NCBI RefSeq assembly: GCF_010994755.1 | Contig: NZ_WHSB02000006.1 | Coordinates: 186,001-250,000 of the forward strand | Direction of reading: 5' to 3' | From: Shinella lacus | GTDB lineage: Bacteria > Pseudomonadota > Alphaproteobacteria > Rhizobiales > Rhizobiaceae | Length of the DNA stretch: 64,000 nt | Shown here: positions 1-64,000 of the stretch, piece by piece | Numbering within the stretch: position 1 is the first letter of the stretch | Layout of the letters: each line of letters begins with the position of its first letter | Notes under the pieces: generated by a model | Seen by the model: the letters and a program-made list of their open reading frames with translations, nothing else | What the model was told of the DNA's origin: nothing | Databases searched by the model: none | Made by a program: the position numbers and the translations under genes

Positions 1-1
1 C

Positions 2-349
2 GTGGACCTGCGCAACCGCGCGCAGGCCGTGCCTGCCGGCGACGTCGCCGGCCGCGCCCAGGCGGAAGGCATGCTGAGCCAGGCGCTCGGCCGCATCTTC
101 GCGCTCGCCGAGGCCTATCCGGACCTCAAGGCCAACCAGAACTTTGCCGAATTGCAGCAGACGCTGGAAACGCTGGAAGGCGAGATCCAGATGTCGCGGC
201 GCTACTACAACGGTGCGGCGCGCGATCTCAACGTCAAGGTCGAGAGTTTCCCCTCGAACCTCGTCGCCGGCCTCTTCAAATTCCTGAAGGCGCCCTATTT
301 CGAGATCGAGAACCCGGCTGACAGGGCCGTGCCGACCGTGAAATTCTAG
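2..349 (+). CDS. LemA family protein, 3' end only
   Basis: This is the C-terminal part of a LemA protein; the gene begins before the window, so the first in-frame GTG is not its start. The visible 115 residues show the family's late helices (AEAYPDLKANQNFAELQ, then an ETLEGEIQMSRRYYN segment) and the usual C-terminal stretch ending in VPTVKF. LemA proteins are small, membrane-anchored helical-bundle proteins of unclear biochemical role. It lies 14 bases upstream of a DUF2207 gene on the same strand. LemA plus DUF2207 is a very common two-gene unit in bacteria, so the two are probably cotranscribed. The family call is sure; the function is not known. Confidence 0.93.
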   Translation: MDLRNRAQAVPAGDVAGRAQAEGMLSQALGRIFALAEAYPDLKANQNFAELQQTLETLEGEIQMSRRYYNGAARDLNVKVESFPSNLVAGLFKFLKAPYFEIENPADRAVPTVKF

Positions 350-363
350 ACCTGGAGTCCTCC

Positions 364-2310
364 ATGATGCGGATTGCCGCCCTCCTGACGCTGTGGCTCT
401 GCCTTCTGGTCGGAGGCGCGGCCCGGGCGGAAGAATATTTCGACCGCTACCACTCCGATATCACGGTCGCCAAGAACGGCACGCTGACGGTGACGGAGGC
501 GATCCGCGTCTATGCCGAGGGCAACCAGATCCGCCGCGGCATATACCGCGATTTCCCGCTGACCTTCGTGGACGCCGAGGGCCGCGAGCGCGAGGTGGGC
601 TTCAAGATCCTCAGCGTCGAGCGCGATGGCCGCCCGGAACCCTACCGCACGGAGAGTATCCGCCGCGGCATCCGCATCTATTTCGGCTCCGCCGACGTGC
701 TCATCGATCCGGGCTTCCACCAATACCGCCTGACCTACGAGACGACGCGGCAGATCCGCTTCTTCGACACGCATGACGAACTGTTCTGGAACGTCACCGG
801 CACCGAATGGGCCTTTCCGATCTACCGGGCGAGCGCGACGGTCACGCTGCCGCCGGGCGTGAATGCGGAGGAATTGACTTTCTTCACCGGCCCCTTCGGC
901 GCGACCGACAGGAATGCGCGGGCTGAAAACCGCGGCAACCAGGCGACCTTCGATACGACGCGGGAACTTGGGCCGCAGGAGGGCCTGACGATCGGCGTGA
1001 AGATGCCGGCCGGCAGCATCGACAAGCCGACGGCAGCCGAGGAGCGCGCGCTGTTCTTCAAGGACAACCGCAGCCTTATCCTCGCCTTCGGCGGCCTCGT
1101 CCTCGTCATCGGCTATTATCTCTGGGCCTGGCTCTCCGTCGGCCGCGATCCGCCGGAGGGCGTCGTCGTGCCGCGCTGGGATGCGCCGGAGGGCATGTCG
1201 CCCGCCCTCGTCAACTATATCGAGGAGAAGGGTTTTGGCGGGCGCGGCTGGACGGCGGTTTCCGCCTCCTTCCTCAATCTCGCGGTCAAGGGGCTGGTCG
1301 AGCTTCAGGACCTGAAAAACTCGCTCACCGTCACCCGCACGGAAAAACCCGTCGAGGGTGAATTGCCGACGAGCGAGAAGGTGCTGCTCAACGCGCTCAA
1401 AAGCCCCGGCGCCAGCCTCGTCATCGACAAGGCCAACGGCAAGCGCGTGCAGACGCTCGGCAGCGATTTTCGCGATGCGATGGAAAAGGAGCACCGGCGC
1501 AAATATTACCTCGCCAACTGGCCCCAGGTCATCGGCGGCATCCTCCTGTCGCTCGCCTGCCTTGCCAGCCTGCTGATCTTCGGCGGGCTGCCGGAGGACA
1601 GCATCGCATTGGTCATCCTGCCGCTCTTCGCCTCGGTCTTCGTGTCGATCTTCGCAGTGGCGCTCGGGCAGAATTTCAAGCGGGCGAATTCGCTGGGCGC
1701 GCGCATCCTCGCCGTCGCTATCGCCGCCTTCGTCGGCTTCGTGTCGCTCACCGTCTTCGGCAGCATCACCGTCGCGATCTTCCTGACGACCGCTGGCGCC
1801 GGCCAGATGCCGCTCTTTGCCGCCGTCGGCGGCATCATCGTCACCAATCTCGTCTTCTTCTTCCTGATGGGCGCGCCCACGCCGCTCGGCCGCAAGCTGA
1901 TGGATGGCATCGAGGGCCTGCGCCAATATCTGACGCTTGCCGAAAAGGACCGCATGAACATGGCCGGCGTGCCGGAAATGTCGCCCCGCCACTTCGAAAC
2001 GCTGCTGCCCTATGCGGTAGCCCTCGGCGTCGAAAAACCCTGGTCGCAAACCTTCGACCGCTGGCTCCTGGCTGCGGCGGCCGCCGGCGCCGCCGCTGCC
2101 GCCTACCAGCCCGCCTGGTATCACGGCGACAGCTTTTCCTCCGGCCGCTTCTCCGACCAGATGGGCGGCTTCGCCGGCTCCATGGCCAGCACCATGACCT
2201 CCTCGCTCCCCGACCCACCAAAAAGCTCCTCCTCCGGCTTTTCCTCCGGCGGCGGCGGTGGCGGCTCCTCGGGGGGAGGCGGCGGCGGCGGTGGGGGAGG
2301 CGGGTGGTAG
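364..2310 (+). CDS. DUF2207 domain membrane protein with Gly/Ser-rich tail
   Basis: A 648-residue predicted membrane protein. It begins with a signal peptide (hydrophobic stretch at about residues 4-20, cleavage near ARAEE). A long extracytoplasmic DUF2207 domain follows, with the typical early motif YHSDITVAKNGTLTVTE. A membrane segment lies near residues 237-258, and a cluster of two or three more lies near 385-500. The last 40 residues are almost only Gly and Ser, which is usual in this family. The function of DUF2207 proteins is unknown. The gene follows lemA by 14 bases, which supports a LemA-DUF2207 operon. An ATG one codon downstream of nothing else competes, and a weak GGAG-type ribosome site precedes the chosen ATG. 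Confidence 0.93.
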   Translation: MMRIAALLTLWLCLLVGGAARAEEYFDRYHSDITVAKNGTLTVTEAIRVYAEGNQIRRGIYRDFPLTFVDAEGREREVGFKILSVERDGRPEPYRTESIRRGIRIYFGSADVLIDPGFHQYRLTYETTRQIRFFDTHDELFWNVTGTEWAFPIYRASATVTLPPGVNAEELTFFTGPFGATDRNARAENRGNQATFDTTRELGPQEGLTIGVKMPAGSIDKPTAAEERALFFKDNRSLILAFGGLVLVIGYYLWAWLSVGRDPPEGVVVPRWDAPEGMSPALVNYIEEKGFGGRGWTAVSASFLNLAVKGLVELQDLKNSLTVTRTEKPVEGELPTSEKVLLNALKSPGASLVIDKANGKRVQTLGSDFRDAMEKEHRRKYYLANWPQVIGGILLSLACLASLLIFGGLPEDSIALVILPLFASVFVSIFAVALGQNFKRANSLGARILAVAIAAFVGFVSLTVFGSITVAIFLTTAGAGQMPLFAAVGGIIVTNLVFFFLMGAPTPLGRKLMDGIEGLRQYLTLAEKDRMNMAGVPEMSPRHFETLLPYAVALGVEKPWSQTFDRWLLAAAAAGAAAAAYQPAWYHGDSFSSGRFSDQMGGFAGSMASTMTSSLPDPPKSSSSGFSSGGGGGGSSGGGGGGGGGGGW

Positions 2311-2336
2311 GCTGCCATAAGCAGTGGATGGACGGA

Positions 2337-2355
2337 TGTATCATTCAGTGATACA
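2337..2355. promoter_or_regulatory. Probable HigA operator (perfect 7-5-7 palindrome)
   Basis: TGTATCA, five bases, TGATACA: a perfect 19-base inverted repeat ending 17 bases before the higB start codon. HigA-type antitoxins bind palindromes in their own promoter, so this is very likely the autoregulatory operator. The palindrome is seen directly; its role is inferred from position. Confidence 0.7.
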
Positions 2356-2372
2356 AATGCGAAGGCAGTGAA

Positions 2373-2654
2373 ATGATCCGCTCGTACAGGGGGAAGCTTG
2401 TCGAATCGGTCGCCGACGGCACGGTGAAGAAGGGGTTTCCGCCTGAACTCGTTCGACGTGCCCAGCAATTGCTCACCGTGCTGCACGCAGCGGTCACCCT
2501 GGACGACCTTCGTTCACCGCCGGGAAATCGGCTGGAAAAACTGGTCGGTAATCGGGACGGCCAGCATTCGGTGCGCATCAACAAGCAATGGCGGATCTGT
2601 TTTCGATGGACCGATGCGGGGCCGGAAGATGTCGAAATTGTCGACTACCATTGA
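2373..2654 (+). CDS. higB: HigB-type (RelE/ParE fold) mRNA-interferase toxin
   Basis: This 93-residue protein matches the HigB/RelE toxin family over its full length. It has the typical pattern DDLRSPPGNRLEKL, then GQHSVRINKQWRICFRW, and ends in VEIVDYH. HigB toxins cleave mRNA on the ribosome and are neutralised by the partner antitoxin encoded just downstream. The toxin-first order is characteristic of higBA. Base composition is clearly lower in GC than the flanking housekeeping genes (about 48-53% in hand-counted 60-base blocks), consistent with acquisition by transfer. A perfect palindrome lies directly upstream. The conserved basic and aromatic residues near the C-terminus are present, so the toxin looks intact. 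Confidence 0.95.
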   Translation: MIRSYRGKLVESVADGTVKKGFPPELVRRAQQLLTVLHAAVTLDDLRSPPGNRLEKLVGNRDGQHSVRINKQWRICFRWTDAGPEDVEIVDYH

Positions 2655-2670
2655 AGATAGGAATGACGTC

Positions 2671-2970
2671 ATGATTTCGGTAAAATTGCCGCCCATTCAT
2701 CCGGGTGAAATCCTGAACGACCTCTATCTGGCGCCGCTGGAGATGAGCGCCGGCGCACTGGCGGGCAAACTGAAGGTGCCGCGCACGCGTGTCGAGCGCA
2801 TCGTTGCAGGCCGTGTCGGCATAACGTCCGATACTGCGCTTCGTCTTGCGAAATTCTTCGATACCACGCCGGAATTCTGGATGAACTTGCAGACCGCATA
2901 CGAGCTCAAGATCGAGGCCGAACGCAAGAAGGCCGACATCGCGCGCATCCCCGTTCACGACGCGGCCTGA
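2671..2970 (+). CDS. higA: HigA-type XRE antitoxin
   Basis: A 99-residue antitoxin with a Cro/XRE-type helix-turn-helix. The family signature LPPIHPGEIL lies at residues 6-15. The helix-turn-helix covers roughly residues 24-60, with PRTRVERIVAGR and GITSDTALRLAKFF, followed by the conserved TPEFWMNLQTAYEL. It binds and neutralises HigB and represses the operon. The start is taken at the ATG 16 bases after the higB stop, which places the canonical N-terminus correctly; the open frame extends further upstream inside higB but encodes nothing family-like there. The pair sits between DUF2207 and glyS. Confidence 0.95.
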   Translation: MISVKLPPIHPGEILNDLYLAPLEMSAGALAGKLKVPRTRVERIVAGRVGITSDTALRLAKFFDTTPEFWMNLQTAYELKIEAERKKADIARIPVHDAA

Positions 2971-3061
2971 TATGCGACTTTTCGGGCAATCACTGGATGA
3001 CTTTTTGCATGGGGCTTGCTAAGTCCCCGCCAGTCGAAAACTCCACCAGTCAGTGACCCTT

Positions 3062-5344
3062 ATGCCCGATCTTCTGCTTGAACTCCGCTCCGAGGAAATC
3101 CCCGCCCGCATGCAGCGCAAGGCGGCGGGTGATCTGAAGAAACTCGTCACGGACGCGCTGGTGGAGGCGGGCCTGACCTATGAGGGTGCGCGCGAATATT
3201 GGACGCCGCGGCGCCTGACGCTCGATATTCGCGGCCTCAATGCCCGCTCCAGCGATGTGCGCGAGGATATCAAGGGTCCGGCGACCTCGGCGCCCGAGCA
3301 GGCGATCCAGGGCTTTCTGCGCAAGGCGGGCCTTGCCTCGGTCGCTGAGGCCCATGTGCACAGCGATCCCAAGAAGGGCGATTTCTACGTCGCGCACACG
3401 GTCAAGCCGGGCCGGCCGGCCGATGAGATCATCGCCGAGGTGATGCCGGGCATCATCCGCAATTTCCCCTGGCCGAAGTCGATGCGCTCCGGTGCCGCCT
3501 CGGCAAAACCCGGCGCGCTGCGCTGGGTGCGCCCGCTGCAATCGATCGTCTGCACCTTCGGCTCGGAGACGGAAGAGACGCGCGTCGTACCCTTCGAGGT
3601 CGACGGGCTCGTGGCCGGCAACGTCACCTACGGCCACCGCTTCCATGCGCCGGACGCGATCACCGTGCGCCGCTTCGAGGACTATTCCGCCAATCTCGAA
3701 AAGGCGAAGGTCGTGCTCGATGCCGAGCGCCGCAAGCAGATCATCGCGACGGACGCCAACAACATCGCCTTTGCCAACGGCCTTGAACTGGTCGAGGACG
3801 AGGGCCTGCTGGAGGAAGTCTCCGGCCTCGTCGAATGGCCGCAGGTGCTGATGGGCACGTTCGAGGAGGAATTCTTGGCGATCCCGTCGGAAATCATCCG
3901 CCTGACCATCAAGACCAACCAGAAATGTTTCGTCACCCGCAAGCCAGGCGCCGACACGCTCTCCAACCACTTCATCCTCGTCTCCAACATCGAGGCGAAG
4001 GACGGCGGCAAAGAGATCGTGCACGGCAACGGAAAGGTCGTGCGCGCCCGCCTGTCGGACGCAAAACACTTCTGGCAGCGCGACCAGCGCGACCTGCCCG
4101 ACCTCGATACGCTGAAGGCATCGGCCGAAAAGTTCGGCCTCGATCTCGCAAAGCCGCTCGACCAGCGCATGGCGAAGCTCGACGCGCTGAACGTGACCTT
4201 CCATGCCAAGCTCGGCACGCAGGGTGCGCGCGTCGAACGCATCCGTAAGCTCGCTGCCGAACTCGCCAAGGTGACGGGCGCTGATCTGGTGCTCGTCGAC
4301 CGTGCCGTGGTGCTCGCGAAAGCGGACCTGCGCACCGAAGCCGTCGGCGAATTCCCCGAACTCCAGGGTATCATGGGCCGCAAATACGCTCTCCTCCAGG
4401 GCGAGGACGCTGCGGTCGCCGAGGCGATCGAGGATCACTGGAAGCCGAACGGCCCCTCCGACCGTCTGCCGGGCGACAAGATCGGCGTGACCGTGGCGCT
4501 TGCCGACAAGCTGGATACGCTGACGGGCTTCTGGGCGATCGACGAGAAGCCGACCGGCTCGAAGGACCCCTATGCGCTGCGCCGCGCCGCACTCGGCGTG
4601 GTTCGAATGCTTCTGGAGCGGGGCATTAGGCTTTCCCTGCGCTCACAACTTCTTGAACTCAATCTAGAATGGTATCCGCAAGCGGCGCGTGAAGATGCTC
4701 GCGCTTTGTTGGGTTCGATATCACCCTTGTACGGGCGTTCTTCTCTGGAAGAAGCCGCTTTGCATGAGCGGTTGGTTGAAGGCGATAAATTCAACAATGG
4801 TAAGTTTGTCGCGTATCCGTCCTACTACTCGGTACTTCACTTCTTCCACGATCGCCTGAAGGTCTACCTCCGCGATCTCGGCGCCCGCCACGACCTGATC
4901 GACGCCGTGCTGACGCCGGAGGCCGACGACCTGCTGATGGTCGCCCGCCGCGTCGAAGCGCTGACGGCGTTCATCACCTCGGAAGACGGCCAGAACCTGC
5001 TTGCCGGCACCAAGCGCGCAACGCAGCTGCTCGCCGCCGAAGAGAAGAAGGGCACCGTCGTCGAAGGCGCCGTCTCGGCCGATCTCTTGAAGCTCGACGC
5101 CGAAAAGGCGCTCTACGCCGCCGTGGAAACCGCCTCGAAGGAGGCGGCCGCCGCCGTCGCCCGTGAGGACTTCCGCTCCGCCATGGAAGCGCTCTCGGCG
5201 CTGCGCGCGCCGGTCGACCAGTTCTTCACCGACGTGCTCGTCAACGACGAGGACCCGGCCATTCGCGCCAACCGTCTGGCACTCCTCGCCGCCATCCGCG
5301 CGGCCACGGGCACAGTGGCGGATTTCTCCAAGATCGCGGGATAA
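3062..5344 (+). CDS. glyS: Glycine--tRNA ligase beta subunit
   Basis: The beta subunit of the bacterial alpha2beta2 glycyl-tRNA synthetase, needed for tRNA recognition during glycylation. The N-terminus [17 protein letters not shown] is diagnostic, which is why the ATG at this position is preferred over a GTG nine bases earlier. The tRNA-binding C-terminal domain ([22 protein letters not shown]) is intact. At 760 residues it is longer than the roughly 690-700 I would expect in rhizobia. The extra length falls in a stretch (about 4606-4860) of only about 50% GC with unlike codon use, flanked by 65-72% GC. The reading frame is open throughout and the flanking anchors ([10 protein letters not shown] before, [12 protein letters not shown] after) are normal. 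The alpha-subunit gene glyQ is not in this window and may lie upstream of lemA. Confidence 0.97.
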
Positions 5345-5357
5345 GGGGAAGGCGCTG

Positions 5358-5873
5358 ATGCCGGGAAAAATCCTCATCAGCGCCTGCCTTGCCGGCCTGC
5401 CGGTCCGTTACAATGGCTCGGCGAAACCGCTCCTGCATGACGCCGTCGATCGCTGGCGGTCGCAGCGGCGGCTGGTGACGCTCTGTCCGGAGCTTGCGGG
5501 CGGCTTCCAGGTGCCACGTCCGCCGGCGGAGATCGAAGCGGGGCTCGATGGCGACGACGTGCTCGACGGGCGGGCGCGCGTGCTGGAGGTTTCCGGAGGG
5601 GATGTTTCGGCGGCCTATATCGACGGCGCGCGCATCGCGCTCGACGTGGCGCGGGAAAACGGCTGCTTGCATGCGCTCTTGATCGACGGCAGCCCGTCCT
5701 GCGGCTCCAGCTTCGTCTATGACGGCAGCTTTTCAGGTATAAGGCATGCGGGGCAGGGGGTGACGGCAGCGCTTTTGCGCCGCAACGGCATCGCCGTCTA
5801 TTCCGACCGTGAGGTCGACCAGCTCGTCAGCGATTTGGGAGAGGCCGGCCGACACGATTGCGCCCCCGCTTGA
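5358..5873 (+). CDS. DUF523 family protein
   Basis: A 171-residue DUF523 protein. The N-terminus ILISACLAGLPVRYNG and the later LIDGSPSCGSSFVYDG are the two conserved cysteine-containing motifs of the family; LVTLCPELAGGFQVPRPP lies between them. The conserved Cys residues suggest metal or Fe-S binding, but the biochemical role is unknown. The start is the ATG 13 bases after the glyS stop, preceded by an AAGG-type ribosome site, so the gene is probably cotranscribed with glyS. A longer frame exists inside glyS but does not match the family. Confidence 0.9.
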   Translation: MPGKILISACLAGLPVRYNGSAKPLLHDAVDRWRSQRRLVTLCPELAGGFQVPRPPAEIEAGLDGDDVLDGRARVLEVSGGDVSAAYIDGARIALDVARENGCLHALLIDGSPSCGSSFVYDGSFSGIRHAGQGVTAALLRRNGIAVYSDREVDQLVSDLGEAGRHDCAPA

Positions 5874-5953
5874 GGTCAGGGGCGCAAAACGTCCGCTTTC
5901 GCGGATTCCTGTCAGCCTGGAGGGACTGAGAGGCAGGGGTCTGCAGTATGCGG

Positions 5954-6430
5954 TCAGTTGAGGCGAAGTTCAAACCCTGCCGGATCAAACTCCCGTGAAG
6001 TCGCCATCGCGGCCGTCGCCGCGTCGCGGGCGGCAGTGCCGTCGAGCGCGCCGGTCTTCGCGCCCGCATCGACGGTTTCCGTCGCCGTCGCCTTCTCGTC
6101 CAGCGGCGTTTCGGCGTCGGCAGCCTGCACCGTCTCGGCCGGGGCCTTGCTCACGAAGAGCACGGGCGAGCCGCCCATCCAGGCTTCGGTGCGGAACATC
6201 TTGCGTTCGCCGTTCTGCTCGCGGATCTCCACTTTTTGCGTGCCGGGCTCGATGGCGTCGACATGGTAGGTGGCGGATTTGGCCTTCGGCTTCAGCGCCG
6301 GGCAATCCTCGCAGCGGATCGTCGCGACGCTGGTGCCGTCGGCGGTGGCGCTGGCGAGCGGTTCGATCGAACCCGCAAAGGCCGGGGCGGCGAGAAGCAT
6401 CAGGGCAAGGGTCGGCAGCAGGGTACGCAT
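5954..6430 (-). CDS. HPE1-like exported protein of unknown function
   Basis: A 158-residue protein with a clear signal peptide (MRTLLPTLALMLLAAPAFAG). A compact domain follows that contains a CEDCP pair of cysteines (about residues 40-43) and the phrase TEAWMGGSPVLFVSK. The second half is low-complexity Ala/Thr-rich, before a conserved-looking tail FDPAGFELRLN. I associate this architecture with the rhizobial family named after a plant-virulence-effector HPE1-like domain; that name is from memory and implies no proven role here. It is probably periplasmic or secreted. Its ribosome-binding site lies inside a 7-base-pair hairpin (see separate entry). It lies downstream of purD on the same strand, with about 107 bases between. 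Confidence 0.75.
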   Translation of the reverse strand: MRTLLPTLALMLLAAPAFAGSIEPLASATADGTSVATIRCEDCPALKPKAKSATYHVDAIEPGTQKVEIREQNGERKMFRTEAWMGGSPVLFVSKAPAETVQAADAETPLDEKATATETVDAGAKTGALDGTAARDAATAAMATSREFDPAGFELRLN

Positions 6431-6440
6431 GAAACGGTTC

Positions 6441-6458
6441 TCCCTCAGGGTTGAGGGA
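6441..6458 (-). promoter_or_regulatory. Hairpin covering the ribosome-binding site of the HPE1-like gene
   Basis: On the minus strand TCCCTCA, a four-base loop and TGAGGGA form a perfect 7-base-pair hairpin. The 3' arm is the Shine-Dalgarno sequence (GAGGGA), ten bases before the ATG at 6430. The hairpin would hide the ribosome site, so it may limit translation. A role as a weak terminator for purD is less likely because no T-run follows. Confidence 0.4.
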
Positions 6459-6537
6459 AGAATAGCGCCCGCCGGTTACGGTCCCGTCAGGGGAAATGGT
6501 AAACTTTGAACGACCACGCGTTTTTTATGGGCCGGAT

Positions 6538-7809
6538 TCAGCCGTTTTCACGCTCGACGGCGCGCCAGCCGATGTCGCGGCGGCAGAAACCATTCTGCCA
6601 TTCCACCCGGTCGAGCGCCTGGTAAGCCGCCTTTTGCGCCTCGGCGACCGTCGGTGCGACGGCCGTGACGTTGAGCACGCGCCCGCCGGTCGCGACGAGC
6701 TGGCCGTCCTTCAGGCCTGTGCCGGCATGAAACACTTTCGTGGCAGCGTCATCGGCCGGCAGCGAGAGGATCGGCGTGTTCTTCTCGTAAGCGCCGGGAT
6801 AACCCTTGGAGGCCATGACGACGGTGAGCGCCGGGGCGTCGCGCCAGGCGGCGGAAACCGTGTCGAGCCGGCCGGTGGCAGCCGCATGCAGGATGGGCAG
6901 CAGATCGCTTTCGAGCCGCATCATCAGCACCTGGCATTCCGGATCGCCGAACCGCACATTGTATTCGATGAGCTCGGGGCCTTTGGCGGTGATCATCAGT
7001 CCGGCGAAGAGCACGCCCTGGAACGCATGGCCATCCGCCGCCATGCCGCGGATCGTCGGCTCGATGATCTCCTGCATCGTGCGCGCGACCATCTCCGGCG
7101 TCATGACGGGGGCCGGCGAATAGGCGCCCATGCCGCCGGTGTTGGGGCCGGTATCGCCGTCGCCAACGCGCTTGTGGTCCTGCGCAGAGGCGAGCGGCAG
7201 CGCGTTCACGCCGTCGCAGAGGCAGAAGAAGCTCGCCTCCTCGCCATCGAGGAAGGCTTCCACCACGACTTCCGCACCCGCCGCGCCAAAGGCGCCATCA
7301 AAGCAGTCGGCAACGGCGGCCAGCGCCTCGTCGAGCGTCATGGCGACCGTCACGCCCTTGCCGGCGGCAAGCCCGTCGGCCTTGATGACGATCGGCGCAC
7401 CCTCCGCCTCGACATAGGCCTTGGCGGCGGCGGCATCGGTGAAACGCTGATAGGCGCCGGTTGGAATGTCGTATTTGGCGCAGAGGTCCTTGGTAAAACC
7501 CTTGGAGCCTTCGAGCTGTGCCGCGGCGGCCGACGGGCCGAAGACATCGATGCCGTCAGCGCGAAGCGCATCGGCAATGCCCGCGACCAGCGGCGCTTCC
7601 GGCCCGACCACCAGGAAGGTCACGCCGTTTTCCTTGCAGAAGGCGGAGACGGCGGCGTGGTCGTCGATATTGAGGGAAACGAGCGTCGCGCATTCGGCGA
7701 TGCCGGGATTGCCGGGGGCGGCATAGAGCGTGGTGAGGAGGGGGGATTGCGCCAGCTTCCAGGCCAGAGCGTGCTCGCGTCCGCCCGATCCGATCAACAG
7801 AACCTTCAT
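6538..7809 (-). CDS. purD: Phosphoribosylamine--glycine ligase
   Basis: GAR synthetase, the second step of purine biosynthesis: ATP-dependent joining of glycine to phosphoribosylamine in the cytoplasm. The 423-residue protein has the diagnostic start [19 protein letters not shown], the ATP-grasp region ([13 protein letters not shown]), the signature RFGDPECQ, and the C-terminal domain starting near residue 320 ([13 protein letters not shown]). The start is placed at the ATG that gives the canonical N-terminus; another ATG two codons upstream is possible. Length and all motifs are normal. No other purine gene is adjacent. Confidence 0.97.
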
Positions 7810-7884
7810 GCCCATACCCTCGATCCGTCCTTGGTTGTTGGCGGGTTAAGGGGATGGGGCTGAAAGGTCAAGGGTTGCGCGGCG

Positions 7885-8124
7885 TCAGAGCGTCGCCGCG
7901 CCCTTTTCCGGTGTGCCCCGGCCGAGATTTTCAAGCTCGGTGTCGATCAGGTGCACGTCCTCGTACCAGCCGTCATCCTCCACCATCGCGCTTTCGCTGG
8001 CGGCGCGTTGCAGGGCGCGGGCCTCGGTGCGCAGCTTTTCCAGCTGGGCTATCTTCTCCTTGCGCGAAAGCCCCTCGTCGGAGCGGATTGCCTGCAGCTT
8101 CAGTTCCATCGTGCTGACGGTCAT
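7885..8124 (-). CDS. Small conserved-looking helical protein, function unknown
   Basis: A 79-residue protein, MTVSTMELKLQAIRSDEG onward, rich in charged residues and predicted to be largely helical, possibly coiled coil in residues 20-45. The start is the ATG with a good AAGGAG ribosome site 7 bases upstream; the longer open frame upstream has no support. It ends about 75 bases upstream of the purD start and is on the same strand, so the two may share a transcript. I do not recognise a family with a known function. Strong codon bias typical of the window and the ribosome site make it a likely real gene. Confidence 0.7.
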   Translation of the reverse strand: MTVSTMELKLQAIRSDEGLSRKEKIAQLEKLRTEARALQRAASESAMVEDDGWYEDVHLIDTELENLGRGTPEKGAATL

Positions 8125-8293
8125 CGGGAAACTCCTTGTTTCGTCTCGCAGAAAACGCAGACTGGGGCGAATCGTTCCTATCGACCGACCCGGCGGATGG
8201 TTAGCGAAACGGTAATGAAAGGGGGCTAATGTTGACGCAATCAAAGGTTTCGGCAGCCCGCGGCGGACCTGCCGGTGAAGCGAGGATTGTGTT

Positions 8294-9103
8294 TTGAGTA
8301 TCCGTGTTTCGACCGCAATGACTGCGGCCGCTCTCCTTTTTGCGCCCGTTTCGGCCCTTGCCGGCGAAGGCGGTTATTTCTGGTCCGGGGATTGGTATCT
8401 GAAGGTCGGCGCTGCCGGCTTTGCCGCGCCGCGCTACGAGGGCGCGAAAAAATACCTGTTCCAGGTCACCCCGATGATCTCGCTCGGCAAGGCCGGCAGC
8501 ACGGTGCGTTTCTCCTCGCGCAACGACAACCCGTCCTTCGCCTTGATCGACAATGGCGGTTTTCGTGCGGGCGCCACCGGCAAGCTCATCATGCCGCGTG
8601 ACGACGACGATTCGAAGGACCTGCGCGGCCTGACGCCGGTGAAGTTCGGCGGCGAACTCGGCGGCTTCGCCGAAGCCTACCCGACCGACTGGCTGCGCGT
8701 GCGCGGCGAAGTGCGCCACGGTATCCGCAGCCATGACGGCATCGTCGCCGATGTTGCCGCGGACGCCTTCGTCGACGTGCGGCCGGACGTGCGCATTTCC
8801 GCAGGCCCCCGCGTGACGCTCGCCTCGAACGACTATATGGACACCTATTACGGCGTGAACCGCAACCAGGTCGCCAAATCCGGCCTCGCCGCCTACGATC
8901 CGGACGGCGGCATCCATTCCGTCGGCGCGGGTGCGGCGATCACCTGGCAGGTCAACGAGAAGATCGAAACGAGCGCCTTTGCCGAATACAAGCGCCTCGT
9001 CGGCGACGCGGCCAAGTCCAGCCTCGTCAAAGAGCGCGGCGACCGCGACCAGCTGCTGATCGGCCTGTCCGCCACCTACCGCTTCGATTTTACGGTGCCT
9101 TGA
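8294..9103 (+). CDS. MipA/OmpV family outer-membrane protein
   Basis: A 269-residue outer-membrane beta-barrel of the MipA/OmpV family. It has a signal peptide ending near SALAGEGG, then GDWYLKVGAAGFAAPRYEG, and it ends in a beta-strand with a terminal aromatic-rich segment (YRFDFTVP). Members act as scaffold or porin-like proteins; MipA of E. coli binds murein hydrolase and synthase, but the role here is not known. The chosen start is TTG, with GAGG eight bases upstream. An ATG eight codons further in would also leave a signal peptide, so the start is open to question. It is divergent from the small gene at 7885-8124. Confidence 0.88.
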   Translation: MSIRVSTAMTAAALLFAPVSALAGEGGYFWSGDWYLKVGAAGFAAPRYEGAKKYLFQVTPMISLGKAGSTVRFSSRNDNPSFALIDNGGFRAGATGKLIMPRDDDDSKDLRGLTPVKFGGELGGFAEAYPTDWLRVRGEVRHGIRSHDGIVADVAADAFVDVRPDVRISAGPRVTLASNDYMDTYYGVNRNQVAKSGLAAYDPDGGIHSVGAGAAITWQVNEKIETSAFAEYKRLVGDAAKSSLVKERGDRDQLLIGLSATYRFDFTVP

Positions 9104-9158
9104 GCGCTGCGGCACCGCGCCGGCTTGACCCGCGCGGTGCCGCTTGCGATTGAGGGAT

Positions 9159-10112
9159 ATGATCAGCTCTCCCTCCGATTCCGGCCGCGTCGCCGACGCG
9201 CCGTCCAGAAACTGGGTCTACCGCGTGCTGCCACGCGGCGCCTGGCCCTATGCGCAGCTCGCGCGCTGGGACCGGCCGATCGGCTGGCAGCTTCTGCTTT
9301 TGCCCTGCCTCTGGTCGACGGCGCTGGCGGCCAATGTCTCGGCAGCGATCGGTACCTTCGACACCGTGCGCTTCCTCACCCAGCTCTTCCTGTTTTTCGT
9401 CGGTGCCGTCGCCATGCGCGGCGCCGGCTGCACCTATAACGACCTCGTCGACCACGAAATCGACCAGGCCGTCGCCCGCACCCGCTCGCGCCCGCTGCCG
9501 TCCGGCCGCGTCACGCGCCGGCAGGCGAAGATCTTCATGGGCCTGCAGGCCCTCGTCGGCCTCGTCGTGCTCCTGCAGTTCAATCTGTTCACGATCCTGC
9601 TCGGTGTCGCCTCGCTCGCCATCGTCGCGATCTATCCCTTCGCCAAGCGCTTTACCGACTGGCCGCAATTCTTCCTCGGCATGGCCTTCTCCTGGGGGGC
9701 GCTGATGGGCTGGGCGGCAGAATTCGCGGAAGTGTCGAGCGCCTCCGTCGCGCTCTATATCGCCGCCATCGCCTGGACGATCGGCTACGACACGATCTAC
9801 GCCCACCAGGACAAGGAAGACGATGCGCTGATCGGCGTGCGCTCCACCGCGCGCCTGTTCGGCGAGCGCACGGCGCAATGGCTGATCGGCCTCTACGGCC
9901 TGACCGTCGTGCTGGTCGCGCTGTCCTTCTGGTTCGCCGGCATCGGCCTCGTCGCCTGGCTCGGCCTCGCCATCGCGGCCCTCATGCTCGCCTGGCAGAT
10001 CGCCACCCTCGACATCGACGACCCCGAACAGTGCCTCGCACTCTTCAAGTTCAACGGTGTGGTCGGCCTCTGCCTCTTCCTCGCCCTGACGATCGCGATC
10101 CCGTTTGCCTGA
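9159..10112 (+). CDS. ubiA: 4-hydroxybenzoate polyprenyltransferase
   Basis: An inner-membrane prenyltransferase that attaches the polyprenyl tail to 4-hydroxybenzoate in ubiquinone synthesis. The 317-residue protein carries the first Asp-rich motif NDLVDHEIDQAVARTRSRPL (about residues 93-112) and the second motif YDTIYAHQDKEDD near residue 210. It has about eight hydrophobic helices. The start is the ATG after a GAGGGAT ribosome site; a start five codons upstream is less likely. The gene stands alone, 56 bases after the MipA-like gene on the same strand. All expected catalytic aspartates are present. Confidence 0.97.
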   Translation: MISSPSDSGRVADAPSRNWVYRVLPRGAWPYAQLARWDRPIGWQLLLLPCLWSTALAANVSAAIGTFDTVRFLTQLFLFFVGAVAMRGAGCTYNDLVDHEIDQAVARTRSRPLPSGRVTRRQAKIFMGLQALVGLVVLLQFNLFTILLGVASLAIVAIYPFAKRFTDWPQFFLGMAFSWGALMGWAAEFAEVSSASVALYIAAIAWTIGYDTIYAHQDKEDDALIGVRSTARLFGERTAQWLIGLYGLTVVLVALSFWFAGIGLVAWLGLAIAALMLAWQIATLDIDDPEQCLALFKFNGVVGLCLFLALTIAIPFA

Positions 10113-10115
10113 CCT

Positions 10116-10286
10116 TTAGCGGTGCCGCGGTGCCCGGGCGCCCGTCTGCGGGCGGTCTTCCAGGCGGCGGAGCATGGAGGGGTGCGGGGCGATCTCGAAG
10201 CCGCGGCGCGGCGGGCGGGCGCGTTCGGTGGTGGCGCTCTCGCCGGTGCGGATGCGGCCGAGGAGGGTGGTGATGAACTTTGCCAT
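10116..10286 (-). CDS. Small basic protein, unknown function
   Basis: A 56-residue very basic protein beginning MAKFITTLLGRIRTGESATT. The ATG has an AAGGGA ribosome site at good distance. The open frame extends further upstream but runs through an intrinsic terminator region, so the short form is preferred. It is convergent with ubiA, and only three bases separate their ends. I recognise no domain; the N-terminal amphipathic stretch followed by an Arg/Pro-rich tail is all that can be seen. Confidence 0.5.
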   Translation of the reverse strand: MAKFITTLLGRIRTGESATTERARPPRRGFEIAPHPSMLRRLEDRPQTGARAPRHR

Positions 10287-10397
10287 GGCGATCTGTCCCT
10301 TGCTTCGCGGTGCCGGTCTGGGCCGGTCTGTTGGAAGCTGTTTCCCACGATGGCGGCGTGAAAAGTGTTCCTGAGGGAACAGGGGAACAGGCGCACG

Positions 10398-10427
10398 AAA
10401 AAGCCGGCCGCAGGGGACGGCCGGCTT
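10398..10427 (-). terminator. Intrinsic terminator after the DUF6101-like gene
   Basis: A perfect 10-base-pair GC-rich stem (AAGCCGGCCG with CGGCCGGCTT, 7-base loop) is followed on the minus strand by five T. It lies 28 bases after the stop of the minus-strand gene at 10455-11018. Confidence 0.85.
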
Positions 10428-10454
10428 CTTGGAGGTCATTCTTTCATTGCAGGC

Positions 10455-11018
10455 TCAACTGCGGGCGGTGATCTCCCGGCCGTTGATCTTCATCTGCACG
10501 CCGAGCTTGCCGGTGGTGCGGCGCACGAGGAAGCGCGGGCGGCGATCGGCGAAGAACGAGTGGCGGCGGCGGGGTTTTGCAGGGCGGCTGCCGACCGTCA
10601 GGTTGTCGTCGAGCGGCCGCGCGATGCCGTCGGCCTCGACCATCAGCATCGGAATGCGATAGGCCTCGGCCCAGCTGCGCCAGTCGGCGGCGATATCGCA
10701 GAGATCGTGCGCCACGAGCAGCGGGATGCAGAGGTCCGGGTCGTCGTGGTGCAGTTCGAGGGTGACGGTGACCTGGCCGTTGCCGTGATCGATGGCGCGG
10801 GCGGCCACGCCCTTGAAGGCGCGGGGCGGCAGGGCTATCGAGAGCGGCAGGCCGCTCGACGGTAGCACCTTGCGCAGCACGGCGCCGCGTTCGTCGAGCG
10901 TGATCGTGGCATTGGTTCCCTCGGCGCGCAGCTCGAATGTCACCTGCTGCGGAAAGCGCTTGGGGTCGAGCCGGAGCGTGGTGCCGGCCCAGGCCGGCTT
11001 GGAAACGGTATTCAGCAT
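10455..11018 (-). CDS. DUF6101-like conserved protein
   Basis: A 187-residue protein starting MLNTVSKPAWAGTTLRLDP, with the pattern LPSSGLPLSIALPPRAFKGV in its middle and a basic C-terminal region (KPRRRHSFFADRRPRFLVRR). I associate this with the uncharacterised rhizobial family DUF6101, from memory. There is no signal peptide or membrane segment. The start is the ATG at 11018, which removes a basic, non-conserved N-terminal extension in the longer frame. A strong intrinsic terminator follows the gene. It is divergent from the DUF1217 gene, with about 285 bases between starts. Confidence 0.72.
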   Translation of the reverse strand: MLNTVSKPAWAGTTLRLDPKRFPQQVTFELRAEGTNATITLDERGAVLRKVLPSSGLPLSIALPPRAFKGVAARAIDHGNGQVTVTLELHHDDPDLCIPLLVAHDLCDIAADWRSWAEAYRIPMLMVEADGIARPLDDNLTVGSRPAKPRRRHSFFADRRPRFLVRRTTGKLGVQMKINGREITARS

Positions 11019-11302
11019 GTCTTTCGCCCTTGTTTTCCTTGAGAGCCGGTGTCCGGTCTTCTCATCGGGACTTTTCGTCCTCTGAGGGCGAGAATAGGCG
11101 CGGCCCCTTCCGAGCCGCTTAAAAATTGCGGTTAAGAAAACTTTGCAGTTCCTGATGGTTAGCAAAACTCCACGGCGCAGGGTTTAGGAGAGGTGAACGC
11201 GGGCCGGCCAATCTGTGCCACGCCCCCGACAGGCCGGGACAAGCCTCGCGCGCGAAAATGGCCTTCGATCGGCCTGCCCGCGCCCGGAAAAGAGAGCTTT
11301 CG

Positions 11303-13885
11303 ATGCTGTCCACCTACACGAGTTACAACCTCATCACGCGCGACATGCTGACGTCGCTGGACCGCACCGCGAACGAAACGGTCAATGCGCGCGACACGGC
11401 CTATTACAAGGAGACGATCGGCAAGGTCACCTCGGTCGACGAGTTCCTCGACGACTACCGGCTCTATACCTATGCCATGAAGGCGCATGGCCTGGAGGAG
11501 ATGACCTACGCCAAGGCCTTCATGCGCAAGGTGCTGGAAAGCGATCTCTCCGACGCCAACAGCTTCGTCAACCTGTTGACCGACGAGCGCTACCGCACCT
11601 TCGCCAACGCCTTCAGCTTCGAGGCCTCGACGGCCGCGACCGCCCAGACCGAAGTGCAGCTCGACGAAATCATCGGCCTCTATTCCTCGACCGCCGCCAA
11701 TGCCGGCACGGCGATCAAGGAGGAGACGCGCTATTACGATGCCGTCATCGACGGCGTGACGAGCGTCGACCAGCTGCTGAACAATGATCGCCTGCGCAAC
11801 TACATGCTGACCGCGTTCGGCATCAACGCGGATACCTATTCGCGCCAGACGATCCGCAACGTGCTGACGAGCGACCTCGACGACCCGAACAGCTTCTTCA
11901 ACACCCAGTTCGGCGGCCGGGCGGCGGATGCCCTGGCGGCGCGCCAGGCGGCAAGCGACGCGCTGGAGCCGCTGGAACTGCGCGAGAGCCATCTGAAGCG
12001 CATCACCAAGCTGCAAACCGATATTCCGGCGATGCAGACGCGCATCACCGCGCTCGAAGCCGAGATCGCCACGCTCTCCACCAATCCCAATGGCCTGCCG
12101 GCTGCGGAGCTGGAGGAAATCATCGATGGCAAGCGGGCGGAGATCACGCTCTTCCAGACCCGGCGGGCGGAATACCAGACGGAGCTGGCGGACAAGCAGG
12201 TTGCCGTCGCCGATCTCGATGCGGTGCTCGTTCCGCGTTCTGAGGCTGCCGCGCGCATCGCCGCGCTGAAAGCGGAAATCGCCAGCCAGAACGGCGTGCT
12301 TGCCAATGTCGACAAGTACCAGGTGCTCGCCTTGGCCTATAATTTCGAGTCGGATGGCACGGCGGTCGCCGGCACGGTGCAGACCGATAGCCAGAAGACC
12401 AGCACGAAGGAGCTCTATACGCTCTCCAATCCACGCGTGACGACGGCGGCGGCACTGATCCACCGCGATTATTTCGAAAGCCGTATCGCCAGCATCACCA
12501 CGACTGACGAGATTGCCAACGACCCGCGCCTGGTCTCCTATCTCAAGGTTGCCTTCGGGCTCGACAAGCCGGCCGTCACCAACCTGACGATCCGCAACAT
12601 CATCGAGAGCGATCCGGACCCGAACAATCCGACGAGCTACATCAACCTCTTCGGCGGTTCCGACAAGGAGCAGTACAAGGCGCTGCGCGCCGCCTTCAAC
12701 TTCCAGCAGGACGGCACGCTTGCGCCCGGCGACACGCCGCAGACGGCCGCGCAGACCACGACGACCGCCAACAATTACATGATCCGCTACAACGACGTCG
12801 ACGACGAGGCGGACGAGCTTGCGGTCAACCGCTTCAAGAGCCAGATCGGCGCGGTGAAGACCGTGCAGGACTTCGTCGGCGAGGCAACGATCTACGACTT
12901 CGCGTTGAAAGCCTTCGGCCTCGATCCGGCCAAGGTGACGCCGCTGACGATCAAGAACGTGCTGAAAAGCGACCTCAACGATCCGAAGAGCTATGTGTAC
13001 CAGCTGAAGGACGAGCGTTACGTCGAACTCGCCAAGGCGTTCAATTTCGGGTCGGACGGCAACATCACCGTGCCGAAGCTGGCACAATCCGAGGCCGAGA
13101 TCCTGGTGATGTCGCGCGCCTATGTGGTGGAGAAATCCCGTTTCGGAACGGAGGACGACCGCACGCTTGCCGAGGAAGAGGCGAAATATTACTCCGTGCA
13201 GATGCAGAAGGTGGAATCGGTCAAGGAATTCCTCGCCGATCCGCGCCTCGTCGCCTTCGTGCTGACGGCCAACGGCATCGACCCGGAAAGCGTCGATGCT
13301 GAGTTCATGGCAAAGATCTTCACCTCCGACCTCGACGACCCGAAGAGCTTCGTCAACCAGCAAGCGGATCGCGACTACCGCAAGCTCGTCGCCTCGTTCA
13401 ACTTCAATGCTGAGGGCCTGGTCGAGCGTCCGGACGACGCGCAGATCCAGTCGCGCCGCGGCATCTACGAGACGCTCGACAGCTATGTGCGCCAGAAACT
13501 GGAAGAGGAGGCCGGCAACGACAATGCCGGCGTGCGCCTGGCGCTTTATTTCGAGCGCAAGGCGGAAACCATCTCAAGCCCCTACGACCTGCTCGCCGAC
13601 GACGCGCTGTTCGAGGTCTTCAAGACGATCTACCAGCTGCCGGACGAGATCGGCAGCGCCGACATCGACGCCCAGGCCAGCATGATCGAGCGCTATCTGG
13701 AACTTGAGGACCTGCAGGACCCGGAGAAGGTCTCCAAGATGATCGTCAAGTTCGCCGTGCTCTACGACCTGGACAACCAGACCACCGTCGATCCGGCGCT
13801 CTCCGTGCTGAACGGCACCGGCTCCGCAGGCATCAGCGCCGACCTGATGATGTCGCTGGCGCAACTGCGCACCGGCGGCTCTTAA
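11303..13885 (+). CDS. Multi-repeat DUF1217 protein (flagellum-associated family)
   Basis: An 860-residue protein made of at least five DUF1217 units. Each unit has a YY or YF start, a VxSVDEFLxDxRL-type helix, an Axgl turn, then a KVLxSDLxDPxSFVN-type segment and an (A/S)FNF end. The units start near residues 33, 140, 390, 505 and 625, and a sixth, weaker one follows near 755. A coiled-coil insert (about residues 215-330: repeated LEAEIATL / RRAEYQTELADK) splits units two and three. DUF1217 proteins are usually found beside flagellar genes in rhizobia, but no flagellar gene is near here. The ATG at 11303, after a GAGAG ribosome site, is preferred over an upstream in-frame ATG. The stop overlaps the convergent FAD oxidase stop by three bases. 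Confidence 0.9.
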   Translation: MLSTYTSYNLITRDMLTSLDRTANETVNARDTAYYKETIGKVTSVDEFLDDYRLYTYAMKAHGLEEMTYAKAFMRKVLESDLSDANSFVNLLTDERYRTFANAFSFEASTAATAQTEVQLDEIIGLYSSTAANAGTAIKEETRYYDAVIDGVTSVDQLLNNDRLRNYMLTAFGINADTYSRQTIRNVLTSDLDDPNSFFNTQFGGRAADALAARQAASDALEPLELRESHLKRITKLQTDIPAMQTRITALEAEIATLSTNPNGLPAAELEEIIDGKRAEITLFQTRRAEYQTELADKQVAVADLDAVLVPRSEAAARIAALKAEIASQNGVLANVDKYQVLALAYNFESDGTAVAGTVQTDSQKTSTKELYTLSNPRVTTAAALIHRDYFESRIASITTTDEIANDPRLVSYLKVAFGLDKPAVTNLTIRNIIESDPDPNNPTSYINLFGGSDKEQYKALRAAFNFQQDGTLAPGDTPQTAAQTTTTANNYMIRYNDVDDEADELAVNRFKSQIGAVKTVQDFVGEATIYDFALKAFGLDPAKVTPLTIKNVLKSDLNDPKSYVYQLKDERYVELAKAFNFGSDGNITVPKLAQSEAEILVMSRAYVVEKSRFGTEDDRTLAEEEAKYYSVQMQKVESVKEFLADPRLVAFVLTANGIDPESVDAEFMAKIFTSDLDDPKSFVNQQADRDYRKLVASFNFNAEGLVERPDDAQIQSRRGIYETLDSYVRQKLEEEAGNDNAGVRLALYFERKAETISSPYDLLADDALFEVFKTIYQLPDEIGSADIDAQASMIERYLELEDLQDPEKVSKMIVKFAVLYDLDNQTTVDPALSVLNGTGSAGISADLMMSLAQLRTGGS

Positions 13886-15312
13886 ACTTTGACGACCTTG
13901 CCGGGATTCATGATGCCGGCGGGGTCGAAAGATCGTTTCACCCGGCGCATCAGGTCCATCTCTATCGGCTCGCGCACTGCGGCCAGTTCATCCCGCTTCA
14001 ATTGGCCGATGCCGTGTTCGGCGGAAATCGAGCCGTTGTAGCTGAGCACGATGCCGTGCACGAGGTGGTTTATCTCGCTCCAGCGGTCGAGGAACGCCTG
14101 CTTGTCGGCGCCGACCGGCTGCGAGATGTTGTAGTGAATGTTGCCGTCGCCCATATGGCCGAAGGAGCAGATGCGCGCGCCCGGAATGGCCGCCATCACC
14201 GCCGCGTCGGCCTCAGCCATGAAGGCCGGAATGGCCGAGACCGGCACGGAGACGTCGTGCTTGATCGAGCCGCCCTCGGGCTTTTGCGCCGGCGACATGT
14301 TCTCGCGCATGTGCCAGAGCGCCCGGCGCTGCTCCTCGCTCGACGCGATCACCGCATCCTCCACCAGCCCGGCCTCGATGCCTTCGGCCAGCAGCGCTTC
14401 CATCATGCGCGTCGCCGTTTCCGCGGCATCCGAGGTCGAGATGTCGACCAGCACATACCAGTCGTGCGGGGTGGCGAGCGGATCGCGCACGCCGGGAATG
14501 TGGCGCGTGGTGAACTCGACGCCGAGACGCGGCATAAGTTCGAAGCCGGTAAGGGCATGGCCGCAGCGGCTGGAGGCGCGTTCGAAAAGGGTGAGCGCGT
14601 CCGCGACAGATTTCACCCCGGCAAAGGCGACCTCATGGCCGAGCGGCCGCGGAAAGAGCTTGAGAACCGCCCCTGTGATGACGCCGAGCGTGCCTTCCGC
14701 GCCGATGAAGAGATCGCGCAGGTCGTAGCCCGTATTGTCCTTCTTGAGGCGGCGCAGCCCGTTCCAGACCTCGCCGGTCGGCAGCACGACTTCGAGGCCT
14801 AGGCAGAGCTGGCGCATGTTGCCATAGGCGAGCACCGCCGTGCCGCCGGCATTGGTGGAGAGGTTGCCGCCGATCTGGCACGAGCCTTCCGAGCCGAGCG
14901 ACAGCGGAAACAGCCGGTCGACCGCCTCGGCCGCTTTCTGGATCTCCGCCAGCACGGCGCCGCCATCGGCGACGATAACATTGCCGACTGGATCGACATC
15001 GCGGATGCGGTTGAGCCGGGACAGCGACAGCACGACATCGGCTTCTCCCTCGCGCGGCGCGGCACCGCCGACATGGCCGGTATTGCCGCCCTGCGGCACG
15101 ATCGCCGTGCGCGTCTCAGTGGCGAGCGCCAGGATGGCCGAAACCTCGGCGACCGAACCGGGGCGCAGCACCAGCGGCGACGTGCCGTGGTAAAGCCCAC
15201 GGCTTTCGACGAGATAGGGCGCGATATCCCCGTCCTCGACGAGCGCATAGGCCGGGCCGGTGATGGCGGCGAAGCGGGCGATGAGATCGGGGGAAAGCTT
15301 TGCCTGGACCAT
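13882..15312 (-). CDS. FAD-linked oxidase (GlcD / D-2-hydroxyacid dehydrogenase type)
   Basis: A 476-residue flavoprotein with an N-terminal PCMH-type FAD-binding domain (VPQGGNTGHVGGAAP near residue 70; LSLGSEGSCQIGGNLSTNAGG near 140) and a C-terminal FAD-oxidase domain ending with the GHMGDGNIHYNI metal-binding motif and SAEHGIGQLK. Such enzymes oxidise D-lactate, D-2-hydroxyglutarate or glycolate and pass electrons to a carrier; the substrate cannot be decided from sequence. It lies 11 bases downstream of the Sua5/TsaC gene on the same strand, so the two are probably cotranscribed, although they have no obvious shared pathway. Confidence 0.92.
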   Translation of the reverse strand: MVQAKLSPDLIARFAAITGPAYALVEDGDIAPYLVESRGLYHGTSPLVLRPGSVAEVSAILALATETRTAIVPQGGNTGHVGGAAPREGEADVVLSLSRLNRIRDVDPVGNVIVADGGAVLAEIQKAAEAVDRLFPLSLGSEGSCQIGGNLSTNAGGTAVLAYGNMRQLCLGLEVVLPTGEVWNGLRRLKKDNTGYDLRDLFIGAEGTLGVITGAVLKLFPRPLGHEVAFAGVKSVADALTLFERASSRCGHALTGFELMPRLGVEFTTRHIPGVRDPLATPHDWYVLVDISTSDAAETATRMMEALLAEGIEAGLVEDAVIASSEEQRRALWHMRENMSPAQKPEGGSIKHDVSVPVSAIPAFMAEADAAVMAAIPGARICSFGHMGDGNIHYNISQPVGADKQAFLDRWSEINHLVHGIVLSYNGSISAEHGIGQLKRDELAAVREPIEMDLMRRVKRSFDPAGIMNPGKVVKV

Positions 15313-15323
15313 CGTCTATTCCT

Positions 15324-16298
15324 CTAGCCGCGGGGTGCGGCGGCGCGCTGTAAACGGTCGTTGATCGCCTCGCCGAGGCCGGTCGAGGGGATCGGCGAAA
15401 AGGCGATGGCGGCAGCACCCGTCGCATCCGCCTGTTTCATATAGCCGAAGAGATTGGCCGCCGCTTCCGCGAGATCGCCGCCCGGGCTCAGATCCAGCAC
15501 GAGCGCCGCGTCGGCTTCGCCCGGCAGCGGTGTGCCGCCGAAGCGGATCAGCACCTCGCCCGGCCGCACCTCGCGGGCATCGAGTCGCACGGGCGCATCG
15601 GGCGCATAATGCGAGGCGAGCATGCCCGGCGCCTCGATCGTCGCGCCGGCCTTGTCGTTGCGCAGCACCGGGCGGCCGGTGATGCGTTCGACCTCCGCGG
15701 CATCGAGCCCGCCGGGTCGGAGCAGCCGGATCGTCTCGCCCTCGACCTTGAGGATGGTGGATTCGAGGCCGACGACGGCCGGCCCCGCATCCAGCACCAG
15801 CTCCAGCTTCGCGCCAAAATCCTCGGCGACGTGGCGGGCAGTGGTCGGGCTGATGCGGCCGGACGTATTGGCGCTCGGGGCCGCCAGCGGCCGGCCGAAG
15901 GCGGCGAGCAGCCGGCTCGAAAAACCCGCCGGCACGCGAATGCCGACCGTGTCGAGCCCGGCGCGGGCGAGCGGATGGATGGCGCTGTCCGGCCGGATCG
16001 GCAGCACCAGCGTCAGCGGGCCGGGCCAGAAGGCCTCGGCGATCTGTCGCGACAGCGGATCGAAGACCGCATGCCGTTCCGCCATGGTTAGGTCGGCCAT
16101 GTGGCAGATCAGCGGATTGAAGCGCGGCCGGCCCTTCATTTCATAGATGCGGGTGATGGCCAGCGGATTGGTGGCGTCGGCGGCGAGGCCATAGACCGTC
16201 TCGGTGGGAATGGCGACCGGCACGCCGCGGCCGAGCACCTCGCACGCCCGGGCAAGTGCCACCTCCGGTTCCGTCCGCGTATCCACGATATCTGCCAT
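15324..16298 (-). CDS. tsaC: L-threonylcarbamoyladenylate synthase (Sua5/YrdC type)
   Basis: Makes threonylcarbamoyl-AMP from threonine, bicarbonate and ATP, the first step of the t6A modification of ANN-decoding tRNAs. The 324-residue length shows the long Sua5 form: an N-terminal YrdC domain (IPTETVYGLAADATN at about 31-45; KGRPRFNPLICHM; STILKVEGETIRLLRPG) followed by a C-terminal Sua5 domain (about 220-324). The start ATG gives a normal N-terminus. It is the first gene of a likely two-gene unit with the FAD oxidase. Confidence 0.95.
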   Translation of the reverse strand: MADIVDTRTEPEVALARACEVLGRGVPVAIPTETVYGLAADATNPLAITRIYEMKGRPRFNPLICHMADLTMAERHAVFDPLSRQIAEAFWPGPLTLVLPIRPDSAIHPLARAGLDTVGIRVPAGFSSRLLAAFGRPLAAPSANTSGRISPTTARHVAEDFGAKLELVLDAGPAVVGLESTILKVEGETIRLLRPGGLDAAEVERITGRPVLRNDKAGATIEAPGMLASHYAPDAPVRLDAREVRPGEVLIRFGGTPLPGEADAALVLDLSPGGDLAEAAANLFGYMKQADATGAAAIAFSPIPSTGLGEAINDRLQRAAAPRG

Positions 16299-16454
16299 CT
16301 TGCCCTTCCGTCACTCCCGGCCTCCTTTACCGCCCTTTGCCGGGAAATGCCAAGGGCCGGCGGTTTCCCTAAAATGCGAGCGACCCGATTAGAGCGACTG
16401 AAAGCGGGGGCTGTTACGAAGGGGTGAAAAGTCCCGCACACAGGTCCCGCATTG

Positions 16455-17510
16455 ATGGCTCACAAGAAATCCTCGACGACCGATATCGCGCTCCGCGTCG
16501 CAACCGCCATGAAGCAGATGGGCATCGATGGCCTGCCGCGCAATTACGAGCTGGTCTACGAGGCCTATGCCGGCTGCAACCCGGATCTGGTGCGCGATTT
16601 CATCGCGCTCGGCAAATACAAGACGCAGGCAGCCCTCGACGAGCTCGGGCGCAAATACCTGCCGCACCAGCACGAGGCGAGCGTGCTGCAACGCTCCGCC
16701 GGCGCGATCAGCAGCGAGATGGGCAATTTCATGGAGCTGCTCAGCCAGGAGCGCACGTCGCTGTCCGACTATGGCCGCCTGATCGGTGAGGCCTCGCAGG
16801 TCATCCGCAGCGCGGCGGGCGAGGGCGCGCTCGGCTCGTCGCTCGAAGCCCTTCAGCGGGCGACCGAGCTGCGCGTCACCCACACGGCGGAAATGGCGGA
16901 AAAGGTCGCCGCGCAATCGGCCATCATGGACGGCATCCAGAAGGAGATGGCGGAGTTCGAGGCGATGAAATTCGTCGATCCGCCGACCAAGCTCGGCAAC
17001 CGCCGCGCCTTCAACAAGGCGCTCGCCCGCATCTATTCCAATCCGGACCTGCCGATGCTCTGCGGCGTCGCCGTCGCGGAGGTCGATGCCGACCGCCGCT
17101 TCTCGCCCGCCCAGATCGAAGCCCTGTCGGAGCATCTCGTGAGCTTCTACGGCGGGCTGATCCGCCAGGTCTTCCCGGCCGGCGAGCTTGCCGTGCGCAT
17201 CGATGGCCTGCGCTTCGGCTTCCTGTTCCACACCGCCGACGAAAGCGAGGTGACGCGGCTGATCGACCTGCTGCGCGCCGCCTTCCAGACGATGGCGCTG
17301 CGTGATCCGCGCACCGGCCGCAACCTCGGCCACCTGACCCTTTCGGCGGGCGTCTGCATGTCGGACCGCGCCGACAGCGCGCTCGACATCTCGTCCGCCT
17401 GCGAACGGGCGCTTGCGGAGGCAAAGGGGGCGGGCGGGGATCTCGTGATCGTCTACGGCCGCGGCGACGAAGTGCCGGCGGGCAAGGAATGGCTGCTGTA
17501 TAGAGCCTAA
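16455..17510 (+). CDS. GGDEF-like protein with decayed active site
   Basis: A 351-residue protein. The N-terminal helical half (about 1-170) resembles that of many rhizobial GGDEF proteins. The C-terminal half has a recognisable diguanylate-cyclase fold: DPPTKLGNRRAFNKAL (normally D-LTGL-NRR) near residue 178 and LTLSAGVCMSDRADSA near 300. At the place of the GG(D/E)EF signature it has IDGLRFGFLF, so cyclic-di-GMP synthesis is very unlikely. It may bind nucleotide or act by protein contact. The ATG at 16455 is used; the TTG before it is also in frame. A palindromic repeat follows the stop codon directly. Confidence 0.82.
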   Translation: MAHKKSSTTDIALRVATAMKQMGIDGLPRNYELVYEAYAGCNPDLVRDFIALGKYKTQAALDELGRKYLPHQHEASVLQRSAGAISSEMGNFMELLSQERTSLSDYGRLIGEASQVIRSAAGEGALGSSLEALQRATELRVTHTAEMAEKVAAQSAIMDGIQKEMAEFEAMKFVDPPTKLGNRRAFNKALARIYSNPDLPMLCGVAVAEVDADRRFSPAQIEALSEHLVSFYGGLIRQVFPAGELAVRIDGLRFGFLFHTADESEVTRLIDLLRAAFQTMALRDPRTGRNLGHLTLSAGVCMSDRADSALDISSACERALAEAKGAGGDLVIVYGRGDEVPAGKEWLLYRA

Positions 17511-17557
17511 AGCATGTCGCGCAAAAGTGTGCAGCGGTTTTGCGATAACGACATGCG
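17511..17557. repeat. Rhizobial palindromic intergenic repeat (type A)
   Basis: A two-tier inverted repeat: outer arms GCATGTCG / CGACATGC, inner arms CGCAAAA / TTTTGCG, and an 11-base loop. It begins immediately after the stop of the GGDEF-like gene. Elements of nearly this sequence are, to my knowledge, dispersed in many copies in Rhizobiaceae. It could act as a bidirectional transcript end. Confidence 0.75.
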
Positions 17558-17565
17558 TTCTAGCT

Positions 17566-18171
17566 TCAAATGGCGCGGATGATCTTGCGGAGCGCTTCGT
17601 CGCGCGCGCCGAGCATCAGCACGTTCTTCATGGCAAGGGCAGGGTCGTCCGTGCGGAAAATCACGCCGTTGCCGCGCACCTTGCGGTCGATCTGCAAGCG
17701 GCCTTCCTCCTCGCCCGGCACGATGGCGACGGCGAAATACATGCGGCCGGGCTTCTGCGAAATGCCGGCGAAGAACTGCTCCTCGTCGCCGATGTCGGCA
17801 AAGAAGTTTGCCATGTAGAAGGCCCATTGCACGCTCTCGAATTCGGCAAAACGCGAATTGGCGACGGTGATGTGGCAATAGCCGAGATGCGGCGTGTGGG
17901 CGAGCGTGCGGTGGAAGATCAGCTTGGGAAACTGGATCGACCGGTGGAAGCCGTTGATGCGGTCATGCGTGACTGTGCCAGCTCGCTCCAGCTTGCGGCC
18001 CGTTCGCTCGGCCACCTCCTGGTAGGTGAGGTAGCGCTTCTCGCTCGGCAGCCAGTCGAGGTTGCGATCGATGCGGCCGGTGCGCAGGAATTCCGTGTGC
18101 ACGGCGGATTTGGGCGGGTTCGCGCGCTTGTAGGCGACGGCGTCGTAATATCGGAACTTCGTCTGCTGCAC
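17566..18171 (-). CDS. Conserved rhizobial protein of unknown function (DUF6656-like)
   Basis: A protein of about 201 residues in the form given, with no signal peptide. It begins near QQTKFRYYDAVAYKRANPP and carries the phrases TEFLRTGRIDRNLDWLPSEKRYLTYQEVAERTG and later QKPGRMYFAVAIVPGEEEGR. I relate it tentatively to a rhizobial family I remember as DUF6656. No ATG lies near the conserved N-terminus. I chose GTG at 18171, with only a poor ribosome site upstream, and a longer N-terminus in the same open frame (up to 18354) cannot be excluded. It is convergent with the GGDEF-like gene. Confidence 0.65.
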   Translation of the reverse strand: MQQTKFRYYDAVAYKRANPPKSAVHTEFLRTGRIDRNLDWLPSEKRYLTYQEVAERTGRKLERAGTVTHDRINGFHRSIQFPKLIFHRTLAHTPHLGYCHITVANSRFAEFESVQWAFYMANFFADIGDEEQFFAGISQKPGRMYFAVAIVPGEEEGRLQIDRKVRGNGVIFRTDDPALAMKNVLMLGARDEALRKIIRAI

Positions 18172-18432
18172 GTGGCGAGCACCCCATCCTAGCGCCTTGA
18201 TCGCTGGGAAGTTTATGCAAACGACGTTAAACAATCCTTTCCTGTCCGCTCCCCATTCCTTGCAGGCAAGGGCACCGGGTCGCAATATGACAAGCGCATG
18301 ATCGTGAGCAGCAAACTGCCAAGGGGATGGGCACCCTGCCGCAAAGCTAGGCATATCACCCTGACATATATGCAGAAATCTTGGCGTTCCGCTTTTTAAC
18401 CACGCGAAAATCCTGTCGCCAAATCATGATGG

Positions 18433-18451
18433 CATGTCGTTTTTCGACATG
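18433..18451. other. Perfect hairpin in the gbcA-like leader region
   Basis: CATGTCG, five T, CGACATG: a perfect 7-base-pair stem about 40 bases before the cobalamin riboswitch. It resembles half of the type A palindromic repeat. Its role is unknown; it may be a repeat remnant. The surrounding stretch 18172-18484 holds no other feature I can support. Confidence 0.4.
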
Positions 18452-18488
18452 TCGCGCGACGATTCTTGCGGTTAGATAAGCACACTCA

Positions 18489-18690
18489 AGGTGCCAAGTT
18501 CCCGAAAGGAGCCTGGAGAATTGGGAAGCCGGTTAAAATCCGGCGCTGCCCCCGCAACGGTGTTGGAGCAAGACGCGGCATACGTCACTGGACGGGAGGT
18601 CTGGGAAGGCGCCGCGACGGTTCGAAGAGGAATGACCCGACAAGGTCATGCCCCGCAGAACGCTCCTCAGCCCGGAAACCAGCCTGGAGA
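18489..18690 (+). ncRNA. Cobalamin (B12) riboswitch
   Basis: The element has the ordered landmarks of the cobalamin riboswitch: AGGTGCC, then GGGAAGCCGG...CCGGC, the strongly conserved GCTGCCCCCGCAACGGT (B12 box, from 18545), GTCACTGG, GGGAAGGCG, and a closing AGCCCGGAAACCAGCCTG (18668-18685) equivalent to the usual GTCAGGAGACCTGCC end. It binds adenosyl- or methylcobalamin and normally turns off the downstream gene when B12 is present. It precedes the gbcA-like gene by about 120 bases, on the same strand. Confidence 0.95.
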
Positions 18691-18711
18691 AACGATCGTG
18701 ACTGGCTGCGG

Positions 18712-18767
18712 CGGGCGGCTGGGAAGCGTGCATTCCGTGCGGTTCGCCGCCCGGATGCCGTCTTCTT
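18712..18767 (+). terminator. Possible expression-platform terminator of the B12 riboswitch
   Basis: CGGGCGGC (18712-18719) pairs with GCCGCCCG (18746-18753) around a nested GGAA/TTCC hairpin. It is followed by a pyrimidine run TCTTCTT. It lies between riboswitch and start codon, where a switchable terminator is expected. The T-run is broken, so control of translation initiation is an alternative. Confidence 0.45.
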
Positions 18768-18809
18768 CCGTGCGCCTCAGCCCCAATTTAGATTATCCGA
18801 GGATCCGGC

Positions 18810-20054
18810 ATGGACATTCGCAGCGACGTGCTCCGCAAGCTCAAGAACCGGCGCGATGGCTACAGCCTCGAGCAGGCCTTCTACATCGACCCCGACCACT
18901 ACAAGCTCGACATGGAGACGATCTGGTATCGCGACTGGCTGTTCATCGGCCATGATTGCGAGATCCCCAAGGCCGGCAATTATTTCACCGTCCAGGTCGG
19001 TGATTATCCCGTCGTCATCACGCGCGACCGCAAGGGCACGGTGCGCGCGCTGCACAATTCCTGTCGCCACCGCGGCTCGCGCGTCTGCAACCAGCAGAAG
19101 GGAACGTCGGCAAAACTCGTCTGTCCCTATCACCAGTGGACCTATGAACTCGACGGTTCCCTGCTCTTCGCCCGCCACATGGCCGAGGATTTCGACAAGA
19201 CGCAGCACAGCCTGAAGCCGATCCACTGCGAGACGGTCGGCGGCTACATCTTCATCTGCCTGGCCGATCAGGCGCCGGATTTCTCCGCCTTCCGCAATCT
19301 GGTCGAGCCCTATCTCGCGCGCCATCGCCTCGGCGAGACCAAGGTCGCCTTCGAAAGCACGATCATCGAGAAGGGCAACTGGAAGCTCGTCTGGGAAAAC
19401 AACCGCGAGTGCTATCACTGCGCCGCCAACCATCCGGAACTCTGCCGCACCTATCCGGAAGCCCCCAGTGCCACCGGCGTGCAGGGCGCCAAGGACGATC
19501 CCGTCATCGCCGAGCACTGGGCGAAATGCGAGGCCGCGGGCCTGCCGAGCGAATTCAGGATGTCGCCGACGGGCCAGTTCCGCGCCGCGCGCATGCCGCT
19601 CATCCAGGACGCCGAGAGCTATACCATGTCCGGTGCGCGCGCCGTCCAGCGCCCGCTGTCGAGCGACGTGCTGGAGAGCCATATCGGCACGCTGCTGCTC
19701 TTCCACTATCCGACGACGTGGAACCATGTGCTGGCCGACCATGCCATCACCTTCCGCGTGATCCCGCTCGGCCCCGAACGGACCCAGGTCACCACCAAGT
19801 GGCTCGTCAACAAGGATGCGGTGGAAGGCATCGACTATCGTCTCGACGAACTCACCCATGTCTGGACCGAGACCAACGACCAGGACCGTCGGATCGTCGA
19901 GGAAAACGCCTTCGGCATTCGCTCGCCCGCCTACCAGCCCGGCCCCTATTCGCCGGAGGACGAAGGCGGCGTCATGCAATTCGTCGAATGGTACGCCAAC
20001 TTCATGATCGAACGGCTCGACGGCGCCAAAAAGCCGCTCTCGCGGGTGGCCTGA
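18810..20054 (+). CDS. gbcA: Rieske oxygenase, glycine-betaine/stachydrine demethylase type
   Basis: The terminal oxygenase of a two-component Rieske system. The 414-residue protein has the Rieske 2Fe-2S motif (CRH near residue 86, CPYH near 106) and the mononuclear iron site NNRECYHCAANHPE near residue 200. Its N-terminus, with FYIDPDHYKLDMETIW, matches the GbcA/Stc2 branch that removes a methyl group oxidatively from glycine betaine or proline betaine, releasing formaldehyde. Substrate within this branch is not certain. The start follows a GAGGAT ribosome site. It is preceded by a cobalamin riboswitch and followed, one base after its stop, by its reductase, so it should be expressed mainly when B12 is scarce. 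Confidence 0.88.
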   Translation: MDIRSDVLRKLKNRRDGYSLEQAFYIDPDHYKLDMETIWYRDWLFIGHDCEIPKAGNYFTVQVGDYPVVITRDRKGTVRALHNSCRHRGSRVCNQQKGTSAKLVCPYHQWTYELDGSLLFARHMAEDFDKTQHSLKPIHCETVGGYIFICLADQAPDFSAFRNLVEPYLARHRLGETKVAFESTIIEKGNWKLVWENNRECYHCAANHPELCRTYPEAPSATGVQGAKDDPVIAEHWAKCEAAGLPSEFRMSPTGQFRAARMPLIQDAESYTMSGARAVQRPLSSDVLESHIGTLLLFHYPTTWNHVLADHAITFRVIPLGPERTQVTTKWLVNKDAVEGIDYRLDELTHVWTETNDQDRRIVEENAFGIRSPAYQPGPYSPEDEGGVMQFVEWYANFMIERLDGAKKPLSRVA

Positions 20055-20055
20055 C

Positions 20056-21153
20056 ATGACGGTCGCGAGCCATTTCCACCATTTCGACGAACTCTATCCG
20101 TGGAACGATCGCCAGCACCTGCTGGAATGCATCGCCGTGACGGCGGAGACGACGGATGTGATGACCTTCACCTTCCGCTCGGATCGCGACAACTGGTTCC
20201 GCTACCTGCCGGGCCAGTTCGTTACGCTGGAGCTGCCGGTGGCGCCGGACGATCCGGTGATGCGCACCTACACGCTGTCTTCGACGCCGTCGCGCCCCTT
20301 CGCCGTCTCCGTGACGGTGAAGGTGCAGAAGAATTCGATCGGCACGCGCTGGATGTTCGACAACCTGCGCCCCGGCGTGAAGCTCAAGGCCTTCGGCCCG
20401 CTCGGCGACTTTTCCTTCGTGCGCTATCCGGCGGAAAAGTATCTCTTCATCTCGGCCGGCTCCGGCGTGACGCCGATGATGTCGATGACGCGCTGGATGT
20501 CGGATTGCGCGCCGCAGTCGGATGTCGCCTTCGTCACCTGCGCGCGCAAGCCGGAGGACCTGCTGTTCAAGGCGGAGCTCGAATGTCTCGCCGCCCACAT
20601 GCCGAACCTTGCGCTCGGTTTCGTGGTCGAGGGCCACAACCCGCGTGACGGCTGGCATGGCCTGCGCGGCCGCATCGATGCCGCCCGGCTCTCGCTGCTG
20701 GCGCCCGATTTCCGCGATCGCACCGTCTTCTGCTGTGGCCCGGAGCCGTTCATGCGCGGCGTGCGCGATATGCTGAAGGTCTGCGGCTTCAACATGGAGC
20801 GCTACCACGAGGAGAGCTTCCAGCCGGCCGCCGCACCCGCGCCCGAAGAACTCGCCATTCGCGGCGGCCCGGGCGAGGTGGACGCCGAGGCGATCTCCAC
20901 CGTCACCTTCACCATGGCCGGCAAGGACGCCAAGTGCCCGCCCGGCCAGACCATCCTGCAAACCGCCCGCGCGGCCGGCGTGCGCATCGGCGCCGCCTGC
21001 GAGGGCGGCCTGTGCGGCACCTGCCGGGTCATGAAGGTCTCGGGCGAAGTCGACATGCGCCACAACGGCGGCATCCTCGACGACGAGATCGAGGAAGGCT
21101 ACATCCTCGCCTGCTGCTCGCGCCCGATCGGGGATGTGTCGATCGAGGCGTGA
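20056..21153 (+). CDS. gbcB: Reductase partner of the Rieske demethylase (hybrid-cluster NAD(P) oxidoreductase type)
   Basis: A 365-residue electron-transfer protein feeding the gbcA-like oxygenase. It has an FAD-binding domain (RTYTLSSTPSRPF at about 74-86), an NAD(P)-binding domain (LFISAGSGVTPMMSMTRW near 132-150; FCCGPEPFM near 229) and a C-terminal plant-type 2Fe-2S ferredoxin domain with CEGGLCGTC near residues 315-323 and a last Cys in YILACCSRP. The domain order FAD-NAD-Fd is that of GbcB. Only one base separates it from the oxygenase stop, so the two are one transcript under the B12 riboswitch. All cofactor motifs are intact. Confidence 0.9.
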   Translation: MTVASHFHHFDELYPWNDRQHLLECIAVTAETTDVMTFTFRSDRDNWFRYLPGQFVTLELPVAPDDPVMRTYTLSSTPSRPFAVSVTVKVQKNSIGTRWMFDNLRPGVKLKAFGPLGDFSFVRYPAEKYLFISAGSGVTPMMSMTRWMSDCAPQSDVAFVTCARKPEDLLFKAELECLAAHMPNLALGFVVEGHNPRDGWHGLRGRIDAARLSLLAPDFRDRTVFCCGPEPFMRGVRDMLKVCGFNMERYHEESFQPAAAPAPEELAIRGGPGEVDAEAISTVTFTMAGKDAKCPPGQTILQTARAAGVRIGAACEGGLCGTCRVMKVSGEVDMRHNGGILDDEIEEGYILACCSRPIGDVSIEA

Positions 21154-21156
21154 AAC

Positions 21157-22251
21157 TCAGAAATCCTGGTAGTTCAACGGCGTCACGTCGACCACACGCT
21201 GGCCAAGCGCCGCAGTCGCCGCGCCCTTTGCGGCGAGGCCGGCGCGCACTTCGGCCGTTACCGTCACCGGGAACGACGCTGTCGTGCCGGAAGCGAGCGT
21301 GACGGCGCCCGTCGTCTGCGCCTCGGCGCCGATAGATGCGGCCGCTTCGACGGTCGCCTGCAGCGCGCCGCCGGTGGGGATGGAGGCTGTGAGCATCTCG
21401 TCCACGGGCTCGAAGGGTTTTTCCGGCACCAGGCCGCCGAAGGCCCAGGCCTTGCCGAGTGCGGCCTTGCTCATCGGCGCGACGTTGACGTCGATGTCGT
21501 TGAGCGCGCCCTTCACGCGGTAGGGGCAGCGGCGCTTCGAGCAGTTGACGCCGGCGGAGAACTGCCAGAGCGCATAATTGTCCCAGTTGCCCATCGGAAA
21601 GGCGCCCTCGATGCCCGGCTTGTAGCGGGCATACCAGAGCGGCAGACGCGACAGGATGCGGTATTCGTCGCGATGGGCGGCGATGTAACGCGCGGTCGAA
21701 TGGTTGGTGTAGAGCACCGGATAGCGGCCCGTGCGCGTCTTGATATGGCCGGCAAAAACCTGCGCATCCGCAAGCGACATGTAGGTGTCCGGATCGATGC
21801 CCTCGATATCCAGCACCATCATCTCGTCATCCTGCGGATTGGCATAGTCGAGGAAATGATTGGCCTGGTCGACCGGGTTGCCCGGTCGGGCGAGGTGATA
21901 GGCGCCCCAGAGCAGGCCCTTCGAGCGCGCGAGCAGCCGGCGGGTCTCGTAGAGTTCGCGGCTCACCGCATATTTGCGCCACATGGTCTTGCAGTGCGCC
22001 ACCGTATCGCCGCTGTGCTCGCCCTTGCAGCTGTAGCTTTCCGGCAGGCCGTCGGAGGCCTTCGAGATGAAGCCGGCGATGCGCTTGTCGGACAGCATCT
22101 CCGACCAGTCGATCTCGTTCAGCTCATAGGCATCGATGACGATGGCGTTTTCCGGCTTTCTCCACGGTTCCACATCGACCGCGCGGGCCGAAAAGGGCAG
22201 GGCCGCCAGCAGGATGAGGGCCGCCAGGCCGGAAAGATGCTTCGGGTTCAT
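21157..22251 (-). CDS. Secreted GH25-family muramidase (lysozyme-like)
   Basis: A 364-residue exported protein: signal peptide at residues 1-24 (LAALILLAALPFSARA) and then a glycoside hydrolase family 25 domain. The catalytic DxE pair lies in MVLDIEGIDPD near residue 147. GAYHLARPGNPVDQANHFL and YPVLYTNHSTARY are further family motifs. The enzyme would cut the glycan chain of peptidoglycan in the periplasm or outside. The last 90 residues are an Ala/Thr-rich tail without a recognised domain. It is convergent with gbcB, whose stop is four bases away. The ATG at 22251 gives the proper signal peptide. Confidence 0.9.
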   Translation of the reverse strand: MNPKHLSGLAALILLAALPFSARAVDVEPWRKPENAIVIDAYELNEIDWSEMLSDKRIAGFISKASDGLPESYSCKGEHSGDTVAHCKTMWRKYAVSRELYETRRLLARSKGLLWGAYHLARPGNPVDQANHFLDYANPQDDEMMVLDIEGIDPDTYMSLADAQVFAGHIKTRTGRYPVLYTNHSTARYIAAHRDEYRILSRLPLWYARYKPGIEGAFPMGNWDNYALWQFSAGVNCSKRRCPYRVKGALNDIDVNVAPMSKAALGKAWAFGGLVPEKPFEPVDEMLTASIPTGGALQATVEAAASIGAEAQTTGAVTLASGTTASFPVTVTAEVRAGLAAKGAATAALGQRVVDVTPLNYQDF

Positions 22252-22484
22252 GGACGCTCCTGTTCGAATCCCGCGCCGGATCAAGCGAGCATGGTGAACG
22301 AGACATGGTTAACGGAGCGCTAATCCGCCCAAGGTTCCAGAACAAGGCTCCCGAATTTGTGACGAGCCGAGCCATTGAAACGCGCGCGGGAAGACCGCAT
22401 ATGGAACGAAAGGGACTCTCGTGCGTTTCGCGTTCAAATTGCCATTCGAGCAAATGCTGAAGGGCACGCCTAGGGAGAATTGTC

Positions 22485-23051
22485 ATGAAGTTTATCAATA
22501 AAGTCCTTGCGGTGGCGATGTCGGCGCTTTTCGCCGCCACGCCGGTCGTGCCGGCGAGCGCCATGCCGCTTCCCGTCGCGAAGATCCAGTCGACTGCGAC
22601 CGAAGGTGGAACCTCGGTGCAGCTCGTGCGCGACCACAACCGCCGTATCTGGCGGCGCGGGGGGAGCACCTGGCGCGCTGAACGCTTTGACCGCGGCCGC
22701 AACTGGAGCAACAATCGTGGCTATCGTGAAAGCCGCCGCTGGCGCGGTCGTGACCGTAATGTCGGCTGGCGCGGTGACCGCGGCTACCGCAACGGTTGGT
22801 ATCGTGGCCACCGCGGCTACCGCTACCAGCGCAGCGGTTACCGCTACCACAATGGCTTCTGGTTCCCGCTGGCCGCATTCGGCGTGGGCACCGTCATCGG
22901 CGGTGCGATCGCCAACGACCGCGGCTATGTCGGTGGCGGCGGCTCGCATGTGAACTGGTGCGCAAACCGCTACCGTTCGTATCGCGCCTACGACAACACG
23001 TTCCAGCCCTATGGCGGCCCGCGTCGCCAGTGCATCTCGCCCTATAGCTAA
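22485..23051 (+). CDS. BA14K family exported protein
   Basis: A 188-residue protein with a signal peptide (cleavage near PASAMP), a long Arg/Tyr/Gly-rich low-complexity middle (about residues 60-130), one hydrophobic segment ([17 protein letters not shown], about 135-151) and the C-terminal BA14K motif [19 protein letters not shown]...QCISPY. BA14K proteins are known from Brucella as immunoreactive, lectin-like surface proteins; many paralogues occur in rhizobia. The start ATG follows GGGAGAATTGTC. The gene stands alone. A 7-base-pair inverted repeat (23066-23088) after the stop may end the transcript. Confidence 0.92.
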
Positions 23052-23065
23052 GGGTTGATTTTAAA

Positions 23066-23088
23066 GTGCCGGACGGTCCCCCCGGCAC
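23066..23088 (+). terminator. Hairpin after the BA14K gene
   Basis: GTGCCGG and CCGGCAC form a perfect 7-base-pair stem with a 9-base loop, 15 bases after the stop. There is no T-run, so efficiency is doubtful. A second imperfect stem follows at about 23095-23129. Confidence 0.4.
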
Positions 23089-23155
23089 AGGAAGCAGGCT
23101 GACCGGTCTAATCACCGGCCGGCCTGTTTCCGTTTGGGGATTTGCGTGGGAAAAG

Positions 23156-23177
23156 TTGACGTTTACGTAAAAATCAA
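23156..23177. promoter_or_regulatory. 22-base palindrome upstream of the acyl-CoA dehydrogenase gene
   Basis: TTGA, two bases, the perfect core TTTACGTAAA, two bases, TCAA: a 22-base near-perfect palindrome 37 bases before the start codon. The left end TTGACG can double as a -35 box. Sites of this shape are used by MerR-family regulators of branched-chain amino acid and fatty acid breakdown (LiuR type). That link is an inference from similarity and target gene. Confidence 0.55.
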
Positions 23178-23214
23178 TAATCTGCCCGCCAGCACGTCGT
23201 GGAGGAGGATAGAC

Positions 23215-24987
23215 ATGTACAAGGCGCCGGTCGAGGAGATTGCGTTCACGCTGAAACACGTGGCGGGGCTGGCACCCGCGCTGGAGGGCGGCCATCTCGG
23301 TGATCTCACGGATGACCTCGTCGATGCGATCCTCTCCGAAGCCGGCCGATTCGCCACCGAGGAGGTGGCCCCGCTCGCCGAGATCGGCGACAAGCAGGGC
23401 GCCCGCTTTGTCGACAGCGCGGTGAAAATGCCCGACGGCTGGCCGGCGCTCTACAAGGCCTGGGCGGAAGGTGGCTGGAACTCGCTGACCGCTTCTCCTG
23501 ATTTCGGCGGGCAGGGGCTTCCCCATATGCTGCATGTCGCGGCGCTCGAAATGTGGAACAGCGGTTCGATGGCCTTTGCGATCGGCCCGACGCTGACGAT
23601 CGGCGCGATCGAGGCGCTGACGGTGCACGGTTCCGACCATCTGAAATCCACCTATCTGCCGAAAATGGTCTCGGGCGAATGGATGGGCTCGATGAACCTG
23701 ACCGAGCCCCATGCCGGCTCCGACCTCGGCGTGATGAAGACCCGCGCCGAACGCCGCGACGACGGCACCTATCGCCTGTTCGGCCAGAAGATCTTCATCA
23801 CCTATGGCGAACACGACTTTACCGACAACATCGTACATCTCGTCCTCGCCCGCCTGCCGGATGCGCCGGCCGGCACGCGCGGCATCTCGCTCTTCCTGGT
23901 GCCCAAATTCCTCGTCAACGAGGATGGTTCGCTTGGCCCCCGCAACGATGCCTATTGCCATTCGATCGAACATAAACTTGGCATCCACGCCTCGCCGACC
24001 TGCACCATGATCTATGGCGACGGCCGTTTTGGCGAGGAGGCCGGCGCGATCGGCTGGCTGGTGGGCGAGGAAAACCGCGGGCTCGCCTGCATGTTCACCA
24101 TGATGAACAATGCCCGCCTTGCCGTCGGCATGCAGGGCGTGGCGATCGCCGAGGCCGCGACGCAGAAGGCGCTCGCCTATGCGAAGGACCGCACGCAGGG
24201 CAAGGCGCCCGGCTGGCAGGGCTCGGGCATGAGCCCGATCATCGAACACCCGGATGTCGCCCGCATGCTGCTGACCATGAAGGTGCTGACCCAGGGTGCG
24301 CGCGCCATCACCTATGCCTGTGCTCATGCCGTAGACCGGTCGCATGGCGAGGAGGCAAAACACTGGAGCGAGCGCGCCAGCCTGCTGACGCCGATCGCCA
24401 AGAGCTTTGCCACCGATGCCGGCGTCGATGTCTCCTCGCTCGGTGTGCAGGTGCATGGCGGCATGGGCTTCATCGAGGAGACGGGGGCCGCCCGCCTGTT
24501 CCGCGACGCCCGCATCGCGCCGATCTACGAGGGCACGAACGGCATCCAGGCGATAGACCTCGTCACGCGCAAACTGCCGCTGTCGGAAGGCGCCCATGTG
24601 CGCGGCTTCATTGTCGAATTGCGCGAGATCGCCGCCAAGGCCGGGGCCGCCAACACGCCCGCGGTTGGCGAAACCGGCGCCCGCCTGGAGGCCAGCATCG
24701 CCGACCTCGAAGCTGCCACCGAATGGCTGCTCACGACACTCGCGGAAGGAAAGCAAGCCGAGGCGCTCGCCGGCGCCACGCCCTACCAGCGCCTCTTCGG
24801 CCTCGTCCTGACGGGCGCCTACCTCGCCAAGGGCGCACTCGCCGACGGCGGCGACGGCCGCAATGCCGAACGCGCCGCGCTTTGCCGCTTCGCCGCCGAA
24901 AACATCATCGGCGAAACGGCGGCTTTGCGGGATCGCGTGATGTCGGGTGCCGCGAGCCTCGCAGCGGCGCGGGCGGTTCTGGGCTGA
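23215..24987 (+). CDS. Acyl-CoA dehydrogenase, long form with extra C-terminal domain
   Basis: A 590-residue FAD enzyme of the acyl-CoA dehydrogenase family, catalysing alpha,beta-desaturation of an acyl-CoA. The N-terminus MYKAPVEEIAFTLKHVAGL is typical of the long (about 590-600) subgroup. Diagnostic motifs are MNLTEPHAGSDLGVMKT (about residues 160-176), GMGFIEETGAARLFRDARI and PIYEGTNGIQAIDL (about 415-450). A C-terminal extension of about 130 residues follows. The ATG has a GGAGGAGGA ribosome site; a longer frame starting at 23134 runs through the promoter palindrome. Downstream lies an enoyl-CoA hydratase on the same strand, suggesting successive beta-oxidation steps. The actual acyl substrate is unknown. 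Confidence 0.93.
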   Translation: MYKAPVEEIAFTLKHVAGLAPALEGGHLGDLTDDLVDAILSEAGRFATEEVAPLAEIGDKQGARFVDSAVKMPDGWPALYKAWAEGGWNSLTASPDFGGQGLPHMLHVAALEMWNSGSMAFAIGPTLTIGAIEALTVHGSDHLKSTYLPKMVSGEWMGSMNLTEPHAGSDLGVMKTRAERRDDGTYRLFGQKIFITYGEHDFTDNIVHLVLARLPDAPAGTRGISLFLVPKFLVNEDGSLGPRNDAYCHSIEHKLGIHASPTCTMIYGDGRFGEEAGAIGWLVGEENRGLACMFTMMNNARLAVGMQGVAIAEAATQKALAYAKDRTQGKAPGWQGSGMSPIIEHPDVARMLLTMKVLTQGARAITYACAHAVDRSHGEEAKHWSERASLLTPIAKSFATDAGVDVSSLGVQVHGGMGFIEETGAARLFRDARIAPIYEGTNGIQAIDLVTRKLPLSEGAHVRGFIVELREIAAKAGAANTPAVGETGARLEASIADLEAATEWLLTTLAEGKQAEALAGATPYQRLFGLVLTGAYLAKGALADGGDGRNAERAALCRFAAENIIGETAALRDRVMSGAASLAAARAVLG

Positions 24988-24998
24988 GGCAGTCGCTA

Positions 24999-25048
24999 CC
25001 CCCTCTGCCTGCCAACGTTCCCCCTGATGGGGGAGATTGGCAGGGGGT
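24999..25048. repeat. Palindromic intergenic repeat between acyl-CoA dehydrogenase and hydratase genes
   Basis: Nested inverted arms CTGCCAA/TTGGCAG and TCCCCC/GGGGGA, flanked by CCCCCT/AGGGGG, fold into one long hairpin. The style matches GC-rich intergenic elements repeated in rhizobia. It lies in the 152-base gap between the two genes and may modulate the shared transcript. Confidence 0.65.
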
Positions 25049-25139
25049 TGGAACCCTGCTCAAATCGAAACGACGCGCCCGGCCTGTCCGGGGAGCCTGC
25101 CGAGGGCGGCACGGACATCATTCGGAAGAAGAGGACACT

Positions 25140-25895
25140 ATGACCGACCACATCCTGATCGAACGCCCGGAAAACGCCCCCGGCGTCATGGTGATCCGTC
25201 TCAACCGCCCCGACAAGAAGAACGCCATCACGCGCGCCATGTACCAGGCGATGACCGATGCGCTGACGGCAGGCGACGCGGACGAGGCGGTGCGAGCGAC
25301 CGTCTTCCTCGGCTCCGAGGGCTGCTTTTCCGCCGGCAACGACCTCAACGACTTCATGGCCTTCGCCATGGGCGGCACGATGGGCCGCGAGGTGATCGAT
25401 TTCCTCCATGCACTCGCCGCCCACGGCAAGCCGCTGGTCTCCGGCGTCGATGGCCTGGCGATCGGCATCGGCACGACGATCCACCTGCATTGCGACCTCA
25501 CCTATGCCTCGATCCGCACGGAGTTCCGCACGCCCTTCGTCGACCTGGCGCTGGTGCCGGAGGCGGCCTCCAGCCTGCTCGCGCCTCGCCTGATGGGCCA
25601 CCAGCGCGCCTTCGCGCTGCTCGCCGCGGGCGATGGATTTTCCGCGACTGCCGCGCGCGATGCGGGCCTCGTCTATGCCGTCGTCGAACCGCGTGCAGTC
25701 GAAGAACAGACGCTTGCCGCCGCGGCGCGGCTTGCCGCCAAGCCGCCGAAGGCACTCGCGATCGCCCGCAACCTCATCCGCGGCGACCGCGGCGAAGTGG
25801 CGACGCGCATCGACGAGGAGGCGGGGCTTTTCGCCGCACAGCTGAAAAGCCCGGAAGCGCGCGCCGCCTTCGAGGCCTTCATGGCGCGCCGCTGA
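25140..25895 (+). CDS. Enoyl-CoA hydratase/isomerase family protein
   Basis: A 251-residue crotonase-fold enzyme. Visible motifs are LNRPDKKNAITRAMYQAM (residues 21-38), the oxyanion-hole regions FSAGNDLNDF (about 64-73) and GLAIGIGTTIHLHCDL (about 106-121), and FVDLALVPEAASSLL. The Glu in LVPE is in place, while the first catalytic Glu position reads IGIGTTIHLHCD, so the exact reaction (hydratase or isomerase) is open. The ATG follows a GAAGAGGA ribosome site. It lies 152 bases after the acyl-CoA dehydrogenase on the same strand, with a palindromic repeat between. Confidence 0.9.
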   Translation: MTDHILIERPENAPGVMVIRLNRPDKKNAITRAMYQAMTDALTAGDADEAVRATVFLGSEGCFSAGNDLNDFMAFAMGGTMGREVIDFLHALAAHGKPLVSGVDGLAIGIGTTIHLHCDLTYASIRTEFRTPFVDLALVPEAASSLLAPRLMGHQRAFALLAAGDGFSATAARDAGLVYAVVEPRAVEEQTLAAAARLAAKPPKALAIARNLIRGDRGEVATRIDEEAGLFAAQLKSPEARAAFEAFMARR

Positions 25896-26104
25896 GCGGA
25901 TTTCCGTAGCCGAAAGGGGCCGGCTGCAATTTGTGGTCTATCAATTTTAAGAGGGCCTTAAACACGTTTTCCTAGGGTGCGGCCATTCTCCGGTGCTCCG
26001 TGCCGGCGGCCGCATGATGCGCCCGACACTCGCCTTTCCGGCATGCCGTTCAGCACCATGCGCCCGCCGTCCTGGCGAGGCGCTTCCGAAGGAACATCGC
26101 GCCC

Positions 26105-28207
26105 ATGTCCAAGCGCTCCAATCTGATGACGCGCATCCTTGTCGTCGCGTCGCTCGTCGTCATCGCCGCCTTCACCGGCTTCTCCCTCTATATCGACAGC
26201 TTGCAGCGCGGCGTGCTGACGAACTCCGTCGAGGAAAGCATCGACAGTTCCGGCAAGCAGGCCGCCCAGAGCATTGCCAATTGGCTGAACGCCCGCGTGG
26301 CGCTGACCGAAATGGCCGGCAACGCCGCCGGCAAGGCCGCCGGCAAGGCCAATGACGCCGCCGGCATCGAGGCCGTTCTCCAGAACGACGTGCTGGTCGG
26401 CCAGTTCATGACCACCTATGTCGGCGACGAGGCGGGCACCTTCACCATGTGGCCGAAGTCGGACATGCCGGAAGGCTACGACGCGCGCCAGCGCCCCTGG
26501 TATCAGGATGCCGTGAAGGCGAATGGCAGCGTGCTGACGGAGCCCTATACCGACGCCTCCACCAACGACCTGATCATCAGCGCCGCGACCCCGGTCAAGC
26601 GCGACGGCAAGCTGCTCGGCGTCGCCGGCAGCGATTTCTCGCTGAAGTCGCTGGTCGACATGGTCAACTCGGTCGATCTCGGCGGCACGGGCTTCGCCTT
26701 CCTCGTCAACAAGAACGGCCAGATCCTCGTGCACCAGGACAAGGCGCTGGTCACCAAGTCGCTCACCGATGCCTTCCCGCAGACGACGCCGGCCATCGGC
26801 GGCGGCATCACGCATACGGACTATGCCGGCAAGCCGGTGCTCGTCTCCTTCGTGCCGGTCACCGGCCTGCCGTCGGTCGAGTGGTATCTCGGCTTCACCA
26901 TCGATAGCGGCATGGCCTATGCGGCGATCGACCAGTTCCGCATCGCGGCGACCATCGCCACCATCCTCGCCGTCGTCGTCATGATGGGCTTCCTCGCCAC
27001 CGTGCTCTCGCGCCTCGTCGTGCGCCCGGTCACGGACATGACGGGTGCCATGGACAAGCTCGCCTCGGGCGACGTCACCACCGAAATTCCCGGCCAGGAG
27101 CGTACCGACGAGATCGGCCGCATGGCCGCCGCGGTCGCCGTCTTCCGCGCCAATGCCATCGAGCGCACCCGTCTCGAAAACGCCGCCGAGGAGGGCCGCG
27201 TGCTTTCCGAAAGCGAGCGCCGCGACCGCGAAGCCCTGAAGGCCCGCGAAGTGGCCGAAATCCAGCACGCCGTCGAGGCGCTGGCGGATGGCCTCGGCCG
27301 TCTTGCCGAGGGCGATCTCGCCCACCGCATCGACGCGCCCTTCGCCGGCCATCTCGATCGCCTGCGCACCGACTTCAACCACTCCGTCACCAAGCTGCAC
27401 ACGGCGATGACGACGGTCGGCCAGAACGCCCGCGCCATCGATGCCGGTGCCACGGAAATCCGCTCGGCCGCCGACGACCTCGCCCGCCGCACGGAACAGC
27501 AGGCCGCCTCCGTCGAGGAGACCGCTGCCGCACTGGAGGAGATCACCACGACGGTCAAGGACTCGACGCGCCGCGCCGAAGAGGTCGGCTCGCTCGTCTC
27601 GCGCACCCGCACCGGCGCCGAAAAGTCGGGCGAAGTGGTGCGCCGCGCCGTCTCGGCCATGCAGGGCATCGAAAAGTCCTCGGGCGAGATCTCCAACATC
27701 ATCGGCGTCATCGACGACATCGCCTTCCAGACCAACCTGCTGGCGCTGAATGCCGGCGTCGAGGCCGCCCGTGCGGGTGAAGCCGGGAAGGGTTTTGCCG
27801 TCGTCGCGCAGGAAGTGCGCGAGCTCGCCCAGCGCTCGGCCAACGCGGCCAAGGAGATCAAGGCGTTGATCACTGCCTCCGGCGAACAGGTGCGCTCCGG
27901 CGTGGCGCTGGTCGACGAGACGGGTGCGGCGCTCGAAGCGATCGTGCGCGAGGTGCAGGAGATCAATGGCCACGTCAACGCCATCGTTCTCTCCGCCCGC
28001 GAGCAATCGACCGGCCTCCAGGAGATCAACACCGCCGTCAACACCATGGACCAGGGCACCCAGCAGAACGCCGCCATGGTGGAAGAACAGACCGCCGCCA
28101 GCCACGGCCTCGCGACCGAAGCAGCCGCCCTCAACGCGCTGCTGGCGCAGTTCCGGCTGGGTGGCGGCGCAAGCTACGCCGCCACGCCATCCCGCCGCGC
28201 GGCATAA
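26105..28207 (+). CDS. Methyl-accepting chemotaxis protein with dCache-type sensor
   Basis: A 700-residue chemoreceptor. Transmembrane segment 1 lies at about residues 11-31. A periplasmic double-Cache sensor follows at about 35-275 ([17 protein letters not shown] and [19 protein letters not shown] are typical ligand-pocket phrases). Transmembrane segment 2 is at about 278-303. HAMP at about 300-355 and a second HAMP-like region near 400-450 come next, then the signalling domain with the hairpin tip [20 protein letters not shown] near 538-557. There is no C-terminal CheR-docking pentapeptide. It would sense a small molecule (amino acid or carboxylate are common dCache ligands) and signal to CheA. 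It stands alone and ends in a strong terminator. Confidence 0.95.
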
Positions 28208-28226
28208 TCCGCAGTCTCACGTTAAG

Positions 28227-28262
28227 AAAAAGGCCCGGGATCGTTCCCGGGCCTTTTTATTT
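28227..28262 (+). terminator. Strong intrinsic terminator after the chemoreceptor gene
   Basis: AAAAAGGCCCGGGA, four-base loop, TCCCGGGCCTTTTT followed by ATTTT, 20 bases after the stop. Nearly symmetrical, so it would work in both directions. Confidence 0.95.
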
Positions 28263-28330
28263 TGGCATTTCCGGTCAAGGCCTTAGCGGGTATAACCAGG
28301 TTCCGCATTGCTGATACGAGGACGCGAAGA

Positions 28331-29080
28331 ATGGGTGAATTGGAGGGGCGAACGGTCGTCATCACGGGTGCAGCACGCGGGCTGGGCGCAGCACTTGCCA
28401 CGTCTCTGGCGGAGGCGGGGTGCAACCTGGTCCTTTGCGCCCGCAACCTCGCGGCGCTCGAAGCGGTGGCCGATGGGATCGCCAGCGCCACGGGCCGCCG
28501 CCCCGCCTGCATCGCCATGGATCTCGCCGAGAGCGAAAGCGTGCGCCAGGCGGTCGATGCGATCACCCGCGCGCACGAGCATATCGACCTGTTGATCAAC
28601 AACGGCGCGATGTGGCTGGAGGCGCGCGACGAACCGCTCCCGGTCGAGACGGTCCTCGGCGTCATCAACTCCGCCGTCACCGGCACATTCCTGTTCAGCC
28701 AGGGCCTTCTGCCGCTTCTCCGGCGCTCCGCCAACCCGGATATCGTGACCATCGGTTCGGTCAGCGGCCTGGCGAATGCGATGCTCGACGGCGTTTCCGT
28801 TCCCTTCTACGCGGCCAAGCGGGGCCAGACGGCGATTGCGGAAGGGTTGCGGCAAATGCTGTCGGGAACGCCCGTCCGCTCGATCATCCTGCACCCGCCG
28901 GATCTGGACGACATCCAGCCCGGCGAACCCGCATGGGCGGAGGCGCCCGGGCGGGCCAAGAGCGCGCGCGCCACCAATCGGGATGTGGTGGAGGCCGTGC
29001 TGTTCGCCGTCACGCGTCCGCGCAACGTGTCGCTCTCCATCGTGCTGGATGCGGATCATGGCGGGGTGTTCCCCGGCTAG
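28331..29080 (+). CDS. Short-chain dehydrogenase/reductase (SDR)
   Basis: A 249-residue classical SDR. The cofactor motif TGAARGLGAALA is at about residues 13-24, the structural NNGA at about 89-92, the catalytic Ser in TIGSVSG near 143, and Tyr-x3-Lys in FYAAKRG near 160-166. Substrate is unknown. The ATG at 28331 puts the Rossmann fold right at the N-terminus; the longer frame upstream begins inside the terminator. The TAG stop is the first three bases of a palindromic repeat, so the present C-terminus (DADHGGVFPG) may have been set by insertion of that element. Confidence 0.92.
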   Translation: MGELEGRTVVITGAARGLGAALATSLAEAGCNLVLCARNLAALEAVADGIASATGRRPACIAMDLAESESVRQAVDAITRAHEHIDLLINNGAMWLEARDEPLPVETVLGVINSAVTGTFLFSQGLLPLLRRSANPDIVTIGSVSGLANAMLDGVSVPFYAAKRGQTAIAEGLRQMLSGTPVRSIILHPPDLDDIQPGEPAWAEAPGRAKSARATNRDVVEAVLFAVTRPRNVSLSIVLDADHGGVFPG

Positions 29081-29171
29081 AGCATTTCCAGCCGAAGCGG
29101 CATCGCTTCGGCGTCGGATAATGCGCCAAAACAAAAGCCCAGAGCATTTCCGGCTCACCTTAAATGCTCTA
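29078..29171. repeat. Rhizobial palindromic intergenic repeat (type B)
   Basis: Perfect 10-base terminal inverted repeats TAGAGCATTT / AAATGCTCTA enclose a perfect 8-base-pair hairpin CCGAAGCG / CGCTTCGG and an internal AGAGCATTTCC copy of the end. I recognise this as a dispersed rhizobial repeat type. The left end overlaps the stop codon of the SDR gene, and the right end is 7 bases from the stop of the convergent RNA methyltransferase gene. Confidence 0.8.
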
Positions 29172-29178
29172 GGTCCGC

Positions 29179-30429
29179 CTACTTCTCCAGCACCGCCACC
29201 GCCTCGACATGGGCCGACCAGAGGAACTGGTCGATCGGCGTCACAAGGCGGATGCGGTAGCCGGCGGCTGTCAGGATCGAAAGGTCGCGCGCGAGGCTGA
29301 CGGGGTTGCACGAGACGGCCACGATGGTTTTTACGCCGGAGCGGGCGAGTTCCTTGCACTGGTCTTCCGCGCCGGCGCGCGGCGGGTCGAAGACCACGGT
29401 GTCGAAAACCTTCAGTTCGGAGGTCATCAGCGGGCGGCGGAAGAGGTCGCGCTTTTCCACCGTCACGGGCTTCAGGCCCTGCGTGTTGCGCGCGGCCTGG
29501 TCCAGCGCCTTCAGCGCCTTCTCCTCGCCCTCCACCGCATGCACCTTGGCCTGTCGGGCGATACGCAAGGCAAAGGTGCCGGAGCCCGCAAAGAGGTCGG
29601 CGACGCGCTTGGCCTTGCCGAGGGCCGCCAGCACCAGATCGGCCATCGCGTCCTCGGCCGGCTTCGTCGCCTGGGTGAAACCACCGGCCGGCGGGGAAAC
29701 ACGCACGCCGGAAAAATCGATCACCGGCCGCTGCGGCTCGATCAGGATCTCGCCGTCACTGGAAACCCGCGCGATGCCGGGCAGCGAAAGCACGCAGGCG
29801 GTGACGGCACGCCGTTCCTTGTCGCCCACCTTCTTGATGCCCTCGAAGGCGAGGTCGAGGCCTGCGAGCGTCTCCAGCACCGTCACGCGAAACGGTTCGC
29901 TGCTGGTGGCGATGGCGCCCGCGACGCGGCGGATCGCGTCGAGCCGCGAGATGATGCCGTCGCTGGAGATCGGACAGTGGTCGATAGAGACGATGTGGTG
30001 GCTGCCGGCCTGGTTGAAGCCGAGCAGCACGGCCTTTTCCGTCTTGCGCGCGGTGAAGACGACGCGCCGGCGCTCGCCCGGCCGGGCGATGACGAGCGGC
30101 GCCACCTCGGGCGTCAGGCCCTTGGATTTCAGCGCATTGACGACGAGTTCGCGCTTGAAGGCGTGGTAGAGCGCGTCGCCCGCATGTTGCAGCGTGCAGC
30201 CTCCGCAGATGCCATTCTTGCCGTCCGGGCCGAAATGCACGCAGGGCGGCTCGACGCGCTCGGGCGAGGCGACCGACATCGACATGACCGTGCCAATGTT
30301 CTTCACGCGCGCCACGGCGACCGTTTCGCCGGGCAGCGTGAAGGGCACGTAGACCGGGCCACCGGGCGCCTCCGCAATGCCGTCGCCGCCCGAGCCGAGC
30401 CGAGCGATGGTCAGCGTCTCCGTCGTCAT
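29179..30429 (-). CDS. 23S rRNA (uracil-5)-methyltransferase-like protein (RlmD/RumA family)
   Basis: A 416-residue SAM-dependent RNA m5U methyltransferase of the TrmA/RlmC/RlmD family. The N-terminal TRAM-like region includes FTLPGETVAVARV. An Fe-S cluster cysteine set lies near residues 62-78 (PCVHFG, then CGGC) with a further Cys in DHCPI. The SAM site is DLFAGSGTFALRIAR, then DPPRAGAEDQC, and the catalytic Cys is in VAVSCNPVSLARDL. Which uridine of which RNA is modified cannot be told. It overlaps the end of tlyA by four bases (ATGA), so the two RNA methyltransferases are translationally coupled. Confidence 0.92.
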   Translation of the reverse strand: MTTETLTIARLGSGGDGIAEAPGGPVYVPFTLPGETVAVARVKNIGTVMSMSVASPERVEPPCVHFGPDGKNGICGGCTLQHAGDALYHAFKRELVVNALKSKGLTPEVAPLVIARPGERRRVVFTARKTEKAVLLGFNQAGSHHIVSIDHCPISSDGIISRLDAIRRVAGAIATSSEPFRVTVLETLAGLDLAFEGIKKVGDKERRAVTACVLSLPGIARVSSDGEILIEPQRPVIDFSGVRVSPPAGGFTQATKPAEDAMADLVLAALGKAKRVADLFAGSGTFALRIARQAKVHAVEGEEKALKALDQAARNTQGLKPVTVEKRDLFRRPLMTSELKVFDTVVFDPPRAGAEDQCKELARSGVKTIVAVSCNPVSLARDLSILTAAGYRIRLVTPIDQFLWSAHVEAVAVLEK

Positions 30430-31178
30430 GGCTTGCGGCCCCCGAGCAGGAACTCGACATTGCCGTCCCCGCCGGTGATCGGCGAGGGCAGGAGGCCGAG
30501 GCTCTTCCAGCCCATGTCCTCCACCAGCCAGCGCTCCAGCTCCGCCGCAACCGCAGGCGCGCTGTCCGGGTCCTTCAAGAGCCCCGCCTTGCTGATCGCC
30601 TCGCGGCCGGCCTCGAACTGGGGCTTGACCAGCAGCACGCAGAAGGCGCCGGGCTCGGCCATTTCAAGGGCCGGCGGCAGCGCCAGCTTCAGCGAGATGA
30701 AGGAGACGTCGGAGACGACGGCGCCGATTTCGCGCCCTTCGAGATGATCCTCGTCGAGCACCCGCGCATTCAGCCCTTCGTAATTGGTGATGCGCTCGTC
30801 AGCTCTCAGCCGCGGGTGAAGCTGGTCGTGGCCGACATCCACCGCGATGACGTGGCTGGCGCCGCGCTCCAGCAGGATATCGGTGAAGCCGCCGGTCGAG
30901 GCGCCGATGTCGAGGCAATCGAGCCCCGCCGGATCGAGGCCGAAGTCGTCGAGCGCCGCCTTCAGCTTCAACGCTGCGCGCGAGACATAGGCCTGCGCCG
31001 GATCATCGATCTCGATGACGGCCGAGGCGGGGAAGGTGGAGCTCGGCTTGGTAACGGTGCGGCCGTTGACCTTGACGGTGCCGCGCGAAATCGCGTCGCG
31101 CGCCCGCGAACGGCTGGCAACGAGACCGGCATTCAGCAGGAGCTGGTCGAGGCGGATGGTTTCTGTGGGTTCGGACAT
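30426..31178 (-). CDS. tlyA: TlyA family rRNA 2'-O-methyltransferase
   Basis: A 250-residue protein with an N-terminal S4 RNA-binding domain (RLDQLLLNAGLVASRSRARD, residues 9-28) and a FtsJ/RrmJ-type methyltransferase domain (CLDIGASTGGFTDILLERGA near 86-105; VLLVKPQFEAGRE near 190). TlyA enzymes methylate the 2'-OH of cytidines in rRNA; the family is also annotated as haemolysin A. It overlaps the RlmD-like gene by four bases. In rhizobia it usually follows dxs; here two extra genes (31265-32741) lie between. Confidence 0.93.
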   Translation of the reverse strand: MSEPTETIRLDQLLLNAGLVASRSRARDAISRGTVKVNGRTVTKPSSTFPASAVIEIDDPAQAYVSRAALKLKAALDDFGLDPAGLDCLDIGASTGGFTDILLERGASHVIAVDVGHDQLHPRLRADERITNYEGLNARVLDEDHLEGREIGAVVSDVSFISLKLALPPALEMAEPGAFCVLLVKPQFEAGREAISKAGLLKDPDSAPAVAAELERWLVEDMGWKSLGLLPSPITGGDGNVEFLLGGRKP

Positions 31179-31264
31179 CGCCTCTCATGACGCCTCGCGC
31201 CGCAGGTGGCAAGCCCCGCGCGCTGCATTCCACCCTTTGGGAGGGCCGGATGTGCCCTTCGCCG

Positions 31265-31537
31265 TCAGAGCCAGATGATACGGCCCGGGAAATTTTGCAG
31301 CGAATCGATGTCGATAAGGGCGGAAATACCTTGCGGCTCCGCTTCCGGCCGCGCTGCGCGCACGATCACCGGATCGCGGCCGATCTCGTGCGATTTGCGG
31401 ATCTCCGGCAGCTTCTTCTGCAGGATGGCCAGCGCTGCGGCCTCGATGGCCGGGTCATGCGACGGCCGTTCGTCGGCCGCCGCGATGGAGGCATGGCAAA
31501 GCGTGGCGGCGAGAGCCGCAAGCAGCGCGAAACGCAT
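31265..31537 (-). CDS. Small exported protein of unknown function
   Basis: A 90-residue protein. The signal peptide MRFALLAALAATLCHASIAAAD is clear. The mature part of about 68 residues is charged and helical (AIEAAALAILQKKLPEIRKS), then ends in a more hydrophobic tail. The ATG at 31537 is the only sensible start because the longer frame has no signal sequence at its front. It is divergent from the DUF4424 gene. I recognise no family. Confidence 0.62.
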   Translation of the reverse strand: MRFALLAALAATLCHASIAAADERPSHDPAIEAAALAILQKKLPEIRKSHEIGRDPVIVRAARPEAEPQGISALIDIDSLQNFPGRIIWL

Positions 31538-31730
31538 GATGGAAAATCCCTGTCCGGTCTTTCTTTTCGTTGAGCCGGAACCTAGCAGCCGGAGGTTTCG
31601 GAACGCCCAAGGGATGTGGTTACGCGGTTGCAAAACGGGATGGTTGAGAAAGCGTGACCGCGTTTCGCGCTTGCTGCGCGGTGTCGTTTCGGCTGATATC
31701 GCGACCGACAGACATCTTGCGAGGACATCC

Positions 31731-32741
31731 ATGAACGCCGCTCTCCGCCTTGCTCCGCTGCTTCTCGCGCTGTTTGCAGCGCCGGCGCTCGCCAACGACA
31801 CGATGGCGGAACTGAAGACGGGCGGGTTGACCTTCGTGCGCACGCCGGAGGTCGAGATGACGAGCGAGGCCCTTTTCATCTCGCCGGAGGAAATCCGCGT
31901 CGACTATGTCTTCACCAACACGTCTCAAAAGGATGTTTCCGGCCTCGTCGCCTTCCCGATGCCCGATATCGGCGGCGATCCCTATGCGAATGTCGCGATG
32001 GGCGATTTCGAGACGGATAACTATCTCGCCTTCACGGCATCACAGGACGGCAAGACCGTCGCCGTCAATCTCCAGCAGCGCGCCTATGCCTCGGATATCG
32101 ACGTGACCGAAGACCTTAAGGCCAGCGGCGTTCCGCTGCTTCCCTTCGCGACGGCGACGAAGGACGCGCTGAAAAAGCTCCCCGAGCATGTGGCGGCCGA
32201 CTGGATCGCCCGCGGGCTCATCTTCATCGACACCTACGACAATGACGGCAACGGCATGAAGGACTACCGCACGCCGCTCTGGTCGCTGAAATCCGTCTAT
32301 TGGTGGCGCACGACCTTCCCGGCGGGCAAGGAGGTGAAAGTCCAGCACCGCTACAAGCCGAGCGTCGGCGGAACGGTGGGCATCAGCTTCCTGGAGGAGG
32401 GGGCGGCAAAGGGTGAGCGCTATGAGGACTATGTGAAGCGCTACTGCATCGAGGAAAACATCGTGCGTCGCGCCCAGCAGTCGGAACAGGACATGCAGGC
32501 TGGAAAATCCTACCTCTTCGAGAACTGGATTTCCTACATCCTGACGACGGGCGCCAACTGGTCCGGCCCGATCAAGGATTTTTCGCTGACGATCGACAAG
32601 GGCGCGCCGGAAAACGTCGTCAGCTTCTGCGGCGAAGGCATCAAAAAGACGGGGCCGACGACCTTCGAGATGAAGGCGAAGGATTTCACGCCGGCAAACG
32701 AGATCGACATCCTGCTGCTGAAACCAAGCACCGCGCAGTAG
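31731..32741 (+). CDS. DUF4424 family exported protein
   Basis: A 336-residue protein with a signal peptide (LAPLLLALFAAPALAND) followed by a single DUF4424 domain: MAELKTGGLTFVRTPEVEM at its front, VDYVFTNTSQKDVSGLVAFPMPD, and GLIFIDTYDNDGNG in the middle. The family is periplasmic or extracellular and has no established function. The ATG follows a GAGGA ribosome site; the large upstream open frame (from 31206) is not supported. It sits on the plus strand between tlyA and dxs, both minus, interrupting an otherwise common rhizobial order. Confidence 0.88.
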   Translation: MNAALRLAPLLLALFAAPALANDTMAELKTGGLTFVRTPEVEMTSEALFISPEEIRVDYVFTNTSQKDVSGLVAFPMPDIGGDPYANVAMGDFETDNYLAFTASQDGKTVAVNLQQRAYASDIDVTEDLKASGVPLLPFATATKDALKKLPEHVAADWIARGLIFIDTYDNDGNGMKDYRTPLWSLKSVYWWRTTFPAGKEVKVQHRYKPSVGGTVGISFLEEGAAKGERYEDYVKRYCIEENIVRRAQQSEQDMQAGKSYLFENWISYILTTGANWSGPIKDFSLTIDKGAPENVVSFCGEGIKKTGPTTFEMKAKDFTPANEIDILLLKPSTAQ

Positions 32742-32777
32742 GACCGGGCGGCGCGGGCTTCATCGAATAGGCTAAGG

Positions 32778-34703
32778 TCAGCCGGCTGCGCCCACACCCA
32801 CGGCCTTCTGGCCGAGTGTCTTGAAGACGGTGGAGACGATGCCGGCGCGGTCTAGGCCGGCTTTGGCGTACATGGCGTCGGGCTTGGCCTGTTCCATCCA
32901 GATATCCGGCAGCACCAGCGGGCGCACCTTCAGGCCGTGGTCGAGCAGGCCTTCCATGGCGAGGAATTGCAGCACATGGCTGCCGAAGCCGCCGACGGCG
33001 CCTTCCTCGATGGTGATCAGCACCTCGTGGTGGCGGGCGAACTGGCGGATGAGGTCGTGGTCGAGCGGTTTTGCGAAACGCGCATCGGCGACCGTCGTGG
33101 AAAGGCCGGCGGCATCGAGGTCCTCGGCGGCTAGCAGACAATCGGCCAGCCGCGTGCCAAAGGAGAGCAACGCCACCTTCGACCCCTGCTTGACGACGCG
33201 GCCCTTGCCGATCTGCAGGATTTCGCCGCGTGCCGGCATGTCGATGCCGACACCTTCGCCGCGCGGATAGCGAAAGGAGATCGGGCCGTCGTCATAGGCG
33301 GCGGCGGTGCGCACCATGTGCTTTAGTTCCGCCTCGTCGGCGGCCGCCATCACCACGAAGCCGGGCAGGGTGGCAAGATAGGTCGTGTCGAAGGAACCCG
33401 CATGGGTCGGCCCGTCGGCGCCGACGAAGCCGGCGCGGTCGATCGGGAAACGCACCGGCAGGCCCTGGATCGCCACGTCGTGCACGACCTGGTCATAGCC
33501 GCGTTGCAGGAAGGTGGAATAGAGCGCGCAGAACGGCTTGTAGCCTTCGGACGCGAGGCCGGCGGCGAAGGTCACCGCATGCTGCTCGGCAATGCCCACG
33601 TCGAAGGTGCGCATGGGATAGGCGGCCGCCAGCTTGTCGAGGCCGGTGCCGTTCGGCATGGCGGCGGTGACGCCGACGATCTTCTCGTCGAAACCGGCTT
33701 CCTGCACCAGCGCATCGGCGAAGACGGCGGTATAGGCGGGCGCATTGGGCTTGGCCTTCGCCTGCGCGCCGGTGATGACGTCGAAGGTGTTGACGCCGTG
33801 ATACTTGTCGGCGGCGGCTTCTGCCGGGGGATAACCCTTGCCCTTCTGGGTGACGACGTGGATCAGCACCGGGCCTTTGGAATTGTCGCGCACATTGCGC
33901 AGCACGGGCAGCAGGTGCTCGAACGAATGCCCGTCGATCGGGCCGATATGGTAGAAGCCCATTTCCTCGAAGAGCGTGCCGCCGGTCACATAACCCCGTG
34001 CATGCTCGACGGCGCGGGTGATCGCGCGGTCGACCTTCTTGCCGAGATAGGCCGTCAGCTTCTTGCCGAGGTCGCGGAAGCCCATATAGGTGCGCCCGGA
34101 GGCAAGCCGCGCGAGATAGGCGCTCATGGCGCCGGTGGGCGGGGCGATCGACATGTCGTTGTCGTTGAGGATGACGATGAGGCGGGCATCGAGCGCACCG
34201 GCATTGTTCAGCGCCTCATAGGCCATGCCGGCGGACATCGCGCCGTCGCCGATGACGGCGATGACATTGCGGTTCTCGCCGGAAAGATCGGCCGCGACCG
34301 CCATGCCGAGGCCGGCGGAAATCGAGGTCGAGGAATGGGCGGCGCCGAAGGGATCGTATTCGCTCTCGGCGCGCCGCGTGAAGCCGGAAAGGCCGTCTTC
34401 CTGGCGAAGCGTGCGGATGCGGTCGCGCCGGCCGGTGAGGATCTTGTGCGGATAGCACTGGTGGCCGACATCGAAGATCAGCCGGTCCTTGGGCGTGTCG
34501 AACACCTTGTGGATGGCGATGGTGAGCTCGACCACGCCGAGGCCCGCGCCCAGATGCCCGCCGGTGCGCGATACGGCGTCGATCATCTCGGCGCGCAGTT
34601 CGGCTGCCAGCTGCGGCAGGTCGCGATCGTCCACGCCCTTCAGGTCCGCCGGAATGTGGACCTTGTCGAGCAGCGGTGTGGCGGGTGCTTGTGTCACTCT
34701 CAT
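32778..34703 (-). CDS. dxs: 1-deoxy-D-xylulose-5-phosphate synthase
   Basis: The first enzyme of the MEP isoprenoid pathway: thiamine-diphosphate-dependent condensation of pyruvate and glyceraldehyde 3-phosphate. The 641-residue protein shows [17 protein letters not shown] (about residues 45-61), the thiamine motif [15 protein letters not shown] to NDNDMSI (about 151-181), and the transketolase motif [15 protein letters not shown] (about 418-432). Length and motifs are normal. It ends facing DUF4424. Its product precursor pathway also feeds the polyprenyl tail used by ubiA, but the genes are not linked. Confidence 0.97.
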
Positions 34704-34941
34704 GCCTCGTGTTCTCGCCCGCGTGCCGAAAACTCCGCTGTGGAGCCCGACCCGGGCATGCGGCTTTGACCGCGTTAGCCTGTCACATGCAGAATGCGGC
34801 GCGCGATTTCAACCGTTTCGGCAAGTCTAGAGCGTATTTCGCCGGATTGATACCGCACAAACCGACGCACTGCCCGAGTTCTCCCGGGCAATTGGGGCAT
34901 TTTGCGGACGCCGGCCGCCCGCACTCAATTTGTCGTGATTC

Positions 34942-35343
34942 CTACGTCTTCTTCGGGCGTTTCGCCGTGTTCAGGGCGACGGCAGCCTGCACCAGCGCGG
35001 TGAGCGCAGCCTCGTCGATCGCTTCGCCCTCATGCACGTCGATGGCGCGGCGCGTGTTGCCCTCCAGGCTGGAATTGAACAGCCCGGCCGGGTCGGGCAG
35101 CGATGCGCCCTTGGCGAAGGTCATCTTCACCACCGCCTTGTAGGTCTCGCCGGTGCAGATGATGCCGTCATGCTCCCAGACCGGAACGCCGCGCCATTTC
35201 CATTCCTCGACGATGTCGGGATCGGCCTTCTTGATGATGGCGCGCAACCGGGCCAGGGTTTCGCCGCGCCAATCGGCAAGCTCCTCGATCCTCTTGTCGA
35301 TCAGACGGGAGGGGGATTCCGCTTCACTCTTGACCTGGTCCAT
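34942..35343 (-). CDS. DUF1801 domain protein (first of two)
   Basis: A 133-residue protein with the DUF1801 (YdhG-like) fold: LARLRAIIKKADPDIVEEWKW, VPVWEHDGIICTGETYKAVVKMTFAKGA and a C-terminal helix EAALTALVQAAVALN. The family is structurally characterised but has no defined reaction. The ATG at 35343 has an AAGGA ribosome site nine bases upstream, while an ATG three codons earlier is too close to it. It is the last gene of a four-gene minus-strand unit: ArsR regulator, SRPBCC protein, DUF1801, DUF1801. Confidence 0.88.
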   Translation of the reverse strand: MDQVKSEAESPSRLIDKRIEELADWRGETLARLRAIIKKADPDIVEEWKWRGVPVWEHDGIICTGETYKAVVKMTFAKGASLPDPAGLFNSSLEGNTRRAIDVHEGEAIDEAALTALVQAAVALNTAKRPKKT

Positions 35344-35363
35344 GGTTTCCATCCTTTCGTTCG

Positions 35364-35810
35364 TCACATGCGCTCGCCGGGAAGCCGGCTTGCCTGGCGG
35401 ATCCAGTCCGCAAGCTGGGCTTCGTCGAGCACGTCGTCCTCGTGGATGTGGAAATAGCGCGTCTCGGCGGTCTTGGAAGCGACCGGCGGCATCGGATCGA
35501 GCGCGGTGCCGCGGAAGAAGGCCAGCTTGATGTATTTGTTGAAACAATGCAGGCCGAGGAACCAGCCGTCACCCTCGATGCCGTAGAACGGCGAGTTCCA
35601 CTTGACCGCCTTGTACACGCCGGGCACCGTTTTCTCGATCAGCGCATCGAGCCGGCGGCCCATGTCGCTCTTCCAGCCCGGCATGGCGGCGATATAGGCC
35701 TGAATCGGCCCGTCGCCGTAGCCCTTGGCGATCTGCGGATTGCCGCCCGAAAGCAGGACCGGTTGCCCGGCCTGCTTCCTGGGCGCCTTCTTGGTGGTCT
35801 CGCCGGTCAT
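35364..35810 (-). CDS. DUF1801 domain protein (second of two)
   Basis: A 148-residue protein with DUF1801 features: MPGWKSDMGRRLDALIEKTVPG, then VKWNSPFYGIEGDGWFLGL and NKYIKLAFFRG. The N-terminal 25 residues are basic and disordered. It differs clearly from the other DUF1801 protein, so they are not a recent duplication. It lies 20 bases before that gene and 15 bases after the SRPBCC gene, all on the minus strand. Members of this family often accompany SRPBCC and ArsR genes; no function is known. Confidence 0.9.
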   Translation of the reverse strand: MTGETTKKAPRKQAGQPVLLSGGNPQIAKGYGDGPIQAYIAAMPGWKSDMGRRLDALIEKTVPGVYKAVKWNSPFYGIEGDGWFLGLHCFNKYIKLAFFRGTALDPMPPVASKTAETRYFHIHEDDVLDEAQLADWIRQASRLPGERM

Positions 35811-35825
35811 GATCCTCGCTCCGCG

Positions 35826-36254
35826 TTATGCAAGTCCCGCCAGAACCCGCTCCAGGTTCGTGAAATGCTCCTGCCAGCCATGGCGGGCGCCGCCGAAGGC
35901 CTGCTTCTGCTCCGACCGGAACCCCGTCTGCTCCATCCGCAGATGCGTTCCCGTGGCCGTCGGCGTCAGCGTGAAGCTCACCACGCTCCGGAGGTCGAAG
36001 GCGGGGTCGTCATGCACATGATCCCACGTATAGCTCAGCATCCTGCCGGGCTCGACCGTCAGCACGCGACAATCGACACTACCCCAATCGCCGCGCAGGG
36101 TGAAATCATGGCCGACGACGGGGGCGAAATCGGTCTTCATCAGCCATTCCGAGATGAGATGCGGCTGCGTCAGTGCGCGCCAGAGCTTTTCCGGCGGATG
36201 GGCGATCTCGCGCTCGACGACGACGGCGCGCGTCTCGGGTGTTGCGTCACTCAT
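35826..36254 (-). CDS. SRPBCC (AHSA1-like) domain protein
   Basis: A 142-residue single-domain protein of the START/SRPBCC fold, Aha1-homologue subgroup: VVVEREIAHPPEKLWRALTQ at the N-terminus, then WLMKTDFAPVVGHDFTLRG, and GWQEHFTNLERVLAGL at the C-terminus. The fold binds a hydrophobic ligand in a deep pocket; its ligand is unknown. The ATG overlaps the stop of the upstream ArsR gene by four bases, indicating translational coupling. ArsR-SRPBCC pairs of this kind are widespread, and the regulator probably controls the pair. Confidence 0.92.
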   Translation of the reverse strand: MSDATPETRAVVVEREIAHPPEKLWRALTQPHLISEWLMKTDFAPVVGHDFTLRGDWGSVDCRVLTVEPGRMLSYTWDHVHDDPAFDLRSVVSFTLTPTATGTHLRMEQTGFRSEQKQAFGGARHGWQEHFTNLERVLAGLA

Positions 36255-36583
36255 TGATCCATTCTCCTCAGCAAATTTTCGAGATCGTCGAAGCGCGTTT
36301 CCCAGAACCGGGCCATCTGGCTGGTCCAGTCGATAAGCGGCGCGAGCGCGCCGAGCTGGGCGCTGTAATGCGTCTGCCGTCCCTCGTGCCGGTCGCGCAC
36401 GAGGCCTGCCTGCTTGAGGAGGTTCAGATGTTTGGAGACGACCGGCTGCGAGACGCCCGCCTTGGCCGTCAGCGCTCCCACCGTCTTCTCGCCTTCGCGG
36501 CACAGCCGCTCGAAGAGCGCGCGCCGGGTGGGGTCCGCCAGCGTGCGGAACAGCATGTCATGCGCTTCGGCCACTTGATCCAT
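36251..36583 (-). CDS. ArsR-family winged-helix repressor
   Basis: A 110-residue ArsR/SmtB-type DNA-binding protein: LFRTLADPTRRALFERLCREG (start of the winged helix), SQPVVSKHLNLLKQAGLVRDR (recognition helix region, about residues 44-64) and GRQTHYS wing. It has no CxC-type metal site, so it belongs to the non-metal branch typically paired with SRPBCC genes. A near-perfect palindrome sits between the -35 and -10 boxes of its own promoter, so it is likely autoregulated. First gene of the four-gene unit. Confidence 0.93.
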   Translation of the reverse strand: MDQVAEAHDMLFRTLADPTRRALFERLCREGEKTVGALTAKAGVSQPVVSKHLNLLKQAGLVRDRHEGRQTHYSAQLGALAPLIDWTSQMARFWETRFDDLENLLRRMDQ

Positions 36584-36603
36584 ACCTCAATGACTATGAA
36601 TAA

Positions 36604-36633
36604 CGTATAGCTGTACGGCTATGGATTTGTCAA
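36604..36633 (-). promoter_or_regulatory. Promoter with embedded operator for the ArsR operon
   Basis: On the minus strand TTGACA (36633-36628), 18 bases, then TATACG (36609-36604). Within the spacer and running to the -10 is a 16-base palindrome (36607-36622, plus strand ATAGCTGTACGGCTAT) with only one mismatched pair. The -10 box is about 20 bases before the start codon. The layout is that of an autorepressed ArsR promoter. Confidence 0.75.
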
Positions 36634-36689
36634 GTCGAACGTTCTGGATCGGTGAAGGCGAGGATTTCATATACCTTTGTGACTATGTA

Positions 36690-37613
36690 TCACCCGGCTG
36701 GCAATGGCACGAATTCCTCTTCGTCGCCGGGCACGATGTCGAAGCGGCCGGTGCGCCATTCCTCCTTGGCCTGCTCGATGCGCTCCTTGGAGGAGGAAAC
36801 GAAGTTCCACCAGATGTAGCGCTTGGAGCCGAGCGCGGCCCCGCCGAACAGCATGATATGACAGCCTTGCGGCCCCGCCTTCAACGTAATCGCGTCGCCC
36901 GCACGGAAGACGAGCAGCCGGTCCGCCTCGAACACATCGCCCGCCACGTCCAGCGTGCCGGAGAGCACATAGACCGCGCGCTCCTCCCACTCTGCCGCGA
37001 GCGGTGCCGCAGCACCGGGCGCAAGCGTCAGGTCGACATAGAGCGTGTCCGTCGGCACATCGACGGGCGAGGTATGGCCTTCATAGCGGCCGATGATGGT
37101 GCGCCCAGCTATGCCGTCGGCCGAAAACGAGGGAAGCTCGGCTTTCGTGGTGTGGGCGAAGACCGGCGCCATCTCCTCGTGGCTATCGGGCAGGGCGAGC
37201 CAGGTCTGGAGGCCGGAAATCGACATGGGCCTGCCGCGCAGGTTTTCCGGCGAGCGCTCGGAATGCACGATGCCGCGCCCCGCCGTCATCAGGTTCACGT
37301 CGCCCGGTGCAATCACCATTTCGGTGCCGATGCTGTCGCGGTGCTTGATCTCGCCGTCGAAGAGATAGGTGACGGTGGAAAGCCCGATATGCGGGTGCGG
37401 CTTGACGTCGATCGCGTCGCCCGCCCGCAACAGCGCCGGCCCCATGCGGTCGAAGAAGATGAACGGCCCGACGAGCCGGCGTTTGGCCGTCGGCAGCGCG
37501 CGCCGTACCGCAAGTCCGCCGATATCGCTGGTGCGCGGAATGATCAGATGCTCCAGCGCATCGCACGCCGCCGCGTCACCCGCCTCCGGGTCCTTGCCGG
37601 GAAAGAAGCTCAT
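36690..37613 (-). CDS. Pirin family protein
   Basis: A 307-residue bicupin of the pirin family. The N-terminal cupin holds the metal ligands in PHPHIGLSTVTYLFDG (about residues 72-87) and in GRGIVHSE (about 112-119). A pirin C-terminal domain follows (about 170-290) with SGTLDVAGDVFEADRLLVF. Some pirins are iron-dependent quercetin dioxygenases; many have unknown substrates. The ATG at 37613 has an AGGAGG site five bases upstream, and a GTG directly before it is less likely. It runs in the same direction as the ArsR unit but is separated from it by that unit's promoter. Confidence 0.93.
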   Translation of the reverse strand: MSFFPGKDPEAGDAAACDALEHLIIPRTSDIGGLAVRRALPTAKRRLVGPFIFFDRMGPALLRAGDAIDVKPHPHIGLSTVTYLFDGEIKHRDSIGTEMVIAPGDVNLMTAGRGIVHSERSPENLRGRPMSISGLQTWLALPDSHEEMAPVFAHTTKAELPSFSADGIAGRTIIGRYEGHTSPVDVPTDTLYVDLTLAPGAAAPLAAEWEERAVYVLSGTLDVAGDVFEADRLLVFRAGDAITLKAGPQGCHIMLFGGAALGSKRYIWWNFVSSSKERIEQAKEEWRTGRFDIVPGDEEEFVPLPAG

Positions 37614-37767
37614 CACGCCCTCCTGTCATTGGTTCATGGGCGGATGTTAGCGGGCGGCGGGCGAGGCGGATAGCGCGATCCTGTTGACGCTGTGGTCAAG
37701 CTTTCAGCCCGTCTGGCTTTCGCAGCCCATTGCCCCATATTGAGGGCAGATACACAGGAACGGATGC

Positions 37768-38154
37768 ATGACGAAGGACGATCTCTCGGCGCTCTACCAC
37801 GGCTATATCGCCTGCCTGAATGGACAGGACTGGCCGAACCTCGGCAATTTCGTGCATGAGGACGCGCACTACAACGGCAAGCGCATCGGCCTGTCTGGCT
37901 ACTGCACGATGCTGGAAGGCGATTTTCGGGCGATCCCCGATCTTCGTTTCACTATCGATTTCCTGATGGCGGACCCGCCGCGCATCGCCAGCCGGCTGGT
38001 GTTTGATTGCACGCCGGTCGGCGAACTCTTCGGCCTCCCCGTCAACGGCAGGAAGGTCGCGTTCAGCGAAAACGTTTTCTACGAATTTCAGGATGGGCGC
38101 ATCCGCAATGTCTGGTCGATCATCGACAAGGCCGCGATCGCAGACCAGCTATAG
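37768..38154 (+). CDS. SnoaL-like / NTF2-fold protein
   Basis: A 128-residue single-domain protein of the SnoaL-like polyketide cyclase / ester cyclase group: VHEDAHYNGKRIGLSGY, DFRAIPDLRFTIDFLMAD, and GRKVAFSENVFYEFQDGRI. The fold forms a small ligand pocket; the reaction is unknown. The gene runs opposite to its neighbours and stops two bases before the xseB stop (convergent). It is part of the accessory group between xseB and dxs. Confidence 0.85.
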   Translation: MTKDDLSALYHGYIACLNGQDWPNLGNFVHEDAHYNGKRIGLSGYCTMLEGDFRAIPDLRFTIDFLMADPPRIASRLVFDCTPVGELFGLPVNGRKVAFSENVFYEFQDGRIRNVWSIIDKAAIADQL

Positions 38155-38156
38155 GC

Positions 38157-38420
38157 TCACGCCCCGTCGAGCGGCACCGTGCCCTGCGGTTTGCCGGCGC
38201 GGTCGAGGCGGATCTTTTCGATGCGGTTTTCGGCGGCCGAAAGCAGCGTCTCGCAATGTTTCTTCAGCGCTTCGCCACGCTCGTAGATCTCGATGGAACG
38301 GTCAAGCGGCACGTCGCCGCGCTCCAGCGCCGCAACGATCTTTTCCAGCTCCTCGACGGCCTGTTCAAAAGTGAGGGCGGAGACATCCGGGGCGGCGGCG
38401 GCAGGGGCGGCGTTGGTCAT
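38157..38420 (-). CDS. xseB: Exodeoxyribonuclease VII small subunit
   Basis: An 87-residue protein with the XseB core: [41 protein letters not shown]. It joins XseA to form exonuclease VII, which degrades single-stranded DNA into short oligonucleotides. It starts two bases after the stop of the HDAC-family gene, so the two are cotranscribed. In rhizobia dxs normally follows closely; here about 3.4 kb intervenes. Confidence 0.96.
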
Positions 38421-38422
38421 GA

Positions 38423-39349
38423 TCAGCCTCTCATCAGGCGGTAGATATGGGTGGCGGCGGATTCGGCGAGGCCTTCGAGGTCGTAGCCGCCTTCCAGCAG
38501 GCTGACCACCCGGTTGTTTGCCGATTTTTCGGAAAGTTCCATGATCTTCGCCGTCGCCCAGTCGAAATCGTCGGCGACGAGGTTGATCTGCGCCAGCGGA
38601 TCGCGGTGATGGGCGTCGAAGCCAGCGGAAATGATGATCACGTCCGGCCGGAAATCGGCGACACGCGGCAGCACGCGCGACCGAAATGCCTCGCGAAAAT
38701 GATCGCTGCCGTCATTGGCCGAAAGCGGCGCGTTGACGATGTTGCCCGCCCCCGTCTCGTCCTTCGCCCCGCTGCCGGGATAAAGCGGCATCTGGTGCGT
38801 CGAGCAGAACAGCACGGAGGGGTCGTCGAAGAAGATATCCTGCGTACCGTTGCCGTGGTGCACGTCCCAGTCGACGATGGCGACGCGCTCCGCACCATAA
38901 GCCCTTTGCGCATGGCGGGCGGCAATCGCGGCATTGTTGAAGAAGCAGAAGCCCATCGCCTTGTTGCGCTCGGCATGGTGGCCGGGCGGGCGCGCCGCCA
39001 CGAAGGCATTGTCCGCCTTGCCGGAAAAGACCGCGTCGATCGCCCCGATCGCCCCGCCGATGCCGGTCAGCGCGGCCTGGAGGCTCGCCGGGCTCGCATA
39101 GGTATCCGCCTCGACCTGGTTGATGCCCTCTTCGGGCATCTCGTCCATGACGGCGCGCAGGTGGCTTTCGGGATGGGCGAGCAGTACGAAATCCTCGTTC
39201 GCCTGCGGCGCCTTTTCGCGCACGAGCGGCGAGAAGCGCTCGTGTTCCAGCGCGAGGTTGATCGCCCGGATACGGTCCGACCGCTCCGGATGGCCCTCAG
39301 GCGTGTGGTGCTCGAGGAAGATCGGGTTCTCGAAGAGAAACGTCGTCAT
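38423..39349 (-). CDS. Histone-deacetylase-family amidohydrolase (acetoin-utilisation AcuC-like)
   Basis: A 308-residue zinc-dependent deacetylase-fold protein. Visible are [16 protein letters not shown] at the N-terminus, [21 protein letters not shown] (about residues 119-138, with the active HH pair), [15 protein letters not shown] (about 158-172, with zinc ligands Asp and His) and [16 protein letters not shown] (about 243-258, third ligand Asp). Bacterial members remove acetyl groups from small amines or lysine; the substrate here is unknown. It is coupled to xseB. Confidence 0.94.
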
Positions 39350-39419
39350 GGCCGGAAGCTACCTATTGCGGTTGGCGAGGTCCACGGGAAATGGGCCAGT
39401 GTCCACGCCTTTTCAACCG

Positions 39420-40373
39420 TCACGGCGCAAGGAGCAGTTTTCCGACGCGCAACGGGTCGTCCTGACGGGCTAGCGCCGCTTGTAGGTCCGAGAGCGCAAA
39501 GACGCTATCGACGGCGGAGCCGAGATGGCCGGCGCGGATGCCCGCAAAACTGCGCGCGAACGCGTCCTCGATCGCCGCGCGCGGCGCGGAATGCACCCAG
39601 TTGCGCAGCCAGAGGAAGGAGAAGGCCACCGCGTCGCGCCGTGCGGCCACCAGCATCGGATCGAGCTGCGCCCCGCTCAGCGCACCATATTGCACGAAGG
39701 CGCCGCCGCGCCGGATATGGCGGAACAGCCCATTGCCCGGCTCGCCGCCAACCGCATCGAGCACCGCATCAAGCGGCGGCAGCGGCGCCTGCGCGACGAT
39801 CTCGCCGGAAAAGCTTTCCGCCAGTCGCTGCGCCGTCGCTAGGCTGCGCACAAGGGCGACCGGCTGGAAACCCGATTCCGCGAGCAGCACCAGCAGCATT
39901 TTTCCAATGGCGGAGGCCGCCGCGGTCACGCCCACGCGCTGGCCCGTTGTATTGCCGAAATGCATGCGGACCGCATCGACCAGCCGAAACGCCGTCAGCG
40001 GGTTCACATAAGCCATCGCGGCCTGATCATCGGAAAGATCATCCGGCACCACAAAACACCGTTCCGCCGGGCGGATAAGATATCGCTGCCAAAGCCCGCT
40101 CGCCCCGATCGGCAGTACGCGCTGGCCGAGGGAGAAGCCCGCCACGCCCTCGCCAAGACGCAAGATTTCCCCAACCCCCTCGAAGCCGGGCACGAAGGGC
40201 AGGGTGGTGCGGCTGCGGTAGGCGCCGGTGATGGGGATGAGGTCGGAGGGGTTGATGGCGGCGCGCAGGATGCGGATTTCCACTTCGCCCGGGCCGGGAG
40301 GGACGCGCTCGGCCTCTTCCAGGGCGATCACTTGCCGGGGATCGCCGAACGCTCTAACAACGGCACGAAGCAT
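39420..40373 (-). CDS. Zinc-free medium-chain dehydrogenase (quinone-oxidoreductase-like)
   Basis: A 317-residue MDR-superfamily protein. It has the GroES-like N-terminal domain (GPGEVEIRILRAAINPSDLI, PFVPGFEGVGEI) and a Rossmann domain (QRVGVTAAASAIGKMLLVLL, where the usual AAxGxxG loop is slightly altered). The zinc-binding residues of alcohol dehydrogenases are absent. This places it with quinone/enoyl reductases that use NADPH; the substrate is unknown. The ATG at 40373 gives the conserved N-terminus MLRAVVRAFGDP. Its start lies only 21 bases from the divergent thioesterase start. Confidence 0.9.
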   Translation of the reverse strand: MLRAVVRAFGDPRQVIALEEAERVPPGPGEVEIRILRAAINPSDLIPITGAYRSRTTLPFVPGFEGVGEILRLGEGVAGFSLGQRVLPIGASGLWQRYLIRPAERCFVVPDDLSDDQAAMAYVNPLTAFRLVDAVRMHFGNTTGQRVGVTAAASAIGKMLLVLLAESGFQPVALVRSLATAQRLAESFSGEIVAQAPLPPLDAVLDAVGGEPGNGLFRHIRRGGAFVQYGALSGAQLDPMLVAARRDAVAFSFLWLRNWVHSAPRAAIEDAFARSFAGIRAGHLGSAVDSVFALSDLQAALARQDDPLRVGKLLLAP

Positions 40374-40394
40374 GGTTTTATCCCGGGGGTCGAC

Positions 40395-40796
40395 GTGGAA
40401 CAGACGGCAGACATCACGGTGAGCGAGGTCCGCATACCCTTTCGCGATATAGACATGCACGGCCATATGCACAATGCCGCCTATTACGCCCATGCCGAGG
40501 CGGCCGTCGCGGGCCTTTGGCGTCATAGGCCCGAGGGGCGGGACGATCCGGTCTATTTCGTGCGCAAATCCGGCTGCGCCTTCCATCGCGGCCTGCGGCT
40601 GGATGATCTGGCCCGCTTCAAGGTGTCGGTCACGCGCATCGGCGCCACCTCGCTCAGCTTCGCCGTCGCGATCTCGTCCGAAGGTGCAGCGGTGGCCGAT
40701 CTTGAAATCGTCTGGGTGGCGGTCGATCCCTCGACGCGCCAGCCCGTCAACGTGCCGCAGCCGGTGCGCGACTGGCTGAAATCATTCCTCGCCTGA
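40395..40796 (+). CDS. Hotdog-fold acyl-CoA thioesterase (4HBT-like)
   Basis: A 133-residue single hotdog domain: VRIPFRDIDMHGHMHNAAYYAHAE (given here as the segment of residues 11-34) contains the catalytic Asp and the following HMHN of the 4-hydroxybenzoyl-CoA thioesterase branch. YFVRKSGCAFHRGLRLDD and VTRIGATSLSF follow. It would hydrolyse an acyl-CoA thioester in the cytoplasm. No ATG lies in front of the domain; GTG at 40395 with a GGGGG ribosome site is the best start. It is convergent with the GFA gene, their ends overlapping by 15 bases. Confidence 0.82.
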   Translation: MEQTADITVSEVRIPFRDIDMHGHMHNAAYYAHAEAAVAGLWRHRPEGRDDPVYFVRKSGCAFHRGLRLDDLARFKVSVTRIGATSLSFAVAISSEGAAVADLEIVWVAVDPSTRQPVNVPQPVRDWLKSFLA

Positions 40797-41165
40797 CGCC
40801 GTCTCCACCTGCAACCAGACCGGCCGGCAATCCTCGAAGGAATGGTACTGGGGCTGAAGCGCCGGATCGGACGGATCGTCGAAACCGCCGATGAGCAGTG
40901 CCACGATCGGTTCGTCGTCGATCGCGCCGATGGAGCTGCCGCAAGCCGGGCAGAAGGCGCGGCTGGAATAGTCCGAGGAGCGCCAGGTCGCGGGTTTTGC
41001 GCCCGCCCAGGCGAGGCGTTCGGCGGGAAACTCCACCCAGGCAGCGGTCGGCGCGCCGGTATGCTGTTGGCAGAAGCGGCAGGAGCAGGTATGCGGCTTC
41101 TCCGCCGGTCCCGTCGCCGCAAAACGGATGGCACCGCACAAGCAGCCGCCGGAATAGATCTTCAT
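40782..41165 (-). CDS. GFA-family (glutathione-dependent formaldehyde-activating enzyme-like) zinc protein
   Basis: A 127-residue zinc protein: GGCLCGAIRF at residues 6-15, TCSCRFCQQHTGAP at about 26-39, and FCPACGS at about 71-77 give the Cys set of the GFA fold. The family name comes from formaldehyde activation, but most members have unknown substrates. The ATG has a GAGGGTGAG ribosome site. It lies 24 bases after the thiolase stop region on the same strand, with a 17-base duplicated segment between, and could be the last gene of the biotin-linked operon. Confidence 0.92.
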   Translation of the reverse strand: MKIYSGGCLCGAIRFAATGPAEKPHTCSCRFCQQHTGAPTAAWVEFPAERLAWAGAKPATWRSSDYSSRAFCPACGSSIGAIDDEPIVALLIGGFDDPSDPALQPQYHSFEDCRPVWLQVETASGEE

Positions 41166-41170
41166 CTCAC

Positions 41171-41203
41171 CCTCACAGTTTTCGAACCCTCACAATTTTC
41201 GAA
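41171..41203. repeat. 17-base tandem duplication at the thiolase 3' end
   Basis: CCTCACAGTTTTCGAA (41171-41186) is repeated with one change as CCTCACAATTTTCGAA (41188-41203). The two copies are 17 bases apart. The second spans the thiolase stop codon, and the first lies next to the GFA ribosome site. Confidence 0.8.
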
Positions 41204-42371
41204 ACAGGGCCGCAATGCCCATGCCGCCGCCGATGCCCATCATGGCGACGCCCTCCGCCCCCGTCTCGACGCCCTGCATCTGCGCAAAAAGCCGCGTGAC
41301 GAGGATCGCCCCGGACGCGCCATAGGGATGGCCGAGCGCCAGCGCCCCCCCGTCACGGTTGGCGCGCGCGGGGTCGATGCCGAGCGCATCGAGGCTGGCG
41401 AGCACCTGCGAGGCAAAAGCTTCGTTGAATTCTACGAAGGGGATTCTTGTTGCATCGAGCCCCGCATTGCGCGCGGCGAGTTTTGCCATGGCGGGCACGG
41501 GGCCGAGGCCGAGCAGGTTCGGATCGACGCCGGCCACCGCGTTGTCGACCACTTCGAGCAAAGGCTCGAGCCCGAGCGCCTGCGCCGCCGCGAGCGAGGT
41601 GACCAGCACGACCGAGGCGCCGTCATTGACCGGGCAGGCATTGCCCGCGGTCACCGTGCCATCGGGCCGGAAGACGGGCTTCAGCGCCGCGAGTTTTTCC
41701 AGGGATGTGTTTTCCCGCGGGCATTCGTCGCGGGAAACCAGCCCGGCGGGCGTTTCCACCGGCACGATCTCGCCATCGAAGCGCCCCGCCTTCGCCGCCG
41801 CCACCGCGCGAACATGGCTTTGAAGCGCGAAGGCATCCTGCCGCTCGCGGCTGATGCCGGCATGGGCGGCGACGTTTTCCGCGGCGATGCCCATGTCCGG
41901 ATCGCCGATCGAATCGGGCGCCATGCGGGCGCGGCGCACGGGCTGCGGCCCTCCGCCGGCTGTTGCAGGCGGGCGGAAACGTAGGTGGGCGCGGCTTGAG
42001 CTCTCGGTGCCGCCGGCGAGATAAAACCGTCCGGCGCCCGCCTGCACCAGTCGGGCGGCGAGCGCGATCGCCTCCAGCCCCGAGCCGCATTGCCGGTCCA
42101 CCGTCAGGCCGGGCACGGAGACGGGAAGCCCGGCCTCCAGCGCTGCGAGGCGCGCGAGATTGCCGGCGCTGTTGGCCGCATTGCCGAGGATCACGTCGTC
42201 CACCGCCGCGGGGGAAAGCCCGGTCTCGGCGAGGATGCGGCGGATCAGCGGGACGGCAAGGCTTGCCGGCTCGATTGCAGAAAGCGTGCCGTTGACGCGG
42301 CCGATCGGCGTGCGGAAGGCGGCCGCGATAACGGGGATGCGCGCGGGATCAGTAGAACCGTTCGAGCGCAT
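41190..42371 (-). CDS. Thiolase family protein lacking the C-terminal catalytic cysteine
   Basis: A 393-residue thiolase-fold protein. The nucleophile Cys is in VDRQCGSGLEA (about residue 96), FVEFNEAFASQ (about 311) and ALGHPYGASGAI (about 344-355, His base) are intact. The usual CIGGGMG near the C-terminus reads GIGGGMG, so the second catalytic Cys is Gly. Thiolases join or cleave acyl-CoA and acetyl-CoA; without this Cys the normal acid-base step would be impaired. Its start overlaps the acyl-CoA ligase by 23 bases. It is the last clear gene of the bioM-bioN-bioY-ligase-thiolase operon. The substrate is unknown. Confidence 0.92.
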   Translation of the reverse strand: MRSNGSTDPARIPVIAAAFRTPIGRVNGTLSAIEPASLAVPLIRRILAETGLSPAAVDDVILGNAANSAGNLARLAALEAGLPVSVPGLTVDRQCGSGLEAIALAARLVQAGAGRFYLAGGTESSSRAHLRFRPPATAGGGPQPVRRARMAPDSIGDPDMGIAAENVAAHAGISRERQDAFALQSHVRAVAAAKAGRFDGEIVPVETPAGLVSRDECPRENTSLEKLAALKPVFRPDGTVTAGNACPVNDGASVVLVTSLAAAQALGLEPLLEVVDNAVAGVDPNLLGLGPVPAMAKLAARNAGLDATRIPFVEFNEAFASQVLASLDALGIDPARANRDGGALALGHPYGASGAILVTRLFAQMQGVETGAEGVAMMGIGGGMGIAALFRKL

Positions 42372-43836
42372 CGCTGTCCTCCGCCACCCATTGCCGCACT
42401 GTCTTCGCCTCGACCTTGCCGGAGGGCGTCACCGGCATGGCGCGGCACAGCCAGACCCTGCGCGGCAGCTTGTAGCGCGGCAGCGTTTTTGCCAGCGCCG
42501 CCTTCAGTCTTTCCGGCGTAAGCTCCAGACCGTTCGGCTCGATGACCGCGACAAGCTCGCTGCCGAGATCCGCATGCTCGACGCCGAAGACATGGGCGGC
42601 GCGGATTTCGGCAAGGCTGAGCAAGGCGACTTCCACCTCCGAAGGGTAGATGTTGTTGCCGCCGGAGAGGATCATGCCGCCGGCGCGGCCGAGCAGATGC
42701 AACGTGCCGTCCGCCTCCAGGAATCCGAGGTCGCCGACGGTCGCCAGTGCGCCGAAGCGCGCGAGGCCCGCGCCGTCGCCCGCACCGAGATAGCCGGTCG
42801 CGACAAGCGGGCTCTCGACGAAGATCGTGCCGGTTTCGCCCGCGGCAAGCGCCTTGCCGTCCTTGTCCAGCACACAAAGCCGCACGCCGGGAAAAACCGT
42901 GCCGACGGCGGTGGAGGACGCGGGGTCGCCCGGCGTGGTGACCGTGACGAAGCCGAGTTCCGAGGCCCCGTAATATTCGCGCACGGCCGCGTTGGGGAAA
43001 TGCGCGGCGCAGAGCGCATGGTCGGTCGCGGTCAGTTTTGCACCGGCAACGGTGATGGCCGCGATGGTGTCGACGGGCGCACCCTCGCAGAGCCGGCGCA
43101 GCATGGTCGGCACCAGCACCAGGCGGCGGATATCCGCGTTGCGGATCGTCTCCAGCGCCTTTGCCGCATCGAAATGCCGGGCGGCATGGAAGGCGCCGCC
43201 GGCAAGCAGGGTCTCCGTCATCGCATAGAGCGCAAGGCCGTGGGCCAGCGGGCCGGGAGCATAGGTGCTGGTCGTGGCATCGAGGCCGAAGAAGGGCGCT
43301 CCCGTGGCAAGGCTGATGCGCCAGGAGCGGCGGTCGCGGATGATCGGCTTCGGATCGGCCGTCGTGCCGGAGGTGAAGACGATGAGGAAGGGATCCTCGT
43401 CGCGGCCTTCCGGTAGTGGCGGGGCGTCGGCGGCAGCGCTTTCGGCGAGGACGAGGGTCGCGCCGCTTCGCGGATTGTGGGCGAGAAGCTCCGCCCCTTC
43501 GGCGATGACGATCAGGTCGGGATCGAGCTTTTCGAGGAGCCGTCGGCGCACCGCTTCCGGCAGATGCGGATCGATCAGCGCGGCGCAGGTGTTTCCGGCC
43601 GTTGCGGCCGCGAAGGCGGCGGGGAAGAGCGCATGGTTGCCGGTGACGAGCGCGACCAGCCGGTTTTCCGGGCCGATGGCGCTTCGGCCCGATGGGGCGA
43701 GGCCCGCGAAGGCTGCGTGCAGGTGCCGTGCGGTGGCGACGAGCGTCGCGTAGGATAGAACCCGGTCCTCCAGGTGGAAGGCCGGGTTTTCCGGATGTTG
43801 CGCGGCGTGCCGTTCGGGGGCACCGGCCAGCGGCAT
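42349..43836 (-). CDS. Acyl-CoA ligase (class I adenylate-forming enzyme)
   Basis: A 495-residue AMP-binding enzyme that activates a carboxylic acid with ATP and joins it to CoA. The P-loop is IVFTSGTTADPKPII (about residues 151-165), YYGASELGFVTVT lies near 290, GDLGFLEADGTLHLLGR near 365-381, and the C-terminal lysine is in TPSGKVEAK near 475. The substrate cannot be read from sequence. It starts four bases after the bioY stop, so it is cotranscribed with the biotin transporter. A link to a biotin precursor such as pimelate is an inference from this context. Confidence 0.92.
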   Translation of the reverse strand: MPLAGAPERHAAQHPENPAFHLEDRVLSYATLVATARHLHAAFAGLAPSGRSAIGPENRLVALVTGNHALFPAAFAAATAGNTCAALIDPHLPEAVRRRLLEKLDPDLIVIAEGAELLAHNPRSGATLVLAESAAADAPPLPEGRDEDPFLIVFTSGTTADPKPIIRDRRSWRISLATGAPFFGLDATTSTYAPGPLAHGLALYAMTETLLAGGAFHAARHFDAAKALETIRNADIRRLVLVPTMLRRLCEGAPVDTIAAITVAGAKLTATDHALCAAHFPNAAVREYYGASELGFVTVTTPGDPASSTAVGTVFPGVRLCVLDKDGKALAAGETGTIFVESPLVATGYLGAGDGAGLARFGALATVGDLGFLEADGTLHLLGRAGGMILSGGNNIYPSEVEVALLSLAEIRAAHVFGVEHADLGSELVAVIEPNGLELTPERLKAALAKTLPRYKLPRRVWLCRAMPVTPSGKVEAKTVRQWVAEDSDALERFY

Positions 43837-43840
43837 CGGC

Positions 43841-44404
43841 TCAGGCGCGCTGCGGAAGCAGCGGATAACCGGCGAGCACCGCGCGGCCGGCGAGCATGGC
43901 GACGAAGGCCTTGATGAGATCGCCAGGCACGAAGACGAGGCCGGCGAGCGCCGTCTCGAAGAAGGCCTTGCCGCTCATATAGGCGAGCCACGGGACGCCG
44001 AAGAGATAGACGACCGCGATGCCGCCCACGACGGCGGCGGCCAGGAAGGCGAGGAACTGCGTGAGTTCGCCCTGCTCTTCCTTGACGAGGCGCTCGGCGA
44101 TCAGGCCGCAGACGAAGGCGCCGAAAACCCAGCCGACGAGGTAGCCGGCGGTGGGGCCGGCGAAGACGGCCAGGCCACCGCGACCGCCGGAGAGAACCGG
44201 CAGGCCGATCGCCACCAGCAGCAGCACGAGCAGCACCGCCGCCGCACCGCGCTTGGCGCCGAGAATGCAGCCGGCCAGCATGACGCCGAGCGACTGCGCG
44301 GTGATCGGCACCGGAATGAAGCCGAGCGTGATCGGCGGGAGCAGGCCCAGCACCACGATGATCGCGGCGAAGAGGGCGACGAGGACGATGTCTCTGGTGG
44401 TCAT
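43841..44404 (-). CDS. bioY: Biotin transporter substrate-binding subunit BioY
   Basis: A 187-residue integral membrane protein, the S component of the biotin ECF transporter. It has six hydrophobic segments, GFIPVPITAQSLGVMLAG near residues 29-46 (family signature), a GGRGGLAVFAGPTAGYLVGW segment near 73-92 and FVPGDLIKAFVA near the C-terminus. It binds biotin and works with BioM and BioN encoded directly upstream. 29 bases separate it from bioN. Normal length. Confidence 0.96.
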   Translation of the reverse strand: MTTRDIVLVALFAAIIVVLGLLPPITLGFIPVPITAQSLGVMLAGCILGAKRGAAAVLLVLLLVAIGLPVLSGGRGGLAVFAGPTAGYLVGWVFGAFVCGLIAERLVKEEQGELTQFLAFLAAAVVGGIAVVYLFGVPWLAYMSGKAFFETALAGLVFVPGDLIKAFVAMLAGRAVLAGYPLLPQRA

Positions 44405-44433
44405 GTCAGTTTTCCCGAATGGACATAAATGGG

Positions 44434-45039
44434 TTAGTGCCGCCGAAATCCGCGCGCGTCAATCGCCATGGCGATCGTATCCGCATCCTTCAGCGTCAGG
44501 ATGATCAGCGGCACTAGGGTGGTGAGCGGCCGCACCGGCAGGCCGCGCGCCTTGTGGGCATCGGCGATTTCGCCGTAGCGGGCAAAGATTTCCGGCACGA
44601 AACGGATGACGAGGCCGACCGCCAGGCTGACATCTGCCGCCCGCACGAAGCCGAATCGTTCCAGCGGCGTCAGCAGCCGGGTGATCTCGTCCATGAAGGC
44701 GGAAATGCCGGTCGTCGCGGTGACGGCGGCGGCGAGCAGGACCAGCGTGGAGAGCCGGCAGAAGACGGCGAGCGCCTCGTGCAGCGAATGGAAGAGATAG
44801 TTCGCCCCGGCGACGAGAAGAACCGTGAAGAGCACGAAGCGCACGCGCCGGAACGCCTCGCCGGCGCCGATCCCGGTCGAGAGATAGAGCGCCGCCGACA
44901 ACACCAGCGCCGGGACGAGAAGCCGCAGTTCCGCGGTGAGGAAGAGCCCGATCGCCGCGACGAAAAGCGCGATCAGCTTGCCGCGCACCGGCATGCGGTG
45001 GAGGAGCGAATCGCCCTCGATGTCGAGCCCGTTCAGCAT
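44434..45039 (-). CDS. bioN: Energy-coupling factor transmembrane protein BioN
   Basis: A 201-residue T component of the biotin ECF transporter. It has four to five membrane helices and the two cytoplasmic coupling motifs with Ala-Arg-Gly: ADAHKARGL (about residue 162) and AIDARGF (about 193). These contact the ATPase BioM. Its start overlaps the end of bioM by seven bases. The shorter length compared with CbiQ proteins is usual for BioN. Confidence 0.94.
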   Translation of the reverse strand: MLNGLDIEGDSLLHRMPVRGKLIALFVAAIGLFLTAELRLLVPALVLSAALYLSTGIGAGEAFRRVRFVLFTVLLVAGANYLFHSLHEALAVFCRLSTLVLLAAAVTATTGISAFMDEITRLLTPLERFGFVRAADVSLAVGLVIRFVPEIFARYGEIADAHKARGLPVRPLTTLVPLIILTLKDADTIAMAIDARGFRRH

Positions 45040-45713
45040 GTTGCGATCTCCCGGTAGGTGCGGATCGCCTCTTCCGGCCGGCTATCGGCCGCCAGCCGGC
45101 CCTCGTGGAACACCAGCACGCGGTCGAAACTTTCGATCAGGGCGAGGTCGTGCGTGATGACGAGCACCTGCTCCGGCAGGCCGGCAATGGTGCGCTCGAT
45201 CAGCGCGCGGTTTTTCAGGTCGAGCTGGTTGGTCGGCTCGTCGAGGATCAAGAGGTCCGGGCCGGTGACAAGCACGCTGGCAATGGCGCCGAGCTGCGTC
45301 TCGCCGCCGGAAAGCTCGTGCACGCGGCGGCGCGCGAGATGCGAAATGCCGAATCGCGCCAGCACGGCCTCCGTCTTTTCCGCGATCTCCGCCTTGCCGA
45401 GCTTGCGGTTCTTCAGGCCGAAGGCGATGTCCTCGGCGAGGATCGGCAGGATCATCTGGTGCTGCGGGTTCTGGAAGATGAAGCCGGTTTTTCCGCGCGC
45501 GGCCACCTCGTCCGCCACCGTATCCAGCCCGCCGACCGTCACGGTGCCGGCGGTCGGCTTGACGAGGCCGTTGATCATCCGCGCCATGGTCGTCTTGCCG
45601 GAGCCGTTGAGGCCGACGACGCCGATGCGGCGTTCGGTGAGCGTGAGTGTCAGCGGGTGGAGCGCCACGCGTCCGGCATAGGTCACCGTGGCGGCGGAGA
45701 AGACGATATCCAA
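45033..45713 (-). CDS. bioM: Biotin ECF transporter ATPase BioM
   Basis: A 226-residue ABC ATPase. Walker A GLNGSGKTT is near residues 34-42, the Q-loop FQNPQHQM near 79, the signature LSGGE near 134, Walker B LLILDEPT near 154 and the switch His in ITHD near 186. It powers biotin uptake together with BioN and BioY. It is the first gene of the operon; the 128-base gap to the divergent YcaQ-like gene holds the promoter. I looked for a BioR box (TTATAGATAA-like) there and found none. Confidence 0.95.
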   Translation of the reverse strand: MDIVFSAATVTYAGRVALHPLTLTLTERRIGVVGLNGSGKTTMARMINGLVKPTAGTVTVGGLDTVADEVAARGKTGFIFQNPQHQMILPILAEDIAFGLKNRKLGKAEIAEKTEAVLARFGISHLARRRVHELSGGETQLGAIASVLVTGPDLLILDEPTNQLDLKNRALIERTIAGLPEQVLVITHDLALIESFDRVLVFHEGRLAADSRPEEAIRTYREIATC

Positions 45714-45841
45714 GAGCGGGATCCCGGTTCGCGGATGGTGAGGGAGCTATAAGCAATTCGGGGAAAAGCGCAAACGCCTCGTGCGCCGCGACATGACGAA
45801 AACAGTAGAACAAACCAAGAATATATGCCTATCATCCCGCC

Positions 45842-47038
45842 ATGACGATTCTCCTTTCCAATGCCGAGGCCCGGCGCATCTTCCTCGCCCGGCAGGGTCT
45901 CAGCGCTTCTCCCGGCCGCCAGCTCGGCAAGGCGGGGCTGCTGCAGCTCATCCATGACATCGGCTTCGTGCAGGTGGACAGCATTGCCACGGTCGAGCGG
46001 GCGCATCACCAGATCCTGTTCTCGCGCAACCAGACCTATCGGCGCGAGCACCTCGCCGAACTGCTGGAGAAGGATGGCGAACTCTTCGAGCACTGGACGC
46101 ACGACGCCTCGATCATCCCGAGCGCCTTCTTCCGCTATTGGAAACATCGTTTCCGCCGCAAGGAAGCGTCCATCCTGGAAAACTGGCGCAAATGGCAGGG
46201 CGAGGGCTTCGACAGGGCTTTCGAGGAGACCTACGAGCGCATCGCCGCCAGCGGACCGGTGCTGTCGCGCGAATTGAAGGTGGACGATCACAAGTCCGGC
46301 GGCTGGTGGAACTGGCATCCGAACAAGACGGCGCTGGAATATCTCTGGCACACCGGCAAGCTGGCGATTGCCCGACGGGAGAACTTCCAGAAGGTCTACG
46401 ATCTTGCCGAACGCGTGCTGCCGCCGCATCACCACGAACCGGCCGTCGAACACGATGCCTTCGTCGACTGGGCCTGCCGCAGCGCGCTCACGCGGCTTGG
46501 CTTCGCCACGCATGGCGAGATCGCCGCCTTCTGGGCGCTGATCACGCCGGAGGAGGCCAAAAGCTGGGTGGAGACGCACCGCGACGAGCTTCGCCCCGTC
46601 TCGATCGAGACGATGGACGGCGGCAAGCCGCGCGCCTCGCATGCGTTTGCCGATTTCCCGGAAAACCTCGGCGACATCCCCGAGCCGCCGGCGCGGCTGC
46701 GCGTGCTCTCGCCCTTCGATCCGCTGATCCGCGACCGCAACCGCACGGAACGGCTGTTCGGCTATTTCTACCGCATCGAGATCTTCGTGCCGGAGCCGAA
46801 GCGGCAATATGGCTACTATGTCTTCCCGCTGCTCGAAGGCGACCGCCTCGTCGGCCGCATCGACATGAAAGCCGACCGCAAGGTCGGCACGCTCGATGTC
46901 AAGCGGCTCTGGTGGGAACCGAAAGTGCGCGCATCGACCGGGCGGCTGGAGAAGCTGGACGCCGAGCTAACGCGGCTCGCAAAATTTTCGGGCGTGGAAA
47001 CGGTGCGCTATCTCGATGGGTGGCGCGGGGAGGATTAG
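45842..47038 (+). CDS. YcaQ/AlkX-type DNA glycosylase-like winged-helix protein
   Basis: A 398-residue HTH_42-family protein, the group that includes E. coli YcaQ (AlkX) and Streptomyces AlkZ, which unhook interstrand crosslinks and remove alkylated bases. The region FVQVDSIATVERAHHQILFS (about residues 40-59) carries the catalytic Gln-Val-Asp of the YcaQ branch. LFEHWTHDASIIP, the middle winged helices (about 150-240) and the C-terminal LSPFDPLIRDRNRTERLFGY (about 290-309) are further family marks. Full length. Activity here is an inference from family. It overlaps the next, convergent gene by four bases. Confidence 0.9.
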   Translation: MTILLSNAEARRIFLARQGLSASPGRQLGKAGLLQLIHDIGFVQVDSIATVERAHHQILFSRNQTYRREHLAELLEKDGELFEHWTHDASIIPSAFFRYWKHRFRRKEASILENWRKWQGEGFDRAFEETYERIAASGPVLSRELKVDDHKSGGWWNWHPNKTALEYLWHTGKLAIARRENFQKVYDLAERVLPPHHHEPAVEHDAFVDWACRSALTRLGFATHGEIAAFWALITPEEAKSWVETHRDELRPVSIETMDGGKPRASHAFADFPENLGDIPEPPARLRVLSPFDPLIRDRNRTERLFGYFYRIEIFVPEPKRQYGYYVFPLLEGDRLVGRIDMKADRKVGTLDVKRLWWEPKVRASTGRLEKLDAELTRLAKFSGVETVRYLDGWRGED

Positions 47039-47688
47039 CGCCTTTTCCCGAAGGCGCCAGCCGGAACGGCGCGGTTGAAGGACGGTGCGGCCGATTGCGC
47101 GCGCGGCACCACCGCTAGGTTCGGCTTCTGCTGGAAGGATGGCTCCGGTGCGCTGACGGCAAAACGCCGATCGTCGAAATCGTCCTCGGTTTGCTTTCGG
47201 CCCCGCGGCGCGAAAATGGCGCGGCGCAGGCCCGAAAAGCGCAGCAGGGCGAAGACGGCGGCGACAAGCGCTGCGATGATCCAGACGAAGCCCATCATCA
47301 GCTGGCCGCCGGCCCCGCGCGTGGGAGCGTCCGCCTCCGTCAGTCCCACCATGGGCAATACGAGCTGCTTGACGTTCGCCTGGTCGAGCCTGACATAGCT
47401 GGACTTGCCCTTGAAATAGCCGACCCATTCTCCGCCACCGAACGTGTCGAACTTGTAGCCGAGATCGTAGAAGCCCTTGTCCTTGAACCTGAACGTCGCG
47501 ACATTCGGCAGTTCCTTGACGAAGACGACGGATGAGCTGCCGCTCGATATGGGGATGATGACGGGCACGGAGCGGGTTTTCGCCCGGCTGCTGCCGAAGG
47601 AAAAGCCGCGACGGCGAGCCTCGGCATCATCGGTGAACGACAGCGCGGCCAGCATTGTCGCCAGCACGAGAACGATGAACAGACGCAT
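47035..47688 (-). CDS. Exported/membrane protein of unknown function
   Basis: A 217-residue protein: signal peptide MRLFIVLVLATMLAALSF, then a short basic linker, a domain of about 100 residues (VVFVKELPNVATFRFKDKG, GGGEWVGYFKGKSSYVRLD), one transmembrane helix at about residues 128-146 (MMGFVWIIAALVAAVFALL) and a basic disordered cytoplasmic tail. I recognise no family. Of two ATG codons six bases apart the second is preferred, because the GGGGG ribosome site would be too close to the first. Convergent with the YcaQ-like gene. Confidence 0.75.
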   Translation of the reverse strand: MRLFIVLVLATMLAALSFTDDAEARRRGFSFGSSRAKTRSVPVIIPISSGSSSVVFVKELPNVATFRFKDKGFYDLGYKFDTFGGGEWVGYFKGKSSYVRLDQANVKQLVLPMVGLTEADAPTRGAGGQLMMGFVWIIAALVAAVFALLRFSGLRRAIFAPRGRKQTEDDFDDRRFAVSAPEPSFQQKPNLAVVPRAQSAAPSFNRAVPAGAFGKRR

Positions 47689-47786
47689 GGACATCCCCCA
47701 GCGAATTGCTGAAGGGGGACAGTAGAGAAAAATCCACAACTTCCGGTAATCGGAATGGTTCAAATTCTCTGCATTCCGCGTGAACT

Positions 47787-48746
47787 CTAAGCCGTCACCG
47801 GCCGCCCGCCAAACGCGGTCGTGGCCTGCTCCGTCAGCGCGCGGAATTTGGCCGATGCGCCCGCCAGCTTCGCGTCCCATTCCGGGTCCGGCACCTGGCC
47901 GCGGATCGTGTCGAAATAGACGGCCATCAGCGCGGTGATGGCGAAGGGTTCCAGCACGGCGGCCTTGAACGCCCAGGCGAAGACGATGGCGACGATGAAG
48001 CTGTAGCCGGCGATCTCGCCCGGGAAGGCGTAGAGGATGGCGGCGGCGGGGGCCAGCGCCAGCAGGAAGACGACGATGGAGAGGATCCAAAGGAAGATCG
48101 AGAGCCAGACGGCGTTCTTCACCATCTTCAGCCCGTTCTGCGCATAGAGCACGAGGCCGCGGCGCGAGCTTTCCCAGGCGTTGTCGCTGTTGGTGCGGAT
48201 GTTGTAGCCGAGAATGATCTCGTCGACATAGGTCAGCGACAGGCGGATCACCGTATTGGCGAAGCGGGCCAGCGCATCGAGGCCGGGGATCGGCAGGAAC
48301 GCCGCGATGCCGCCGATGAGGCCGGTGATCGCGCCGATCACGCCCTTGATGAGCTGGTCGAGCGCGAAGAGCACGTTCGCCTCGCCGAAACGGGCCGTGA
48401 CGATCTCGCGACCATAGGCGACCTGTCCCTTGCCGTCCGGCAGCGCCTCACCATCGATCAGCTTGACGATGACGGCGATATGGGCGGCCTTGACCATATA
48501 GAGCAGCCATTCGCGCGCCCAGTAGACCGCGGCGCCCACGAAACCCATGCCGATGAAACCGCCCCAGACCGCATAGGATTCCGGGCTTTCGCTGATCGAG
48601 CCCACGCCATAACCGATGCCGGCACCGGCGCTGGTCGCCAGGATGAAGGCGAGGGTGATGACGAAATAGATCACCATGCGGGTGAGGATGAAGGGCATGG
48701 TCTTGGCGAGGATGCCGATGGTCTTGCCGATGCTGAAATCCCACAT
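47787..48746 (-). CDS. Multi-spanning membrane protein of unknown function
   Basis: A 319-residue inner-membrane protein with about six hydrophobic helices (for example ILTRMVIYFVITLAFILAT at 20-38, LIKGVIGAITGLIGGIAAFL near 145, AVWLSIFLWILSIVVFLLAL near 218, YSFIVAIVFAWAF near 258). It starts MWDFSIGKTIGILAKTMPF. DEIILGYNIR and a soluble C-terminus with DPEWDAKLAGASAKFRALTEQ are conserved-looking, but I cannot name the family. The ATG at 48746 follows a GAGGGG ribosome site. It stands alone between ribBA and the previous exported protein on the same strand. Confidence 0.75.
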   Translation of the reverse strand: MWDFSIGKTIGILAKTMPFILTRMVIYFVITLAFILATSAGAGIGYGVGSISESPESYAVWGGFIGMGFVGAAVYWAREWLLYMVKAAHIAVIVKLIDGEALPDGKGQVAYGREIVTARFGEANVLFALDQLIKGVIGAITGLIGGIAAFLPIPGLDALARFANTVIRLSLTYVDEIILGYNIRTNSDNAWESSRRGLVLYAQNGLKMVKNAVWLSIFLWILSIVVFLLALAPAAAILYAFPGEIAGYSFIVAIVFAWAFKAAVLEPFAITALMAVYFDTIRGQVPDPEWDAKLAGASAKFRALTEQATTAFGGRPVTA

Positions 48747-48832
48747 GCGCCTATCGCCCCTCAAAGAAAATCCCGCGAGCCCCGAACCGTCGCGTGAAGA
48801 GCAAACGTTTCGGCGATGCGGGATATTCTGTT

Positions 48833-49933
48833 TCAGCAGAGGTCGGTGGAACTGATCTGGATGCCGAACCCTTCGAGGCCGACATAGTGGCGCTCGCGCG
48901 ATGCCATCAGGCGGATCGAGGTGATGCCGAGATCCTTCAGGATCTGCGCGCCAAGGCCGATTTCCAGCCATTCGCTTTCGCGCGCCTGCGCCTCGTCATG
49001 GCCTTCGCCGTCATGTTTGCCGCGGCGGGCGGTCTGCGAGGCACCGACGCCGACGGACCCTTCGCGCAGATAGACGATAACGCCGCGGCCCTGCTCGGCG
49101 ATGCGCTTCATGATGCCGTCGATCTGGCGGTCCGCGCCAAAAACGTCGCCACCGACATTTTCCAGATGCAGGCGCACCGGAATGTCGACGCCGTCGCGGA
49201 TGTCGCCGAAGATCACCGCGAGGTGCTGCATCGGGTCCCAGGGCAGCGTGTAGGTCAGGGCCTTCGCCCGGCCGTAGGGCGTCTCGATGGTGAAGGTGTC
49301 GACCTGCTCGATCAGCGTTTCCTTGCGCTGGCGATAGGCGATGAGATCGGCGACGGAGACCTGCTTGAGGCCATGCGTCTCGGCGAAGCTCGCCACCTGC
49401 GGGCCGCGCATCACAGTGCCGTCGTCGTTGACGAGCTCGCTGATCACGCCGATCGGCGGCAGGCTGGCAAGGCGGCAGAGGTCGACGGCGGCTTCCGTAT
49501 GGCCGGAGCGCATCAGCACGCCGCCTTCGCGCGCAACGAGCGGGAAGATGTGGCCGGGGCGCACGAAATCCGTCGGGCCGACATTGGGGTTCGCAAGGTT
49601 GCGCACCGTCAGCGTGCGGTCGTCGGCGGAAATGCCGGTCGTCGTGCCGTGCTTGAAATCGACGGAGACGGTGAAGGCGGTGGTGTGCGCCGAATCGTTT
49701 TCCGCCACCATGGCGTTGAGGTTCAGGCGCTTGGCCTCCTCGCGCGGCATGGGGGTACAGACGATGCCGGAGGTGTGGCGCACGATGAAGGCCATCTTTT
49801 CCGGCGTGCAATGTACCGCGGCGACGATCAGGTCGCCCTCGTTCTCGCGGCCGTCGTCATCCATGACGACGACGATCTCGCCGGCCTCGAAGGCGCGGAT
49901 GGCATCGACGACACGCTTCTGGTCGTAGCTCAT
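48833..49933 (-). CDS. ribB: 3,4-dihydroxy-2-butanone-4-phosphate synthase with degenerate GTP-cyclohydrolase-II domain
   Basis: A 366-residue RibBA-type protein in riboflavin biosynthesis. The RibB half (1-205) is complete: DDDGRENEGDLIVAA, HTSGIVCTPMP, RPGHIFPLVAREGGVLMRSG and GHTEAAVDL. It converts ribulose 5-phosphate to dihydroxybutanone phosphate. The RibA-like half (about 210-366) has the fold but not the zinc cysteines: where GTP cyclohydrolase II has a CxxGDxxGSxxCxC-type site, this has LENVGGDVFGADRQIDG. That half is therefore unlikely to open GTP. Another ribA should exist elsewhere in the genome. The start gives a normal N-terminus; it lies 21 bases after the aroC stop on the same strand. 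Confidence 0.95.
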   Translation of the reverse strand: MSYDQKRVVDAIRAFEAGEIVVVMDDDGRENEGDLIVAAVHCTPEKMAFIVRHTSGIVCTPMPREEAKRLNLNAMVAENDSAHTTAFTVSVDFKHGTTTGISADDRTLTVRNLANPNVGPTDFVRPGHIFPLVAREGGVLMRSGHTEAAVDLCRLASLPPIGVISELVNDDGTVMRGPQVASFAETHGLKQVSVADLIAYRQRKETLIEQVDTFTIETPYGRAKALTYTLPWDPMQHLAVIFGDIRDGVDIPVRLHLENVGGDVFGADRQIDGIMKRIAEQGRGVIVYLREGSVGVGASQTARRGKHDGEGHDEAQARESEWLEIGLGAQILKDLGITSIRLMASRERHYVGLEGFGIQISSTDLC

Positions 49934-49954
49934 GGCAGGCTCCTATTCAGCCGG

Positions 49955-51052
49955 TTATTTCAGGCGGCCGGTCTGGCCGCGATCGCGCAGGTAGTGATCG
50001 GCAACGGCGCAGGCAACCATCGCCTCGCCGATCGGCACGGCGCGGATGCCCACGCAGGGATCGTGCCGGCCCTTGGTGCGCACATCGACATTGTTGCCGT
50101 CCGAATCGATCGAGCGGCGCTCGGTGAGGATCGAGGAGGTAGGCTTGATGGCGAAGCGGGCGATCACCGGCTGGCCGGTGGAAATGCCGCCGAGGATGCC
50201 GCCGGCATGGTTGGACAGAAAGATCGGGTTGCCGTCATTGCCCATGCGCATCTCGTCGGCATTCTCTTCGCCGGTGAGTTCCGCGGAGGCAAAACCTTCG
50301 CCGATCTCGACGCCCTTGACGGCATTGATCGACATCAGCAGCGAGGCGATATCCTGGTCGAGCTTGCCGTAGATCGGCGCGCCGATGCCGGCGGGAACAC
50401 CCTCGGCGACGACCTCGACGACCGCGCCGATGGAGGAGCCGGACTTGCGGATACCGTCGAGATACTCTTCCCAGACGGGCACGATGGCCGGGTCGGGGGC
50501 GAAGAACGGGTTGTTGTTGACCTCGTTCCAGTCCCAGTTGTCGCGGTTGATCTTGTGCTTGCCGATCTGCACGAGGGCGGCGCGGACATTGAGCCCCGGC
50601 ACGACCTTGCGCGCAAGCCCACCGGCGGCGACGCGGGCCGCGGTCTCGCGAGCGGACGAGCGCCCGCCGCCGCGATAGTCGCGGATGCCGTATTTGGCGT
50701 CATAGGTGTAGTCGGCGTGGCCGGGGCGGTAGCGCTTGGCGATCTCGCCATAGTCCTTGGAGCGCTGGTCGGTGTTCTCGATCATCATCGACACCGGCGT
50801 GCCGGTGGTGATCATCGTCTCGCCGTCCGCGTCCATCATCACGCCCGAGAGCACCTTCACGAGGTCGTCCTCGCGGCGCTGCGTCACGAAACGCGACTGG
50901 CCGGGCTTGCGCTTGTCGAGCCAGGCCTGGAGTTCGGCCAGCGTGAAGCGGATGCCGGGCGGGCAGCCATCCACCACGCAGCCAAGCGCCACCCCATGGC
51001 TTTCGCCCCAGGTGGTGACGCGGAAAAGGTGACCGAAAGTATTGTGCGACAT
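49955..51052 (-). CDS. aroC: Chorismate synthase
   Basis: The last step of the shikimate pathway: FMN-dependent elimination of phosphate from EPSP to make chorismate. The 365-residue protein shows the three family signatures: [19 protein letters not shown] (residues 16-34), [19 protein letters not shown] (about 127-145) and a C-terminal [17 protein letters not shown] (about 332-348). The N-terminus [18 protein letters not shown] is canonical. ribBA follows 21 bases downstream, so the two may share a transcript. Confidence 0.97.
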
Positions 51053-51315
51053 GAGCGGAACCGGACCTGTAAGGAAGTGGGTCCTCTCTTAGTGGAAAAG
51101 AGAGGGGAGGGACAAGGGTTTCGCGCAGAGATGCTGCTTTGGGAAGCTTGTTGCTTTTTTTTGGGGCGAGTCGCGGTCGCGGCTGATTTTTGCCCAAAGC
51201 GTTCATGGAAGGGTGCTCCGAGCATCTCTGAGATGGGCTGGAAAACCGAACAGCAGCTTTCCGGCAGTTCAAGGCCTATAGCGCGTTGGCCAAATCCACG
51301 AACCGCTGGTCCTGG

Positions 51316-52251
51316 TCAGTTCCTGAAGACGATGCAGGCGCCGCCACTCTTGCGGACTTCGCGGCACACGGCCTCGGCTTCCTGCCGGGTCGGACGGCCA
51401 ATGCGGGCCGTGTATCGCAGCCTTGTCCCGAAGGCACGGTTGCGTTCCTTCTGGATCAGCGGCTTTTCCTTGTTCAGCGGCGCGGGCAGGGATCGAACGG
51501 TCGACAGGAACAATCTGACTGCCACCGTCTTCTGGAAATGCCCCGCCAGTTGCGCGCCCCACGGTGCCCAAGCGCCTTCCGCCTCGAATTCCAGGGCCTT
51601 GAGGCGCCGCGTGTCGGCAAGCGCGATGCAGGCGTCCTCGAAGGACTTCTGCCCGTCGAGGCGCAGGTCGATGGCTGTAGGCGGGTTGTCGCGCCAGTCC
51701 TCGGCCGCATGAGCCGTGATATCAAGGACGTAGTTGCGGGTCTCCTGCGGCAGGCTTCCGTTTTTCAGGAATGTCCGCAGTCCGCCTTCGCCGGCATTAT
51801 AGGCGGCGGTGGCCAGGCCGATATTGCCGAAGCGATCTCGCAGGTCATCGAGATACTCGGCCGATTTCTTCAATGCCTCCAAAGCGTCGAAACTGTTCGA
51901 TAGGCCGCGCAGTCTTGCGGTGGAGGGAATGAATTGCGCTATTCCTTCCGCGCCCTTCGGGCTGACGGCATCTGGACGGAACCGGCTTTCCGTCCAGATC
52001 AGCCGCGCAAAGAAATCGGGCGGCAGATCGTTCTCGGCGGCGAAATGGGCAAGCGCCCCGCATATGTCGCGATTGAAGCTGGTCTCGCGGACGCAGAGCG
52101 TTCCAGTGCTGGTGGCTATCGAGTAGATACAAGGCGGCGCGCGCCATTCAATCTGGGCGATCGCGGCATCCGCCGGGATGCTGGAGGCCAGCGCCCCTGC
52201 AGCCAGCAAGGCAAGTCTCCGCCTGTCCCATCTCCGTCGCGCGTGCCACAT
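51316..52251 (-). CDS. Exported lytic transglycosylase
   Basis: A 311-residue periplasmic protein with a signal peptide (RRLALLAAGALASSIPADAAIA) and an SLT-type lysozyme-like domain. The catalytic Glu is in RLIWTESRFRPDAVSP (about residue 88). GAEGIAQFIPSTARLRGL follows at about 99-116, and ATAAYNAGEGGLRTFL at about 148-163. It cleaves peptidoglycan glycan strands with anhydro-sugar formation. The C-terminal 50 residues (RYTARIGRPTRQEAEAVCRE) look like part of a SPOR-type peptidoglycan-binding fold, but this is tentative. Alone, between aroC and the large GGDEF-EAL gene, same strand. The 264 bases between it and aroC hold no gene. Confidence 0.9.
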   Translation of the reverse strand: MWHARRRWDRRRLALLAAGALASSIPADAAIAQIEWRAPPCIYSIATSTGTLCVRETSFNRDICGALAHFAAENDLPPDFFARLIWTESRFRPDAVSPKGAEGIAQFIPSTARLRGLSNSFDALEALKKSAEYLDDLRDRFGNIGLATAAYNAGEGGLRTFLKNGSLPQETRNYVLDITAHAAEDWRDNPPTAIDLRLDGQKSFEDACIALADTRRLKALEFEAEGAWAPWGAQLAGHFQKTVAVRLFLSTVRSLPAPLNKEKPLIQKERNRAFGTRLRYTARIGRPTRQEAEAVCREVRKSGGACIVFRN

Positions 52252-52358
52252 CGCTCCCTCATATCACCGATGCGAAACGAGAGGGAGGTGCGTGCTGATT
52301 GCGCCGGCAGGATGTGGCGTGCTGTTGGCGCAAAGCGGTTGTAGCCGCCAACCGTTCT

Positions 52359-55300
52359 CTACGAAGCCAGCTTCCACCGCATCTCGGTGCCGAAGGCCAG
52401 AAACGCATCGCGGGACAGCGGTCGCGCAAAGGCATAACCCTGCAACAGGTCGCAGCCGAGAAGCCCCAGCATTTCGGCGTGCTGCATCGTCTCCACGCCT
52501 TCCGCCACGATCTCGATGCCGAGCGAGCGGCCGATCTCGATGATCGAGCGCACCAGCGCCTGCTCGTCGCGCGAGGAGAGGATGGGCGCCACGAGCTGGC
52601 GGTCGATCTTCAACCGCTTGGGCTTCAGCTTCAAAAGGCTGACGATGGAGGTATGGCCGGTGCCGAAATCGTCGATCTCGATATCGATGCCGAGCGCCTT
52701 GATGCGTTCCAGATTGGAGAGCACCACGTCGTCGCTCTCGTCGAGGAAGATCGATTCGACCAGCTCGAAGGCGATCTGCCCGGGCTGGATGGAGAGGCCG
52801 GTGAGGCTGTCGATCAGGCTCTCGTCGCGCAACCGGCGGGCCGACACGTTGACCGAAATCTTCGGCATGATCAGGCCTTGTGCGGCCCAGCGGGCGCAAT
52901 CGATCAGCGCCTTTTCCAGCACGATCCGGTCGAGCGTCGCCATGACGTTGAGGTCCTCGGCGATCTTCAGGAAGCGGTCGGGCGTCAAAAGTCCGTCGCG
53001 CGGATGGTTCCAGCGGATCAGCGCCTCGGCACCGGCGAGCTTCAGCGTGCCGGCGTCGATCTGCGGCTGGTAATAGGGCACGAATTCGTTGTTCTCGATG
53101 CCCGCCAGGATATCGTCGGCGATGCGCTTGTTCGAGATGATCTCGGCCTGCAGCGCCTGCGTGAAGAATTCATGCCGGTTGCGGCCGAGCGCCTTGGCGC
53201 GATAGAGCGCGATATCGGCATTGACGAGCAGTTTCGCGGTGTCGATCGACCGGCCCTCGGCCAGCGCCACGCCGATGCTGACGCCGAAGCGGCAGAGGTG
53301 GCCCTCATATTCGACGGGCTGCTGCATCAGGGTGATGATGCGGCGCGAGAGCGTGCTGAGATAGGTCTGGTCGGTCGTATCGGTCACCACGACGACGAAT
53401 TCATCGCCGCCGATGCGCGCGACGAGATCGCCCGGCCGGGCGGAGGCGCGCAGCACCTGCGAGGCGTGCACCAGCAGCGCGTCGCCGGCGGCGTGGCCGA
53501 GCGTATCGTTGATCTGCTTGAAGCGGTCGAGGTCGATATGCAGGATGCCGACGCGCACCTCGGACGCTTCGCTGAGCGCCGCGATGGCGGTCAGTTCGTC
53601 GTCGAGCTTGCGGCGGTTGCCGAGCCCGGTCAGCGGGTCGTGCAGCGCATTGTGCTCGATGCGGACCTTCGCCTGTTCGAGCTCGATGTTCTTGACGTCC
53701 GCCTGCGTCTTCGCCGCCTTGAGGTGCTCCTTCAGGATCACGTCCTCGGTAACGTCGAAGGCAAGGCCGATCAGCTTGCGGCTGCCGCCGTGGCCGTAGT
53801 GGATCTTGCCGACGGAGCGCACATGGCGGATTTCGCCGCCCGGCAGCACGACGCGCGCCTCGTGCACATAGGGCAGGTCCTGCGCAATACAGCGCTCGAC
53901 ATTGGCGGTGATGTCGTTGCGGTCCTCCGGATGCACCGCGCCGAGCCAGGCCTCGTGCGACACGATGCCGTCGGTGAAGGTCAGCCCGTAGAGCTGGTGC
54001 ATGCGGCCGTCCCAGAAGGTCCGGCCAAGGTCCAGGTCGGCCTCCCAAAGGCCGCATTGATAGGAATCGAGCGCCAGGTCGAGGCGGCGCGTCGTCTGTT
54101 CCAGCTCGGCATTCTGCCGGTCGGAGCGCTCCTTGGCCTCCTTGAGGCTGTCCGTCATCTGCACGTCTTCGGTGACGTCGAAGGCGAGGCCGACAAGCTT
54201 GCGGCGGCCGTCCTGGGCGATGTGCAGCTTGCCGACCGACTGGACATGGCGGATCGAGCCGTCCGGATGCACGACGCGCGAGGTGCGTATATAGGGCACG
54301 TTCTCGCGGATGGTCTCGTTGGCCTTGCGCTCGGCCTCGATGCGGTCGTCGGGGTGGATGGCGTTCACCCAGATGTCGTGGGTGACCCGCTCGCCGGTAT
54401 TCACCACGCCGTAGAGCTGGTGCATGCGGTCGTCCCACAGCGTCAGCCCATCCTCCAGATCGGCCTCCCAGAGGCCGCACTCATATGAATCGAGCGCCAG
54501 ATCGAGGCGCTGCGTCAGCTTCGCAAGCTCGGCATTCTGCACCTCGGTGTGTTCCTTGGCGCTCTTCAGCGCCTCGTTCAGGAGCACGTCCTCGGTGACG
54601 TCCCAGCTGATGCCGGTCAGCTTGTCCTTGCCGTTCGGGCCGGCAAGGCGCGAGCCGACATTGCGGATGTGGCGCACGCTGCCGTCGGGCAGGCGGATGC
54701 AATATTGTGACTTGTAGTCGTTGCCGCCGGCGCGGACCACGTCCATCTCGGCCCTGGCGGTGGCGACATCCTCCGCGGAGAGCACGGCGTCCCAGTTGAG
54801 GTCGTTCGGCGATTCGTTTTCCGGCACGCCGTGCATGCGGTGCATCTGGACGTCCCAGCTTCGCGAGCCGGTCGAAAGCTCGATCTCCCAGATGCCGATC
54901 TTGGAGGCATCCAGCGCGGTGTCGAGGCGCTGCGACAGCGATTTCACCTGCCGCTCGCGCGCCCGGAGGCGGGCGATGTTGCGCTGGCGCTCGCTGACGA
55001 GGCCGCCGGTCAGGAAGATCGGCACGATGATGACGAGCGCGGCAGCGGCGATGATCAGGCGCACCTGCGTCAGGTTTTCCGGCGGGTGATGCCAGCCTTT
55101 CGCCGGAATGGCCGCGAGTTCCCAGCGCCCGCCGGGAAAGTCGAGCACCTGCACCACGGGCTCGTTCTCGAAGATCTCGGCCGCGCCGAAGAACGGATCG
55201 ACGATGTTGTCCGGCACGCTGACGTCGCGGATGGCAAGCTGGATATCGGTCGGATGCTGCGGCATGCCATATTGGCCGGGCCGGTCGGGATCGATCAGGC

Positions 55301-55913
55301 CGGCATCGGTGAAGAGCTTCCGCTCGTCGATCAGCCCGTCGATATAGCCCCAGAAATAGTGCCGCGCGTCGACATTGGTGAAGACCGGCATGAAGAGGTT
55401 GAAACCGCGGCCGCCCTTGGCGAACTGCACCGGCCCGAACATCAGCGGGCGCCCGCGCGAGCGGTCCATCTGGGCGGCGCGACGGAAGGAGGGGAAGCGG
55501 TTGAAATCGTTGCCGATATAATGCTGGTTGCCGTCGAGCGGAAAGGCGTGCGTGACCTTGGCGTCCGGCGCCACGCCGACGCGGCGGAAATGGGTGTTCT
55601 GCAGCATCAGCTTGCGGGCGAAGACGTTGAATTGCAGCGTCGCCTGGTCCGGCGCCACCGCGAACATGTTGGCCACGCTGCGCAGCGCCGCCACATTGCT
55701 GTTCACCTCGCTCTGCAGCCGTGCGCTGACCAGCGCAAGGTCGCCCGAGACATGGCTTTCCAGCTCTTTGAGATAGATGCGCTCGTTCTGCCGCTCGTAG
55801 ATGATGCCCGCGGTGAGGATGACGCAGCCGGCGATCGTCGCCGGCACGAGCGATGGCCGCGCCCATTCTGCGATGGATGCCAGATGGCGGCGAAGGGCAG
55901 CAGTCAATGGCAA
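52359..55913 (-). CDS. CHASE-PAS-PAS-PAS-GGDEF-EAL cyclic-di-GMP signalling protein
   Basis: An 1184-residue inner-membrane protein. Transmembrane helix 1 is at about residues 22-38, a periplasmic CHASE-type sensor at about 45-280, and helix 2 at about 284-304. Three tandem PAS domains follow (about 330-450, 460-590, 595-725), each ending in the same GxxxDVTEDV phrase and joined by short helices. A GGDEF domain (about 745-905) has an intact IGGDEF near 834. An EAL domain (about 930-1170) has EALIRW, FELVES, DDFGTG, LKIDRQL, VAEGVET and QGYAFARP. Both catalytic sites look intact, so synthesis and breakdown of c-di-GMP are both possible. The ligand is unknown. It stands alone. Confidence 0.95.
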   Translation of the reverse strand: MPLTAALRRHLASIAEWARPSLVPATIAGCVILTAGIIYERQNERIYLKELESHVSGDLALVSARLQSEVNSNVAALRSVANMFAVAPDQATLQFNVFARKLMLQNTHFRRVGVAPDAKVTHAFPLDGNQHYIGNDFNRFPSFRRAAQMDRSRGRPLMFGPVQFAKGGRGFNLFMPVFTNVDARHYFWGYIDGLIDERKLFTDAGLIDPDRPGQYGMPQHPTDIQLAIRDVSVPDNIVDPFFGAAEIFENEPVVQVLDFPGGRWELAAIPAKGWHHPPENLTQVRLIIAAAALVIIVPIFLTGGLVSERQRNIARLRARERQVKSLSQRLDTALDASKIGIWEIELSTGSRSWDVQMHRMHGVPENESPNDLNWDAVLSAEDVATARAEMDVVRAGGNDYKSQYCIRLPDGSVRHIRNVGSRLAGPNGKDKLTGISWDVTEDVLLNEALKSAKEHTEVQNAELAKLTQRLDLALDSYECGLWEADLEDGLTLWDDRMHQLYGVVNTGERVTHDIWVNAIHPDDRIEAERKANETIRENVPYIRTSRVVHPDGSIRHVQSVGKLHIAQDGRRKLVGLAFDVTEDVQMTDSLKEAKERSDRQNAELEQTTRRLDLALDSYQCGLWEADLDLGRTFWDGRMHQLYGLTFTDGIVSHEAWLGAVHPEDRNDITANVERCIAQDLPYVHEARVVLPGGEIRHVRSVGKIHYGHGGSRKLIGLAFDVTEDVILKEHLKAAKTQADVKNIELEQAKVRIEHNALHDPLTGLGNRRKLDDELTAIAALSEASEVRVGILHIDLDRFKQINDTLGHAAGDALLVHASQVLRASARPGDLVARIGGDEFVVVVTDTTDQTYLSTLSRRIITLMQQPVEYEGHLCRFGVSIGVALAEGRSIDTAKLLVNADIALYRAKALGRNRHEFFTQALQAEIISNKRIADDILAGIENNEFVPYYQPQIDAGTLKLAGAEALIRWNHPRDGLLTPDRFLKIAEDLNVMATLDRIVLEKALIDCARWAAQGLIMPKISVNVSARRLRDESLIDSLTGLSIQPGQIAFELVESIFLDESDDVVLSNLERIKALGIDIEIDDFGTGHTSIVSLLKLKPKRLKIDRQLVAPILSSRDEQALVRSIIEIGRSLGIEIVAEGVETMQHAEMLGLLGCDLLQGYAFARPLSRDAFLAFGTEMRWKLAS

Positions 55914-56211
55914 GAATCGATCCCCGATGAGGGACGAACGGTAAGGCTTGCATCCTTAAAATTGCATTTATAAGCAACTGAAATACTTGCACTTCCGCGC
56001 GGTTAACCGGTCGGATCGTGTCACTTCACGACAGATCGGCCAGGCCATTTGTCCGACAATCCAGGGGATGAGCCGGCGGCACGGCTTGATTCGTATGATC
56101 TTTCCGGCCATCCATTCCAAAACGCGCGTGGGGACGGGCGAATTTCGCCATATTTGGGGGGCATCTGACGTGACCAGCAAAAAGACTGATTCATTCCCAG
56201 GGGTTCGCACG

Positions 56212-56472
56212 ATGCGCCTATTGATCGCCGCGCTGTTGGCTACGGCCGTTTTCCTCTCGCCGCTCGCCGCATCGGCCGAAAGCGCCGATGTCGAGGCCGT
56301 GATCACCAGCGTCGACACGGGCAGCCTCAGCCTGTCGCTCGACGACGGCAAGAAGTACCAGGCGCCGGAAGAGTTCAACTTCGAAGGCCTGGAGCCGGGC
56401 GTGAAGGTGCTGGTGTTCTACACCGAAGTCGACGGCAAGCGCGTCATCAACGACCTCGAAATCATCCAGTAA
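56212..56472 (+). CDS. DUF1344 family small exported protein
   Basis: An 86-residue protein: signal peptide MRLLIAALLATAVFLSPLAASA, then a single small beta-rich DUF1344 domain (DVEAVITSVDTGSLSLSLDDG, FNFEGLEPGVKVLVFY, RVINDLEII). Its function is unknown; it is probably periplasmic. The ATG at 56212 gives the signal peptide directly, while the longer open frame upstream has no support. The 298 bases before it, back to the GGDEF-EAL start at 55913, contain no gene; I see only the short palindrome GGTTAACC near 56001 there. Confidence 0.85.
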   Translation: MRLLIAALLATAVFLSPLAASAESADVEAVITSVDTGSLSLSLDDGKKYQAPEEFNFEGLEPGVKVLVFYTEVDGKRVINDLEIIQ

Positions 56473-56478
56473 AAATTT

Positions 56479-56596
56479 GCCCCTCGTCCCCCTGCCGGGA
56501 CCTTCTCCCCGCAAGCGGGGCGAAGGGGCAAAACGGTGAGCCCATCATTCCTCGCCCCGCTTGCGGGGAGAGGATGCCGGCAGGCAGGTGAGGGGC
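56479..56596. repeat. Paired inverted GC-rich palindromic repeats
   Basis: Two hairpins, CCTTCTCCCCGC/GCGGGGCGAAGG (about 56510-56525) and CCTCGCCCCGC/GCGGGGAGAGG (about 56550-56574), stand in opposite orientation. They are enclosed by outer arms GCCCCTC...CCTGCCGG and CCGGCAGG...GAGGGGC. This is the rhizobial type of intergenic mosaic element. It fills the gap between two convergent genes and may end both transcripts. Confidence 0.8.
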
Positions 56597-56612
56597 CAGT
56601 ATGGCGCAAGCC

Positions 56613-57221
56613 TCAAAGCCAGTGCATCCCCGTCGCGTCGATGCGCAGCAGGCGGTCCTGGTGGATTGGCGTGTTGGCCGCCTCTTCTTCCGCCATGCCA
56701 TGCAGCCGGAACGCCGCGCGGAAAACCCCGCCATGGCTGACGCAGACGGTTGGCCCGCGCACGTCGGCAAGCCAGGAGGCGATGCGCCAGGAGAGGATCT
56801 CGTAGCTTTCCGCGGCTTCCCCCGGCGGAATGAAGTTCCATTTGGAATGCATGCGCTCCTCGACCCTGTCCGGCACCTTCGCCATCAGTTCGGGCAGCGT
56901 ATGGCCCTCCCAGTCGCCGAAGGAGACTTCGACGAGGCGCGGGTCGGTGCGGTAGGCGAGGGGATCGAGGCCCATGGCGCGACGCAGGATTTCCATCGTC
57001 TCGCGCGTGCGCCCGAGCGGGCTCGCCACGAAATCGTAATCGGAAACCGTCTGCCCGAGAATGCCCTTGAGGGCGGCGCCGTTACCGGCCGCCTGTTTGC
57101 GGCCGGTGTCGTTCAGCGGGATGTCCTGCTGGCCTTGCAGCCTGCCCTCTGCATTCCACGCGGTCTGGCCGTGTCGGATCATGTAGATGGGCAAGGTGCA
57201 GTCCCGCTGCTTGGAGTTCAC
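56613..57221 (-). CDS. Histidine phosphatase family protein
   Basis: A 202-residue phosphoglycerate-mutase-like phosphatase. The phosphohistidine motif YMIRHGQTAWNAEG is at about residues 13-26, SPLGRTRETMEIL near 68-80, LVEVSFGDWEGHT near 95-107 and the second His in VCVSHGGVFRAAF near 160. The substrate is unknown. The start is GTG, directly adjacent to the fabI stop (TGA then GTG), with AAGGA inside the fabI end; so it is translated from the fabI transcript by coupling. Confidence 0.93.
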   Translation of the reverse strand: MNSKQRDCTLPIYMIRHGQTAWNAEGRLQGQQDIPLNDTGRKQAAGNGAALKGILGQTVSDYDFVASPLGRTRETMEILRRAMGLDPLAYRTDPRLVEVSFGDWEGHTLPELMAKVPDRVEERMHSKWNFIPPGEAAESYEILSWRIASWLADVRGPTVCVSHGGVFRAAFRLHGMAEEEAANTPIHQDRLLRIDATGMHWL

Positions 57222-58040
57222 TCAGTCCTTGATGACGGAAATGTCCGGCGCATCGACGGCCTTCATGCCGACGACGTGGTAGCCGCTGTCGGCATGATGC
57301 GTCTCGCCGGTCACCGAGCGCGACAGGTCGGAGAGCATGTAGAGGCCGACATCGCCCACTTCCTCGATGGTGACGGTACGGCGCAGCGGCGCGTTGTACT
57401 CGTTCCACTTGAGGATGTAACGGAAATCGCCGATGCCGGAGGCGGCCAGCGTCTTGATCGGGCCGGCCGAAATCGCGTTGACGCGGATGTTCTTCGGGCC
57501 GAGGTCGACCGCGAGATACTTCACGCTCGCTTCAAGTGCCGCCTTGGCGACGCCCATGACGTTGTAGTTCGGCATGACCTTTTCCGCGCCATAATAGGTC
57601 AGCGTCAGCATCGAGCCGCCATCGGTCATCAGCTTTTCCGCGCGCCGGGCGACCGACGTGAAGGAATAGACCGAGATCTGCATGGTCTTGGCGAAGTTCG
57701 CCGGCGTGGTGTCCACGTAGCGGCCGGTCAGCTCGTCCTTGTCGGAAAAGCCGATGGCATGCACGAGGAAGTCGATCTTGCCCCAGGTCTTCTCGATATT
57801 CTCGAAGACCGCGTCGATCGACGCTTCGTCGGACACATCGCAATCGCCAGCCAGCACCGCGCCGATTTCGGCCGCCAGCGGCTCGACGCGCTTCTTCAGC
57901 GCATCGCCCTGATAGGTGAGGGCAATTTCGCCGCCCTGTGAATGGATAGCCTTGGCGATGCCCCAGGCGATGGAACGGTTGTTGGCGACGCCCATGATGA
58001 CGCCGCGCTTGCCCTTCATCAGACCAGATGCCTGAACCAT
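57222..58040 (-). CDS. fabI: Enoyl-[acyl-carrier-protein] reductase (NADH)
   Basis: The last reduction in each cycle of fatty acid elongation (type II system). The 272-residue SDR-family protein has the FabI-specific cofactor site GVANNRSIAWGIAKAI (about residues 17-32), VHAIGFSDKDEL near 92, and the catalytic Tyr-x6-Lys in PNYNVMGVAKAALEAS (about 157-172). The ATG at 58040 follows GGGGGC; the upstream frame extension is not family-like. It is coupled to a histidine phosphatase. FabI is the target of triclosan-type inhibitors; no resistance change can be judged here. Confidence 0.96.
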   Translation of the reverse strand: MVQASGLMKGKRGVIMGVANNRSIAWGIAKAIHSQGGEIALTYQGDALKKRVEPLAAEIGAVLAGDCDVSDEASIDAVFENIEKTWGKIDFLVHAIGFSDKDELTGRYVDTTPANFAKTMQISVYSFTSVARRAEKLMTDGGSMLTLTYYGAEKVMPNYNVMGVAKAALEASVKYLAVDLGPKNIRVNAISAGPIKTLAASGIGDFRYILKWNEYNAPLRRTVTIEEVGDVGLYMLSDLSRSVTGETHHADSGYHVVGMKAVDAPDISVIKD

Positions 58041-58172
58041 GGTTTGCCCCCTGATACTTAAGTCAATTGTGCCTATGGCATAGGCGGCAATGCGGTTCAA
58101 GCGCGCGGGGGTTCAGGAACTGTTAGCATCCGTAACAATGGGTGCATGTTTTACGAAAGCGTCACAATCGAT

Positions 58173-59240
58173 TTAAAGATAAAGGCCTTCGCGCAGGCTG
58201 CGCATCAGGTCGATCATCTTGGCATCCGGCTTTTCCCACAGGAGAAGGCGGATTTCGGCAATCAGATCGCCGCGTTCGCCGTTTTCCATGACGAGGCCTT
58301 CGCCTTCGATGCGGATCTTCTGGTCGGAGCCCGACCAGGCCGGCACCGTCACGGGGAAAGAGCCGAGCGGCCCTTCGACCGTCGTCTCGCAGCCGAGCAC
58401 GGCATTCTCGATCGTCACCGGCAGGTCGACCTTCAGGTCGAAGCCATCGACCCGGAAGCGGCCGGGCGCCACGCGCACGGTGATGACGGCATCGCCGCGC
58501 TTCAGGTTCTCGAAGCGGTATCCGGCTTCCTTGAGGCGCATGACCTGGCCATCCGTCGTGCCCGCGCCGATCGGCACGCGCAGCGTCTGGCCGTCCGGCG
58601 TTTCGAGCGTCGGGCGCACGCGGTTCAGGATATCCTCGACGGAGACCGTGACGTCGGCAAAGAAGTCCGGCGCCTTGTCGACCTTGGGGCGGCCACCGCG
58701 AATGCGGCGGATGATGGCGGAGATGATGGCGGCGGCCGGTGCGATGCCGCGGCCCTGGCCCGCATCGTCCGTCTCCGGCTCGTCGGTCGCCTTGCGGGCG
58801 TCCTGGGCGGGCGCCGCTGCGGCCTGCGGCTGCGGGCGGGCCTGATTCTGGGCCTGCGCCTGCGATTGGGCCTGCGGCTTGCCCTCGGCCGGCTGGCCGC
58901 GGGAATCGACGCCGAAGATGCGGGCGATCATGTCTTCCGCGCCTTCGTCCGCCATGCGCGGCGGCGGGTCGTTCCTCACCTTGCGCTCGGCCTGCTGGCG
59001 GCGCATCTGCTCCATGCGGCGAAGCTCGGCCTCGCGCTGCTGGCGGTCGTAGCGGCTGCGTTTGTCGGGGTCGCGCAGAAGATCGTAGGCCCGGCCGGCC
59101 TCGGTGAAGCGCACGGTGGCGTTGGGGTCGTCGTGGTTCTGGTCGGGATGCACCGCTTTTGCAAGCGAGCGCCAGGCCGCCTTGATTTCATCCTGCCCGG
59201 CGCTTCTTTTCACGCCCAGCACCGAATAGGGGTCACGCAT
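58173..59240 (-). CDS. DnaJ-family co-chaperone (CbpA-like, no zinc finger)
   Basis: A 355-residue protein. The J domain at residues 1-68 has the essential HPD in KAVHPDQNH (about 30-36). A helical, then Gln/Ala/Pro-rich linker follows (about 70-150), an Ile-rich stretch IAPAAAIISAIIRRIRGG near 165-182, and the DnaJ C-terminal substrate-binding domain from about 190 (FFADVTVSVEDILNRV, RLKEAGYRF, GDAVITVRVAPG). The CxxCxGxG zinc region is missing, as in CbpA. It stimulates DnaK ATPase. The ATG at 59240 starts the J domain correctly. Confidence 0.93.
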   Translation of the reverse strand: MRDPYSVLGVKRSAGQDEIKAAWRSLAKAVHPDQNHDDPNATVRFTEAGRAYDLLRDPDKRSRYDRQQREAELRRMEQMRRQQAERKVRNDPPPRMADEGAEDMIARIFGVDSRGQPAEGKPQAQSQAQAQNQARPQPQAAAAPAQDARKATDEPETDDAGQGRGIAPAAAIISAIIRRIRGGRPKVDKAPDFFADVTVSVEDILNRVRPTLETPDGQTLRVPIGAGTTDGQVMRLKEAGYRFENLKRGDAVITVRVAPGRFRVDGFDLKVDLPVTIENAVLGCETTVEGPLGSFPVTVPAWSGSDQKIRIEGEGLVMENGERGDLIAEIRLLLWEKPDAKMIDLMRSLREGLYL

Positions 59241-59342
59241 AACTTCCACCCATTGTCGTTTTGCCGACCATGATAGGGGGCACGTCCTAATCACTGGTTA
59301 CGGGTCAGGGTTGAAAAATCGCAAACATGCGCGCGAGAGGAT

Positions 59343-59789
59343 TCAGCCCTGGCGATCGAAGGCCAGCAGCAGCCATTCGCCGGAACTGCCGAGGCAGGTG
59401 CGGCCCGAATAATTGGCGATCCCCTGATAGGAATGTTTCGTCGTCACGAAATCGCGGCAGGTGCGCCCGGCATCGTCGCGGTTTTCCGCAATGGTGCTGA
59501 TCACGCCCGCACTGCCCGAGGCGGAATTCGCCCAGGGGATCGGATTGCCGGCGGTGCGCGAAATATCGGCGGAGGAGACGGCGTTGCGCACGGTGATCTC
59601 GTCGGTCAGCCCCTCCGCGCCGGCCGGCACGGCGCTGGTGCGCACGGTATCGACCTTGCTGTCGGAAAAGACGTCGAGGCCGCCCATGCAGCCCGGCAGA
59701 AGCGCGCAGCCCATCGTCACGCCGGCAACAGCAAGGCAGCGCGCCCAGTATGGCTTTGTCTCGGGTCGCGACTTTGCTATGACATCCAC
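59343..59789 (-). CDS. Putative lipoprotein (RT0821/Lpp0805-like surface protein)
   Basis: A 148-residue protein with a basic N-terminus, a hydrophobic helix and a lipobox LLPGC near residue 34, so it is probably a lipid-anchored periplasmic or outer-membrane protein. The C-terminal half ([25 protein letters not shown]) has the paired Cys and GxxC pattern seen in the small RT0821/Lpp0805 surface-protein group; the name is from memory. Function is unknown. It is divergent from pdxH, with 45 bases between starts. Confidence 0.8.
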
Positions 59790-59834
59790 TCCTGTCTGCC
59801 CCCAATCGTCAAAAAGATCGGCATTGAATCGAAT

Positions 59835-60455
59835 ATGAGCGAAAATGCGTTAACAAGCGGTGACTTCACCCAGGAGAACGAGCCCTATTCCCTGTTCGGC
59901 ACATGGCTGGAAGAGGCCGGAAAGACCGAGCCGAACGACCCGAACGCGCTGGCGCTCGCCACCGTCGACGAGACCGGCCTGCCCAATGTGCGCATGGTCC
60001 TCTTGAAAGGTTTCGATGAGCGCGGCTTTGTCTTCTACACGAATTTCGAAAGCCACAAGGGCGTCGAGCTTCTCGGCGCCCACAAGGCCGCCATGTGCTT
60101 CCACTGGAAATCGCTGCGCCGCCAGGTGCGCGTGCGCGGCGATATCGAGGTGGTCACCGATGCCGAGGCGGACGAATATTACGCCTCGCGCCCGCGCGGC
60201 AGCCGCATCGGCGCCTGGGCCTCGAAACAGTCGCGCCCGCTCGAAAGCCGCTTCGCGCTGGAAAAGGCGGTCGCCGAATATACCGCCCGCTACGCGATCG
60301 GCGAAATCCCCCGCCCACCGCACTGGTCCGGCTTCCGCCTGAAACCCGTCTCGATCGAATTCTGGCACGACCGCCCCTTCCGCCTGCACGACCGCGTCGA
60401 ATTCCGCCACGCGGAAGACGGCCAAGGCTGGACGAAGGTGCGGATGTATCCGTGA
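59835..60455 (+). CDS. pdxH: Pyridoxamine 5'-phosphate oxidase
   Basis: FMN-dependent oxidation of pyridoxine or pyridoxamine phosphate to pyridoxal 5'-phosphate. The 206-residue protein has [20 protein letters not shown] (about residues 36-55), [48 protein letters not shown] (about 121-136) and a C-terminal [17 protein letters not shown]. All FMN and substrate residues of the family appear present. The ATG at 59835 gives a normal N-terminus. It converges with the polysaccharide deacetylase gene, four bases apart. Confidence 0.97.
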
Positions 60456-60459
60456 GGGA

Positions 60460-61515
60460 TCAGCGCCTCAGCAGCCGGAACGGGATGCCGGAGGCCAGCG
60501 CGCCGACATATTTCGGCTTCTGGTAGAGCCCGTTCAGCGAGATGCGGGGCAGTGTCGTCGGGGTGTCGAAGGAGCGGGTGGAGAGCGTGCCGGGGTCCGT
60601 GGTGACGGCGACGCGGAAGCCGAGGTCCTTGGCGAGGCGGTGTTCGCGCGGCGAAACGGCGGCGCGGTCGCCATAGGGGTAGGCGAAGGTTTCCGGGCGG
60701 TGGCCGATGATCGCGGCGATGCGGTCGGCCGAGTGTTCCATCTCGCGGCGCGCGTCCTCGTCGCTGAGGCGGGCGAGCGCGCGGTGGCTGACCGTGTGGG
60801 CGCCGATCGAGGCCAGCGGGTTGAGCACGAGGCTCTTCAGCTCGGGTTCGCGCATGACGAGCCGTTCGGTCAGCATCATCGGGTCGATGCCATGGGCCTT
60901 GGCTGCGGCGTCGAGCTTTTTGATCGCCGCCGCTTCCTCCGTCTCCACCTGGATGAAGCGGGCGAAGCGGCTGAAGGCGGCCTGTTTCTGGAAGGGCGTG
61001 GCGAGCGGCATGGTGACCGCACCCGAGCCGAAATCGAACTCCAGATGCGGCGCGGCGCGCAGAAGCTCCGTCAGCGTCTCCCACCAGATGCCATGCGTCT
61101 TGCAGCAGAAGCCCGGCGCGACGAACACGGTGAACGGCACCTTGTGGCGGGTGAAGACCGGCTGGGCATGGACCGCATTGTTGCGGTAGCCGTCATCGAG
61201 CGTGAAGGCGGCGAACCGCTCGCCGGCCCGGGCGATGGCGAGGCGCGCCGGCATGTCGGCGAGCGCCACGAACTGGTAGCCCTCTTCCGTCAGGTGCTCG
61301 ATCGCCGCATCCAGGAATTCCGGCGTGATCTCCAGATGCGCATTGGGATCGAAGGCCTGCGCCACCTTGGGCCGCACATGGTGCAGCGTGAAGATCGCGC
61401 CCATGCCACGCGCCGACGCCATCAGCCCGACCCGCTCCGCCAGATGCGCAAATTCCAGCCCGCCGGTGATTACGGCGCGCTTCAGACCCTGTCGCATTGT
61501 GCTGCGGATAGGCAT
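60460..61515 (-). CDS. Polysaccharide deacetylase family protein
   Basis: A 351-residue carbohydrate esterase 4 (NodB) protein. FTLDDGYRNN (about residues 102-111) has the catalytic and metal Asp, HTVSHRALAR (about 238-247) the two metal His, and TFAYPYGDRA (about 274-283) the conserved Arg/Asp region. It removes N-acetyl groups from a glycan, but the substrate is unknown. The N-terminal 50 residues (AERVGLMASARGMGAIFTLHHV) lead into the barrel without a clear signal peptide. A possible 42-residue gene lies directly upstream on the same strand. Confidence 0.92.
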   Translation of the reverse strand: MPIRSTMRQGLKRAVITGGLEFAHLAERVGLMASARGMGAIFTLHHVRPKVAQAFDPNAHLEITPEFLDAAIEHLTEEGYQFVALADMPARLAIARAGERFAAFTLDDGYRNNAVHAQPVFTRHKVPFTVFVAPGFCCKTHGIWWETLTELLRAAPHLEFDFGSGAVTMPLATPFQKQAAFSRFARFIQVETEEAAAIKKLDAAAKAHGIDPMMLTERLVMREPELKSLVLNPLASIGAHTVSHRALARLSDEDARREMEHSADRIAAIIGHRPETFAYPYGDRAAVSPREHRLAKDLGFRVAVTTDPGTLSTRSFDTPTTLPRISLNGLYQKPKYVGALASGIPFRLLRR

Positions 61516-61551
61516 GTCGTCTGTGTCTTCCCTGGCTGTTTCTCGCCGCCG

Positions 61552-61680
61552 TTATCGCATCCGGTCGGTATCCGAGTGGTTAACAACGGCTTTCCTGTGG
61601 CGCGAGGGCAGGGGCGGTCCCTGCTGGAAGGTGAGGATGCGGATGACGTCCATGAAAATGAGCGTGACGGGGCCAAACAT
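61552..61680 (-). CDS. Candidate 42-residue protein upstream of the deacetylase
   Basis: A 43-codon frame starting ATG at 61680 and stopping TAA at 61552. A strong AGGAGGG ribosome site stands 7 bases before the start. The peptide opens with a hydrophobic segment (MFGPVTLIFMDVIRILTF) and ends basic and polar. It lies 36 bases upstream of the polysaccharide deacetylase start. No family is known to me; the ribosome site and position are the support, and chance cannot be ruled out. Confidence 0.4.
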   Translation of the reverse strand: MFGPVTLIFMDVIRILTFQQGPPLPSRHRKAVVNHSDTDRMR

Positions 61681-61782
61681 CGTTGCGCCCTCCTATCTGT
61701 TGAACTGCCCGCATTGTCCGCCCGCTTGCCACCCTTGCTCAAACGAGTTTATCGTCGATTTCGAATGACTTGAGGTTATGCG

Positions 61783-62682
61783 ATGAAACGCGGACGGCTG
61801 CCGCTCACGGCACTGAGGAGTTTCGAGGCGGCGGGCCGGCTCGGAAGTTTTACGCTCGCGGCGGAAGAGCTTCTGGTATCGCAGGCGGCCGTCAGCCGGC
61901 AGGTCAAGGAGCTGGAGGCCGAGCTCGGCAAGCCGCTCTTCGAGCGCCGCCATCGCAGCGTGCGGCTCACCACCGCCGGGCAGGCGCTGATCGAGGTGCT
62001 GTCGCGCGCCTTCAATGCGATGGATGCGAGCCTTTCGGAAATCCGGGGCAGGCGGGGCGGCGGCGTGCTGGAAATCAGCGCGGAACCCTCCTTCGCCGCC
62101 TGCTGGCTCGTGCCGAATCTCGACGATTTCCACTCCGATCACCCCGAGATCGACGTCGTGGTCGATTCCGACATGCGGCTGATCGAGTTCCGCACCCACG
62201 AGCCCGAAATCGCCATCCGCCATTCGACGGACGCGACCGCCTGGCCGCGCGCGCAGGCGGAGCATCTTGCCGACGTGGAAATGGTTCCGGTGGTCATGCC
62301 GTGCCTCGCCGAGGACGGCCCGCCGCTGAACACGCCGGCCGACCTTCTGGCCTATACCCTGCTGCATGAGGAGAACCGCAGCAGCTGGCAGCGCTGGTTC
62401 GCCGCCGCCGGCCTGCCCGAGGCGCCGCCGGGTCGCGCGCAGATTTTCACGGAGGGCAATCTCGTGCTGCAGGCCGCGCTGCGCGGCCACGGCGTGGCGC
62501 TGGTCGATCGTTCCTTCGCCGCCGAGGACATTGCCGCGGGCCGCTTGGTGCAGCCCTTCGACGTCTCGATCCGCTACGGCGCCTACTGGCTCGTCGCCCG
62601 CGACTTCAAGCGCCTGTCGCCGGAGGCACGGGCGTTTCGGGAGTGGTTGTTGCGGCGGATTGTTGTGCCCGACGGAGGATGA
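61783..62682 (+). CDS. LysR-type transcriptional regulator (GcvA-like)
   Basis: A 299-residue LysR regulator. The N-terminal winged helix (LTALRSFEAAGRLGSFTLAA at residues 9-28, SQAAVSRQVKELEAELGKPL at about 34-53, then RLTTAG) is of the GcvA/AmpR type. The effector domain covers about 90-295 with FAACWLVPNLDDFHSDHPEI. The target and inducer are unknown. LysR genes often control a divergent neighbour; here the candidate is the small gene and deacetylase at 60460-61680, about 100 bases away. Confidence 0.93.
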   Translation: MKRGRLPLTALRSFEAAGRLGSFTLAAEELLVSQAAVSRQVKELEAELGKPLFERRHRSVRLTTAGQALIEVLSRAFNAMDASLSEIRGRRGGGVLEISAEPSFAACWLVPNLDDFHSDHPEIDVVVDSDMRLIEFRTHEPEIAIRHSTDATAWPRAQAEHLADVEMVPVVMPCLAEDGPPLNTPADLLAYTLLHEENRSSWQRWFAAAGLPEAPPGRAQIFTEGNLVLQAALRGHGVALVDRSFAAEDIAAGRLVQPFDVSIRYGAYWLVARDFKRLSPEARAFREWLLRRIVVPDGG

Positions 62683-62709
62683 GGGGCGGCGCAAACGGTT
62701 CCTGGAAAA

Positions 62710-64000
62710 TCAGGTCTTCGTCCCGCCCACCGTGATCTGATCCATCCTCAAATGCGGCTGGCCGACGCCGACCGGGACCCATTGGCCGGCCTTGCCGCAA
62801 TTGCCGATGCCGGTGTCGAGCTTGGTGTCGTTGCCGACCATCGAGACGCGGCGCATGGCGTCCGGGCCGTTGCCGATCAGCATGGCGCCCTTGACGGGGG
62901 CCGTCACCTTGCCGTTCTCGATGAGATAGGCTTCCGTGCAGCCAAAGACGAATTTGCCGGAGGTGATGTCCACCTGTCCGCCGCCGAAGGAGACGGCGTA
63001 GAGGCCGTTCTTCACCGAGGCGATGATCTCTTCCGGCGTCTTGTCGCCGGAGAGCATGTAGGTGTTGGTCATGCGCGGCATGGGGCGGTAGGCGTAACCC
63101 TGCCGGCGGCCGTTGCCGGTGGCCTTCATGCCCATCAGGCGGGCGTTCTGCCGGTCCTGCATGTAGCCGACCAGCTTGCCGTCCTCGATCAGCACGTTAT
63201 AGGCCGACGGCGTGCCCTCGTCGTCGACGGTGATCGAGCCGCGGCGATTGTCGATCGTGCCATCGTCGACCACGGTGACGCCCTTGGCCGCGACCTGCTC
63301 GCCGAGCAGGCCGGCGAAAGCCGAGGTCTTCTTGCGGTTGAAATCGCCCTCAAGCCCATGGCCGACCGCCTCGTGCAGCATCACGCCCGGCCAGCCGGAG
63401 GAGAGCACTATGTCCATCGTGCCGGCAGGTGCTTCCACCGCTTCCAGATTGACCAGCGCCTGGCGCAGCGCCTCGTCGGCGCCGAAACGCCAGCTCTCCT
63501 CGGTGAGGAAAGCGTCGAAGGTCGTGCGCCCGCCGATGCCGTAGCTGCCCGTCTCCTGCCGGTCGCCTTCGCCGACGACGACGGAGACGTTGACGCGGGT
63601 CATCGGGCGCACGTCGGTGACGCGATGGCCATCGGCGCGCAAAATGTTGACGACCTGCCAGCTTGCGGCGATCGACGCCGTCACCTGCCGCACCTTCGGG
63701 TCCTTGCCGCGCAAGTAGCCGTCGATCTCGGTCAGGAGCGCCACCTTCTGTTCGAAGGTCGGCGAGCCGATCGGGTTGTCCTGCGTGTAGAGCTGGCGGT
63801 TGGTGCCCTGCGGCGCTTCGGAATAGTCGGCGGAGTAGCCGCGCGTCACGGCACCGGCCGCATCCGCCGCGCGCTTCAGCGCCGACAGCGTCATCTCGCC
63901 CGAATGCGCATAACCCACGGCCTCGCCCGCTACCGCGCGCAGGCCAAAACCCTGGTCGGTGTTGAAACTGCCGCCCTTGAGGCGGCCGTTGTCGAAGGAA
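62710..64000 (-). CDS. tldD: Metalloprotease TldD, N-terminus outside the window
   Basis: The C-terminal 430 residues of TldD, which with TldE/PmbA forms a zinc protease that degrades unfolded peptides and matures some modified peptides. The HExxxH zinc motif is in MLHEAVGHGLEGDFN. RPMPRMTNTYMLSG, GGGQVDITSGKFVFGCTEAY and NCGKAGQWVPVGVGQPHLRM are further family marks. The frame runs open to base 64000 (residues SFDNGRLKGGSFNTDQGFGL precede the first internal Met-type codon), so the real start lies beyond the window. Its stop is 27 bases from the convergent LysR stop. Confidence 0.97.
   Translation of the reverse strand, partial: SFDNGRLKGGSFNTDQGFGLRAVAGEAVGYAHSGEMTLSALKRAADAAGAVTRGYSADYSEAPQGTNRQLYTQDNPIGSPTFEQKVALLTEIDGYLRGKDPKVRQVTASIAASWQVVNILRADGHRVTDVRPMTRVNVSVVVGEGDRQETGSYGIGGRTTFDAFLTEESWRFGADEALRQALVNLEAVEAPAGTMDIVLSSGWPGVMLHEAVGHGLEGDFNRKKTSAFAGLLGEQVAAKGVTVVDDGTIDNRRGSITVDDEGTPSAYNVLIEDGKLVGYMQDRQNARLMGMKATGNGRRQGYAYRPMPRMTNTYMLSGDKTPEEIIASVKNGLYAVSFGGGQVDITSGKFVFGCTEAYLIENGKVTAPVKGAMLIGNGPDAMRRVSMVGNDTKLDTGIGNCGKAGQWVPVGVGQPHLRMDQITVGGTKT

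Follow-up and report, generated by a model that had tools for sequence, protein, structure and literature searches.

Locus Structure

The window, the 64 kb stretch of DNA analysed here, contains a cobalamin riboswitch ahead of a Rieske oxygenase gene pair. The features of this locus are listed from 5' to 3'.

18414..18439, + strand: two TGTCG half-sites with a spacing of 21 bp, at 18414 and 18435 (another copy at 18450), on the 5' side of TTAGAT
18472..18477, + strand: TTAGAT, possible -10 element from leader comparison, overlapping the start of the Rfam match
18472..18701, + strand: cobalamin riboswitch aptamer (RF00174), Rfam 99.1 bits
18703..18721, + strand: L13-type hairpin with loop GGCGG, 5-7 bp in 69 of 107 leaders
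18767..18814, + strand: hairpin predicted by folding that would enclose the Shine-Dalgarno (SD) sequence GAGGA (18799-18803) together with the ATG, the putative OFF structure
18810..20054, + strand: gbcA-like gene, Rieske oxygenase subunit (quaternary amine N-demethylase), 414 aa, Pfam Rieske and Ring_hydroxyl_A
20056..21153, + strand: gbcB-like gene, reductase subunit, 365 aa, Pfam FAD, NAD and Fer2 (2Fe-2S) domains

The window matched the Rfam covariance model RF00174 over its full length (1-189) with an E value of 1.5e-23 and a score far above the gathering score of 31.5, and no other Rfam family exceeded its gathering score in the 64 kb. A sequence-only reading had placed a B12 riboswitch at 18489-18690 and suggested a covariance-model search, which confirmed the element at that place. 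The same reading described gbcA-like and gbcB-like genes one base apart. The coordinates and Pfam domains agree with this: a single base separates the stop of the first gene from the start of the second, and the two form an operon led by the riboswitch.

A recognisable B12 box was found in 77 of the 107 leaders examined, and an L13-type hairpin with a G-rich loop and 5-7 pairs in 69, the window among them. No two of these 69 leaders were identical, and the stem showed covariation (G-C/A-T and C-G/T-A/T-G changes). The "switchable hairpin" proposed earlier is therefore real in the sense of a conserved, covarying hairpin at 18703-18721, with L5 (GCTGCCCCCGCAAC) as the presumed kissing partner of its loop. 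A search of 18200-21300 gave no terminator-like site, and a transcription-terminator platform was rejected on this ground. Folding gave a weak statistical signal of SD masking across the 69 leaders (p 0.012); without the L13 constraint, SD accessibility averaged 0.441, and only 36 of the leaders had a higher value than under the constrained proxy. A translational mode of control is favoured over transcriptional termination, though weakly.

No sigma-70 consensus promoter was found. TTAGAT was present in 55 of the 107 leaders, all 55 with TGTCG at most 80 nt upstream, and it also occurs in several leaders without a riboswitch. In 52 of 107 leaders, the 80 nt ahead of TTAGAT contained at least two copies of TGTCG, a motif spotted by eye before being counted; this was so in 0 of 2140 mononucleotide shuffles. 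The paired TGTCG could be the site of an AraC-type activator. We name no regulator, because the closest GlxA-type candidate in the window genome is 44% identical to the Paracoccus one and has one in-frame stop within the match.

Identity of the Enzyme

The best NCBIfam matches of the two proteins were the GbcA and GbcB models. In the equivalog tests (NF058607/NF058606), the scores were 515.9 against a cut-off of 670 for GbcA and 377.6 against 500 for GbcB, and eight further GbcA homologues scored 448.6-535.3 on the GbcA model, all under the cut-off. An assignment as GbcA/B in the strict NCBIfam sense was thus rejected, and the label GbcA/B-like is used. By its Pfam domains (Rieske and catalytic domains with an adjoining FAD/NAD/Fer2 reductase), the pair has the same make-up as the GbcAB glycine betaine monooxygenase of Pseudomonas and Chromohalobacter, from which its scores under both equivalog cut-offs set it apart, as does its arrangement as an operon of two genes led by a cobalamin riboswitch.

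Among proteins of known structure, 3n0q, 3vca and 4qup were strong matches. The latter two, presumably stachydrine demethylases, are homologous Rieske oxygenases and reached 529 bits with the window protein. The pSymA gene of S. meliloti, taken to encode the 3vca protein, is 56.7% identical to the window gene. In the protein tree it shared a separate branch with two further rows (99/97, starred). The window gene did not group with this stachydrine demethylase type and fell in a clade with Paracoccus and Agrobacterium betaine-cluster genes (93/93, not starred). Three relatives without a riboswitch (84.6%, 69.9% and 61.7% identity), all within the window-gene clade and apart from the pSymA copy, have betaine uptake genes, GlxA-type regulators or fdhA (formaldehyde dehydrogenase) as neighbours. 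We infer that glycine betaine is the substrate of the GbcAB-like enzyme.

Distribution of the Riboswitch

Riboswitches were called with a sequence profile of our own, for which the eight riboswitches of the window genome served as input. Rfam was applied in addition to every one of the 30 negatives (12 from the named set and 18 from the survey) and, among the positives, to 19 named loci, L102, L115, L117, the three fdhA-linked genomes described below and the window. The named relatives comprised 80 loci, one of which (L068) was not assessable, its sequence beginning 41 nt before the gene. The riboswitch occupied the same place in 68 of the 79 others and, in a survey of 121 Rhizobiaceae, preceded gbcA in 28 of the 46 gbcA-bearing genomes. 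This is the recurrence for which the sequence-only reading had proposed a survey, and it excludes an isolated relic confined to one genome. The gbcA locus was syntenic in many genomes, and the neighbours tsaC and DUF6656 were kept in 9 of the 11 assessable named loci lacking the riboswitch. All 18 gbcA survey genomes without it retained at least one other cobalamin riboswitch.

Co-occurrence with the B12-Dependent Route

The B12-dependent demethylase of glycine betaine includes a corrinoid protein, MtgC. If the oxygenase is a B12-free replacement, the riboswitch is expected where the B12-dependent route is encoded, and this co-occurrence was found. Among 89 nonredundant gbcA-bearing Rhizobiaceae, MtgC was encoded in 58 of 62 genomes with the riboswitch and in 7 of 27 without it (Fisher p 1.6e-10). 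By set, the counts were 27/28 versus 3/18 in the survey and 35/39 versus 4/11 among the named loci, of which 50 of 80 were tested for MtgC (all 11 assessable loci without the riboswitch and 39 of the 68 with it); seven of these 50, whose gbcA was identical to that of survey genomes, were dropped as duplicates on merging. MtgB gave the same survey counts (27/28 versus 3/18), which are no independent test, because MtgB adjoins MtgC. As a control, metH was kept in all 16 gbcA survey genomes lacking MtgC, and metH was thus rejected as the gene tracked by the riboswitch. Taken together, the counts support the earlier proposal that the oxygenase stands in for a cobalamin-dependent way of using betaine.

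The window genome encodes orthologues of both MtgB and MtgC and has four MttB-family genes in all; scores stayed below the NCBIfam cut-offs for MtgC and the MttB-family model. Its MtgC is 93% identical over 92% of the length to the cobalamin-binding protein of a S. meliloti locus, where it is accompanied by an MttB-family gene, DUF1638, bmt, two metF-like genes and a methyltetrahydrofolate:cobalamin methyltransferase. The riboswitch-gbcAB locus and the mtg locus occur together in one S. meliloti record. Judging from the neighbours of relatives and the tree, GbcAB-like and MtgBC would do the same job in the cell.

The same switch logic might instead serve proline betaine (stachydrine) or another quaternary amine, the oxygenase backing up another MttB-family methyltransferase. 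The matches to 3n0q, 3vca and 4qup, the four MttB-family genes and the GbcA score under its cut-off would suit such a substrate. We nevertheless regard it as unlikely, since the window gene belongs with the betaine-cluster genes and the pSymA gene elsewhere, the three riboswitch-less relatives adjoin betaine uptake genes, GlxA-type regulators or fdhA, and the riboswitch tracks MtgB-MtgC.

Shared ancestry was addressed on a gbcA protein tree of a quick kind, used in place of a species tree. The tree showed 12 changes of each trait, and a Pagel-type likelihood test of riboswitch against MtgC gave p 9e-7 (own script, six random starts per model, no simulation check). A strict independent-pairs test on supported branches yielded 7 pairs, with a mean of 4.3 or 4.5 concordant and 0 discordant (median p 0.125 or 0.0625). 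The four riboswitch-bearing genomes of the merged set without MtgC (G094, L049, L052 and L065) had degenerate riboswitches of 56.3-61.3 bits that had lost conserved core letters (15 intact riboswitches in the comparison). In L080 and L082, both lacking MtgC, an aptamer remains with its middle missing. With degenerate riboswitches scored as present, the fitted rates made MtgC loss fast after riboswitch loss; with these scored as absent, riboswitch loss was fast after MtgC loss, and two rates were at the upper bound. Among the riboswitch-less survey genes, those of G090 and G098 (two of the three genomes with MtgC) and of G002 (without MtgC) were 54-58% identical and are probably paralogues.

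These data bear on the proposal that the riboswitch is an inherited leftover without a present role, associated with MtgC through common descent. Synteny of the locus, the retained tsaC and DUF6656 neighbours and an independent-pairs median p above 0.05 speak for such a leftover, but it is made very improbable by the covarying L13 stem in 69 leaders, the 12 changes per trait with their likelihood result and the degenerate riboswitches in MtgC-less lineages (though in L097, which has MtgC, the riboswitch looks deleted too). The relic hypothesis was thus rejected on conservation, covariation and co-occurrence with MtgC.

The Wider Cobalamin Regulon

In the window genome, cobalamin riboswitches precede metE, ribonucleotide reductase genes, bluB, cbtA, a periplasmic binding protein gene, metH, fdhA and gbcA. 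MetH is itself a B12-dependent enzyme, which is at odds with the riboswitch as a general marker of B12-free substitutes. fdhA has its own upstream cobalamin riboswitch. Such an arrangement was found in all 3 fdhA genomes with MtgC and in 0 of 11 without it (10 examined with Rfam, G113 with our own profile only). fdhA of this type was missing in 24 of the 28 riboswitch-bearing survey genomes, including G075, the other member of the same genus. One of the three fdhA-linked genomes has a riboswitch-BHMT-fdhA operon; BHMT as a general regulon member was rejected, as 1 of 121 genomes has BHMT at E values up to 1e-60. A DUF6925 protein lies behind its own cobalamin riboswitch in single genomes.

That the oxygenase serves cobalamin synthesis or salvage under ordinary feedback would match the classical targets, which are cobalamin synthesis and uptake genes in the passages of PMC3766115, but scarcely deserves credence given the relatives in betaine gene clusters, the 18 gbcA genomes with cobalamin riboswitches elsewhere and none at gbcA, and the riboswitched fdhA.

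A Probable Switch between Two Demethylation Routes

We consider it probable that the cobalamin riboswitch acts as an OFF switch on a GbcAB-type Rieske demethylase that is a B12-independent, formaldehyde-releasing substitute for MtgBC. With ample cobalamin, the aptamer would bind its ligand and the L5-L13 contact would form, masking the ribosome-binding site of the gbcA-like gene; glycine betaine would then be demethylated via MtgB-MtgC, the methyl group passing to folate. When cobalamin is short, the gbcAB-like operon would be translated, and the oxygen-dependent enzyme would take the methyl off as formaldehyde, to be cleared by fdhA, which in the window genome likewise follows a cobalamin riboswitch. 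Transcription is probably set as well, by an AraC-type activator at the paired TGTCG sites. The cobalamin response, the translational mode, the substrate and the type of activator are the inferred parts of this scheme; what was observed directly is that the riboswitch is present and conserved, that it co-occurs with MtgBC and that a second one precedes fdhA. Against the scheme are the 7 of 27 riboswitch-less genomes that encode MtgC, the strict independent-pairs result, the two opposite fits for the order of losses, the lack of this fdhA in 24 of 28 riboswitch-bearing survey genomes, the riboswitch ahead of metH, the scores under the NCBIfam cut-offs and the weak SD-masking signal.

On a broader scale, Rhizobiaceae may switch between one-carbon catabolic modes: corrinoid transfer to folate (MtgBCD) with B12, and GbcAB demethylation to formaldehyde without it, some with riboswitched fdhA and single genomes with BHMT or DUF6925. 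An AraC-type activator at the promoter would make the operon an AND gate for methylated amine present and B12 absent. Riboswitch and MtgBC would have been lost together in evolution, in either order, with GbcAB staying as the standing route. We give this picture as a whole slightly better than an even chance.

MtgBCD(E) is described in passages of PMC12478193 as a cobalamin-dependent glycine betaine demethylase / methionine synthase. It presumably shares its substrate with the GbcAB-like enzyme, its MtgB and MtgC having orthologues in the window genome, but works by corrinoid methyl transfer without oxygen. In the text of that paper, the sole mention of a riboswitch is a reference title on a glycine riboswitch. 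The sequence-only reading had known of no betaine Rieske oxygenase described as a B12 riboswitch target. This needs correction in part: for S. meliloti SMc00982, regarded as orthologous to the window gene, an upstream cobalamin riboswitch was already listed in print in 2007 and 2008, with no function given in the passages concerned. Neither a betaine Rieske demethylase nor fdhA was found described as the target of a cobalamin riboswitch in the titles and abstract starts surveyed in the open-licence literature, or in the passages of PMC12478193, PMC3766115, PMC2573895 (including Table 3), PMC2245857, PMC2848018, PMC4809877, PMC4239095 and PMC4465626.

The riboswitches of metE and B12-independent ribonucleotide reductase, both present in the window genome, belong to the same RNA family and follow the same logic of a B12-free substitute made when the vitamin is short. 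The gbcAB-like case differs in that the riboswitch controls a catabolic oxygenase with no relation to the enzyme for which it would substitute, that the methyl product is formaldehyde instead of methyl-folate, and that some genomes have a detoxifying gene behind the same riboswitch family. If true, this would take B12-riboswitch logic beyond biosynthetic isozymes to an entire mode of catabolism, including its toxic by-product in some genomes. It would also be an example from evolution of a riboswitch whose presence follows that of the enzyme its target would back up, suggest a reason why rhizobia retain two betaine demethylases, and make vitamin status a control point for how a major osmolyte of plants and soil is used.

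Identity of the Operon behind the Riboswitch

The sequence-only reading had placed a B12 riboswitch ahead of a gbcA-like/gbcB-like pair, and the Rfam search of the window found it there (RF00174, 18472-18701, 99.1 bits). Downstream, with 1 base between them, lie the genes of a Rieske oxygenase and a flavin/NAD/2Fe-2S reductase. The best NCBIfam families of the two proteins were both glycine betaine monooxygenase subunits, each with a score below the cut-off; the oxygenase cut-off is narrow, because 8 further oxygenase homologues, including those of Paracoccus and Azospirillum betaine clusters, also scored below it. The best solved-structure relatives of the oxygenase were 3n0q, 3vca and 4qup. 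The source genome measures 7.04 Mb with an estimated contamination of 4.23%, and the gbcA of the 7 named Shinella records found was 92-95% identical to that of the window, making Shinella the most likely genus.

Three riboswitch-less relatives, from G097 (84.6% identity to the window gene), Paracoccus pTAV3 (69.9%) and an Agrobacterium plasmid (61.7%), are neighbored by betaine uptake genes, GlxA-type regulators or fdhA (formaldehyde dehydrogenase). In the tree they share a 93/93 clade with the window gene, and the S. meliloti pSymA homologue (taken to be the 3vca stachydrine demethylase) falls elsewhere. More distant homologues (54-60% identity) had mixed neighbors. Based on the betaine-linked neighbors and the clade of these three relatives, glycine betaine is the likeliest substrate of the window enzyme.

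Distribution and Conservation of the Riboswitch

Recurrence upstream of gbcA homologues in other Rhizobiaceae was borne out in two sets. A profile made from the 8 riboswitches of the window's genome was run on the 80 best named relatives, and 68 of them carried a riboswitch directly 5' of gbcA. Rfam confirmed all 19 positives given to it and found no riboswitch in any of the 12 negatives, among which L068 is unassessable as it begins 41 nt before the gene. Among 121 Rhizobiaceae genomes, 46 contained gbcA (E up to 1e-150), with the upstream riboswitch present in 28 and absent in 18; Rfam found none at these 18 loci either, agreeing with the profile in every case. Many gbcA loci have glcD-like, tsaC, DUF6656 and GH25 genes as common neighbors. 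Of the 11 riboswitch-less named loci that could be assessed, 9 kept tsaC and DUF6656, so the riboswitch was often lost in place.

An L13-type hairpin of 5-7 pairs was found 3' of the aptamer in 69 of 107 leaders; its loop reads GGCGG, GGTGG or GGAGG, and its stem varies by G-C/A-T and C-G/T-A/T-G changes. No terminator was found at the window leader. In many leaders the Shine-Dalgarno sequence and start codon could pair with upstream sequence, and Shine-Dalgarno accessibility averaged over 69 leaders was 0.418 vs 0.465 in shuffled sequences (p = 0.012), 43 of the 69 having the lower value in the real sequence. Because of this reduced accessibility, a model in which the cobalamin-bound leader would mask the ribosome-binding site is weakly favored.

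TTAGAT was present in 55 of the 107 leaders, and 52 of these had at least two TGTCG repeats upstream, mostly 21 bp apart; in the window, 18414-18477 contains such direct repeats with 21 bp spacing followed by TTAGAT. The arrangement was retained in riboswitch-less lineages too, which suggests an AraC-type activator and a second, substrate-linked control. In at least five genomes (G104, G106, G042, G014 and G117) gbcA and metH are no more than about 7 kb apart, and in G033 (L159) the same is true of gbcA and metE.

Co-occurrence with the Cobalamin-Dependent Pathway

In the window's genome, a corrinoid protein gene is divergent to an MttB-family methyltransferase gene. The best NCBIfam family of the corrinoid protein was MtgC, at a score of 215.3 that falls short of the cut-off of 370. 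Aligned with a cobalamin-binding protein of S. meliloti Ak57, it showed 93% identity across 92% of its length. The gene of the Ak57 protein adjoins an MttB-family gene, DUF1638, bmt, metF-like genes, a methyltetrahydrofolate:cobalamin methyltransferase and an ASKHA-domain gene, and the same record also contains riboswitch and gbcAB. PMC12478193 reports this system in S. meliloti as MtgBCDE.

The idea that gbcAB is a B12-independent backup for cobalamin-dependent betaine use was tested by co-occurrence and gained support. MtgC orthologues were found in 27/28 riboswitch-bearing vs 3/18 riboswitch-less gbcA genomes of the survey, with identical counts for MtgB, whose gene is its neighbor, and in 35/39 vs 4/11 of 50 named genomes. 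After merging both sets and removing 7 duplicates, 58 genomes had both, 20 neither, 4 the riboswitch only and 7 MtgC only (Fisher p = 1.6e-10). The association is specific, because metH was retained in all 16 MtgC-less gbcA genomes of the survey and another cobalamin riboswitch in all 18 riboswitch-less ones.

The riboswitches of the riboswitch-only genomes (G094 and those of loci L049, L052 and L065) scored 56.3-61.3 bits, vs 91.2-114.1 for the other 15 among the named-relative loci confirmed with Rfam. Their CCACTG...GGGAAGG core and L13 stem are gone (read for G094 from L050, which has an identical gbcA). By eye, the MtgC-less L080 and L082 lack the middle of the aptamer and keep both ends; L097 looks similar with MtgC present, and L117, also in a genome with MtgC, scored a low 68.8 bits.

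Riboswitch and MtgC each changed at least 12 times on the gbcA tree. Dependent evolution fitted better than independent evolution (LRT 33.5, p = 9e-7; LRT 44.0 with degenerate riboswitches coded absent). Only 7 pairs could be used in the strict independent-pairs test; the mean number of concordant pairs was 4.3 or 4.5, that of discordant pairs 0, and the median p was 0.125 or 0.0625. The association is taken as strong, though open to dispute. Which was lost first by the fitted rates, some of them at bound, depends on how degenerate riboswitches are coded.

Formaldehyde Dehydrogenase and the Cobalamin Regulon

The 8 cobalamin riboswitches detected in the window's genome precede metE, ribonucleotide reductase genes with a small-chain gene, bluB, cbtA, a periplasmic binding protein gene, metH, the window operon and fdhA. 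This fdhA encodes a glutathione-independent formaldehyde dehydrogenase (712.1 bits vs a cut-off of 636.95) and is followed by a DUF6925 gene (L012 4431-5528, minus strand). The B12-dependent metH (L014 4822-8637, G000:C53) lies immediately 3' of its riboswitch (4248-4464), a placement at odds with the usual isozyme logic; among the 30 best metH loci, 5 show it. The gene just 5' of the nrd genes under riboswitch control (L013 3969-5303, G000:C2) encodes a second paralogue of the Rieske oxygenase, with 34% identity.

Rieske N-demethylation is expected to yield formaldehyde, and therefore fdhA is a natural partner of the window operon. PMC12478193 states this product for GbcAB. FdhA of this type (E up to 1e-150) was rare, occurring in 14 of 121 survey genomes. 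It stood behind a cobalamin riboswitch in all 3 that have MtgC (the window's own genome G000, plus G106 and G063), and no riboswitch was found near it in the 11 MtgC-less ones (10 searched with Rfam). The G063 operon (L164 1569-4283) has a betaine-homocysteine methyltransferase gene between the riboswitch and fdhA; its product matches BHMT in the PDB at 212 bits, and no other such gene was found at E up to 1e-60 among the 121 genomes. G106 has metE, nrd-like genes, fdhA and a DUF6925 gene in succession, each with its own riboswitch, the last pair being:

L165 2090-3127: DUF6925 gene
L165 3675-3876, minus strand: its riboswitch

This fdhA is missing from 24 of the 28 survey genomes that carry the riboswitch, among them the other member of the window's genus, which argues against the pairing as a general rule.

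Relation to Earlier Listings

The sequence-only reading was aware of no earlier account of such a riboswitch target. A cobalamin riboswitch upstream of S. meliloti SMc00982 was already listed in 2007 (PMC2245857) and 2008 (PMC2573895, Table 3), in lists whose available text offers no interpretation of it. SMc00982, called a likely dioxygenase in PMC2848018, is taken to be the orthologue of the window gbcA by gene order rather than by strain 1021 sequence, the order in the S. meliloti record with riboswitch and gbcA matching that locus. The present analysis adds a likely identity for the target, its distribution among relatives, the co-occurrence with MtgBC and fdhA as a partner.
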